Assembly: GCA_022600345.1 (NCBI GenBank)
Contig: JAHZKP010000060.1
Coordinates: 1 to 43,315, forward strand
Source: Alphaproteobacteria bacterium
Lineage (GTDB): Bacteria; Pseudomonadota; Alphaproteobacteria; Rhizobiales; Hyphomicrobiaceae
DNA length: 43,315 nt
Direction of reading: 5' to 3'
Shown: positions 1-43,315 of the stretch, one piece after another
Layout: each line of letters starts with the position of its first letter
Numbering within the stretch: position 1 is the stretch's first letter
Position numbers and translations under genes: made by a program
Notes under the pieces: generated by a model
Database searches by the model: none
The model's input: the letters and a program-made list of their open reading frames with translations, nothing else
What the model was told of the DNA's origin: nothing

Positions 1-559
1 CGGTCTCGGCGGTCTCGGCGGTCTCGGCGGTCTCGGCGGTCTCGGCGGTCTCGGCGGTCTCGGCGGTCTCGGCGGTCTCGGCGGTCTCGGCGGAAGGTTC
101 ACCCACTGCCGCCTCGCTGGCAATCACTGTCTCTCCATCCCGCGGCGGTGCCTCAATGACAGCTTCGTGGGCACTATCAACCGCCGGCTGCAGCCCAGGA
201 CTTGGTGAAACGGGCTCCTGGTCCGCATCAGGCTTAAGGTTAGGGGCCGCTTCCGGTTCCAACGATTCGACTTCGATCGATGGCACGTCCTTTGCCAAGT
301 CATCGACGGGTGGATCTTCGACAACTTCAGCTTTGATGACTTCAGCTTGCCTCGCCACCTGCTGGGGACTGCTTCCGATGCCCGGGCTTGGCGTTGATGC
401 CTGAGTGGGTGGCGCGATAGGCGACGAAGTCGCTACTGCTTCGTCCTGCTTGGCTTCCACAGGCTCCTGGGCCTGTTGCTGCTGCGCCGGCGATGGTGCT
501 TCCGCGCTCACGGTCTTGGCCGCATCTTGCGACTTTTTCCCCAACAACCAGCTAAACAT
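1..559 (-). CDS. Acidic low-complexity N-terminal region of a truncated protein (possibly FtsY)
   Basis: An open minus-strand frame runs from an ATG at 559 off the left edge, giving 186 codons without a stop. It starts MFSWLLGKK and then becomes a long Ala/Glu/Pro/Val-rich acidic region ending in at least ten Ala-Glu-Thr repeats. A short hydrophobic/basic start followed by a long acidic disordered segment is what the A domain of the signal recognition particle receptor FtsY looks like, but the diagnostic NG GTPase domain lies outside the window, so this is a guess. The start at 559 has a good ribosome site (GAGGA about 6 bases upstream). An in-frame ATG at 574 with an upstream GAGGG is the alternative. 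Codon structure and freedom from stops support real coding; the function is uncertain. Confidence 0.6.
   Translation of the reverse strand, partial: MFSWLLGKKSQDAAKTVSAEAPSPAQQQQAQEPVEAKQDEAVATSSPIAPPTQASTPSPGIGSSPQQVARQAEVIKAEVVEDPPVDDLAKDVPSIEVESLEPEAAPNLKPDADQEPVSPSPGLQPAVDSAHEAVIEAPPRDGETVIASEAAVGEPSAETAETAETAETAETAETAETAETAETAET
2..91. repeat. Tandem 9-bp repeat, ten copies, continuing past the window edge
   Basis: Ten consecutive copies of GGTCTCGGC fill positions 2 to 91. Read on the minus strand each copy is GCC GAG ACC, in frame with the truncated gene, so it encodes Ala-Glu-Thr repeats. The copies are identical at DNA level, which suggests recent slippage expansion. Confidence 0.95.
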
Positions 560-1048
560 ATCTTTCCTCGGCATTGCTTATCCCTCGTCTGCCCTTCTCG
601 TCGGCAAAGAACATGCCATGAGCCAAGTGTTTGATATTCCAGTGGTCATTACTTCCAATGCAGCCCGATTGCCAAGTTTATCGGCAAGCTGACTGCAAAC
701 ATGCGCATTTTGCAGGCAAGCCCCACCATACGACCAATTTCACATATCGTCAGACAGTGATCGATGTATAGTGGCAGCCATCCAGCGAATGACCCGACGT
801 CGAATTTAACCGCCATGGGGCGACATCCTGTAGGCCTGATACCATGTTACAGTTGTGTTTCACGACACAGCAAAACTTGCGTTGCCGAGCGCCGCAGGCC
901 ATATAAGGCGTGTCGATCGCGCTTGGAATAGACGCTGTTCCCGTTGAGAACCTGCTTCGGCATGAGACGTCTCGTTAGCGTATTGATCCGCTCTGCCAAC
1001 GATCGTGGGGCGGCCTGTTCAGGGAGACTAATCGCTGGAGACTAAAGT
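560..1048. other. Intergenic region ahead of the cold-shock gene
   Basis: About 490 bases separate the divergent acidic protein and the cold-shock gene. I see no convincing gene. Cold-shock mRNAs often have long structured 5' leaders, so part of the right half could be such a leader, but no specific element was recognised. Confidence 0.4.
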
Positions 1049-1255
1049 ATGGCTACCGGGACCGTAAAGTGGTTCAACACTCAGAAAGGCTACGGATTCA
1101 TCCAACCCGATGAAGGTGGCAACGATGTATTCGTTCACGTATCTGCCGTCGAGCAAGCCGGTTTGATGTCGCTGAATGAAGGACAAAAAATCAGTTACGA
1201 ACTGGAAAAGGGTCGCAACGGCAAAATGGCAGCCGTCAATTTGCAGGCCGACTAG
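1049..1255 (+). CDS. CspA-family cold-shock protein
   Basis: A 68-residue single-domain cold-shock protein, the usual family length. It opens with MATGTVKWFN and carries both RNA-binding motifs: KGYGFIQ (RNP1) and DVFVHVSAV (RNP2). Proteins of this family bind single-stranded RNA and DNA in the cytoplasm and melt RNA secondary structure, often at low temperature or on entry to stationary phase. The start has GGAG about 8 bases upstream. It stands alone upstream of an IF-1 gene about 250 bases away in the same direction; both products are small OB-fold RNA binders, so joint cold-related expression is possible but not shown. Confidence 0.96.
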   Translation: MATGTVKWFNTQKGYGFIQPDEGGNDVFVHVSAVEQAGLMSLNEGQKISYELEKGRNGKMAAVNLQAD

Positions 1256-1507
1256 TCGTCGGGTTCCGATCAGTTGGTGTGAAACTGTCTGCCTGGAACC
1301 CTCGCCTGACTTTTCAGTTGTGTTTTGGATTGAGTGCGCCTGAAAACTTATCACCCAGGCAGCATGCGTTCTTTCCGAAAGACTACGGCGTAATTGAATT
1401 TTTGCAGGATTGAGACGGGGGGAGCAGGTGTGTTCTCCCCACAACGTATTTGGAGCGGGCAATCTGTCATAGCACGGCGCCCGTCAACTGCTGCTGATGG
1501 AGTTTGG

Positions 1508-1792
1508 ATGGCAAAAGAAGAGGTCTTGGAATTCGAGGGGATCGTCGATGAAGTTCTACCCGACGCTCGATGCCGGGTGAAGCTGGACAACGGACATGAG
1601 GTTGTCGCTTACACCTCCGGACGCATGAAGAAGAACCGTATCCGTATCCTGGCCGGTGACCGCGTCACGATCGAGATGACGCCTTATGATCTGACCAAGG
1701 GACGCATCAACTTCCGTCACAAGGATCAGCGCTCCGGACCTCCTGGAGGCGGCGGACCCGGCGGCGGTGGCCACGGCGGTCGTCGGCGTTGA
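1508..1792 (+). CDS. infA: Translation initiation factor IF-1 with Gly-rich C-terminal extension
   Basis: A 94-residue protein whose first ~72 residues are a full IF-1 S1/OB domain ([13 protein letters not shown], then [28 protein letters not shown] and YDLTKGRI). IF-1 binds the 30S A site during initiation. After the domain comes an unusual tail of glycines and prolines ending in GGRRR, like an RGG-type RNA-binding tail, making it about 20 residues longer than standard IF-1. The ATG at 1508 has GGAG about 6 bases upstream. The same frame is open further upstream, but that stretch has no family similarity. Many alphaproteobacteria carry more than one infA; whether this is the only copy cannot be judged here. 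Confidence 0.93.
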
Positions 1793-1807
1793 GATGATTG
1801 CGCTTAT

Positions 1808-2087
1808 CTAGCAGGCTGTTGAAAAACTCATGTGGCTCGCGACACCTGTCACTTTTTCGCATTCGGCCAGAAGCGGCGCGCAGCGCGATGTGGGTCCATC
1901 GGGCCAGTGCCGCGACACCGCCGAGGCGAAAAAGTGCGGTGTCCCAGAGGGATGCGGCGAAATTGACTGCCGGACTGCGTTGCGCCGGTTTGCCGTGGCA
2001 TCCACCACGCCTGCACCGGACGCGTCTTGCCGGCAGCCAATTTCGTCTCGCATCGCGACCTCACTGAGTTCTTCAACAGCCTGCTAG
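1808..2087. mobile_element. MITE-like element with 23-bp terminal inverted repeats
   Basis: The 23-base arms at 1808-1830 and 2065-2087 are inverted copies with one mismatch (CTAGCAGGCTGTTGAA core). They enclose about 230 GC-rich bases with open frames on both strands that match nothing I recognise. No transposase is present. Size, terminal repeats and intergenic position fit a non-autonomous element mobilised in trans, or a collapsed insertion sequence. It lies between infA and the convergent glycosyltransferase gene. Confidence 0.75.
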
Positions 2088-2176
2088 GCCGCATCGAGGC
2101 GGGGCTGACCGGTCCCGCTTTCATTTGCTTACCCGGGGTGGGTGTGATGTAGCCGGACCGTTACCGCCGGTCGCTG

Positions 2177-3724
2177 CTACGACCGGCGCTGCCCGGCATG
2201 CGGGGTCTTCTCCCAGAAAAAGGGGGCAACCGCGAGCTGCCACAAGGCACGGTAGGCGGCAAACGAAATCATTAGCCAATAGACCGGCATGACAATCACG
2301 CCGGGCGCGAGATTTAGGCGATTACGGCTGGAAACAGCTACTGCGCCCAGCGCCATGGCAGAAACATAACCGGCGACCAGGTTGAACAGCCCCAGAGGCA
2401 TCAACCAACCCGAGCCAAACAGCGCCGCCGCATCGGGCACGCCGCCGTGGCTGATCACAAGAACAAGCAGTGCAATGTAAAACCACGGGTGGACCAGCGC
2501 GGAAAAGATCATTCCGCCCATCAAAACCTGGATGCCAAGAAATCTATAGCCCCCCAGATCACGCCACAGCCCAAGCGGATTGCGCATCAAAACCAGGTAG
2601 GTCTGCATCCACCCCTTCAGCCAGCGCGTCCTTTGACCTTTCCAAACCGCAAACGATTCGGGAGCTTCCTCCCAGGTCGTCGACTGAAGCGTTTTAACGC
2701 TATAGCCCAGGCGAGCAAGCCGGATCCCCAGATCGGCATCCTCAGTGACGTTGTAGGCATCCCACCCCCCAACTCGATCCAGTACCTCGCGCGGGAAGTG
2801 GTTCGATGTGCCCCCCAGCGGGATCGGCAGTCCCAGACGTTCCAATGCCGGCAATATCGCATCGAATAGCGCATTGTATTCTATCGTGAATTGGCGGGTA
2901 AAGAAGTTGCGGTCGCTGTTGTAGAGGTCGAGCCGCGCCTGGACACAACCGATCTGCGGCGGCCCCGCCTTGAAAACTTCGATGGCGCGTTTCAGTTGAT
3001 CGGGCTCGGGAAGATCTTCCGCATCATAGACAACCACATATTCGCCGACGGCATCGGCGAGGGCGAAATTGAGCGCGCGCGGTTTGGTGCGCGGCGCACC
3101 CGGCGGTACGACGACAACGCGCATATTCTCGGCCAACCCGCTGCTTGCTATGGCGTTTCGCGTTTCCACGTCGTCATATTCGACGATCAGCGAGATTTGC
3201 AGACGGCGTTTAGGATAGTCGAGCCGACCCAGGGCCTCCAATAACTGACAGACAACGGCAGCCTCGTTATAAAGCGGTACCAGGATCGCATAACGCGGCA
3301 GACCTTCGATGGGATCGGCCGCAGGTTGCTGCTGACCGCTGCCAGCCACCCCGGTGAATGCGCCCCTGCGCCCCAGTTCGACCAAGGCTGCACATCTCAA
3401 CAGCGCGATACAAACGAACGGCAGACCAATTGCAGCAAACAGCAGCGGAACGACAATCGGCGGGCTGAGCGCCAAAGCCGCACACAATACAACAATCGCA
3501 ATTGCGCCGGCGCCGATCACACGATGTGGCCGCAACGATTTAGCCGATAACTCGGGAAATCGCTCCTCAAGGCCGACAGCAAAGCGGCCCAACGAACCGT
3601 GCGGATCGTCCCTGCTCGCAGGGAGCGGTTTTGTCGTCAGGTAGTCCTCATCGGGCCATTCAGCAGTCGAGCGAATACCTGCGCCCTCGTTGTCCACGCC
3701 ATAGTTCTCACCGCGATCACTCAT
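2177..3724 (-). CDS. Membrane glycosyltransferase, family 2, processive type
   Basis: 515 residues. A cytoplasmic N-terminus is followed by two membrane segments near residues 68-110, then a GT-A catalytic domain (YAILVPLYNE at 145-154), the acidic DAED at 234-237, TEDAD at 327-331 and QRTRW at 364-368. Several membrane segments follow at the C-terminus. The D, DxD, TED and Q-x-x-R-W series is characteristic of processive beta-glycosyltransferases such as cellulose and hyaluronan synthases, so the enzyme probably polymerises a sugar from a nucleotide-sugar donor and exports it. No cellulose-synthase PilZ domain or accessory genes are nearby, so the product cannot be named. The ATG at 3724 lacks a clear ribosome site, so the start is less certain than the body. 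Confidence 0.88.
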   Translation of the reverse strand: MSDRGENYGVDNEGAGIRSTAEWPDEDYLTTKPLPASRDDPHGSLGRFAVGLEERFPELSAKSLRPHRVIGAGAIAIVVLCAALALSPPIVVPLLFAAIGLPFVCIALLRCAALVELGRRGAFTGVAGSGQQQPAADPIEGLPRYAILVPLYNEAAVVCQLLEALGRLDYPKRRLQISLIVEYDDVETRNAIASSGLAENMRVVVVPPGAPRTKPRALNFALADAVGEYVVVYDAEDLPEPDQLKRAIEVFKAGPPQIGCVQARLDLYNSDRNFFTRQFTIEYNALFDAILPALERLGLPIPLGGTSNHFPREVLDRVGGWDAYNVTEDADLGIRLARLGYSVKTLQSTTWEEAPESFAVWKGQRTRWLKGWMQTYLVLMRNPLGLWRDLGGYRFLGIQVLMGGMIFSALVHPWFYIALLVLVISHGGVPDAAALFGSGWLMPLGLFNLVAGYVSAMALGAVAVSSRNRLNLAPGVIVMPVYWLMISFAAYRALWQLAVAPFFWEKTPHAGQRRS

Positions 3725-4347
3725 TGTGGATAAAAATCGTTCCCTAGCAGGCTGATACGGCCTTGATACGAGCCGGGCAAATTCCCGGGCAGGAACCTGG
3801 CAGGCTGCTTGTTATTGATGCCGCCTCCCCCCGGTTTTGAAGAAAACGCGGAGCGCACAGTAAACGTCAGTACAATGCCCGGTTGGACGGCTATTTAAAT
3901 GCAACCTTAGTTGCCATCTGCAAAATCGCTGACGAGACCTTGGAATGGCCCTCGGTGGGGCTTAGAGCGGTTCAGGGTTAGTTGGAACCATTCTGCCGAG
4001 GCGAATTTGGTTCGAGATCAAGTGGACCGGTGAAATGCGTAGCGGGGCTACGGATGAGACGGGACGCGCAGATATCGGGGCAAATTCGCCCGGCCCTTCG
4101 GGTTTCCAAGCGGCGGCGAGGTCATGCTGGAAGCGTGCTTCGCCACGACTCGTCGGCCAGCTTGCCCGTAACACCGCTACGAACTGCACTGCCCTCCTGC
4201 TCGCTCGTGCTGGAAGCGCGGCTCCGCCACGACTCGCCGCTTGAGAAACAGAATTGCTTCCACCTAACCCTGAACCGCTCTAGAACAATCAAACGATTCA
4301 ATCGACCCGGCTGGTTTGGTGGACAGACATTGAAAGGGAGGATGAGA
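3725..4347. other. Divergent intergenic region containing a MITE-like element
   Basis: This 623-base gap between the glycosyltransferase and the solute-binding protein gene holds a perfect DnaA-box 9-mer (TGTGGATAA, 3725-3733) next to the glycosyltransferase start. It also contains the 320 bp repeat element annotated separately. No independent gene was recognised; open frames through the element are artefacts of its GC-rich sequence. Confidence 0.6.
3963..4282. mobile_element. MITE-like element with ~33-bp imperfect inverted ends and internal repeats
   Basis: The ends at 3963-3995 and 4249-4282 are inverted copies sharing TAGAGCGGTTCAGGGTTAG and much of the following 14 bases. Inside, a ~28-base segment beginning TGCTGGAAGCG occurs twice (4125-4152 and 4208-4236). 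There is no transposase. The AGAGCGGTTCAGGGTTA end resembles repeats I recall scattered through Hyphomicrobiales genomes. The element sits directly upstream of the solute-binding protein gene and adds a false open extension to it. Confidence 0.75.
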
Positions 4348-5232
4348 ATGCCGATCACGAATCTGCAAGGTTGCTTTGATGCCTCCCGCCGATGGATGAC
4401 CCGACCGGCGATAACATGGCTCGCGGCAGCCCTCATCGCCCTTGCCGCCGGGCTTCACACTTCACTCAGCCACGCGCAATCCAGCGGCTCGGCGGAAGCC
4501 GGGGCCAATAATGCGATCGTGGCGCCTCAGCGGGTTGTCCTGCGGTTTCTTACAACCAGTGACTATCCACCCTTCAACTTTTATGACGAAGACGGCGTGT
4601 TGACCGGCTTCAACGTCGATTTGGCCCGTGCAATCTGCCTGGAGCTGGAGGTCACCTGCGAAATCCTGGAACGCAGTTGGAACCAGTTGCTGCCCTCGTT
4701 GGCGAAATCCCAGGCAGACGCCGTGATCGCAGCCCACTCGGTAACCGCCGAGACCCTGAAACGGTTTGCTTTTTCCGATCGCTATTTCCACACACCGGGA
4801 CGTTTTGCGGGCTTGCGGCGGGACCCGACGGTTATCGCCACGCCCGAGGGCCTGGAAAGCAAACGCATCGCCGTGGCTTCAGGCAGCGCACACGAGGCAT
4901 TTTTGCGGCAATACTTTCGCGGCAGCCGGATTCTGGTGTTTGACAACCCCGAAATCGCCCGCGAGGCGCTGAAAGCCGGGGAGGTCGATGTGGTGTTTGG
5001 CGATGCGATCAGCCTGTCGTTCTGGGTCAATGGCACAGCCTCCGAACAGTGCTGCGATTTCAAGGGCGGTGCGTACCTGGAGCCGAAGTTTTTTGGTGAC
5101 GGCATCGCCATTGCGATTAGCAAGGAGGACCTGCAATTAAAGGCTGAAATCGACAATGCGCTGTTGGAGGTGCGCGCCAAGGGCCGATTTGCCGAACTGG
5201 TGACGCGCTACTTCCCTTACCGGCTGTATTGA
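4348..5232 (+). CDS. Periplasmic solute-binding protein, amino-acid ABC type (SBP_bac_3)
   Basis: 294 residues. A basic N-terminus and hydrophobic stretch (WLAAALIALAAGLHTSL) ending at SHAQS indicate a Sec signal peptide. The mature part has the family-3 pattern: LRFLTTSDYPPFNFYDEDGV, then GFNVDLARAIC, then a lobe starting KRIAVASGS, and VDVVFGDA. Such proteins bind small polar solutes, often amino acids, and deliver them to an ABC permease. No permease or ATPase gene is adjacent, so the ligand is unknown and it may act as an orphan receptor. The ATG at 4348 was chosen because AGGGAGG lies about 6 bases upstream; an ATG at 4342 is too close to it. The open frame extends leftward into the MITE-like element, which is not coding. 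Confidence 0.88.
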   Translation: MPITNLQGCFDASRRWMTRPAITWLAAALIALAAGLHTSLSHAQSSGSAEAGANNAIVAPQRVVLRFLTTSDYPPFNFYDEDGVLTGFNVDLARAICLELEVTCEILERSWNQLLPSLAKSQADAVIAAHSVTAETLKRFAFSDRYFHTPGRFAGLRRDPTVIATPEGLESKRIAVASGSAHEAFLRQYFRGSRILVFDNPEIAREALKAGEVDVVFGDAISLSFWVNGTASEQCCDFKGGAYLEPKFFGDGIAIAISKEDLQLKAEIDNALLEVRAKGRFAELVTRYFPYRLY

Positions 5233-5372
5233 TTTCGCCACCCCTCGAAAACCAGGCCGATCCACTGCAATCAGTTGGATGGTGCGCTCAAGCCCCAGTC
5301 TGGCCCCGTGACTCAAGCCGGCTAAGATTCTACAGTTGCCGTGCCGACGGGCCATGGATTGCTCAAAAAAGG

Positions 5373-5390
5373 GTGTCATACTCCTGCAAA
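5373..5390 (+). promoter_or_regulatory. Candidate Pho box upstream of plcP
   Basis: GTGTCATACTCCTGCAAA has the layout of a PhoB site: two 7-base half sites separated by 4 bases (consensus CTGTCAT-N4-CTGTCAT). The first half matches 6 of 7 and the second 4 of 7. It lies about 70 bases before the plcP start, a plausible promoter position, and the downstream genes belong to families induced by phosphate limitation. Confidence 0.5.
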
Positions 5391-5462
5391 ATGAATCGGG
5401 AACGATCTGTCTGAAATACCAAGGATGGGCCTGCGATCCACTTTCAGGGGAGCCATAAAGCC

Positions 5463-6254
5463 ATGAAGAAGTATCGGTCGCTGTTTATTTCAGACGTACA
5501 CCTGGGCACCCGCGGCTCCCAGGCTGAGATGTTGCTTGACTTCCTTCGCGAACACGATGCCCAGACCATCTACCTTGTCGGCGATATCGTCGATTTCTGG
5601 CGCATCCGCCGAGGCGCCATCTGGCCTCAGTCCCACAATGACGTGCTGCAAAAAATACTGAGAAAGGTGCGCAAAGGTTCGCGCGTCATCTTCATCCCCG
5701 GCAACCACGACGACGGACTTCGCCAGTATTGCGGCCAGAAATTCGGCGGCATCGAGATCAAGCTTCAGGACATCCACGAAACCGCCAACGGCAAACGCTA
5801 TATCGTCATGCACGGTGACGAGTTTGATTTGGTCGTGCGCTACGCCAAGTGGCTCGCCTTCCTTGGCGACCGCAGCTATCAGATGGCAATGTGGACCAAC
5901 CTCCCCATCAACTTCGTGCGCCGCCGGCTGGGGCTTGGTTATTGGTCATTGTCGAGCTATCTCAAGTTGCGCGTAAAATCCGCCGTCAACTTCATTGGCG
6001 AATTCGAACAAAAGCTTTCCAAGGCCGCCAAGGAGCGCAAAGCCGACGGTGTGATTTGCGGTCACATCCACCATGCCGCCTCGCGGCAGATCGAAGACAT
6101 CCACTATCTGAACTCAGGTGATTGGGTTGAAAGCTGCACGGCCATCGGGGAGACCGACGAAGGCAACTTCGAATTGATCCGCTGGCTGGATATCGTCGCT
6201 GAACGCAAGGCCAAGGCTGATGCCGCCCGCAACCCTAACCTAGAGGCAGCCTAG
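5463..6254 (+). CDS. plcP: PlcP-type metallophosphoesterase (phospholipase C) for lipid remodelling
   Basis: 263 residues with the calcineurin-like metal-site motifs in order: SDVHLG, GDIVDFW, GNHDD, MHGDEFD and GHIHH. Such sequences are often labelled UDP-2,3-diacylglucosamine diphosphatase (LpxH-like). The gene immediately following is an Agt-like glycosyltransferase and a diacylglycerol kinase homologue comes next, which is the setting of rhizobial and marine PlcP. PlcP hydrolyses phosphatidylcholine and phosphatidylethanolamine to diacylglycerol during phosphate starvation. The ATG at 5463 has AGGGGAG about 10 bases upstream, and its stop codon directly abuts the next ATG, indicating a two-gene operon. 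The LpxH-like activity remains the alternative. Confidence 0.8.
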   Translation: MKKYRSLFISDVHLGTRGSQAEMLLDFLREHDAQTIYLVGDIVDFWRIRRGAIWPQSHNDVLQKILRKVRKGSRVIFIPGNHDDGLRQYCGQKFGGIEIKLQDIHETANGKRYIVMHGDEFDLVVRYAKWLAFLGDRSYQMAMWTNLPINFVRRRLGLGYWSLSSYLKLRVKSAVNFIGEFEQKLSKAAKERKADGVICGHIHHAASRQIEDIHYLNSGDWVESCTAIGETDEGNFELIRWLDIVAERKAKADAARNPNLEAA

Positions 6255-7319
6255 ATGAGGGTACTCGTCGCCACAGACGCCTGGCGACCTCAGGTCAACG
6301 GTGTCGTGCGGACCTATGAACGTCTGCGCCAGGAAGCCGCGCCACTTGACGCCGAGATCGTGTTTCTGACACCCAACGAATTTACCACGCTGCCCTGCCC
6401 GACCTACCCAGAGATTCGACTGTCGCTACCAGGCTACAACTACATCGGTCAGCGGATGCGATCTGTTCAGCCGGACGCTGTGCATATCGCAACCGAAGGG
6501 CCGCTTGGCTGGATGACCCGGTCGCATTGCCTGCGCAAGCGGATCCCCTTCACGACCAGCTTTCACACCCGCTTTCCCGACTATCTTTCTCAACGCTTCG
6601 GTATCCCTGAGAGCTGGGTATGGAGTATGTTGCGAGGTTTTCACAATGCCGGCGCGGGTACCATGGTGGCAACCCCCAGCCTGTCGCGGGAGCTTGAAGC
6701 CAAGGGGTTTGAACACATCCTGCCGTGGACTCGCGGTGTCGACACCCTAATGTATCGCCCACAAGCCGTCCGCCGGTTCGGCGAGGGCCCAGTCTTCCTC
6801 TATGTTGGCCGGGTTGCAGTCGAAAAGAATATCGAAGCGTTTCTAAACGCCGACCTTCCAGGCAGCAAAGTCGTCGTCGGTGACGGCCCTCAGCTCGAAG
6901 AGCTAAAAGTTCGCTTTCCCGATGTGACGTTTACCGGCCGCAAGTTGGGCGAAGAGCTGGCCCAATGTTACGCCTCAGCCGACGTCTTCGTTATGCCCAG
7001 CCGTACCGAAACCTTCGGCATTGTCATTCTGGAAGCATTGGCATCGGGTTTGCCGGTAGCAGCCTACCCGGTCACGGGCCCTGTCGATCTCATCGAACAT
7101 GGACAAACCGGAATTCTAGGGGATGATTTAAGCCAAGCCGCCCGGCAGGCGCTTCTCCTTGACCCCGGCAATATCCGAACTAAAGCTCTCGAATACAGTT
7201 GGGAATCTGCTGCAAGGCTATTTGTATCGAATCTGGAAAACGCACTCTTCGCGCAACAAGGACGCAAGGTCCCCAAGCGCCGCGTTCGCCTTACCCGACA
7301 GCGGCCGTCCCAGGCCTGA
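6255..7319 (+). CDS. agt: Agt-like glycosyltransferase (family 4), diacylglycerol glycosylation
   Basis: 354 residues with a GT-B fold. The N-terminal domain begins RVLVATDAWRPQVNGVVRT, the acceptor half of family 4. The C-terminal donor half contains FLYVGRVAVEKN and the E-x7-E type motif in ETFGIVILEALASGLPV. Agt enzymes of Agrobacterium and marine bacteria transfer glucose or glucuronate from the UDP-sugar to diacylglycerol, making phosphorus-free glycolipids that replace phospholipids when phosphate is scarce. The gene starts on the base after the plcP stop, so the two are probably translated together: PlcP would supply the diacylglycerol that this enzyme glycosylates. Donor sugar cannot be told from sequence. 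A mannosyltransferase of the same family is an alternative. Confidence 0.82.
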   Translation: MRVLVATDAWRPQVNGVVRTYERLRQEAAPLDAEIVFLTPNEFTTLPCPTYPEIRLSLPGYNYIGQRMRSVQPDAVHIATEGPLGWMTRSHCLRKRIPFTTSFHTRFPDYLSQRFGIPESWVWSMLRGFHNAGAGTMVATPSLSRELEAKGFEHILPWTRGVDTLMYRPQAVRRFGEGPVFLYVGRVAVEKNIEAFLNADLPGSKVVVGDGPQLEELKVRFPDVTFTGRKLGEELAQCYASADVFVMPSRTETFGIVILEALASGLPVAAYPVTGPVDLIEHGQTGILGDDLSQAARQALLLDPGNIRTKALEYSWESAARLFVSNLENALFAQQGRKVPKRRVRLTRQRPSQA

Positions 7320-7327
7320 GCCAAAAC

Positions 7328-8236
7328 TCAACTAAACTTCTGCCCGGACATTCCGAAATCAGTCGGCACGATCATCCGCAGGCTGTCGCCGCCCAGCTCC
7401 ACAACAACCGGCGTCGTGCCCGCTTCGTCACCGTCGATTTGAACAGCAAGACCCGGCTCCGAAGTTTGGATTCTCTTGCACGGCACTGCGGCAACCCCGG
7501 GCAACCGGTGCTGCTGCCCAATGCCAAGCGCAATCAATTCAACCAGCCTGCCCAACCTTGAAGTCGCCTGAAACAGTACAGCGACCAGATGTTCGTTGGT
7601 GACGCAAACATCTGGAGCGATGATGAAGCCTCCTGCATAGCGGCTCGACTTCGCGACCACCGCCCAGCTTGCCCGATAGCGTTCTCCATCGACAAGGATG
7701 TCGAAGCTGCGCGGCTTTCGGGTAAGCGCCTTCAGAAGCGGCCAGACATAGGCAATCTTGCCAATACGGCGCTTCAATTCCATGTCGAGGCCGTTGATGA
7801 CCTCCCCGTCAAAACCGATGCCTGCCATCAAGAAGAACGGTTCATCGTTGGCGCGCACACCAGGGATTTCGACAACCGGCCCGTTCAACAGCATTTCGGC
7901 AACTTCGTGCGGCGTTGATGGCAATGGCAGTTCGCGAGCCAAAACGTTGCCCGTGCCTGCAGGTATGACGCCGACCGGAGCCCTGGTGTCCGCACCCAAA
8001 GCTTTCGCCAAGGCCCGCACCGTGCCGTCGCCGCCAGCAGCAATAACTGCATCGAAGCGGTCGAAGTGTACGATATTGGCCAGCGCTTGCTGGGGCAGGT
8101 TCTGGCCCAGCCCCCACAGCCGCAGCATCACGACTTCAGCGCCCCGCTCTTCCAACTCGCGAACGACCCGGCGGACGAGGCGGTGGCGGCGCAGACCCGC
8201 GACAGGGTTGTGCAAAAGCAGGAATCTTTGGCGCAT
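7328..8236 (-). CDS. Diacylglycerol kinase family lipid kinase
   Basis: 302 residues matching the DAGK catalytic family. It begins with LLHNPVAG, has the nucleotide-binding GGDGTV and PAGTGNVLARE motifs, GIGFDGEV, and ends with a beta-sandwich part containing QIDGDEAG. These enzymes phosphorylate diacylglycerol or related lipids at the membrane. It converges on agt with only 8 bases between the stop codons. Next to plcP and agt, the natural role is returning unused diacylglycerol to phosphatidic acid when phosphate is available again; this is inference. No strong ribosome site precedes the ATG, so the start is moderately secure. Confidence 0.9.
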   Translation of the reverse strand: MRQRFLLLHNPVAGLRRHRLVRRVVRELEERGAEVVMLRLWGLGQNLPQQALANIVHFDRFDAVIAAGGDGTVRALAKALGADTRAPVGVIPAGTGNVLARELPLPSTPHEVAEMLLNGPVVEIPGVRANDEPFFLMAGIGFDGEVINGLDMELKRRIGKIAYVWPLLKALTRKPRSFDILVDGERYRASWAVVAKSSRYAGGFIIAPDVCVTNEHLVAVLFQATSRLGRLVELIALGIGQQHRLPGVAAVPCKRIQTSEPGLAVQIDGDEAGTTPVVVELGGDSLRMIVPTDFGMSGQKFS

Positions 8237-8324
8237 GGGTCAATTACACTCACGGGGGGCGACGCGTGATACCAATTCATTGTAGGTCATGTCGCAAGTT
8301 TAAAGGCGGGAATCAGAGGACAGC

Positions 8325-9191
8325 ATGAACATCGCACAAACAATTAACGCGGCAGGCACCTTCGCAGAAAGCATGATGGCGTGGGCGACCGTGGCGCTTC
8401 CCAATGTTGTCGCGGCCTGTTTGATCCTGGCGTTTGGATGGTGGATCAGCTCACGCCTGGACCGCACATTCGCCCGGCTCCTGGAACGACAAGGTGCCGT
8501 CGATCCGACGCTTCGCTCGGTCCTCACCAAGCTGGCGCGTTACGTCATCATGATCGTATGCATCATTGCGGCGTTGAGCCAGCTTGGCGTCGAGACCACC
8601 AGTGCACTTGCCGCACTGGGTGCAATCGGCCTGGCGGTCGGGCTGGCGTTGCAGAAAACGCTGTCCAACATCGCTGCCGGCGTCATGCTGTTGTGGCTGC
8701 GCCCATTCAGCATCGGCGACTATATCGAATCCAACGACAGTGCCGGCACGGTCGAAGAAATCGGATTATTCGCGACAACGCTGACGACGGTTGAAGGCAT
8801 CTACGTTTTCGTGCCCAACTCGGAGTTATGGAACAAGAAGATTGCCAACTACTCAAAGAAGTCCAAGCGCATGATCCGCGAGACTTTCACCATCTCGTAT
8901 GACGACGACATTCAACAGGCACGCGATATCCTGTTAAGCTTGGTTGACGCCGATGTGCGCATCGACGACACGCCCGAGCCGACCGTGAATTTGAAGGAAC
9001 TGGCCGATAGCGCGGTCGCCTTGGAGCTGCGCGCCTGGACCAATTCGTCGGGCTTCCTCACCACCCGCTCAGATGTTGTCGAAAAGGCTAAAGCCTCCCT
9101 GGAAACAGCGGGCCTTTCCATCCCCTATCCGCAACAGGACGTTCACATCCATCAAGTCGAGTACGACGACGACGAGAAAAGCGCAGCTTGA
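8325..9191 (+). CDS. mscS: Small-conductance mechanosensitive channel, MscS family
   Basis: 288 residues, close to the 286 of E. coli MscS. Three membrane helices occupy roughly residues 20-115. The pore helix is typical (LAALGAIGLAVGLALQKTL) and is followed by SNIAAGVMLLWLRPFSIGDYIE and the cytoplasmic beta domain with VFVPNSELW. The channel opens under membrane tension and releases solutes during osmotic downshock. AGAGGA lies upstream of the ATG. The following DUF2878 gene begins about 50 bases later on the same strand, and a BCCT transporter gene lies beyond it, so the three may together serve osmotic adaptation. Confidence 0.95.
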   Translation: MNIAQTINAAGTFAESMMAWATVALPNVVAACLILAFGWWISSRLDRTFARLLERQGAVDPTLRSVLTKLARYVIMIVCIIAALSQLGVETTSALAALGAIGLAVGLALQKTLSNIAAGVMLLWLRPFSIGDYIESNDSAGTVEEIGLFATTLTTVEGIYVFVPNSELWNKKIANYSKKSKRMIRETFTISYDDDIQQARDILLSLVDADVRIDDTPEPTVNLKELADSAVALELRAWTNSSGFLTTRSDVVEKAKASLETAGLSIPYPQQDVHIHQVEYDDDEKSAA

Positions 9192-9244
9192 CGCGGACCA
9201 CATAGACGTTCCGTTGAAACGTGATGAGGGAATAGACAGCCGCT

Positions 9245-9781
9245 ATGAGCAATCGCCCCAATACGAGGGACGTCATCGTCAACGTCGTTGCCTTCCAGGC
9301 AGCTTGGCTAGCCCTCGTCATCGGTGCTGCGAACGGCTTTGCACTCGCAGGCCAGGTGGTGGCGGTTCTGGCGATTGCGCTGCATCTGATGGTTTCGCCC
9401 AATCCCACTGCTCAGGCCAAGCTGATCGTGGCTGCAGCTCTCCTCGGGCTAATCAATGAAAGCGTTATCCTCAGCAGTGGCTTTGTGAGTTACGCCTCGC
9501 CTTCGGGGATTGCGTGGCTGCCACCAGCCTGGCTGATCGCCTTGTGGCCGGTGTTTGCAACGTCGATCAACGTCGCTTGTCGGCCAGCGCGAGGCTGGAC
9601 GATAGCTGCAATCTTTTTCGGCCTCCTCGTAGCTCCCATTGGTTACATTGTCGGGGCCAATCTGGGAGCCATGAGTTTTTCCCAACCACAACTCAATGGC
9701 CTGGCCGCCATCGGCCTGGCCTGGGCTGTTTCGCTACCGGTGCTGTTGGTTCTCGCGCGCCGATGGGATGGATGGCGCTAG
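9245..9781 (+). CDS. DUF2878-like integral membrane protein
   Basis: 178 residues, mostly hydrophobic, with about five to six membrane helices. The pattern (NVVAFQAAWLALVIGAA, ALHLMVSP, then a Trp-rich middle at WLPPAWLIALWPVFATSIN) resembles the DUF2878 family, whose function is unknown. It follows mscS by about 50 bases in the same direction and converges on the BCCT gene with only 5 bases between stops. The assignment is from remembered pattern similarity, not a search. Confidence 0.7.
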   Translation: MSNRPNTRDVIVNVVAFQAAWLALVIGAANGFALAGQVVAVLAIALHLMVSPNPTAQAKLIVAAALLGLINESVILSSGFVSYASPSGIAWLPPAWLIALWPVFATSINVACRPARGWTIAAIFFGLLVAPIGYIVGANLGAMSFSQPQLNGLAAIGLAWAVSLPVLLVLARRWDGWR

Positions 9782-9786
9782 CCGCA

Positions 9787-11394
9787 TCATCCACCAGCAG
9801 CGTTGTTCGCTTTGAGCAACCGGTGTTCGGCGCTCAGGCCCAAATATGTGGCAACGCACATCAACAACAACACCAGCGTAAACGGCAAACCCGTCGCGAT
9901 TGCCGCTGCCTGTAGCGAGGCAAGCCCCCCGCCCAGCATCAGCGCGATGGCAACCAGCCCTTCGAAGACCGCCCAGAAAACGCGTTGGCCAACAGGCGGT
10001 TCCAGCTTGCCGCCAGCGGTAATGGTATCGATCACAAGCGAGCCCGAATCCGATGACGTGACGAAGAACACCACGACGAGAACAATGCCGACAAACGACA
10101 AGACGCTAGCCATCGGCAATAGTTCCAACATCTTGAACAGCGATAGTTCGGGCTGCCACTTGGTCACTGTTTCAGCGACGCCCGTATAACCGGTATCGAT
10201 CAGTTGCACGAGCGCAGTGCCGCCAAACGTCGTCATCCACAACACAGAAACGAGCGTCGGAATGATCAACACGCAAGTGACGAACTCCCGAACCGTGCGC
10301 CCCCGCGACACCCGCGCGATGAACATGCCAACGAACGGCGACCAGGAGATCCACCACGCCCAATAAAACGTCGTCCAGCCGTGCAGGAACACTTCATCGC
10401 GACCCACCGGGTTCGACAGCGGAACGATGCGCCACAGGTAGCTTCCCAGATTGTCGAAGAAGCCGGTAAGAATTGCGATCGTCGGTCCGGCGATAATGAC
10501 GAACACCAACAGCGCGAACGCGATCGTCATGTTGATTTCCGACAACCGCTTCACGCCGCCATCTAGCCCGGCCATCACCGACACGGTCGCCATTGCGGTA
10601 ATGCAGCCGATCAGGATCACCTTGTTGATGTCGGTTGCCGGAATGCCGAACAGATAGTTCATGCCCGCCAGCGCCTGTTCCGCCCCAAAGCCAAGCGAGG
10701 TCGCCAGCCCGAACAGAGTCGCGAACACCGCCAGGATATCGATGACGTGCCCGAACCAGCCCCATACCCGCTCACCGAAGATCGGATAGAACACCGAGCG
10801 GATGGTCAGCGGCAGGCCGCGGTTATAGGAGAAGAACGCCAGCGACAGCCCGACGATCGCATAGATCGCCCACGGGTGCAGACCCCAATGGAAGATGGTC
10901 GCAGCCATCGCCACATCCCGCGCCAACTCGGTATTCTCAGGGGCAACGAACAGCGGCGGTTTCTGGAAGTGGGCGACGGGTTCAAAGACGCCAAAGAACA
11001 TCAGGCCGATGCCCATTCCCGCTGCAAACAGCATGGCAAGCCAACCCGTGAACGAGAATTCGGGCGTTGCGTCCTGACCGCCCAAACGAATGTTGCCGAA
11101 CTTCGAGACCGCCAGAAACAGCGCGAATAACACGAAGATGTTGCCAGCCGAAATGAACAGCCAGTCGAACGTCGAGGTAACCCCGGTGCGCAGACCCTGG
11201 AAGAACGACTTGGTTTCAGCGGGCATCGCCAGCGAGACGGCAACGAAAGCAACGATGATGAGGGCCGAGACGAAGAACACCGGGTTATGGATATCGAAGC
11301 CCCACACCTCGACGTTATCCTGGCCCACCTCGTAATCGGTATCGAAGGTCACCGCCTGGGGATTGTCGTCGCTGGTCGCTGTCGGATCGCTCAT
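9787..11394 (-). CDS. BCCT family transporter (betaine/carnitine/choline)
   Basis: 535 residues with about twelve membrane helices. The substrate and ion site segment reads AAGMGIGLMFFGVFEP, and the family signature is FYWAWWISWSPFVGMFIARVSRGRT (segment around 10300-10380), containing the Trp box that binds trimethylammonium groups. Glycine at the GMGI position suits sodium-coupled members such as BetP rather than the exchanger CaiT. The likely role is uptake of glycine betaine or a related compatible solute. The ATG at 11394 is preferred because AAGAGG precedes it; an upstream in-frame ATG at 11436 would add 14 residues. A long acidic N-terminus precedes the first helix. Confidence 0.94.
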   Translation of the reverse strand: MSDPTATSDDNPQAVTFDTDYEVGQDNVEVWGFDIHNPVFFVSALIIVAFVAVSLAMPAETKSFFQGLRTGVTSTFDWLFISAGNIFVLFALFLAVSKFGNIRLGGQDATPEFSFTGWLAMLFAAGMGIGLMFFGVFEPVAHFQKPPLFVAPENTELARDVAMAATIFHWGLHPWAIYAIVGLSLAFFSYNRGLPLTIRSVFYPIFGERVWGWFGHVIDILAVFATLFGLATSLGFGAEQALAGMNYLFGIPATDINKVILIGCITAMATVSVMAGLDGGVKRLSEINMTIAFALLVFVIIAGPTIAILTGFFDNLGSYLWRIVPLSNPVGRDEVFLHGWTTFYWAWWISWSPFVGMFIARVSRGRTVREFVTCVLIIPTLVSVLWMTTFGGTALVQLIDTGYTGVAETVTKWQPELSLFKMLELLPMASVLSFVGIVLVVVFFVTSSDSGSLVIDTITAGGKLEPPVGQRVFWAVFEGLVAIALMLGGGLASLQAAAIATGLPFTLVLLLMCVATYLGLSAEHRLLKANNAAGG

Positions 11395-11838
11395 GTCAGG
11401 TGGCCTCTTGTCAACGGTTGGCATTCGAGGCCGCAACGTCGGCTATTTGGTCCGATGACGCAAGGGTGGGCGGCAAGCGGGGCGGTTACCAAGAAACTGA
11501 CGACCCATCGTTTGGCCCAGGAATTGAATTTTCACCACCAACGTCATGGCCGCGCAGGCAGCCATCCACGCAAGATGCGGGAATAGTTGAAGGTTTCAAC
11601 ATTCGCGAGGTGTGAAAGAAGGGCCGGATCTGGCGGCATCAAGGAGGGCTACTGGAGGTTACTTGAGGCTTGCGTGGATCCCGTTCTTCAACGGGATGAC
11701 GGGTGGTGGTTGGAGCCCAACTTGGCCAACTTCGGTCGGCCTATCACTACCGGACAGCAGTGTGACAAGCACCGGGATGACAGATGGTGGGTGAGGCCAG
11801 CGGGGTGGCTCGTTGCTGCTGAAGCGTTCGGCGCGGCG
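11395..11838. other. Intergenic region with REP-like hairpin
   Basis: These 444 bases between the BCCT gene and the DUF255 gene contain no gene that I can support. A hairpin at 11678-11697 pairs ATCCCGTT with AACGGGAT around CTTC. It lies in sequence of the GTGGATCCCG...CGGGATGACG type that recurs in alphaproteobacterial spacers. A second CGGGATGACA occurs near 11775. Confidence 0.5.
11678..11697. repeat. REP-like hairpin
   Basis: The 8-base arms ATCCCGTT and AACGGGAT are perfectly complementary around a CTTC tetraloop. There is no T-run after it on either strand, so it is more like a dispersed palindromic repeat than a terminator. Confidence 0.55.
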
Positions 11839-14106
11839 CTATCGGGAAATGGCGGGCAGCAGAAGCTCAGCGGATTCGGGTTCCAGGCACAGGCTATCGG
11901 AACAGGCTTGCAGGCTGAGGGTGAGCCGCTGCGCTGTAGTGGGCTTTGCGGACAACTGCGATGCCGGGACTTCTATAGCGACGGTGCCTTCATAAAGGTC
12001 GAGCGGTTGGGGATGGAAGCCGAGTTTGCGCTTGATGGCTGTTGGGTAATCGATCGCACCGGTGTTGTTGCTATCCGCGTTGCTGACCTTCACCACGGTC
12101 GGGATGAGAAAATCCTCAGTGGGTTTGTTGGCGTTGATGTGCCAGCCGGGGGCCAGCTTGAGGATCACGCGGGCCGACTTTCCATCCTTGCTGCGTTCCG
12201 CTGAAATTCGCACCGCTCCCTTTCCGAGTGACTGGCGGCTTCCCACTTCGCCACGCTCATGAATGTCGGCGGCGACAAGTGTCGAAGCCATCGCCATCGG
12301 TGTGCGGCGCGCCAGGCCGCCAAGTGCGGCCGCCAATCCATCTGCCGCATGCCCCCATCGCGGATTCTGATCGCGGCGCGTCAACAACGAGAACAGTTCG
12401 AGGGCTGCGGCATTGCCAGCCTGCAGGTCGCCGTCGTCGTATTGCTTGGTGCGAACAAAGCCGGTTTCACCCTTGGTCAGATAGAAATCCCCGCTGTCGG
12501 GATCGGCAAAGGTGTCAATAATGATGGATGCCGACTTCTTCGCCAGATCGCGCCATTTCTCTTCAGCGGTGGCGTCATACAAAGCGACCGCTGCCAGTCC
12601 CGTCAGCGCGTGATCAGCTTGGCTTGCAGCAAGGCCAGTCGTACCCTCGAAATAGGCGCGCTGCATATCCACTGTTCCAGCGCCCAGCCTTTTCACCAAC
12701 AATGTCATGGCTTGTTGGGCGGCCTGCAAATAGCGCGGCTCATCGAGCACAACGGACGCTTCCGTGAGCGTGCGGATCATCGCGGCGTTCCAGTTTGCGA
12801 TCACTTTGTCGTCGCGGCGCAAGGCCGGACGCTCTATGCGAACCGCACGCAGTTTTGCCAGCACGCCCTCGACCTTTTCGTTGAAGGCTTTTTGCTCAAG
12901 CCCCGCATCGCGGGCAAGTTCGTCAAGCGGGGCAACGAACCGCAGGGTGTTCATATGCTCATGATTGCCGTCCTTGGTAACGCCGAAGACTTGGGCTGCG
13001 AACGGAGCATCGCCCCCCAGCGCCTTATCGAAATCTTCCTTTGACCACAGATAGAAAAGCCCTTCCTTGCCATCGGTTTCGGCATCGAAGGCGGAAGCGA
13101 ATCCGCCTTCTGAAGTGGTCATGTCACGAAGAACGAAATCGAAAGTTTTCCGCGCCGCCTCGGCATATTTCTGGCGGCCGGTCAGTTGGTAGGCCTGGAT
13201 CAACAAGCGTCCGATCTGGGCTTGATTGTAGAGCATCTTTTCAAAGTGGGGCACAGCCCAGGCGTTGTCGGTGGCATAGCGATGGAAGCCGCCAGCAACG
13301 TGATCGTTGATGCCGCCGCGAATGATGTTGTCCAGCGTCAATTCAAACGCATCAAGCGCCACGGCGTCAGAATCGCGAATGGCACGATGATAAAGGAAGC
13401 TCAACAGTTGTTCGCGTGGAAACTTGGGCGCTGTTCCCGTACCGCCGTTGAACGCATCGAAACCTGACAGTACCGTCAAGCTGGCCCGCGTCAGAAGCTC
13501 CGGCGTGATTTTCACAGCCGCCTGCTTCCGGCTCATGACACGGGAAATCAGCGAAGCAACGCGCGTGGCATCGGCGCGCAAAGCTTTTTCCTCGCCTTTC
13601 CAGGTACTGGCGATCTGGCCCAATAGCTGCGTGAATTCGGCTTCAGGCGCGTAGGTCAATGCGAAGAACGGCTTGAGATCCGGCGTCAGGAAAACCGAGT
13701 TCGGCCAGCCGCCCCGCTGGGTGATCAATTCGGTGGCGATCATGTAAGTCGCATCGACATCGGGGCGCCGCTCCCGATCGACTTTGACCGAGATGAAGTC
13801 GGCATTCAGGAGCTTTCCAACCGCTTCCTTTTCGAAGCTCTCGCGCTTCATGACGTGACACCAGAAACAGGTCGAATAACCCACCGACAAGAAGATCGGC
13901 TTGTTTTCCTTCTTTGCGCGCTCGAAAGCTTCCTTGCCCCAGGGATACCACTCGACAGGATTGTCAGCATGCTGGCGCAAGTAGGGAGAGGCCTCGCTTG
14001 CCAGGCGATATCCTCCGCCAGGCCGGCTCTGTTCGGTCGTGTCTTTGGCATCGGCAAGAGATGCGGCCGCCAGGGAAATCGCAATAACGGATAGAAGAAC
14101 GCGCAT
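11839..14106 (-). CDS. Secreted DUF255/thioredoxin protein with C-terminal DsbD-alpha-like domain
   Basis: 755 residues. It starts with a signal peptide ([19 protein letters not shown]). The DUF255 thioredoxin-like domain follows ([17 protein letters not shown], redox motif C80-F-W-C83-H-V-M). Next comes a long helical (alpha/alpha)6 region typical of the YyaL/SPATA20 family ([30 protein letters not shown]). The last ~130 residues resemble the periplasmic N-terminal domain of DsbD ([12 protein letters not shown], then CSDSLCLEP). Most family members are cytoplasmic and lack the last part. Here export plus the DsbD-like module suggests a periplasmic thiol-disulfide role, but the reaction is unknown. 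The start at 14106 was chosen because it opens the signal peptide. Confidence 0.88.
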
Positions 14107-14254
14107 TGATGGGGTCCGGTGCTGAAACGGGCTGGGTCGGGCATTCGTGAATCGTTGCCGGCACCCTAGAGCGCGCGTCCACACAACGGCTATCAAATCC
14201 GGCCGATCTCAACGGCTTGTGAAAATGCGTGATCTCACCAACCAATCGCAAGTC

Positions 14255-15250
14255 TCAGAATTCGACTTCCAAGCTCCACTTCAGTGTCTGGTCGGGGGTG
14301 TTGTCGTTAAGCCCAAACAACATCCCCACACCCAGCGTCACCTCGACCTCGTCTTCATCACTGTCGTCGCTGTCCTCTCCGTCGGCAATTGCAGTCGTCG
14401 CGCCTGCAGTTGAAGACCGCGAACCGGGAGAAAACGAGTAGTAGATGATCGGACCGGCGCGATGCTGATCGTGATCGCCAAAAGCTTCGCGCTCGTCGCC
14501 AGGGGTTCCGCTATTGCCCAGCCGGTCGAACGTGCCATAGCCCTCCAGCGTAAACATCCAGCTCTCGTTCACCTGGTAGGAAACCTGGGTGGCGTAGGCC
14601 AGATCCCATTTTTCATCGCGTTCAGGCACCGGACCGCTTGTGTCGCCATTTCCGAAGTGATGAACCAGAAGCAGATTTCCAACCGCCCCCCACGGACCAA
14701 ACCTGGCTTCGACAATCGGACCGAAGACGATGGAATTGAGATCGTCCCCGCCACCGACCGGTGCTTCGAATTCCGCCAGTGCACCAAATCCGATGCCGCC
14801 TGGTTCAGGAACACGGGAGAAAATAGCGACCACCTCGACGGCGACCTCATCCAGCTTCAGATCCGCGAAGGAATTCGCCAGCGCAAGGTCGTCGACCTCC
14901 TCCAGGCGCTCTTTCTCATATTCGACCCCCAGCCGCATCCTCAGGAAATTCGTGACGCTGGCTTCCATCTCAAGGGCGTGCCGCTGGTGGGCGACCGAGT
15001 TGTCATCCAGGATCGGCTCGTCGTCGCCGCGTGCAATTTTTCGCCCGGGCTGCCCCCATGAGTGAGCATTCTGGCTTTGAAATTCCATTTTGCCGGGCTC
15101 GGCTTCCAGATCCTTTAGTTCGAATTGCCCGATCGCGGGACCTGCTGCAACCTCAACTGAAGCACAAACAAACACGAGCGCAGCCAATAACTGGCGCCCG
15201 CCCTGCAAACGGCGGCACGGTCGGTGATCGTCGGCATGCGGCTTGATCAT
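14255..15250 (-). CDS. Putative outer-membrane beta-barrel protein
   Basis: 331 residues. A basic start and hydrophobic stretch (LLAALVFVCASVEVAAG) form a signal peptide. The rest has alternating polar/hydrophobic strands with aromatic ends (WGAVGNLLLVHHF, WMFTLEGYGTF, AGPIIYYSFSP) and the final residue is Phe (KWSLEVEF), a hallmark of BAM-inserted barrels. A strongly acidic loop (DGEDSDDSDEDEVEV) sits just before the last strands. I do not recognise a named family; a general porin or a phenol-pathway-type barrel are possibilities. The ATG at 15250 has GGGGGAAG directly upstream. The frame extends 16 codons further but without a signal. Confidence 0.75.
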   Translation of the reverse strand: MIKPHADDHRPCRRLQGGRQLLAALVFVCASVEVAAGPAIGQFELKDLEAEPGKMEFQSQNAHSWGQPGRKIARGDDEPILDDNSVAHQRHALEMEASVTNFLRMRLGVEYEKERLEEVDDLALANSFADLKLDEVAVEVVAIFSRVPEPGGIGFGALAEFEAPVGGGDDLNSIVFGPIVEARFGPWGAVGNLLLVHHFGNGDTSGPVPERDEKWDLAYATQVSYQVNESWMFTLEGYGTFDRLGNSGTPGDEREAFGDHDQHRAGPIIYYSFSPGSRSSTAGATTAIADGEDSDDSDEDEVEVTLGVGMLFGLNDNTPDQTLKWSLEVEF

Positions 15251-15589
15251 CACTTCCCCCAAAGGCGAGCCCGTTGTGGCGCGGACAGACATGCGCATTC
15301 GGACTGCTCATTATTCATTCAAGGCAGTATGCACCCTGCTGAAAGTTCGGGAATACACAGCAACGCAGGCCGGGAAGATTTCCTTATGGCCGCGATGTGT
15401 CTTTGTCACAGTCACAGTTGCCCCAACGCACCGAAATCAGGGCGGAACAAAGGCGGCAACGCGGCGGAACAAAGGCTCGCAAAGCCCTGTAAACATTCAG
15501 CTTAACGCCGGCCACTAAGTGCGTGACAGCCGTCGAATTTCGATGTTACGAAGAAGACGGGGAGGGGTTTCTCAAGAGGGGGAACCCAG
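15251..15589. other. Divergent intergenic region with a direct repeat
   Basis: 339 bases between the barrel gene (leftward) and the first bactofilin (rightward), presumably holding both promoters. GGCGGAACAAAGGC occurs twice, at 15441-15454 and 15463-15476, with a 22-base pitch (two helical turns), which could be a regulator site. No gene was recognised. Confidence 0.4.
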
Positions 15590-16156
15590 ATGTTTTCACG
15601 CCAATCAAGCTCAACGAAAGCCACACCGCAGGTCCTGCAACCAGAACCAAGCCTTGAACAGCTCACACCGCCGCCACTGAAGCCCGAACCTATCGCCACT
15701 ATTGAGGTGCCCGATGCGACTGAGGTTCCTCGCGAGCCTCCGCATGAATCCGTTATCGGCCCGGACCTGAAAATTCTGGGCGGAGGCCTCCGCCTCATTT
15801 CGGAAGGCAACCTGACGGTCGACGGTGTCGTCGAAGGCGATGTCATGGGAGCCAACGTCACCATCGGCAAGCACGGCCAGGTCAACGGGCTGGTGCACGG
15901 AGAGACCGTCTCAATCCAGGGCCATGTCCTTGGCATGGTGCGCGCGGTCGACGTTTCATTGAAAACCGGAGCGAACGTCGAAGCTGAAGTCCATCACAAC
16001 ACTCTCAGTCTTGAGCTTGGCGCCAATTTCGAGGGCCGGTCGCGACGCTACATGGAGCGCAGCGATCTCGTTCCCGATCTCAACAATGCCGCATCCGAGA
16101 GCGATGGGGCCTCAGATACAGCCATCGCAAGCGGACCGGTGCCTTTGACGTCCTGA
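15590..16156 (+). CDS. Bactofilin (polymer-forming cytoskeletal protein), first copy
   Basis: 188 residues. A Pro-rich disordered N-terminus of about 55 residues is followed by the bactofilin beta-helix: repeating short strands such as LTVDGVVEGDVMGANVTIG and VNGLVHGETVSIQGHVLG, ending at FEGRSRRYM. A disordered tail closes the protein. Bactofilins self-assemble without nucleotide into filaments that position cell-wall enzymes or shape stalks and poles. A very strong ribosome site (GAGGGGGAA) precedes the ATG. A second bactofilin follows 163 bases downstream on the same strand; both copies share the FEGRSRRY end, so they may co-polymerise. Confidence 0.93.
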   Translation: MFSRQSSSTKATPQVLQPEPSLEQLTPPPLKPEPIATIEVPDATEVPREPPHESVIGPDLKILGGGLRLISEGNLTVDGVVEGDVMGANVTIGKHGQVNGLVHGETVSIQGHVLGMVRAVDVSLKTGANVEAEVHHNTLSLELGANFEGRSRRYMERSDLVPDLNNAASESDGASDTAIASGPVPLTS

Positions 16157-16319
16157 GACGCCGCTGCACATCATGTGCTGTCGGGTCGCCATACAGTCAT
16201 CGTGGTTGGGTATCGCACCTCACCCGTCGGAAGACTCTGAGTGGCGCCCCCCCCCAAGTCCTGCAATGCAAACCGCAATACAAACGTTACGCGTAGAGTA
16301 GAGTTGAGTAACCAGTCCA

Positions 16320-16700
16320 ATGAATAAGAAACAGGTTTTGGAGGACGCGCTTCCCTTGCCCGGCCCGACCACGACAGTGTTTGGGGCCCATGTCGACATT
16401 GAGGGAGACGTATTTATCGACGGCGACGTCATGCTGATCGGTCGCATCAGCGGGTCTCTGAGATGCAAGCGGTTCGTCCTCGACCGGGAGGGCGAACTCG
16501 AAGGAACGCTGGTCGCGGACTCAGCAGCAATCTGGGGCAATGTCAGCGCTGAAATGTACGCCCCTGTCATCGAGCTGCACGCCGGCTGTGCCGTCGAGGG
16601 AGCGGCCTACCACGAGGAATTCATTCTCGACCGGGAAGCCTATTTCGAGGGCAGATCAAGGCGCTACAGTAATCCTCAGGCGATGGCCCCGGCCGCCTGA
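16320..16700 (+). CDS. Bactofilin, second copy (short)
   Basis: 126 residues with nearly the whole length being the beta-helix core: TTVFGAHVDIEGDVFIDGDV, MLIGRISGSLRCKRFVL, EGELEGTLVADSAAIWGNV, and closing with YFEGRSRRYSN. It has only a short N-terminal tail compared with its upstream neighbour. The ribosome site is weak, which may mean translation lower than that of the first copy. The pair probably arose by an old duplication, as the cores are clearly diverged. Confidence 0.92.
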   Translation: MNKKQVLEDALPLPGPTTTVFGAHVDIEGDVFIDGDVMLIGRISGSLRCKRFVLDREGELEGTLVADSAAIWGNVSAEMYAPVIELHAGCAVEGAAYHEEFILDREAYFEGRSRRYSNPQAMAPAA

Positions 16701-17357
16701 GGCGGGTCTGCCAAAGGTGAACTCTGACCTGACCCGCACGGCGGTGTGCCCACAACCGGCAACCCAAAACCGGTATGAACTTAGTTCACGCCCCCCCCTC
16801 TCCTCACACAAGCCGTTCGTGATCAATGTTCACGCGTGCGGCAGGCAGCCAGCGTCAGGCAGCGGACGGCGGGCGGCACGCAGCGAACGGTGGCCGGCAC
16901 GCTGCGAACGGTGGCCGACACGCTGCGGACGGCAGGCAGCACGATGCGAACGGCGCGGGCGAACGGCGAGCGGCATACGGCGAACGGTGGGCAGCGGGCG
17001 ACGGGCGACGGGCGACGGGCGACGGGCGACGGGCGACGGGCGCCGCGCGGATCATTAACGGCTTTTCGATTCCCTCAACATACCTTGCCTGACGCCGCCG
17101 ATTGCCCTTCTCAAGCCACCGTGTCGCGTCGCAGACGCCCTTAAAGAAAAATGCCCCCCGGCCAACCGCAATCTTTGGCTTGCCCACCAGTCATTTGACC
17201 TTCGTGACGCGCTACCACCGCTTGAGAAAGGTGTGCCAGGCTTTCGCCAAAAGTTATAAGAATTTTTTATATTCCGCACCAAGTCGGTAATTCTTGTGAT
17301 ATAGACATTGTATACTTCAACACATCCGCACACAGATTTACAGCAGGCGCACTAACA
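16701..17357. other. Repeat-bearing intergenic region upstream of the LuxR-type gene
   Basis: 657 bases. The centre carries 21-bp and 7-bp tandem repeats, annotated separately. The section 17194-17240 resembles the end of the repeat element at 35.6-35.8 kb. From 17250 the sequence becomes AT-rich, with an inverted pair AAGAATT (17258-17264) and AATTCTT (17289-17295) upstream of the LuxR-type start; this is probably the promoter zone. Open frames through the repeats are not supported as genes. Confidence 0.55.
16862..17042. repeat. Heptad-based tandem repeats (21-bp then 7-bp units)
   Basis: Five units beginning GCG(A/G)ACGG occur at 16862, 16883, 16904, 16925 and 16946, a period of exactly 21 bases. 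After a degenerate stretch, six perfect copies of CGGGCGA run from 16995 to 17036 with a partial one to 17042. Since 21 is three times 7, both may derive from one heptamer by slippage. Confidence 0.9.
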
Positions 17358-18083
17358 TTGCTGGACCAAAATATTCTGCAAGTCTTCGAACGGATCGCCA
17401 ATTGCAATACGGTTGAAGATCTTCACGAAATCGTTGTCGAGGCCGTCCTTGCCTTCGGATACGACTATGTAACGTTTCTGACGCTGCCCTCCCCCGGCCA
17501 AACGGTTAAGGACAGCATTTTGTTCGACACCAGGCCGAAAAAATTCATTGAGAGCCATCGCCGCAAGGACTACCTGACCCGGGAAACTGCGATCAAGGAA
17601 CTCAAACGCTCTCTGGCAACGGTAACTCTTGGCGATCTGAGAGATATGCCGACGATGACGTTGGCCCACAGAAAGCTGTTCGAAGAGGCAAGCGAACTGG
17701 GAATTGTCGATGGCCTCATTGTTCCTGTTGTAACCGCTGGTGGAAACCTGGGTGTATTTTCCCCTAGTGGCCGGGCGCCGGATCTTGGGCCGATAGCGCG
17801 AACCACCGCTGAGTTGATTGGCACTTGTGCGCATCAAAGAGTGTTGCGCCTGTCCTTGATCTCGATACAATCCGACCCGAACTTTGAGCCACTGTCACGA
17901 CGTGAGCGCGAAGTGCTGCAACTGGTTGCTTCTGGCAAGACCGACAAGAATATCGCCCAGGCCCTGAAGATCGAGGCGGCAACGGTAAGAAATCAGATCG
18001 AACAGGCTAAGCTGAAATTGGGCGTCACCAAGAGGACGCAAGCCCTGATCATGGCATTAAAGCGCGGCGAGATCGGCCTCTGA
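17358..18083 (+). CDS. LuxR-type regulator with atypical autoinducer-binding domain
   Basis: 241 residues. Residues 1-165 have the layout of the LuxR autoinducer-binding domain, and 177-241 form a GerE helix-turn-helix (LSRREREVLQLVASGKTDKN, then ATVRNQIEQAKLKLGV). The DNA-binding half keeps the usual residues. In the sensor half the normally invariant AHL-pocket residues are not in place: by eye Trp57 corresponds to F63, Tyr61 to H67, Pro71 to Y72, and the Trp85 position reads Leu. The start is a TTG at 17358, chosen because it gives a complete domain. A LuxI-like gene follows 117 bases downstream, so the two likely form a signal-receptor pair. The ligand may not be a standard acyl-homoserine lactone. 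Confidence 0.85.
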   Translation: MLDQNILQVFERIANCNTVEDLHEIVVEAVLAFGYDYVTFLTLPSPGQTVKDSILFDTRPKKFIESHRRKDYLTRETAIKELKRSLATVTLGDLRDMPTMTLAHRKLFEEASELGIVDGLIVPVVTAGGNLGVFSPSGRAPDLGPIARTTAELIGTCAHQRVLRLSLISIQSDPNFEPLSRREREVLQLVASGKTDKNIAQALKIEAATVRNQIEQAKLKLGVTKRTQALIMALKRGEIGL

Positions 18084-18167
18084 AAAAATCCCGACCAGCC
18101 CTGTCAATAGAAGTTTTCTCCCATTTGGTTTTGCTCCGAATTTGCGTATCATTACATCGCAAACGAA

Positions 18168-18177
18168 AATGATCATT
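18168..18177. promoter_or_regulatory. Palindrome between the LuxR-type and LuxI-like genes
   Basis: AATGATCATT is a perfect 10-base palindrome inside a longer imperfect one (ACGA...TCGT flanks), about 25 bases before the LuxI-like start. Position and symmetry would suit a lux-box-like operator for the upstream regulator. It does not match the classic lux box sequence, so this is only a candidate. Confidence 0.3.
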
Positions 18178-18200
18178 CGTGGCGATCGGATTGGGGCAAA

Positions 18201-18890
18201 ATGGCTGTTGCAGTTAGTGTTGGCGTCTCGGCCGCCCAACAAAAGCTCCTTGATGCACTTTTCCGACCTCGGCCCAGCGAAGTGGCGTCCGGGCAGGTGC
18301 AATCGATTGTCTGCTCCCATGGCATCGCGGAAAATTTCGATGCGGTCGACGGTGCCGTGTGTTTCTACGACTTGACCTCCCACGGCGGGGTCGAGGGGTA
18401 TGCCTGCCTCCTCCCAACCATGACCCGGTCGCTGATCGCTGAACTCTACCCCCAGTCGTCCAGTCTATCAGCGCAACCGTGTGCCCCCGACATCTACGAA
18501 GCCACCTGCTATTACATGCGTCCTTCCAATATGTCTGCGGAAGCACATCGGCAAGGTCGCTCACGGCTCTTGCGGGCAATGATCGAGTGGGCCTGGGACT
18601 TCGGACTGAGCGACATCCAATGCGCCACAAATCTGCAAGCGATGCCGATGCTCCGAGACATGACGCCAAATCTCCAGTCCATCGGCCCCGAACTCCCCCC
18701 ACTCCCTGTCGGATCGACCTTGGCAGATGAGAACAACCATTGCGTTCCAGCACGCTGGCCCATTTCCGACGATATGCGGATGGAAATCCTCGATTATGCA
18801 GCCAACCAGGAGCAGCCCTACCGCGTCCTGGAACTATGTACGCCAGTCCGCAAATCCGGCCGACGCAGAAAGCGGCGTCGGCGCCGCTAA
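18201..18890 (+). CDS. LuxI-like (autoinducer synthase family) protein lacking conserved arginines
   Basis: 229 residues. The order of blocks follows autoinducer synthases: ENFDAVDG near 44-51, GGVEGYACLLPTM at 62-74, SLIAELYP, then IYEATCYY at 98-105, LLRAMIEWAWDFGLSDIQCATNLQAMPMLRD (segment 123-153) and IGPELPPLPVGSTLADENN. In standard LuxI enzymes the blocks read G-x-x-R-LLP and E-x-S-R-F. Here both arginines are cysteines (C69 and C103), while the acidic residues (E44, D47, E100) remain. The N-terminal R-x-x-x-F and Trp features are not seen. The C-terminus is a run of basic residues (RKSGRRRKRRRRR). It may make a different signal or have lost activity; an unrelated GNAT role is the alternative. 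Confidence 0.72.
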   Translation: MAVAVSVGVSAAQQKLLDALFRPRPSEVASGQVQSIVCSHGIAENFDAVDGAVCFYDLTSHGGVEGYACLLPTMTRSLIAELYPQSSSLSAQPCAPDIYEATCYYMRPSNMSAEAHRQGRSRLLRAMIEWAWDFGLSDIQCATNLQAMPMLRDMTPNLQSIGPELPPLPVGSTLADENNHCVPARWPISDDMRMEILDYAANQEQPYRVLELCTPVRKSGRRRKRRRRR

Positions 18891-18968
18891 ACAATGCCTA
18901 TGGTCCGCCTCAGGCCACCTGGAAGGCAAACCAGACCCACAGCAGCTCAACAGTCTTTGGACGGCCAA

Positions 18969-19397
18969 CTAACCAACGGCCTTTTTCGCGTTGAGCGCCA
19001 GTCCCAGCTCATCACGAATGTTCTTGGCGGCCTGACGCCAATCGCCTCCGGGCTTTGGCTCATCGACATCCAGATCGGCGACACCTGGAACCTGGGCAGG
19101 GGGATTTCCGCCTGGTTCGTAGTAAGGCAAATCGAGGTTGGCCTCTTGAACAATGGTCTCGGGGCCGTCCTCATTCGTCGGGAAGGCACCGATGCGCGAG
19201 GCCAGGTTCTGCAATTCCGATAGGATCACGCCGCGCCGTGTTTCATGCTCGATAGTGAGGCTTCGCACATCGTCTAGAAGTTTCTTGTCTGCAATGCACA
19301 AGGCCTCTCCCAGGGCATTGATCAGCAATTGCTCGTTATTGGCAATGCTGGCCAATTTCGCCTGCATATCTTCAATGTGAGCTTTTGACGTTTTCAT
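18969..19397 (-). CDS. Hypothetical protein with helical N-terminus
   Basis: 142 residues from the ATG at 19397; the frame also allows a TTG at 19415. I do not recognise a family. Residues 5-75 are rich in Ala, Leu, Glu and Lys in a pattern suggesting a coiled coil (HIEDMQAKLASIANNEQLL). They are followed by a Pro/Gly/Asp-rich linker and a short C-terminal helix (DWRQAAKNIRDELGLALNAKK). There is no signal peptide or membrane segment, so it is probably cytoplasmic. It converges on the LuxI-like gene, about 80 bases away, and has no obvious link with it. Confidence 0.65.
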   Translation of the reverse strand: MKTSKAHIEDMQAKLASIANNEQLLINALGEALCIADKKLLDDVRSLTIEHETRRGVILSELQNLASRIGAFPTNEDGPETIVQEANLDLPYYEPGGNPPAQVPGVADLDVDEPKPGGDWRQAAKNIRDELGLALNAKKAVG

Positions 19398-19644
19398 CGG
19401 CGCCACCAAATCCAAATTTCCAAGAAGGACGAATCACCAACGAATACAAACTACTAGCTTTCTCGACTAGAAATGCGGAGAGAATGGGACAGGACACCTT
19501 TTGCGGAATTGAGACAAAGCAGATTGCGTCGGCTGAAATTTAATGGATGCACTTCGTCAATCGAAAACCGCCCATCAAGGATCAACTGCAAGAAACAACG
19601 AGTCAGGCCACCGCAGTCTTCGCTCAGACTACTGTCTACCCCGC

Positions 19645-20634
19645 CTACTTGGCGCTCTTCGCGACCTTCCACATTTCCTCTTCAACGCGGATCGAAGCGA
19701 GAATCCGATCAATCAGCAGGCACGTGCGGCGGTACAGGTCCGAACCCTGCCGGTAGTCTGCAGGCGCGAAAAAGTCGATACGGCCGGCGTTGAACAGATC
19801 GACGCATTTCTTCCGCGCCTTACCGGGGGGATGAACCGCAATTGCGTGCCCGCCGTTCTTTCGCGTTACGGCCATGGAAGGAACGTCGGTATCCCCGTCC
19901 CCAAAATAGATCATGTTGGAAAACGGAATCGGCCGCTCGGATTCCGACATATGCTCGTTGATGGTTTCGCCAAGATCCTCGACGCCTTTGTTGATGCGAA
20001 ACAGGTACTGGGTCTTGCCCGTGTCGGTAATCACCCGCTTGGGATAGGGCAGATCATAGGCATCGAACCAATATTCGGACGCAAAGACATTGTGAAACCG
20101 GTCATAGATCGGCGTGCCTTCGACAATCTCGGTCAGCCCCGATGAAATCAGATAGTGGCGCAGCGTGATGCCGTGAATTTCGGCATGTTCGCGCACATAG
20201 TCCTCGATGGCGCCAAACCAGTCGAGCACGCCTGGAAACAACTCGACATCGCGGCCCTGGGCAACCAGATCCTCGCGGTCGATCCGCACGCCGGCTTCTT
20301 TGGCCTTTTTGTACAACAGGTGCATGTAGGTTATCAGCGGATCGGCTTTGTGCTCCTTGGCAACGCGGTTGGTCTCCTCCCAGAAGGCCGCCGGATCGAT
20401 ACCAATCTTGGGAAGAAAAGCATATTCCTGCATCGGGCGCGGCGATAACGTGCCGTCGAAGTCATAGACCAGAGCAATCGTCTTCTTGGAAAACTTGGCT
20501 ACCCCCTTGGGCTTTCCGGCCGCCGGCCTGTTGGTCGCGGCCGGCCTTTTGACAGCCTTCGATCGCGCCCCCCCCTTCGACTTGCGCGCCGCTATGCTTC
20601 CCTCACCTGTTGCCCTTGTCGCGCGCTCGGCCAT
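19645..20634 (-). CDS. HAD-superfamily hydrolase with basic N-terminal extension
   Basis: 329 residues. A Lys/Arg/Ala-rich, probably disordered segment of about 50 residues precedes the HAD core. The core starts with the nucleophile loop VYDFDGTLS (D58 and D60), then LISSGLTEIVEG (motif II), a lysine-containing region, and YFGDGDTDVPSM (motif IV). Together these predict a magnesium-dependent phosphatase of the phosphoserine-phosphatase-like branch. The substrate is unknown. The basic extension could bind nucleic acid or membrane, or may simply reflect a start too far upstream, although the sequence keeps good codon structure. It is a single gene divergent from pyrE. Confidence 0.85.
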   Translation of the reverse strand: MAERATRATGEGSIAARKSKGGARSKAVKRPAATNRPAAGKPKGVAKFSKKTIALVYDFDGTLSPRPMQEYAFLPKIGIDPAAFWEETNRVAKEHKADPLITYMHLLYKKAKEAGVRIDREDLVAQGRDVELFPGVLDWFGAIEDYVREHAEIHGITLRHYLISSGLTEIVEGTPIYDRFHNVFASEYWFDAYDLPYPKRVITDTGKTQYLFRINKGVEDLGETINEHMSESERPIPFSNMIYFGDGDTDVPSMAVTRKNGGHAIAVHPPGKARKKCVDLFNAGRIDFFAPADYRQGSDLYRRTCLLIDRILASIRVEEEMWKVAKSAK

Positions 20635-20891
20635 CTGTTTTCCCCGGCTGGCTGGTATGATGAAAATCGTCCATTCCGACTTGTATGGGTAAGTATTGCC
20701 CTGATTCGGCAGCCGGGAATAAGGCCGCCTGACCTCCCCGACGCCCGCATCACCTGTGAGAAAGGCTGGTTAGTACTTGTGAAATCCTGCTTCGGGGCAA
20801 TAAATGCGCAGGCGAAATGAAGCCGCAAGAGTAGGTCTCGGCTCGCTCGATTGAATTGTTAAGACCAAAAAGACGCCAAAGAGGATGCACC

Positions 20892-21482
20892 ATGCCCCTG
20901 CCAACGTTCCCTGCCGCGCCGGAAGCACGAGACGAACTGATCAGCATTGTCACGGCTTTGTCCTACCAATCGGGACCGGAAATAAAGTTGGCCTCGGGGC
21001 AAACCTCAACCATTTACTTCAACATGAAGCCAACCATGTTGGATGCGCGCGGTGCATTTCTGATCGGCCTTCTGGTCCTCGACACGATCGAGGACTTGCA
21101 GGTCAGTCTCGTCGGCGGGCTGGAAATGGGAGCTGTCCCGATAGCCTCGGCAGTGGCCGCCGTCAGCGCCGCCAAAGGCGACCCTGTTTCAGCGTTCTTT
21201 GTGCGCAAACAGGTCAAGGAACACGGCACGCAAAGCCTGATCGAAGGCCTGGCACCCGATGAAACCATGGAAGAACGGCGCGTCGTAATCCTGGAAGATG
21301 TGACGACGACCGGGGGCTCGGCTGTCAAAGCCGCCCAGGCAGTGCGGGAAGCGGGAGGAGAAGTTGTCGCCGTCGTAACGATTCTCGATCGCCAGGAAGG
21401 CGCACAGATGGCGTTCAACAAGGCTTCGATCGCTTTTCGGCCGCTGTTGACCAAGGCCGATATCCTCGCCGCCGCAGGTTAG
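20892..21482 (+). CDS. pyrE: Orotate phosphoribosyltransferase
   Basis: 196 residues. The PRPP-binding signature VVILEDVTTTGGSAVKAAQ and the substrate loop region (FFVRKQVKEHGTQSLIEG) identify orotate phosphoribosyltransferase, which joins orotate and PRPP to orotidine monophosphate in pyrimidine synthesis. LASGQTSTIYFNMKP near residue 35 is the family's N-terminal signature. The ATG at 20892 has AGAGGA about 6 bases upstream; an in-frame TTG at 20856 is not needed. No other pyr genes are adjacent. A partial copy of the dispersed repeat family lies about 120 bases upstream (20731-20776). Confidence 0.96.
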   Translation: MPLPTFPAAPEARDELISIVTALSYQSGPEIKLASGQTSTIYFNMKPTMLDARGAFLIGLLVLDTIEDLQVSLVGGLEMGAVPIASAVAAVSAAKGDPVSAFFVRKQVKEHGTQSLIEGLAPDETMEERRVVILEDVTTTGGSAVKAAQAVREAGGEVVAVVTILDRQEGAQMAFNKASIAFRPLLTKADILAAAG

Positions 21483-21523
21483 CCGCCCAACGACTATTCG
21501 GCCAGCACCACTTCTTCGGCACG

Positions 21524-21557
21524 AAAAAGCCCCGGCGGACAGATCCGGCCGGGGCTT
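21524..21557 (-). terminator. Rho-independent terminator of pckA
   Basis: AAGCCCCGG at 21527-21535 pairs with CCGGGGCTT at 21549-21557, with extra inner pairing. On the minus strand the stem is followed by a run of five T, placing it about 40 bases after the pckA stop. The plus strand has no T-run, so it serves pckA rather than pyrE. Confidence 0.85.
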
Positions 21558-21594
21558 GAAAAAAATGGTCTCGTCCGCGTTTTCGGATGGCCGA

Positions 21595-23184
21595 TTACTC
21601 GGCTGCCGCACGCGTGCCGACGTTGGGTCCCGCATTGCGGACTTCCTCGTCCACGTGGCTTGCGAATTTCTCGAAGTTTTCAACGAACATAGCCGCCATT
21701 TTGGAGGCCATTTCGTCGTATTCGGCAGGCTCCGCCCAGGTCTGGCGCGGGTTGAGAATCTTTGCGTCGACACCGTCGAGCGCCAGCGGCACCTTGAACC
21801 CGAACAATTCATCGGTACGCATTTCCGCGTCCCCCAGCGAGCCGGTAAGGGCCGCATTGAGCAGCGCGCGGGTCGCCTTGATCGGCATCCGCGATCCAAC
21901 GCCGTACTTGCCGCCGGTCCAGCCAGTGTTGACCAGCCAGCAGTTGACCCCGTGCTTGGCGATCAGTTCGCGCAACAGATTGCCATAAACCGAGGGGTGG
22001 CGGGGCATGAAGGGTGCGCCAAAGCAGGTCGAGAAGGTTGCCTTGGGTTCATTGCCCATGCCCTTTTCCGTACCGGCAACCTTGGCGGTGTAGCCCGAAA
22101 GGAAGTGATACATCGCCTGAGCCGGCGTCAGCTTGGCAATTGGCGGCATCACACCGAAAGCATCCGCCGTCAGCATTACGATGTTCTTGGGGTGCCCGGC
22201 CGTGCCCGTCGGACTGGCGTTGCCGATCGCCTCCAGCGGATAGGCCGAGCGCGCATTTTCGGTCAGGCTGCCGTCGTCAAAATCGGGGGTGCGGTCATCC
22301 TTGAGGACGACATTTTCAAGCACGGTCGCAAAGCGGTTCGACGCAGCATAGATTTCCGGCTCCGCCTCTTCTGAAAGGCGAATCGTCTTTGCATAACAAC
22401 CGCCTTCGAAGTTGAAGATTCCATTCGGCGACCAGCCATGCTCATCATCGCCCAATAATGTCCTGGACGGCTCAGCCGAAAGCGTCGTCTTGCCGGTACC
22501 AGACAGGCCGAAGAACACAGCGCTGTCATCGCAATTGCCAACGTTTGCCGAGCAATGCATCGGCATGACATTCTGCTGCGGCAAGACGTAGTTGAGGAAC
22601 GAGAAGACGCTCTTTTTGGTCTCACCGGCATAAGATGTGCCACCGATCAGCACCAGACGGCGCGTGAAGTCGCAGGCAATGACCGTTTCCGATTTGGAGC
22701 CGTGATTTGCCGGATCGGCGCGGAAGCTTGGCAGATTGACAACGGTGAATTGTGGCTGGAAACCGTTCAGTTCGGAGGCTTCGGGACGCCGCAGCATGTG
22801 GCGGATGAACAGCGCATGCCAGGCATATTCCGTGACGATCCGCGTCGGAAGGCGGTACTCGGCATCCGCGCCAGCAAACAGGTCCTGGACAAACAAGTCC
22901 TTGTCGGCGGCAAACGCAAGGAAGTCCTGGTAAAGCGTATCGAATTGCTCCGGCGTCCATCGGGCAGCGTTATCCCACCAGATCGCGCCTTCGGTTTCGC
23001 TATCTGCGACGATGAATTTGTCGTTGGGTGACCGTCCCGTATGCTGGCCGGTTTCGGCGGTAAAAGCACCGCTGGCAGACAGCTTTCCTTCCTTGCGCTG
23101 GATTGCAATCTCGACGAGTTCGGGAGCCGTTTTGTTTGAAGTAATCGAACGCGCCGTCGTAAGCGGGAAGGTCAGGAAGGTCAT
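21595..23184 (-). CDS. pckA: Phosphoenolpyruvate carboxykinase (ATP)
   Basis: 529 residues, normal length. Key segments are [11 protein letters not shown], the P-loop [11 protein letters not shown], the metal-binding [22 protein letters not shown] region, and [10 protein letters not shown]. The enzyme converts oxaloacetate and ATP to phosphoenolpyruvate and CO2, the committed step of gluconeogenesis from organic acids. The gene is divergent from chvI across 637 bases, an arrangement conserved in Rhizobiales where ChvI-type regulators are linked to pckA expression. A clear terminator follows it. Confidence 0.98.
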
Positions 23185-23821
23185 AATTGGCTATCAGGTC
23201 CGTTTTTTTTAAGTCAGAACCTGACCACATCCCTAATTGTAGCGATGGGAGGTCCGAAACTGTGGCTCTATTCGTAACTGGCCCGCCTCGACAATCTGCC
23301 GGGCCGTCGATTAAGAAGCACTCCGGCAAAACTACTGTCGGGGTCTTACGTGGGTGTCTGGCGTAATAACGTGTGCCGCACACGATTTCGCGCTTGGGGC
23401 ACCACAAGCCATCGGCTATCAACAGTTGCGAACACCCTGCGTGCAACTGCGGCTCGCTATGGTGCCCGTAAATAGCTACGTCGATTGCAACCGTTGGCAC
23501 AAGCTGAGGCCTGGGCCTTGCGGCTGAAATCGTACGGCTAACGGCGTATCCGATGGCATAGCTGGTCGTTTAAATCAATGCCCATTTGCCCTACAAGTTA
23601 TACGTAGGTACATAGTGGGTATAAATCTGCAATTTTGCAGGCTAAGCGGGCATTTGAGACGGTGAGTTATAGTGCCGCAAGGTGTTCCATGCGCCATCCA
23701 GACCCGTTCAGCTTGTGTTCAACACAAAATTCACACTTTCAATGGCGCCACATTTCCTACATCAATCCGCCATAGAGCGCCGCCAGTGCGGCGATCACGG
23801 GAAGACAAGGGGCCCAAGGCC
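23185..23821. other. Divergent promoter region between pckA and chvI
   Basis: 637 bases without a supported gene. A 14-base palindrome (CTGCAATTTTGCAG) lies at 23627-23640, nearer chvI. By position the region should hold the promoters of both genes, but no consensus promoter or regulator site was recognised. Confidence 0.45.
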
Positions 23822-24529
23822 ATGAAAGAAAAAAGCAGCATCGCGCTCGTTGACGACGAACGCAACATTCTAAATTCGCTCCGGATGGCACTTGAGGCCG
23901 AAGGATTCAAGGTGCGCACCTACTCAGATGGTGCAGCAGCCCTTGAAGCGTTAACCGAAGAGCCCGTCGACATGGGCATATTCGATATCAAGATGCCGCG
24001 CATGGACGGCATGGAGCTGTTGCGCCGGGTGCGCCAGCAATCCGACATGCCGGTCATCTTCTTGACCTCCAAGGACGAAGAGATCGATGAGTTGTTCGGC
24101 CTTAAGATGGGAGCTGACGACTACATCGCCAAACCGTTTTCGCAGCGCCTCGTTGTCGAACGCGTCAAAGCCGTTTTGCGCCGTGCCGGCGCCCGCGAGC
24201 CTGGAGCAGTCCCCACCGAGGCCGCCAAGGTGCTTGAACGGGGTATGTTGAAACTCGATCCCGAACGTCACACGTGCCATTGGGACGATAGACCGGTGAC
24301 CCTGACGGTGACCGAATTCCTGATCCTGCAGGCCCTTGCCGCACGCCCCGGCGTCGTCAAGACACGCGACGCGTTGATGGATGCCGCCTATGACGATCAG
24401 GTCTACGTCGATGACCGCACGATCGACAGCCACATCAAGAGGCTGCGCAAGAAGTTCAAGCAGGTTGACGATAATTTCGACGTTATTGAAACGCTCTATG
24501 GCGTCGGCTACCGCTTCAAGGAAGCCTGA
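23822..24529 (+). CDS. chvI: Response regulator ChvI
   Basis: 235 residues, OmpR family. The receiver domain starts [14 protein letters not shown] and has the phospho-acceptor D55 in [15 protein letters not shown]. The segment [24 protein letters not shown] closely follows rhizobial ChvI. The C-terminal winged helix includes [14 protein letters not shown] and ends VGYRFKEA. With ChvG it controls envelope, exopolysaccharide, acid and symbiosis/virulence genes in Rhizobiales. The ATG at 23822 begins the receiver domain; the frame extends 50 codons upstream without family similarity. chvG follows on the same strand. Confidence 0.96.
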
Positions 24530-24618
24530 ATAAGGGTCAACGGCACCCGGCAATTAGTCGTGAACTAGCCGGCGGTTGCCATAAATTTGGCCCGCTGGCC
24601 AACCAGAACGAATATAGC

Positions 24619-24650
24619 CGCCTCCTGCCCATGACTTCCGGCAGGAGGCG
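24619..24650 (+). terminator. Strong hairpin between chvI and chvG
   Basis: CGCCTCCTGCC (24619-24629) pairs perfectly with GGCAGGAGGCG (24640-24650) around a 10-base loop, giving an 11-bp stem. No T-run follows, so it may act as an mRNA stability element or weak attenuator that sets the chvI to chvG ratio rather than as a full terminator. Confidence 0.45.
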
Positions 24651-24771
24651 CCTTGTGCTTTGGATGCCCTGAAGCACCCGACCGATGGGTCGTATTTTAC
24701 GATCCACACTCAGCTTGCCAGCCGAAACCGGGCAGCAGGCGTCCGATCGCGAACACGTTCTTGGAGCAGGG

Positions 24772-26742
24772 ATGGCTCTCGACACCGACAAACTGACGGC
24801 GGCTGGCAACAAGTTGTTGAACCTGCGCGACCGTGCGTTCGGCGTAATGTCCTCGTTGTCAGAGCGCATCGGACTTGACCGGATTGCACTGCCAGCTCCG
24901 ATTGGCCGCTTCGTTAGAAGTTTTGCCGCTGGAGGCGCCGGGCGGCAGGCCATCGTCGACTGGTTCAACCGCCAGCCGCTGGTGCGCTTTATCTCGCGTT
25001 CGCTTTTGCGCCGCATCATCGTTTCCAACCTGATCGGCTTTCTGGTTCTATTCGGCGGCATCCTCTATCTCAGCCTCGATTCCAGTTGGATCATCAATGC
25101 CAAGAGTGAAGCCCTGAAGACCCAGGGGCAGATCATCGCCGCAGCGATCGCCAGCAATGCCAAGGTCAAGAAGGGCCAGATCTCCGTCGATCCGGACCGG
25201 CTGCCAAACAGCAACGATTCTCTCGTACCTTTCCGCAAGGATGCATTCGCGGCCCTGAAGCTTTCGATCCTGCCTGAGCGGGTCGCGCCGATCTTCCGGA
25301 AGTTGACTGAGCCGACGAAAACCCGCGCCCGCATCTACGACCGCCGCGGCAATCTGGTCGTCGATACCAAGGAGCTATTGAAAAAGGGCCAGATCGGCAG
25401 CGGCGCTGTGGGCTCAGCCAAAGACGATAAATTCGCCGGCCTGACTCTTAAGGAACGCAAACAACTGGAGCGGGAGAACCGGCCCAATACGAAGACATTC
25501 TGGACCCGGCTGCAACACTTGCTGATTGGTCGCGAGGTGCAGGTCTACCGCGAGATCGGCGATGCCAATGGGCAGCTTTATCCAGAGGTCAGGCGTGCGC
25601 TGAAGGGCGAAAACACCGCAATGCTGCTGCTCAACGACAGCTCGCAGCAAATCGTCTCCGTTGCCATCCCAATTCAAAGCCTCCAACGTGTCATGGGGGT
25701 CCTGCTGCTATCCACCCCGCCGGGCGAAATCGACAAGGTTCTGGCCGAATCGCGTAACGACCTTTGGCCGTTGGCACTCGTGGCGCTGGCTGCCAGCCTG
25801 CTCACCGCCTGGTTCCTGGAACAAACCGTTGCCGGACCGATGAAGCGCCTATCGATGTCGGCTGAAGAATTGAGCCATGACATCTCGGCGCAAACGCAAC
25901 TTCCCCAGTACGCCGACCGGAAGGACGAAGTCGGCCAAATGGCGCAAGCCTTCGCAAAAATGACGAACTCGCTTTACGAGCGCATCGAGGCCAGCGAAAA
26001 ATTCGCAGCCGATGTCGCCCATGAGCTGAAAAACCCGCTGACGGCAGCCAGCTCCATGTCGCAATCCCTGGAGTATGCCAAAACCGAAGAAGACCGCCAG
26101 CAGGTCGTCTATCAGATCCAGCAGGAACTCAAGCGGCTCAACCGGTTAATCAGCGATGTCTCCAAGGCCTCGATGCTGAATGCCCAATTGCAACGCGAAA
26201 CCGCCGAGCCCGTCGACCTGAAATCGGTTTTGTCCGACGTTTCGTCAATCTTCTCGGAGAAGGCTGAGGGCGCGGGTAAAACGCTGAAATATGCCCTGAA
26301 AAGCCGCAGCGGCCAGATCATGGTTTCAGGCAACGGCGGACGCCTGGGCCAAGTCTTCACCAACCTAATCGACAACGCTTTGTCGTTCTCACCTGAAGGC
26401 GGCACCGTGCAAGTGACCGCCCGGATCGAAAATGGAGACGTCGTGGTGACAGTGGATGATGAGGGCCCCGGCATCCAGGACGACAAGCTGGAGACGATCT
26501 TCTCGCGGTTCTACACCTACCGGCCAACAGCGGATTCCAGCCGCGGCAACAACTCGGGCCTCGGTCTCAGCATCTCGCAAGAGATTATCCAGTCCCACCA
26601 CGGAAAAATCTGGGCGGAAAACCGGTATGCAGGCCACCGTCATGGCGATAGCGACAACCAGGCGCCAATTGGCGCTCGATTTATTGTTCGCCTGCCAATA
26701 AAAAAACCGCTCGTCGCGCGCAATGGTTCCAGAACAGGATGA
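24772..26742 (+). CDS. chvG: Sensor histidine kinase ChvG
   Basis: 656 residues. The order is: cytoplasmic N-terminus, first membrane helix (IIVSNLIGFLVLFGGILYLSL), a periplasmic sensor domain of about 220 residues, second helix (LWPLALVALAASLLTAWFL), HAMP, then the kinase core. The H-box FAADVAHELKNPL has H417; N-box FTNLIDNALSFSPEGG and G-boxes DEGPGIQ and GLGLSIS follow. ChvG senses acid or envelope stress and phosphorylates ChvI; in related species it is held in check by the periplasmic inhibitor ExoR, which is not in this window. The ATG at 24772 has GGAG 5 bases upstream; an ATG at 24685 would add 29 residues. Confidence 0.95.
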   Translation: MALDTDKLTAAGNKLLNLRDRAFGVMSSLSERIGLDRIALPAPIGRFVRSFAAGGAGRQAIVDWFNRQPLVRFISRSLLRRIIVSNLIGFLVLFGGILYLSLDSSWIINAKSEALKTQGQIIAAAIASNAKVKKGQISVDPDRLPNSNDSLVPFRKDAFAALKLSILPERVAPIFRKLTEPTKTRARIYDRRGNLVVDTKELLKKGQIGSGAVGSAKDDKFAGLTLKERKQLERENRPNTKTFWTRLQHLLIGREVQVYREIGDANGQLYPEVRRALKGENTAMLLLNDSSQQIVSVAIPIQSLQRVMGVLLLSTPPGEIDKVLAESRNDLWPLALVALAASLLTAWFLEQTVAGPMKRLSMSAEELSHDISAQTQLPQYADRKDEVGQMAQAFAKMTNSLYERIEASEKFAADVAHELKNPLTAASSMSQSLEYAKTEEDRQQVVYQIQQELKRLNRLISDVSKASMLNAQLQRETAEPVDLKSVLSDVSSIFSEKAEGAGKTLKYALKSRSGQIMVSGNGGRLGQVFTNLIDNALSFSPEGGTVQVTARIENGDVVVTVDDEGPGIQDDKLETIFSRFYTYRPTADSSRGNNSGLGLSISQEIIQSHHGKIWAENRYAGHRHGDSDNQAPIGARFIVRLPIKKPLVARNGSRTG

Positions 26743-26823
26743 TGGAACCCGCGAAGGCCGACGATATGCTGGGTCGGCCGATCTGGCCCGCATCACCGCA
26801 CCTGTGGAGATTTGAGGCACCTC

Positions 26824-27315
26824 ATGGCCGTCGACCTGCCGGTAAGAATTCATGCAACGACCGTCGCGCTGAATGGAATGGCGGCGCTTATTCGCGGCCC
26901 CTCGGGAGCCGGAAAATCGGACCTTGCCCTCAGGTGCCTTGCAGCTTCCCCCAACGGCCTGATCGAAAGCCCGCTAAAGTTGGTTTCCGACGACTACACG
27001 GAAGTCTTTGAGCGCGCGGGCCGGTTATGGACCAGGCCCCCCGAAACAATTGCCAATCTGTTGGAAATTCGTGGACTTGGGCCGGTTCGGATCGAGGCTT
27101 TGGCCGAGGCTCGTTTGGGACTGGTGGTCGACCTGGTCGATGCCGATCAGATTGCCCGCTTCCCCGACCCGCCACGAAACGCCGAAATCGCGGGACGAAG
27201 CCTACCCTCGATTGTGTTATGCGCAACGCAGGCTTCGGCAACAGCAAAGCTGATGGTTGCCCTTGAACACGTACAACGCTGTGGACAGTTACCATTTTCA
27301 AACAGTCCCGACTGA
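26824..27315 (+). CDS. hprK: HPr kinase/phosphorylase, short alphaproteobacterial form
   Basis: 163 residues, matching only the C-terminal catalytic domain of Gram-positive HprK. The P-loop GPSGAGKS lies at residues 25-32, followed by LVSDDYTEV and the HprK signature-like segment LLEIRGLGPVRIEAL. HprK phosphorylates and dephosphorylates a serine of HPr. Alphaproteobacteria lack sugar PTS permeases and use this relay for regulation. The gene sits between chvG and the EIIA and HPr genes on the same strand, the conserved rhizobial order. The ATG at 26824 has TGAGG upstream. Confidence 0.95.
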   Translation: MAVDLPVRIHATTVALNGMAALIRGPSGAGKSDLALRCLAASPNGLIESPLKLVSDDYTEVFERAGRLWTRPPETIANLLEIRGLGPVRIEALAEARLGLVVDLVDADQIARFPDPPRNAEIAGRSLPSIVLCATQASATAKLMVALEHVQRCGQLPFSNSPD

Positions 27316-27526
27316 TGCTCCGTTGAGGCCCCGCCAGGCAATCGCGCCCGGCATTTGTGCCTTCCGGGCGCGGCTGGTCGGATGATGCTCCAGCTCGGGC
27401 AACGTAAAGGGCTTGCCAAATCACTCGTCCTCGGTTTTCGTTGTCTTGAACAGCCGCATCTATTTGTGCTGCTGCAAATCGTGCACACGCAGCTTTAGAA
27501 CAGTCAAAAAATGGAATTTCTCTGAA

Positions 27527-27931
27527 ATGATCGGGCTTGTGATCGTTGCACATGGGGGGCTCGCCGAAGAGTTCCGAGCGGCTCTGGAACATATAGTCGG
27601 GCCGCAACGGCAGGTCGATACGATTGCCATTGCACCCGAAGACGACATGGTTGAACGACGCCAGCGGATCCTTGATGCCATCGCTAAGACCGATACCGGC
27701 GGAGGCGTAATTTTGTTGACCGACATGTTTGGCGGCACGCCCTCCAACCTCGCAATTTCGGTGATCGAGGAAGCCAACGTCGAGGTTTTGGCCGGCATCA
27801 ATCTACCTATATTGGTCAAGCTGGCCAGCATCAGAGGTGAAGTAAGCCTCAAGGAGGCAGTGGAATCGGCAAGCGAGGCGGGGCGCAAATATATCAAGAT
27901 TGCCAGCCAGCAGCTTTCCAGCGATTCTTAG
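27527..27931 (+). CDS. PTS EIIA component, mannose family
   Basis: 134 residues. MIGLVIVAHGGLAEEF holds the phosphorylated His9, and VILLTDMFGGTPSNLAI is the family's second signature. It accepts phosphate from HPr. In alphaproteobacteria no sugar permease follows, so the protein is regulatory, linked with ChvG/ChvI, carbon reserves and nitrogen signalling. The ATG at 27527 begins the domain exactly; its ribosome site is weak. It lies between hprK (211 bases upstream) and the HPr gene (136 bases downstream). Confidence 0.95.
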   Translation: MIGLVIVAHGGLAEEFRAALEHIVGPQRQVDTIAIAPEDDMVERRQRILDAIAKTDTGGGVILLTDMFGGTPSNLAISVIEEANVEVLAGINLPILVKLASIRGEVSLKEAVESASEAGRKYIKIASQQLSSDS

Positions 27932-28067
27932 GCGTTGTGATCGGCTGGCAGGCCAAACCAGCTACACAGTGGTACTTCTGCACGATTTCATCTGCCGCCA
28001 ATACGCTTTATGTTGGCCGGCTTGTGAGCTGCAAAGATATCCGCAACCCCCGTGTCAATTACGAGCA

Positions 28068-28373
28068 ATGCCCGAACTCAACGACAGTCTCCATCCAGAA
28101 GCCATCGTCACAATCCGTAATCGCAAGGGCCTGCACGCACGCGCCTCTGCGCAATTCGTCAAATGTGCCGAAACCTTCAAGGCCAATGTCGAAGTGACCC
28201 GCGATGGTCAAAAGGTGGTCGGCACGTCTATTCTCGGGCTGATGATGCTGGCTGCCGGTCCCGGATCTACCCTTCATATACTGGCCAAAGGGCCCGAAGG
28301 CCCCGAGGCGCTGCAGGCGCTCGTCGAGCTTGTCGAAGGTGGCTTCGGCGAGGATTTCTGCGGCGAGGATTGA
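28068..28373 (+). CDS. Phosphocarrier protein HPr
   Basis: 101 residues. The active-site segment NRKGLHARASAQF gives His23 as the EI-dependent phosphorylation site. GTSILGLMMLAAGPG holds Ser54, the residue expected to be modified by HprK. HPr passes phosphate from EI to EIIA. EI is not encoded in the window. The ~14 residues before the domain core and the acidic tail (FGEDFCGED) are slightly longer than in enteric HPr. Confidence 0.95.
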   Translation: MPELNDSLHPEAIVTIRNRKGLHARASAQFVKCAETFKANVEVTRDGQKVVGTSILGLMMLAAGPGSTLHILAKGPEGPEALQALVELVEGGFGEDFCGED

Positions 28374-28406
28374 CGGCGCCAAAGTTATCCTGTCTCGAAG
28401 TGGGTT

Positions 28407-28522
28407 GCCGTATCTTGGCACCGCTTCAACATCGGCCCGCCGTATCTTGGCACCTAGCTTCAACATCGGTTTTCCGAATGTTGGGCCAACAATAGCTTCA
28501 ACACGCGCTTGCGCAGTGTTGA
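28407..28522. repeat. Direct repeats and hairpins downstream of the HPr gene
   Basis: A ~29-base unit starting GCCGTATCTTGGCACC and ending TTCAACATCGG occurs at 28407-28435 and, with a 2-base insertion, at 28439-28469. CAACATCGG...CCGAATGTTG (28461-28483) and TCAACAC...GTGTTGA (about 28498-28521) can form hairpins. The recurring TTCAACA/TGTTGA theme suggests a small family of repeats, possibly ending the PTS transcript. There is no T-run. Confidence 0.7.
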
Positions 28523-28536
28523 GCCAAGAAAGAGCC

Positions 28537-28818
28537 TTACCGTCCCAGGCTGGCAGCGCGGCGGCGAACTTCTTTTTTCGAAACGTAACCGGCTTTAACC
28601 AGTGCCTTGACGCAGGTGCGCGACAGCTTCGAACCGTTGCGGCGCATGCAGCGCTTAACACCCGATGAACCAGGAGCGTGCGAGGAGCAGTAGGAAAGAT
28701 AGTCGCCCATGCAGGCGTACTTGACGGAGGAGGAAACGGCGGAAGCCTGAGTTGCCGAAGCGGCGAGAACTGCGAAGGTGAGGGCGGTTGCGATTGCTTT
28801 GGTGTTGAAACCGGTCAT
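28537..28818 (-). CDS. Small secreted Cys-rich protein (cysteine-rich repeat type)
   Basis: 93 residues. A signal peptide (IATALTFAVLAASATQASA) is followed by a 65-residue mature part with four cysteines: YACMGDYLSYCSSHAPG, RCMRRNG, RTCVKAL. The spacing C-x7-C...C-x11-C resembles the cysteine-rich repeat (GLG1-like) found in many small periplasmic proteins of Hyphomicrobiales, whose function is unknown. The C-terminus is basic (KKEVRRRAASLGR). GGGAGAAG precedes the ATG at 28818. It converges on the HPr region. Confidence 0.8.
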   Translation of the reverse strand: MTGFNTKAIATALTFAVLAASATQASAVSSSVKYACMGDYLSYCSSHAPGSSGVKRCMRRNGSKLSRTCVKALVKAGYVSKKEVRRRAASLGR

Positions 28819-29161
28819 TCGTCTTCTCCCTGGTGTCTCGAATTGGCTGGCGGTTGGTGTCTCGCCGTCTGTTGAAACCAATATGCCGACACACACACCC
28901 AGCCGCTGTTCCGGCCGGGACAGGGAACGGATAAATTTAGAGTTTGTTTGCCATGAACCGTTGGAGCCCGTGTTTCTCAGGCCTTAGCAGCACGTGATCC
29001 GTTACAAATTCCCTCGTTGAGCGCGCGAAGCGCCACCCAAATCCACCTCTTCCACCCCCGTCATCTCCACGAAGGTGGAGACCCAGACAAGCCTCAGGGC
29101 ACCGCCACCAGCTCTTCTTGGCACCGCCCCATCCGGCAACTCCATCAAACGGAACCCGCCC
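28819..29161. other. Intergenic region
   Basis: 343 bases between the Cys-rich protein start and the end of the TadG-like gene. I see no gene, hairpin or repeat that I can support. It should contain the promoter of the Cys-rich protein gene and the end of the TadG-like transcript. Confidence 0.4.
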
Positions 29162-30601
29162 CTACTTCGACAGGTGCAAAGCGGAAATCTTCAGCGCGAT
29201 GTCACGGAACGACTGACGCAGCTCGTTGCCGTTTTGCGCCGAATAGACATGATCCTCAGAGCTTGCGCACGCATTAAGCGTCTGCTCGGCCTCACCGCCG
29301 CTGGCAAGCTGGAAGCCGACCGAATAAACCGTGATGCCCTGAGCCTTCATCGAAGCGCAGATCGAGCGCGCCTGCTGGGCAGACTTGGCATTGGCCGACG
29401 TGCAGTTCCCCTTGTGGGCATTGTTGCCCGAAGACTCCTTATCCTTGAGACCAGTGGTGCAGTATTGGGTGTTGTATTCTCCATCGGTCATCAGCACAGC
29501 AATCTTTTGCAGCATCGGCCGCCCCTTGGAATTGAGCTGGGTGAGCCCGGCATAAGAGTCCGGTTTGCTGGCCGAGGGCATAACGTCCCCCCAGTTGGGT
29601 GACAAAGTGTAATACGTCCAAGCCGTGCCAAGGTGTCCAGCCGTCGTGCCGCGGGCCTCGAATCCATCGATGGTTGAATTCAACAGCGCCTTGTTGGCGG
29701 TAAGCGGAACTATTGGATTATCGGGCTGGCAGGCGCCATTCGCGGTGTAGACGGGCGCGAGCCGGTCGCCGCCGACAGGTGCTGCATCGGTGTATGCTTT
29801 GGAACCGGAACGCTCGGCAACGCAGATTGCAGCCCGGTTCCACCAGACATTGCTGCCGTTGGCGTTCTTCATCTTCTTGGCGTTCGGGCCGGAATGAATG
29901 ATAGACTGGCTGAGCGTGCCGATGTTGATCGCAGTTGAGAACGGCACAAGGGCGACGCGCGAGGTATGCGAGCCCTGATTGTCCCAGACGACGACGTTGA
30001 TCAGGTCCTTGGCGGCCTCCTTCATCGCGTTCAGCTTTTCACCACTGGTGCAATTATAAGTGCCGCTGTCGCACATCGAACCGGTCACATCCAGCATCAA
30101 CGACACCTCGATGGAGGATTCCGCGTTGCCGTTGACCTGAAGGACGGCCTTTGAGAACTCAGACCCCGACAGTTTCAGGAGCGGCAATTGGTTAATGCCG
30201 GCCAGTTTCATGAAGCTGGTTTCCAGATTTGCCGTACCCTCCGCGGTGACAGCAGTCCCTTCATCGACAACCTTGAACTGGATTGTGTCCATCGACAGCG
30301 GCACGCGGCCCTGGATGTTCGCATTGTAGTAGCTGTTGGCAATCGCAATCGCGGCTGCCGAATCCAGACCGTTGACCTGGAGGTTGCGGGCGCCCGCCAA
30401 TACAGCCGCATCCACCGCCCCAATCGTCTCGGTGCGCGCGTGCAGCCAGCGCGCCATGTCAATCGAGACGCCAATCACCAAGAATAAGACGATGCCCATC
30501 AACCCGAACAGAATCGTGACACTGCCTTTGCGTGCTGCAGCAAAGGACACCGGCCCGCCGCTCCGGGTTTTCTTTGCACTCGAGTTGGCAACTCTATACA
30601 T
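29162..30601 (-). CDS. TadG-like pilus-assembly protein with von Willebrand A domain
   Basis: 479 residues. A short N-terminus and membrane helix (SVTILFGLMGIVLFLVIGVSIDMARW) with a following Ala-rich helix match the TadE/TadG-like domain. A von Willebrand A domain begins at EVSLMLDVTGSM (metal-binding DxTxS motif) and runs to the C-terminus, interrupted by a Cys-containing insert. TadG-type proteins are pseudopilin-like components of Flp/Tad pilus systems, membrane-anchored with the body in the periplasm. No other tad genes are adjacent. The ATG at 30601 has AGGA about 9 bases upstream; the frame extends 23 codons further. A truncated paralogue lies at the right end of the window. Confidence 0.88.
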   Translation of the reverse strand: MYRVANSSAKKTRSGGPVSFAAARKGSVTILFGLMGIVLFLVIGVSIDMARWLHARTETIGAVDAAVLAGARNLQVNGLDSAAAIAIANSYYNANIQGRVPLSMDTIQFKVVDEGTAVTAEGTANLETSFMKLAGINQLPLLKLSGSEFSKAVLQVNGNAESSIEVSLMLDVTGSMCDSGTYNCTSGEKLNAMKEAAKDLINVVVWDNQGSHTSRVALVPFSTAINIGTLSQSIIHSGPNAKKMKNANGSNVWWNRAAICVAERSGSKAYTDAAPVGGDRLAPVYTANGACQPDNPIVPLTANKALLNSTIDGFEARGTTAGHLGTAWTYYTLSPNWGDVMPSASKPDSYAGLTQLNSKGRPMLQKIAVLMTDGEYNTQYCTTGLKDKESSGNNAHKGNCTSANAKSAQQARSICASMKAQGITVYSVGFQLASGGEAEQTLNACASSEDHVYSAQNGNELRQSFRDIALKISALHLSK

Positions 30602-31284
30602 GGCACCGATCCTGCTAATACTTACTCTTTGCTCAAAATTCACAGAAAGAAATTTACAGCCTGTAAACACATACAGCTCTCAGGCAACGTGTTGAGTATT
30701 GTGCTAACCAACAAGTTCGAGTTTGCTTCAATTTTTACTTATTCAAACTGATCTCCGCACAACTAAACCGTGTTCTAAGGCCCTACCAGCCAAGCAAACT
30801 CGCCACTGGGCGCGTGTTGCCGGCACCCAACAGGTAAAGGCAGCCGACTGGAACCGGCCAAACCCCATGACATAAAGACTTGTTTATATGTTATTGCGAT
30901 CTGGGCCGCTTGCCGCTATACGGACGGGACAAGGGGGATCTGCACCAGCACTTAAGCGGACCGTGGGCGTCCATTGGCGATGCAGCCCTCTGCCGATCCA
31001 GGCCGGCGCGAATAGCAGCAACGAACATGCTGTTACCGCTTCGTATCAGGGCGTATTCACGGCCTGCAATTGGGTCGACCAGTGGCAACCGATGCCGCAA
31101 GGATCAACGACTTGGCAGGAGCGTGGGGTGCCACGATTACTCGGATCATCACGATCCAGGGCTCGTGAACTGCACCAAATCAAAACGTTCCAGCTCGAAA
31201 TGGTGCTCATTTGGGATCGACGCAACAAGATCAATGTGCGGCCCCGGGGCATGGAAGCTAAAGAAACAAAGGGACCATCTGCTT
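30602..31284. other. Long divergent intergenic region between the TadG-like gene and ahcY
   Basis: 683 bases. The ahcY reading frame stays open about 400 bases upstream, but nothing there resembles the enzyme or any known protein. A GCTAAAG just before the ahcY start recalls the end of SAM-II riboswitches, but the paired core is absent. No other element was recognised. Confidence 0.45.
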
Positions 31285-32691
31285 ATGTCTTCGAACGACT
31301 ATGTAATCGCCGATATCGGTCTTGCGGATTTTGGCCGCAAGGAGATCACTCTTGCAGAAGGCGAAATGCCCGGCCTGATGGCGACCCGCGAAGAGTATGG
31401 TGCTTCGCAACCGCTGAAGGGCGCGCGCATCGCCGGCTCGCTGCACATGACCATCCAGACAGCCGTCCTGATTGAAACGCTGACCGCCCTGGGCGCTGAT
31501 GTCCGCTGGGCATCCTGCAACATCTACTCAACCCAGGACCACGCAGCCGCCGCGATCGCTGCATCGGGCGTTCCTGTATTCGCCGTCAAGGGCGAGTCGC
31601 TGGAAGATTATTGGGAGTACACGCGCAAGATCCTCGAATGGAGCGATGGCGGTACCCCCAACCTGATCCTGGATGATGGCGGCGATGCCACGATGCTCGT
31701 CCACCTGGGCCTGCGCGCCGAACAAGGCGACACCGCCTTCCTCGACAAGCCCGGCTCGGAAGAAGAAGAGATCCTGTTCAAGCTGATCAAACGCACGCTC
31801 GGCGAAAAGCCAGGCTGGTTTGCCGAATTGGCCAAGAACATCCTGGGCGTTTCCGAAGAAACGACAACGGGCGTCAACCGCCTGTATCAGCTTGCCAATC
31901 AGAACAAGCTTCTGTTCCCATGCATCAACGTCAATGACAGCGTCACCAAGTCGAAGTTCGACAACCTGTATGGCTGCCGTGAGTCGCTGGTCGACGGCAT
32001 TCGTCGTGGCACCGACGTTATGATGTCGGGCAAGGTCGCAATGGTCGCCGGCTTCGGCGACGTTGGCAAGGGATCGGCCGCCTCGCTTCGCAACGCCGGT
32101 TGCCGGGTGATGGTTTCGGAAATCGATCCGATCTGTGCATTGCAGGCGGCGATGGAAGGCTACGAAGTCGTCACGATGGAACAGGCCGCACCGCAGGCCG
32201 ACATCTTCTGCACGGCAACGGGCAACAAGGACGTCATCAATATCGACCATATGCGCAACATGAAAGATGGCGCAATCGTCTGTAACATCGGTCACTTCGA
32301 TAACGAAATCGATGTCGCCGGCCTCAAGAACCTCAAGTGGGATAACATCAAGCCGCAGGTCGACCAGATCGAGTTTGCCGACGGCAAGAAGATCGTCCTG
32401 CTGTCAGAGGGCCGCCTGGTCAACCTTGGCAACGCCATGGGCCACCCCTCGTTCGTTATGTCGGCGTCCTTCACCAACCAGACGTTGGCCCAGATCGAAC
32501 TTTGGACAAAGCGTGACACCGGCACCTATAAAAAAGACGTTTACACGCTGCCCAAGCACCTCGATGAAAAAGTGGCCCGCCTACACCTGCAAAAGATCGG
32601 CGTCACTCTGACAGACCTGTCTGATGACCAGTCGGAATACCTGGGCATCCCACAGGCCGGTCCATATAAGCCCGATCACTACCGTTATTGA
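31285..32691 (+). CDS. ahcY: Adenosylhomocysteinase
   Basis: 468 residues, the usual length for bacterial forms with the ~40-residue insert. It opens with [16 protein letters not shown], then [19 protein letters not shown] (substrate site), the NAD-binding motif [12 protein letters not shown] and [20 protein letters not shown], ending PDHYRY as in family members. The tetrameric enzyme splits S-adenosylhomocysteine into adenosine and homocysteine, relieving inhibition of methyltransferases. The start at 31285 gives the full conserved N-terminus. A strong terminator follows, so it is probably transcribed alone, ahead of the sensor kinase gene. Confidence 0.98.
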
Positions 32692-32775
32692 TCCGGCTTA
32701 GATCTCACGACCAGCCTCCAGGGATCGATTGAGCGATTCGTCGCTTCGTCAAGCCTGAACAATTCGACAACTTGA

Positions 32776-32810
32776 AACGGCGCCGGTCACAAACCGGTGC
32801 CGTTTTTCTT
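32776..32810 (+). terminator. Rho-independent terminator after ahcY
   Basis: AACGGCGCCGGT (32776-32787) pairs with ACCGGTGCCGTT (32793-32804) around a 5-base loop, and the stem leads into TTTCTTTT. It lies about 85 bases after the ahcY stop. Confidence 0.92.
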
Positions 32811-32977
32811 TTCTCTATCAGTTTGTGTTGCTTGCGCCCTATCCAGGGCGAATGGGCGGCCGCATAATTTGGCATTGATTCGGCTCTTGCCATCAAAGCT
32901 ACTCAGTCTGCGCCCTATTGTTGGCATCGCGTTGCGGCCGGACTTGTTGCTGCGCCACTTGCTCCAAGGAACACTTG

Positions 32978-35521
32978 ATGCTCTCCCGCACCGCTCAGTC
33001 GTCGTATGCCACAACGGGCCGCGAACTCGTATTGCTGCTGCTTGCCAGTCTCGCATGCGTGCTGGTGCTGACAGCCGGCATCGTGCACGGCGAGGGCAAT
33101 GGACTGACCGGGTTGAGCGTTTCCCAGCTTGCCGTCATTGCACTGACCGCATTGGGCGGACTTGTCGGCGCGACTCTCGTCTTCCGGGCTGTCACGGCAA
33201 TGCGCCGGCAGGTTGCCTCGGCGCAAAAAGAGGCCGCCGACCTGAAGCGTCAGCTATCGATCACCGAAGCGGTGATCGGCGGCGAGCCTCAGATCCTTGT
33301 GTTGTGGGATACCGGCATGCAGCCGCGCGTCATAAACAACAACCTCGAAGGCGTCCCCGGCCTGCCCTCCGAAGATGCCCAGGTCATAGCCTTTTCCAGT
33401 TGGCTCGATGGCAGCGGCGTTCAGCGCTTCCAGGACGCACTGGATCGATTGCTGCGGCTCGGCCAACCCTTCAACATGATTGTTCGCACGCTGCGAGGCG
33501 CGCATCTGGAAGCCGATGGGCGGGCGGCATCGGGCCGGGCCGTCGTACGCATCCGCGATGTTGCCGGTTACAAGCGCGACATATCCCGCATCATCGACGG
33601 TCACGAGGGACTTGCCCGCGACATTCACGCCAGCCGGGCGATCCTCAACTCGCTGCCGATGCCGGTCTGGTTCCGCGATCCCCATGGGCAATTGACCTGG
33701 GTGAATTCGGCCTACATTTCGGCGGTAGAGGCCGCCAGCCTGGAAGAGGTTCTGGAGCGGCAGATCGAGTTGCTCGAACAGCGCCAGCGCGAAGGTCTGG
33801 CCAAGGCACTCCATGCTAACCCGAGGTTCCGCCGACGCGTCACACTGCTGTCGGGCAACGAGCGCCGGATTACGGACCTCATCGCTGTACGCCTGCAAGA
33901 CACCATCGCCAATGCCGCCGTCGACGTCACCGAACTGGAAGTCGCCCAGCGCGAATTGGATCAACAGTCAGCCGCCTTTGACCGTACCCTCGACCATGTG
34001 TCGACTGCGATTGCGGTATTTAATGCCGAACAACGGTTGGTGTTCTTCAACGAAGCCTTCGTCAAGCTGTGGCAACTGGAGCGCGTCTGGCTGGAGGCGC
34101 GGCCGCGCGATACTGAACTGTTCGACCGGCTGCGCGAACGCGGTCTTTTGCCTGAGGTGGTCAATTACCGCGAGTGGCGCAACAAACTGCTTGATCCCAA
34201 CGAGGAAATCCCAGAGGGCGACCGTTGGTGGCATCTGCCCGACGCCCGCATTGTCCATCTCATTGCCGAGCAGCGCCCCGATGGCGGAGTGACGCATCTT
34301 TACGTTGATGAGACCGAGCGTCTGGCGCTCGAAAGCCAGTTCAACGCCATGATCTCGGTGCAAAGCGAAACCATCGACAGCCTGAAAGAGGGTGTCGCGG
34401 TGTTCGCCACCGACGGGCGCTTGAAGCTGTGGAACCGTTCATTCGCCGACATCTGGCAAATCGAGCAGGAATTCCTCAGCGAAGGGCCGCACATCGACGA
34501 AATCGTCGACCGTGCACGCCATCTGTTCGATGACTACGACGTCTGGCAGCGCATGAAGCAGTCGGCAACCGCGCTATTGGATGAACGGGTATCGATTGAC
34601 GGCAAGATGCAACGCAGCGACCAAAAAGTCATCGGTTATTCGGCAATGCCGCTGCCTGATGGCGCCACACTGATCACGTTCGCCGACGTAACGGCAGCAA
34701 AGCGCTACGAACGGGCATTGGTGGAGCGCAACGAAGCCCTTGTGACCGCCGACTTGCTCAAGAACCAGTTCATCGGGCACGTCTCGTATGAATTGCGTAC
34801 ACCGCTGACCAACATCATCGGTTTCACAGATCTCCTGGGCAGCGAGCACCTGGGCGCACTCAATCCCAAGCAACGCGAATACCTCCAGGACATCACCTAT
34901 TCATCAAACACGCTGCTATCGATCATCGACGGTATTCTCGACCTCGCGACCATAGATGCAGGCAACATGTGGCTGGAAGTTGAGCCGGTTGCGGTTCGCG
35001 AGCTTATTCAATCGGCCATCGCAAGCGTTGAGCAAACGGCCGCCCGACAGGGTCTGACGCTGGACGTGGCGATAGCCGATGATGTCGATACCTTCCCCGC
35101 TGACAGGGCACGCTTGCGCCAGGTTCTCTATAACCTGCTGTCGAATGCTGTTGGTTTTTCGAAACAAGACGGCACGGTGCTGATCAGTTGCTGGCGGGAA
35201 GCAGGCCAGGTTGCCTTTCAGGTGGAAGACCATGGCGTCGGTATTCCAGCCGAGGCGCAGGAGCGGATCTTCAAGCGCTTCGTCAGCGACAGCCGGGGCC
35301 AGAAGCATCGTGGCGTCGGGCTCGGACTATCGGTCGCCCACAGTCTTGTGGAGTTGCATGGTGGCGTCATGGAGCTGGTCTCAGAGCCCGGTTCTGGCAC
35401 CCGCGTGACGGTCAGACTACCTGAGGCCGGGCCGGTCCAGGAAGCCATCGACGTGACGCCCGACGCCGATGGCAACGGCGATGCGCTTGAACCAGAACAA
35501 TTGCCCGGTCCCGCCCAATAA
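32978..35521 (+). CDS. Membrane sensor histidine kinase with multiple PAS domains
   Basis: 847 residues. Two N-terminal membrane helices (LVLLLLASLACVLVLTAGIV and LAVIALTALGGLVGATLVF) are followed by a coiled coil and three PAS-like regions (around residues 85-200, 225-330 with PVWFRDPHGQLTWVN, and 340-580 with IAVFNAEQRLVFFNEAFVKLW and VAVFATDGRLKLWN). The kinase core has H601 in FIGHVSYELRTPL, N-box LYNLLSNAVGFS and G-boxes DHGVGIP and GVGLGLSVAH. Such a kinase downstream of ahcY is a recurring arrangement in Hyphomicrobiales, with unknown input. No cognate response regulator is adjacent. The ATG at 32978 has AAGGAA upstream. Confidence 0.92.
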   Translation: MLSRTAQSSYATTGRELVLLLLASLACVLVLTAGIVHGEGNGLTGLSVSQLAVIALTALGGLVGATLVFRAVTAMRRQVASAQKEAADLKRQLSITEAVIGGEPQILVLWDTGMQPRVINNNLEGVPGLPSEDAQVIAFSSWLDGSGVQRFQDALDRLLRLGQPFNMIVRTLRGAHLEADGRAASGRAVVRIRDVAGYKRDISRIIDGHEGLARDIHASRAILNSLPMPVWFRDPHGQLTWVNSAYISAVEAASLEEVLERQIELLEQRQREGLAKALHANPRFRRRVTLLSGNERRITDLIAVRLQDTIANAAVDVTELEVAQRELDQQSAAFDRTLDHVSTAIAVFNAEQRLVFFNEAFVKLWQLERVWLEARPRDTELFDRLRERGLLPEVVNYREWRNKLLDPNEEIPEGDRWWHLPDARIVHLIAEQRPDGGVTHLYVDETERLALESQFNAMISVQSETIDSLKEGVAVFATDGRLKLWNRSFADIWQIEQEFLSEGPHIDEIVDRARHLFDDYDVWQRMKQSATALLDERVSIDGKMQRSDQKVIGYSAMPLPDGATLITFADVTAAKRYERALVERNEALVTADLLKNQFIGHVSYELRTPLTNIIGFTDLLGSEHLGALNPKQREYLQDITYSSNTLLSIIDGILDLATIDAGNMWLEVEPVAVRELIQSAIASVEQTAARQGLTLDVAIADDVDTFPADRARLRQVLYNLLSNAVGFSKQDGTVLISCWREAGQVAFQVEDHGVGIPAEAQERIFKRFVSDSRGQKHRGVGLGLSVAHSLVELHGGVMELVSEPGSGTRVTVRLPEAGPVQEAIDVTPDADGNGDALEPEQLPGPAQ

Positions 35522-36090
35522 CGCAGCCGGCAATTGTTCCTCAGCCCGCTCGCCCTTCAATCTCCATAGTGCTAGCCCGCCTTTCTCACAGGGTAGTGGA
35601 GCGTCATGGCCTCAGGCGGGTCCATTCGGCGAGGCGAGTGGTGAAAAGCGTATGGGTTCATACGGTTAAGCAGCTCAACAAAGCCGATGGCCCTCCTCAG
35701 GCCACCTGAAAGGCGGGGCCAAATGGCTGACATGCTGTGTTGAAAATCTGGCCCGATAAACCATATCGAGCTGCAATTTTCGTCGTGCCTGTCAGCCATT
35801 TGGCCTCCGTGACGCCCGCATCCCCTGCGAGAAAGGCGGGCTAGCGCCCGGTTACGACCATACCACTCCGATTCGCCTAACGAGAACTAAATGCGCTGGC
35901 GATTCGGGATTGGCGGGGGCTGGCAAGTGGCGGGAATCGGGCAAGTCACAGGAAAATGGTGACGGATTTGACTCAATTGTAACGTGCCAGGCGGGGTCCA
36001 ATCGACTTGCTGGAGGGTGGTCGCGGGGAATATCCTTGTTGTAGCTGGCTGCCTGCTAATGGCGGCGATACAACGTGGAAAGGCTCAAAA
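35522..36090. other. Intergenic region with repeat element at a compositional boundary
   Basis: 569 bases between the sensor kinase and the aminotransferase. The left half is the inverted-repeat element at 35571-35845. The right half (35846-36090) shows no gene and should carry the aminotransferase promoter. The + strand becomes clearly G-rich from about here onward. Confidence 0.5.
35571..35845. mobile_element. MITE-like repeat element with inverted ends
   Basis: The ends GCTAGCCCGCCTTTCTC... (35571-35593) and its inverse (35823-35845) match at 22 of 23 bases. An inner inverted pair, GGCCAAATGGCTGACA at 35717-35732 and its exact complement at 35790-35805, can fold into a hairpin. Diverged relatives of the right end occur at 20731-20776 and 17194-17240. 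No transposase is present. Confidence 0.75.
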
Positions 36091-37416
36091 ATGAGCGATA
36101 TTCCCAATCCAAATGAGTTGGCCTCCTACTGGATGCCTTATACGTCCAACCGGGCGTTTCGGCGCCGTCCGAGGATGATTTCAGGGGCAAAGGGGCTCTA
36201 TTACATCGCCAGTGACGGGCGCCGGTTGCTGGACGCTACCTCGGGGCTTTATTGCGTCAATGCCGGGCATGGGCACCCAAAGATTGTTGAGGCGATCAAG
36301 TCTTCGGCAGAAACGCTCGATTATGCTCCAGCATTTCAATTCGCTCATCCCAAAGCCTTCGAGCTGGCAGGCCGGTTGGCGCTGTTAGCTCTTGACGATC
36401 TCAATCACGTGTTTTTTGCCAACTCGGGCAGTGAAGCTGTCGATACCGCCATGAAGATTGCGCTGGCTTATCACAGGGCGCGCGGGGAGGGCTCTCGGAC
36501 CCGGTTTATCGGCCGGGAACGCGGCTACCACGGGGTCGGTTTCGGTGGCATGTCGGTTGGGGGTATTCCTGGCAACCGAAAGGCGTTCGGCTCCCAGCTT
36601 CCCGGTGTAGATCACCTGAAGACGACCTATAATCGGGACAAACAGGCGTTCTCAAAAGGCGAACCTGATTGGGGCGCCGAGCTTGCCGATGAACTGGAAG
36701 GGCTGATTGCGCTGCATGATGCTTCCAACATCGCGGCTGTGATTGTCGAGCCGGTGGCGGGATCGACGGGTTGTCTGCCGCCGCCCAAGGGATATCTGGA
36801 ACGGTTGGGTGCCATTGCGCGCAAGCATGGGGTGTTGTTGATTTTCGATGAGGTGATCACGGGGTTCGGGCGTCTCGGTCATGCGTTTGCGGCGCAACGG
36901 TATGGTGTGGTCCCGGATATGATAACGTTTGCGAAGGGGCTGACGAACGGTGCCGTTCCGATGTCGGGAGTGCTGTTGCGGGAGGGGATCCATGAGGCGC
37001 TGATGGTGGGACCGGAAGTCATGCCGGAGCTTTTTCATGGATACACCTACTCAGCGCACCCGCTGGCGACAGCTGCGGCCTTGGCAACGCTCGACGTTTA
37101 TCGCGACGAAGGGTTGTTTGAGCGGGCCGATGAAATGGAACCGGGATTTGCCGACATCATGATGGGGCTGAAGGATGCTCCCAACGTCGTTGATATCCGT
37201 CCTGTGGGCCTGATTTGCGGAATCGATCTGGCACCACGTTCAGATGGCGTGGCGTTGCGTGGCTATGAGGTCATGGAGCGGGCGTTTCACGAACACGATC
37301 TGTATGTGCGGGTGAGCGGCGATACGCTGGTTGTTGCCCCGCCGCTCGTTGCTGAGATGAGCGATATTGAGGAGATTGCCGACAGGTTGCGGCAGGTTCT
37401 TGAAAAGGTTGCATAA
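36091..37416 (+). CDS. Omega-amino acid:pyruvate aminotransferase (class III)
   Basis: 441 residues, PLP-dependent class III family. It opens with SYWMPYTSNRAFRRRPRM, typical of beta-alanine:pyruvate transaminases. FFANSGSEAVDTAMKIAL forms the phosphate-binding part, LIFDEVITGFGRLG holds the pyridine-nitrogen Asp (D253), and TFAKGLTNGAVP holds the PLP lysine (K282). It probably transfers the amino group of beta-alanine or another omega-amino acid to pyruvate, giving alanine. No partner such as a semialdehyde dehydrogenase is next to it. The ATG at 36091 is preceded by GGAAAGG. The gene lies just inside the G-rich block. Confidence 0.93.
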   Translation: MSDIPNPNELASYWMPYTSNRAFRRRPRMISGAKGLYYIASDGRRLLDATSGLYCVNAGHGHPKIVEAIKSSAETLDYAPAFQFAHPKAFELAGRLALLALDDLNHVFFANSGSEAVDTAMKIALAYHRARGEGSRTRFIGRERGYHGVGFGGMSVGGIPGNRKAFGSQLPGVDHLKTTYNRDKQAFSKGEPDWGAELADELEGLIALHDASNIAAVIVEPVAGSTGCLPPPKGYLERLGAIARKHGVLLIFDEVITGFGRLGHAFAAQRYGVVPDMITFAKGLTNGAVPMSGVLLREGIHEALMVGPEVMPELFHGYTYSAHPLATAAALATLDVYRDEGLFERADEMEPGFADIMMGLKDAPNVVDIRPVGLICGIDLAPRSDGVALRGYEVMERAFHEHDLYVRVSGDTLVVAPPLVAEMSDIEEIADRLRQVLEKVA

Positions 37417-37595
37417 TCTCAGGCGGTTGCCAGCTGATTCAAGGTGCCATTTGCGCAACAGGGGTGCGATTCGCCGGATCGTGCCTGGCAAAAGCTGGTG
37501 ACAGGTCGCCCGTGCGCGTTGCCATGGCGGACTGAGCCACTGATCCTCAAGGTTGAGTGATTCTCTATATAGCCGTGGGGCACAACGTGGAATTC

Positions 37596-39356
37596 ATGAT
37601 TGGCGAACAGTCGAGCCCGTCGCAGGGAGCGCCGCTAGGCGGCAGCCGTCCGGCAAAGCCGGGCGTGGGCGATGGTGCGGGAACAGCTTCGGGGGAAGCG
37701 CGGATTAATCCGGTTCCTTTTCCGGTTCGATTAACCGGTGAAGCGATCAGTGTTGCGGCGATGGCTCTGGCGACATTGGCGCTGGGCACAGGGCTTTATC
37801 TGCATGCAGGGTTTGAGCCTTGGGCAGCAGCGGCAACTGCGGTGGCTGCTTACGTCTGCATGCTTGCTGTTCACGCGATGATGCCGCGGTTCTTTTCTGT
37901 AGAAGCTTACGGTGCGGAACGGTCCGATGAATTTTCAGCAGCTAGCGGTGGACCCGTAGCGCGTGGTGGACCCGGAGCGGTTGCGAAAACAGCTTCTGGC
38001 GGGCGCACTCAACACAGGGAGCCAGCGCCCCCGCCTGCGCGGCAAGGTGTTGCGTCTTATCCCTCGCATCAGGCTGGGCAAATGGCTGCCAGGCCACAAG
38101 GATCGTCGACACCGGGGCCAGGCGCGCCGGGTTTGCCAGCCGAAGGCCCGGCGGCTACACGGCCCGCTCCTGGGGCCGCAAATCCAGGTGCCGTGCTGAA
38201 ACCGGACGGTCGTCCTGCACCGGCAGAGAAAACTGCAGCAGCACCTAACCCGCCCCCACCACCGAAATCGATGCCTGCGAGCGGAGCAACGAATACTGCC
38301 CCAGCACCACGCGAAGCCGATGTTGAAATGATCCAGGGGCTGATCAAGAAGCTTGCCGACGAAGTCAACGCTGCCAGCACTGAGCCGGTGAAAGCGAAAG
38401 GTGAGGCTGAAAAGGTATCAGAGCGCGCTATTACGCAATCGGTCGATGCACTCAAGGCGACGGCAAATTCGATGCGCGGGCAGGACGAAGCAGCTGCTCT
38501 TCGCAGGGCGGAAGCTGGCAGTGGAACAGGAGGCGCGGCTTCACGTGGTGAAGACGTGTCTGAGACGGGGCGGCCACCGGCTGTCAATCAACGGCTGTCG
38601 GCTCTGGCAGAAGCGCTTGCTTTGGGCCGGGTGGAGGTGCTGCTTGATCCGATCGTTGACTTTAACGCCAACCGGCCGAAGCATTTTGAGATTGCCGTGC
38701 GTTTGCGCGATGAAGCTGGCAACGTGCTTGGCACAGATGGCGTCGGGGCTGAGTTGTCGGGAACTGGAATGCTATCGCGGCTTGATGGTGCGAGGGTGGA
38801 GAATGCTTCGCAGATCGCGGTGCGGTTTGCCGGGCGGGGACGCGAAGCTGCGGTATTCTCGACTGTCAGCGGGGAGTCGCTCACGTCGAATAAGTTCCTT
38901 GACGGCGTTGCCCATGCTTACCGCGAACGTACCAGTTTTGCGGGTCAGCTGGTGATGACGTTCAGCCAGGATGATGTGCGCGGCTTTGGTGCGCGTGAGT
39001 GGCAGATGCTGCAAGAATTTGCCCGCCTTGGCTTCCGTTACGCCATTGCCGATGTGAACGATCTCGATTTGGATTTTGAAGAGTTGAAGGCGAAGGGATT
39101 TGAATTCGTCAAGCTCGATGCTGATGTCTTCTTGCGCGGGCTGCCGGCAGGAAATGATGTTTTCGTTCCGGCACCAGATATCTGCAAACATCTGGCTGGG
39201 TTGGGCTTGAGTGTGATTGTCGGCCGGATTGAAGATCCAGAGATTGCCGCACGGATCTTCGGTTTTGGTGTGCTTCTTGGGCAGGGAACGCTGTTTGGCG
39301 GTGCTAAAGCTGTGAAACGCGAAGCCCTTTCGGGGTCCGGACACGCAGCTGCCTAG
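37596..39356 (+). CDS. Membrane protein with degenerate EAL domain
   Basis: 586 residues. Two membrane helices lie near residues 45-100 (ISVAAMALATLALGTGLYL, AAAATAVAAYVCMLAVHAM). A ~150-residue Pro/Ala/Gly-rich linker and an amphipathic helix follow, and the C-terminal ~240 residues match the EAL fold (LALGRVEVLLDPIVDF, then FRYAIADVNDLDLDFEELKAKGFEFVKLDADVF). The EAL motif itself reads LLD, and most metal ligands seem missing, so cyclic-di-GMP hydrolysis is unlikely; a binding or scaffold role is possible. The ATG at 37596 has GTGGA nearby. A GTG at 37557 with AAGG upstream is an equally fair start. A terminator hairpin follows. Confidence 0.83.
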   Translation: MIGEQSSPSQGAPLGGSRPAKPGVGDGAGTASGEARINPVPFPVRLTGEAISVAAMALATLALGTGLYLHAGFEPWAAAATAVAAYVCMLAVHAMMPRFFSVEAYGAERSDEFSAASGGPVARGGPGAVAKTASGGRTQHREPAPPPARQGVASYPSHQAGQMAARPQGSSTPGPGAPGLPAEGPAATRPAPGAANPGAVLKPDGRPAPAEKTAAAPNPPPPPKSMPASGATNTAPAPREADVEMIQGLIKKLADEVNAASTEPVKAKGEAEKVSERAITQSVDALKATANSMRGQDEAAALRRAEAGSGTGGAASRGEDVSETGRPPAVNQRLSALAEALALGRVEVLLDPIVDFNANRPKHFEIAVRLRDEAGNVLGTDGVGAELSGTGMLSRLDGARVENASQIAVRFAGRGREAAVFSTVSGESLTSNKFLDGVAHAYRERTSFAGQLVMTFSQDDVRGFGAREWQMLQEFARLGFRYAIADVNDLDLDFEELKAKGFEFVKLDADVFLRGLPAGNDVFVPAPDICKHLAGLGLSVIVGRIEDPEIAARIFGFGVLLGQGTLFGGAKAVKREALSGSGHAAA

Positions 39357-39430
39357 ACACGCTCTATGGCGATATGCTGATCTCGGCAATTCGAGAATTT
39401 GTTGCAATTCTGGTCTAAGACATAACCAAC

Positions 39431-39460
39431 GGCGTGGATGAGACATCCACGCCGCGTTTG
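39431..39460 (+). terminator. Terminator hairpin after the EAL-domain gene
   Basis: GGCGTGGATG (39431-39440) and CATCCACGCC (39444-39453) form a perfect 10-bp stem with a 3-base loop, followed by GCGTTTGTTTC. It sits between the EAL-domain gene and the HAD gene. Confidence 0.75.
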
Positions 39461-39505
39461 TTTCAATAGCATCGCAACTCAACCTGGAACGGTTTCAATA
39501 TCCTC

Positions 39506-40372
39506 ATGCCCCAATCCATTCCCGTCATTCGTTCCATCTCTCCGCTCGCCTCCGGCACCGATGCCTGGCTGGTCGATATATGGGGGGTGATGCACAACGG
39601 CGTTGTGCCGTTTGCGGACGCGGGGGATGCCTGTGCACGATTTCGCGAAAACGGCGGTACGGTTTTGCTCTTGTCGAATTCACCTCGGCCCGGTCCTGGT
39701 GTCAAAACGCAACTCGATCAGATCGGTGTCAGGGCGGATGCTTACGATGGGATTCTGTCGTCGGGGGATGCGACCCGGGAGCTGATCCGTGCTTATGCCG
39801 GGCAGGCTGTCTATCATCTGGGGCCGGAACGCGATTTGCCGCTATTCGATGGGATTGACGTCCAGCGGGTCGGCGATGAGCCAGGTGATGGCGCAGAGGT
39901 CGTTATCTGTACCGGGCTATTTGATGACACAAGCGAAACGCCAGCTGATTACGCAAAGCAACTTGCCGGTTTCAAAGCGCGCGGCCTGCCAATGATCTGT
40001 GCCAACCCGGACATTAAAGTGGAACGTGGCGGTCAGGTGATATATTGCGGCGGGGCTTTGGCTGAAGCTTATGAGGCGTTGGGTGGGGAGGTTCACCTGG
40101 CTGGTAAGCCGCACTCGCCGATTTACGACATGGCCTTTGCGAGGTTGGCTGAGATGCGCGGTCGCGATGTCGCTCGCTCGCGGATACTGGCTATCGGGGA
40201 CGGTGTTAAAACCGATATTGCCGGGGGGATTTCGGCGGGTGTCAGGGCGGTTTATATCGCAAGCCGGGTTTACATGGGCGATGATGAGGCGCTTGAACCT
40301 GGTGTCTTGGACGGGTTGTTTCCCGATCCGTCAGCTCGTCCTGTTGCGGCGATGGCAGAACTCGTCTGGTAG
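39506..40372 (+). CDS. HAD-type hydrolase, TIGR01459-like (NagD branch)
   Basis: 288 residues. The nucleophile loop is VDIWGVMHNG, followed by LLLSNSPRPG (motif II), AGKPHSPIYDMA (lysine motif III) and ILAIGDGVKTDIAGG (motif IV). Trp replaces the usual second Asp region in the first motif (DIWGV), as is seen in this alphaproteobacterial subfamily. These are cytoplasmic phosphatases acting on small sugar or nucleotide phosphates; the substrate is not known. The gene follows the EAL-domain gene and converges on the next gene with a single base between stop codons. Confidence 0.9.
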   Translation: MPQSIPVIRSISPLASGTDAWLVDIWGVMHNGVVPFADAGDACARFRENGGTVLLLSNSPRPGPGVKTQLDQIGVRADAYDGILSSGDATRELIRAYAGQAVYHLGPERDLPLFDGIDVQRVGDEPGDGAEVVICTGLFDDTSETPADYAKQLAGFKARGLPMICANPDIKVERGGQVIYCGGALAEAYEALGGEVHLAGKPHSPIYDMAFARLAEMRGRDVARSRILAIGDGVKTDIAGGISAGVRAVYIASRVYMGDDEALEPGVLDGLFPDPSARPVAAMAELVW

Positions 40373-40373
40373 G

Positions 40374-41240
40374 TTACTTCTTTGACGTTTTTGTATTGGC
40401 GACTTTTGTTGCCAGTTTATAGTCTTTGAGTTCTTTGGGCGTGAAGATGTAGAGCTGGTCGCTTGGTGTCTTCATGGCGTGCAGCCAGGCGCGAGGGTCG
40501 ATGCCCATCTCGGTCAGGTGTTGTTGAACCTGGGCGGTGATTTCCTGACCCTGAGCCATGCCGTCGGCAACATTTCCCGGTGACTTTTTCGAAGGAAATA
40601 TTTGGTGCACGCCGACCCAGGCGTTGCGGCCGACGATGCGTTCCTTGCCGCCCGAAAACATGATCGGGCAGGATGAAGCGCAGTAGGCATCATTGGGCAC
40701 ATTCGTTGCGATGCCTTTTTTGCGGACCAGCTTGGCGATTGTGAGGGCGTCGGATACCGAACCGCCCGGCGAATGCAGGTGAAGGCTTTTCACTTCGCCT
40801 TGCTGGCCGTCGAGAAAGTCAACGAAGCGCGACGCGGTTCCCGGTTCAATGCGGCCGACTGCGCTGGCGGTTCCTTTGGGCCCGCGTTTGAAAGTCATCT
40901 TTTCAGCCATCGCCTCGTGTGGTGGAGGCTTGGCGTATCCGGGCATTGACGGCCCCTTGCTAGAGCGGCGGCGCGGCATGGTCCGGGGGAGATAAGGGCG
41001 AATGTGATCGCGCGGTTTGGGCGGGTCCATGGTGAGCGGTTCTTCGCGCTCGGTCTCGCCGGGCAGCGGGGCGTTGGCCTCCTCGTAGATGGTGCGAAAA
41101 TCGAAAGCCAGGAAGGTCACGGAGGTCACGAGCAGCAGGCGGAAAACGGAGGTCAGAATCAGCTGCTCGGTTAGCCACGCCCATGGTTTGGCGGGCTCGT
41201 CTGGGCTATAGCCGTTTGTTGCTGTCTCGTCGTTTGTCAT
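40374..41240 (-). CDS. Membrane-anchored ClpP/crotonase-fold protein (COG3904-like)
   Basis: 288 residues. A cytoplasmic start, one membrane helix (LILTSVFRLLLVTSVTFLAF) and a Pro-rich basic linker of about 70 residues precede a ClpP-like domain. LHSPGGSVSDALTIAKLVRKKG, then AYCASSCPIMFSGG with the candidate nucleophile Ser, and WVGVHQ with the candidate His follow the pattern of predicted periplasmic serine proteases of the COG3904 type. The substrate is unknown. It lies 21 bases downstream of another membrane protein gene on the same strand, so the two probably form an operon and may work together. Confidence 0.82.
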   Translation of the reverse strand: MTNDETATNGYSPDEPAKPWAWLTEQLILTSVFRLLLVTSVTFLAFDFRTIYEEANAPLPGETEREEPLTMDPPKPRDHIRPYLPRTMPRRRSSKGPSMPGYAKPPPHEAMAEKMTFKRGPKGTASAVGRIEPGTASRFVDFLDGQQGEVKSLHLHSPGGSVSDALTIAKLVRKKGIATNVPNDAYCASSCPIMFSGGKERIVGRNAWVGVHQIFPSKKSPGNVADGMAQGQEITAQVQQHLTEMGIDPRAWLHAMKTPSDQLYIFTPKELKDYKLATKVANTKTSKK

Positions 41241-41261
41241 GAGCTTGCCGTCCCCGCCGGA

Positions 41262-42536
41262 TCAGTCATTGCGGCGATTGACGCCGGGCATGGTGATCGG
41301 TGTCACGTTTTTATCTGGGGACGGTGTTGGAGCGGCGGGCAATGGTGGGGGCTGTTGTGAAAAGCGCTCTTCCATCTGGCGGTAGATTTCTGCGCCCCGC
41401 ATAACGTCAGCTGCACTCATGGTTTCGGCATCAAGGTCGACGCCGCCATGACGACGGATAGCGCCTTCAACGATGATCATAATGAAAATGAGTACTGCTG
41501 GCAGGAGGTCGATTGAGATGGCGCCGGCCCAACTGGGAAGGAAGTCGTTGGCGTATCGCAGGACTGCTTCGGGTGGTGAGAGCGGTTGAAAGCGCGCTGG
41601 GGTTACTGGTTCGCGCTGAAGGATTTCGTCGGCGGCAGCTGAGAGTGCGCGGCTTTGTGCTCTTAGCGCGGTTTCGACCCGGCTGACGACTTCTGTCTGG
41701 CGCTCTTGCAGGGAAGCGTCCTGACCGTCTGCAATGGGGGCAATGAAGGTCTTGCCGAGATCTTCGGCGGCGCGTTTTACTGAGGGGGCAACGGATGTTT
41801 GCTGTAGTGAGGTAATCTGGCCGATCAGTTTTAGGGTTTCTTCGCCGAATGCGTTGGCGCGTGCCTCAATGGGCCCGGAGTTTGAGATCAGTTCGCGCAT
41901 TCGCGACAGGTTGCGGCCACCCGATTCGTACTTGCGTTTGACTTCGCCACGGCTCTCGTCGACTTCGAGCGACAAGCGGTTCAGCTCGGTCGACATCTGA
42001 GCGAGTAGTTGAACAACGGTTCCCGAACCTGAGGTGCCGGTCAGGGCGCCTGTTGAGCGTTCATTCTGGGCGAGGCTGGCGAAGCGTTTGGAGGCGAGCT
42101 GGATGTCGGGCAGCAGGCTTTGGGCGGCCAGGGCGTTAGCGTGTGCCTGGTCGAGCTGCTGCTGATAGGTTTCGGTGGCGTTGGCCATGTGCTGTTCAAG
42201 GGCGGCGGAACCAGCGAGGGCTGCTGCGTTGAGCCAGCTGGACATGGCGATGATCATGCATGAGCCGATCAACATCGCTACAAACAGCCAGGCTCGAGCG
42301 CGTGCACTTTCTATGTGGGGTAGAAAGCGCATCAGGTAGGACCAGAAGGCATAGATGCCGACGGAGACGGCTACGGAGTAGATCACCGCTCCGAAGAACA
42401 CGACGGCTGCGTCACCGTTTAATAGCCCGCGCACACCCAGATAAGTATAGACGCCGCTGGCCAGTGCCAGGACGGCAAGCGTTACCTTGGTAGTTGTTTC
42501 AAGGCGGGCTTGGCCTAGTCTCAGCTGCTCTGCCAT
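41262..42536 (-). CDS. Hypothetical membrane protein with coiled-coil middle
   Basis: 424 residues, no recognised family. Three N-terminal membrane helices (TLAVLALASGVYTYLGV, VVFFGAVIYSVAVSVGIYAFW, WLFVAMLIGSCMIIAMSSW) are followed by about 220 residues rich in Ala, Gln, Glu and Leu likely to form coiled coils. A fourth helix (ISIDLLPAVLIFIMIIVEGAI) and a Pro-rich cytoplasmic tail close the protein. The middle part should therefore be periplasmic. Overall layout resembles chemoreceptor-like or scaffold proteins but no signalling hairpin is seen. It is upstream of, and probably co-transcribed with, the ClpP-fold gene. Confidence 0.78.
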   Translation of the reverse strand: MAEQLRLGQARLETTTKVTLAVLALASGVYTYLGVRGLLNGDAAVVFFGAVIYSVAVSVGIYAFWSYLMRFLPHIESARARAWLFVAMLIGSCMIIAMSSWLNAAALAGSAALEQHMANATETYQQQLDQAHANALAAQSLLPDIQLASKRFASLAQNERSTGALTGTSGSGTVVQLLAQMSTELNRLSLEVDESRGEVKRKYESGGRNLSRMRELISNSGPIEARANAFGEETLKLIGQITSLQQTSVAPSVKRAAEDLGKTFIAPIADGQDASLQERQTEVVSRVETALRAQSRALSAAADEILQREPVTPARFQPLSPPEAVLRYANDFLPSWAGAISIDLLPAVLIFIMIIVEGAIRRHGGVDLDAETMSAADVMRGAEIYRQMEERFSQQPPPLPAAPTPSPDKNVTPITMPGVNRRND

Positions 42537-42701
42537 TCAGTTGTTCCTGAAATTGTTCGATTTGCGCCCCTGACCAGTCTATGTCGGGCTACTTCGAGCG
42601 GTGTTCAAGCGATTGGATGGGGCAAAAAGAGGCGTTGAGAAGGCAGGCCAGGGGATTGGCACCCGGAATGAGGGAAATGATGGCGTCGTCGGCATTATAA
42701 G

Positions 42702-42737
42702 CAATAAGACGCCGGTCTGGTGGCCGACGTCTTATTG
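42702..42737 (-). terminator. Terminator-like hairpin after the right-hand von Willebrand A gene
   Basis: CAATAAGACG (42702-42711) and CGTCTTATTG (42728-42737) are perfect inverse complements with further pairing inside. The stem ends in a T-rich arm followed by CTTATAATG on the minus strand, about 45 bases after the stop of the minus-strand gene. Confidence 0.65.
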
Positions 42738-42781
42738 GGGTGGTTGGGTGGTCTTGTGGATTGAGGAGCGTGGGCTCGAAA

Positions 42782-43315
42782 TCAATCCGTCAACACAACA
42801 GACGTCAGTTTGACAGCGATGTCGCGGAAAGCTGTCACCAATTCCTGAGCGTTGAGCGTGTTGTAGAAGTGATCTAAGTCCGTGCCGCAGGATTTAAGTG
42901 TGTTCTCAGCGATGGTGCGTTCGGTACCTGAAAGCGAGTCCAGGTCGAAGGCGACGGAATAGATTTCGATTCCGGCTGCCTTCATGTTCGTGCATAATTG
43001 GACCGCCATGTCGGAGACTTCCTGCTGGTCCTGTCCGTCCCAACTGCGGTAAGCGTTATACACACCATCCGACATCAAAATCGCGACCTTGCGGAGTTTT
43101 GGGGCTCCGTTTGCCTGGATCTGGGTGAGTTGCGAATAGGGCGCAGGCGAACTTTGTCCGGTCCAGATGGTGTTCCAGTTCGGTGACAGGGTGTACCAGC
43201 TAAAGGCTGTGCCCAAAGCGCCGCCGGTTGGGCCGTATGCTTCAAAATTACTGATCTTGCTGTTGAGCGCGGATTTGTCAGATGACAGTGGGACAATCTG
43301 GTTGGCTTCACTGGC
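42782..43315 (-). CDS. C-terminal part of a von Willebrand A domain protein, TadG-like paralogue (truncated by window end)
   Basis: 177 residues are visible; the frame is open to the right edge. Segments TAFSWYTLSPNWN, KLRKVAILMSDGVYNAYRSW, MKAAGIEIYSVAFDL and LVTAFRDIAVKLTSVVLTD align with TAWTYYTLSPNWG, MLQKIAVLMTDGEYN, MKAQGITVYSVGFQL and LRQSFRDIALKISALHLSK of the gene at 29162-30601. It is thus very likely a membrane-anchored periplasmic protein of the same type. The N-terminal anchor and metal motif lie outside the window. Confidence 0.88.
   Translation of the reverse strand, partial: ASEANQIVPLSSDKSALNSKISNFEAYGPTGGALGTAFSWYTLSPNWNTIWTGQSSPAPYSQLTQIQANGAPKLRKVAILMSDGVYNAYRSWDGQDQQEVSDMAVQLCTNMKAAGIEIYSVAFDLDSLSGTERTIAENTLKSCGTDLDHFYNTLNAQELVTAFRDIAVKLTSVVLTD

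Follow-up and report, generated by a model that had tools for sequence, protein, structure and literature searches.

A luxI-like gene next to luxR is easily taken, in annotation, for a functional quorum-sensing system. The 43,315-nucleotide stretch of DNA analyzed here (the window) carries such a pair, in which both proteins depart from their families at residues linked to acyl-homoserine lactone (AHL) chemistry. This immediately raises two questions. First, is the pair still able to make and sense an AHL? Second, if it is not, has it taken up another signal, been kept for another role, or simply begun to decay?

Both reading frames are open and lie where the first-pass annotation had placed them. 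The luxR-type gene P0001 (17358–18083, plus strand, TTG start) encodes 241 residues with an autoinducer-binding fold and a GerE helix-turn-helix (HTH), and the luxI-like gene P0002 (18201–18890, plus strand), a putative pseudo-synthase, encodes 229. The two genes are co-oriented and separated by an intergenic region of 117 bp (18084–18200, plus strand). Together with a 148-aa gene on the minus strand, they occupy the segment 16701–19644, flanked by bactofilin and HAD genes. G+C-rich tandem repeats lie at positions 16862–17049, on the way from the bactofilin genes to luxR, with a 21-bp unit in 4.5 copies and a 7-bp unit, CGGGCGA, in 6.9 copies.

The family search suggested with the first reading came out differently for the two partners. 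P0001 passes the cut-offs of both PF03472 (E 3.6e-15, 56.2 bits against 23) and PF00196 (E 2.5e-15, 56.3 bits against 23.5), whereas P0002 stays below the gathering cut-off of PF00765 (E 0.27, 11.2 bits against 24), a family for which four canonical sister proteins score 39–78 bits. P0002 is a clear LuxI homologue, with 89–100 bits in HMMs built from canonical sequences only, a BLASTP match to the LuxI of locus L077 (31% identity over 187 aa, 95.9 bits) and a match to 6wns at E 2.8e-4. Its identity to any compared relative is at most about 31%.

In P0002 both core arginines of LuxI synthases are replaced, R70 by C69 and R104 by C103. The first-pass annotation had drawn attention to these two near-invariant positions, and the counts bear it out: of the 122 distinct LuxI homologues in which both arginine columns are filled, 120 read Arg/Arg, a single one reads Ser/Arg and P0002 alone reads Cys/Cys. 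These proteins, among them 60 LuxI matches added from those listed for the genomes of the order, were aligned to the canonical-only model and counted on its core columns, each locus once. Two core rows without letters at the arginine columns, both pieces of broken genes (L031 and L030/L090), stand outside the 122. After clustering at 90% core identity, 104 clusters remain, of which 101 are Arg/Arg, one is Cys/Cys, one is Ser/Arg and one has no letters there; four further class-level homologues, outside the 122, have Arg at both places. The alignment to the canonical-only model places cysteines, not arginines, at both sites. The one other member of the 122 missing a core arginine, L190 (G263:C125:23170-23770), carries Ser in place of both R70 and F28 and Glu in place of D48, with Arg at R104. 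In LasI, Ser103-Arg104 forms the β-bulge, according to the available text of PMC1282579.

The available parts of PMC1282579 and PMC3704786 place Arg24, Phe28 and Trp34 in the N-terminal S-adenosylmethionine (SAM) pocket of LuxI. All three had at first been read as missing from P0002; this is right for Phe28, which is Val28, and for Trp34, which is Gln34 (Trp in 121 of 127 rows, with 2 of 127 gapped), but Arg24 is kept and aligns with the Arg found in all 125 rows that have a letter there. The acidic residues of LuxI synthases are E43, D45 and D48 together with E101. The last of these is retained as E100, as the first reading had it; E44 and D47, which that reading also counted as kept, belong to the D45/D48 region, which aligns in three ways, giving Asn45/Ala48 by MAFFT and BLASTP, Glu/Asp in the HMM alignment, and Asp47/Asp50 by phmmer against MesI. 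Tyr83 at the place of F84 is common in the family, and the basic C-terminal tail RKSGRRRKRRRRR (18849–18887 of the window) has no counterpart in the aligned relatives. Overall, P0002 keeps 19 of 53 conserved columns, and left-out sisters keep between 44/59 and 53/53.

Structure prediction, which had been proposed as a check on both partners, returned a LuxI-type fold for P0002 and a LuxR fold for P0001. Since the AlphaFold2 models were built with canonical relatives as alignment rows, they are biased towards the canonical fold. For P0002 the mean pLDDT is a mediocre 71 and the pTM 0.73, with a predicted LuxI-type, GNAT-like fold; most of residues 51–170 exceed 70, and residues 22–42, the SAM lobe in LuxI, fall below 50. 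The best Foldseek match of this model is BjaI (5w8a, E 1.1e-9), ranks 1–12 are taken by BjaI, RpaI, MesI, TofI, LasI and EsaI, and the N-acyl amino acid synthase FeeM follows at rank 18. With only one of the three SAM-side residues and neither arginine left, and with a pLDDT below 50 for residues 22–42, canonical AHL synthesis by P0002 is very unlikely.

Is the receptor altered as well? The pocket positions W57, Y61, D70, P71 and W85 (TraR numbering) read F63, H67, E76, T77 and L91 in P0001. The AHL bonds of W57 and D70 in LuxR receptors are described in the accessible text of PMC8546723. In 40 other LuxRs, drawn from the same loci and including the second LuxR of the same genome and one broken-gene piece, Asp70 and Trp85 are found in all 40, Pro71 in 38 (Met in the other two), and position 61 is Tyr in 38 and Phe in two. 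A second set of 18 sisters, partly from the same loci, has one exception, the second copy of L084, with Arg for Pro71. The replacements of Tyr61 by His67 and of Trp85 by Leu that the first-pass annotation had listed thus hold good. Its reading of Pro71 as Tyr72 was a misalignment, as Pro71 corresponds to Thr77 and Tyr72 is the usual family residue. At position 57 the residue is indeed Phe, but the subfamily mostly has Tyr there and L077 has Phe, so that Phe63 alone means little. The most telling change, Asp70 to Glu76, which maintains an acidic group at that place, had been absent from the list.

P0001 keeps 39 of the 63 columns that are conserved in at least 85% of the 18 sister LuxRs, whereas left-out sisters keep between 55/66 and 63/63. 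Retention differs only weakly between the HTH (21/28) and the ligand domain (18/35; p 0.07, or 18/30 and p 0.27 without the pocket). The 24 columns of the 63 that P0001 has lost include every one of the five pocket columns (hypergeometric P 0.006, with the pocket set chosen from prior TraR knowledge). The P0001 model has a mean pLDDT of 85, and its Foldseek matches are entries of TraR, RhlR, SdiA and QscR. The best is 2q0o, the TraR–TraM anti-activation complex, and the second is 8dq0, RhlR bound to PqsE.

With both partners in hand, the first question can be answered. The clear homology and the retained R24 and E100 would fit a pair that still makes and senses an AHL in the usual way and has simply diverged; however, F28, W34, R70 and R104 are gone together, none of the 121 other homologues with letters there misses both arginines, and the receptor pocket is lost too, so we hold this reading to be very improbable. 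Still less probable, in our estimate, is that the unusual residues reflect sequencing or assembly error. The source assembly is a draft genome of 156 contigs and one base suffices for each Arg-to-Cys change, but no compared relative exceeds about 31% identity to P0002, whose frame is open, and the differences extend to 34 of 53 conserved columns in P0002 and 24 of 63 in P0001.

On sequence grounds, the window pair derives from an alphaproteobacterial luxR-luxI-phyH unit. The subfamily of luxR-luxI units is represented in the Hyphomicrobiaceae, elsewhere in the Hyphomicrobiales and in some other alphaproteobacterial records, and phyH lies beyond luxI in all 19 distinct sister loci that have luxI and downstream sequence. 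The count started from 31 loci plus the window, with five loci entered under two names; L079 and L083 break off before the sequence beyond luxI, L087 and L093 have luxR without luxI, L012, L019 and L020 are stretches of the same genome as the window and have no luxI, and L090, with a broken luxI, is among the 19. L076 differs in having luxR and luxI in divergent orientation. For sphingomonads, the available part of PMC3704786 reports the order of the unit as well, as novR-novI-phyH. The window resembles these units (novR-novI-phyH, L076–L092 and others) in having luxR beside luxI and homologous proteins, at 27–38% identity to the sisters for LuxR and 17–30% for LuxI. It differs in that Y61, D70, P71 and W85 are gone from the receptor as well as F28, W34, R70 and R104 from the synthase, and in that no phyH is found within its 43 kb. 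The single PF05721 match of the genome lies on contig C39, where tblastn with sister phyH genes gave no match. Two of the sister loci are unusual in their own right. L084, from a Pseudolabrys sp. MAG, holds two tandem luxR-luxI pairs (2326–5490), and its first-copy LuxI (3146–3787) departs from the family around W34–D48 with both arginines kept. L033 (G158:C237) is a luxR-luxI-phyH locus on long branches (LuxR 1.56, LuxI 1.27), with pocket and catalytic residues kept.

The sister loci also differ from the window upstream of luxI. An inverted repeat close to TCCTAG-N4-CTAGGAT, starting 71–83 bp before the luxI start codon, occurs in 11 of 20 sister regions (at least 11 of 14 matches) and may be the LuxR operator of these genes. 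The consensus was read by eye from the same upstream regions and then scored against 30 shuffles each, palindrome scoring being too noisy; 10 of the 11 regions beat their largest shuffle and L025 ties, and several of the 11 are close relatives. The window intergenic region reaches 9/14 against a shuffle mean of 8.9, so the dyad is not seen there, and the core pattern has no match in the genome. A 10-bp palindrome, AATGATCATT, does lie in the intergenic region at 18168–18177; a palindrome of this kind also turned up in 7 of 100 shuffles of the window. Because nine of the 20 sister luxI regions likewise have no clear dyad, its absence says little and is weak evidence for loss of the circuit; the loss of phyH is firmer. 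Taken together, the losses in synthase, receptor and phyH lead us to conclude that the AHL circuit has been dismantled.

The distribution of the pair bears on what followed. None of eight genus siblings has a lux pair. In G002, G006 and G007 the bactofilin pair and the HAD gene are about 85–100 bp apart, in G003–G005 the HAD gene adjoins the 148-aa gene, and G001 and G008 have the same genes in other arrangements; no lux match better than E 0.02 occurs in the sibling stretches retrieved around the bactofilin and HAD genes. Either the pair was inserted in this lineage specifically, therefore, or it has survived here alone. One sibling (L134 in G004, 4846–7257, minus strand) has, close to its bactofilin genes, an ORF of 803 aa in which PF13458, a periplasmic-binding-protein domain, is recognized (E 1.5e-19) and whose C-terminal part looks, by eye only, like a ligand-gated channel.

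A search for the pair in other genomes, including other Hyphomicrobiales, had been proposed as a further check, and it found a pair with these features in one genome only, with no second species or strain among the genomes searched (99 of relatives, 397 of the order, 103 of the family and 385 of the class). Two scans of an 84,980-species collection were added. The scan with P0002 alone gave 84 pattern matches, none of them confirmed; that with the LuxR alignment gave 38 loci, of which 20 (L076–L095) were examined and 18 (L096–L113) match only a C-terminal part, about the HTH. A plasmid tblastn returned partial matches in 22 Bradyrhizobium records, with a coverage of 55–62% as listed.

Within its own genome, P0002 is the only LuxI found by profile and protein searches; the search with PF00765 itself is uninformative, having given no match in this genome and likewise none in any control genome. 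A second LuxR, with a canonical AHL pocket, is encoded at C45:141-800 (L020:108-821, minus strand), with 140 bases between it and the contig end and an HTH match that covers no more than the first 45 of 57 positions. No partner synthase for it was found in the assembly, and as the gene sits near the contig end, a partner could lie beyond.

The second question, then, is whether the pair is still under constraint. In maximum-likelihood trees both genes sit on long branches (2.14 for P0002, 1.21 for P0001), and their root-to-tip distances are about 3.0 times (LuxI) and 2.4 times (LuxR) the average of 11 sister loci, in agreement with the matched divergence of both partners seen in the first reading. 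Branch length by itself does not indicate that function has been lost, since L033, outside this set of 11, has a LuxR branch of 1.56, longer than that of P0001, and a normal pocket. When canonical sister genes were evolved neutrally to the observed divergence, no stop appeared in 1.3% of 450 runs for LuxI and 2.8% of 360 for LuxR; these runs start from today's canonical genes under one neutral model and count stops, not frameshifts, and a history of constraint first and late relaxation would also pass. Of the drifted controls that were forced open, 5 of 300 for LuxI and 1 of 216 for LuxR scored as high against the family as the window proteins do. L079, a LuxI fragment at a contig end, was left out of the retention and drift counts. 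Codon-position GC is gene-like in both genes, the GC2 of P0002 (0.49) being slightly above that of the other listed genes (0.40–0.47). Because open frames are so rare in the simulations, the family scores exceed those of drifted controls and the codon GC is gene-like, most of the divergence of the pair was not free drift, which is compatible with a recent relaxation. The claim that this is not the simple decay of one gene is likewise upheld, as both frames are open and both proteins are more family-like than the neutrally drifted controls.

It is conceivable, with a low but appreciable probability, that the pair gave up all its functions not long ago and now drifts, its frames still open by chance. 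Such a late decay would account for the long branches in both genes and for the occurrence in a single genome. Cys69 and Cys103 are both encoded by TGC, which a single C-to-T change would produce from CGC, the presumed ancestral Arg codon; relaxed selection gives changes of this kind. Pairs of the subfamily decay elsewhere too: in Methyloceanibacter methanicus R-67174 (L090, about 3896–6524, the same place as L030/G332), luxR and luxI are each broken into two frames with phyH following, a case of joint decay, and in G130 (L031) luxI is split. Outside the subfamily, traI2 of Mesorhizobium ICESyms is found at various stages of pseudogenization, and is, like P0002, a luxI copy in a LuxR-type system that AHL production can do without, as the available portion of PMC8627217 describes. 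According to the same portion, traI2 is a duplicate beside traI1 and is visibly pseudogenizing; P0002, by contrast, has an intact frame, no other LuxI was found in its genome, and its receptor is altered too. Against late decay stand the improbability of open frames after so much neutral change (1.3% and 2.8%), a family likeness above that of the drifted controls, and the coding-like codon-position GC of both genes.

The opposite possibility is that the pair has become a new signaling system, in which P0002 would transfer an acyl group to a non-SAM substrate and P0001 would sense the product. The matched divergence of both partners, the predicted LuxI/GNAT fold with E100 kept, the match of the P0002 model to FeeM and the acidic group that E76 maintains at the place of D70 could all be read in this way. 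So could the LuxR solos of fluorescent pseudomonads: in the text of PMC8546723 that is available, solos with W85L or loss of D70 are proposed to bind non-AHL ligands or none, and, like P0001, they keep the LuxR fold after losing W85 (subgroup D) or D70 (H and I). These solos have no LuxI partner, as far as that text goes, whereas the window encodes a LuxI-derived protein next door. On the other hand, no new motif is recognizable, phyH is lost, the substrate lobe 22–42 has a pLDDT below 50, and C69 and C103 occur in no relative, giving no sign of selection for these cysteines. The first-pass annotation had favored co-evolution of the two partners around a different signal; the sequences show AHL features and phyH lost, with no gain of new chemistry, and we consider this reading unlikely, somewhat more so than late decay.

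The explanation that we favor over both, though at no better than even chances, is a decommissioned AHL quorum-sensing pair that is retained in a changed, AHL-independent role. In this scenario, a luxR-luxI-phyH unit would have entered, or uniquely survived in, this Hyphomicrobiaceae lineage. The AHL loop would then have been lost as the synthase gave up its SAM-side F28 and W34 and both core arginines, the receptor lost the residues that hold the lactone and the amide, and phyH disappeared, together perhaps with the luxI operator dyad of many sisters. P0001 may still bind DNA, since its HTH keeps 21 of 28 conserved columns, and would work without AHL, being ligand-free, occupied by another ligand or held by a protein partner. 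P0002 would be a pseudo-enzyme no longer making acyl-homoserine lactone; any function for which it is still kept would lie outside AHL chemistry, in binding acyl groups or a protein.

P0002 might conceivably act on the neighboring LuxR, by analogy with the action of PqsE on RhlR. In that system the activity of a LuxR-type receptor depends on a chaperone with an enzyme fold (PDB 8dq0), the enzyme working as chaperone of the receptor in the accessible part of PMC9715718, and it could serve as a model for the boldest reading of the window pair. This reading, which we offer tentatively, has two forms of equal standing. In one, the pseudo-LuxI would be a protein or acyl-carrying partner of LuxR within a switch confined to the cell; in the other, a LuxI would make an acyl product other than a homoserine lactone, and a re-tuned LuxR would sense it. 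To our knowledge, PqsE is not LuxI-derived, unlike P0002.

Altered LuxR pockets at these positions are already known from solos (available text of PMC8546723), as are failing luxI copies (available text of PMC8627217); in the open literature searched, no report of a luxR-luxI pair missing these residues in both partners was recognized. Here synthase and receptor have lost their AHL features together, and with an accessory gene, while both frames are still open. The pair is probably an old communication circuit that has been kept for another use or is on its way out. If it is decaying, it would be a caution for annotation. If selection maintains it, the LuxI family would include a pseudo-enzyme and the pair would offer a test case of the ways in which quorum-sensing circuits are retired or repurposed, and, should the partner reading be true, a circuit for a diffusible signal would have been turned into a private switch inside the cell.
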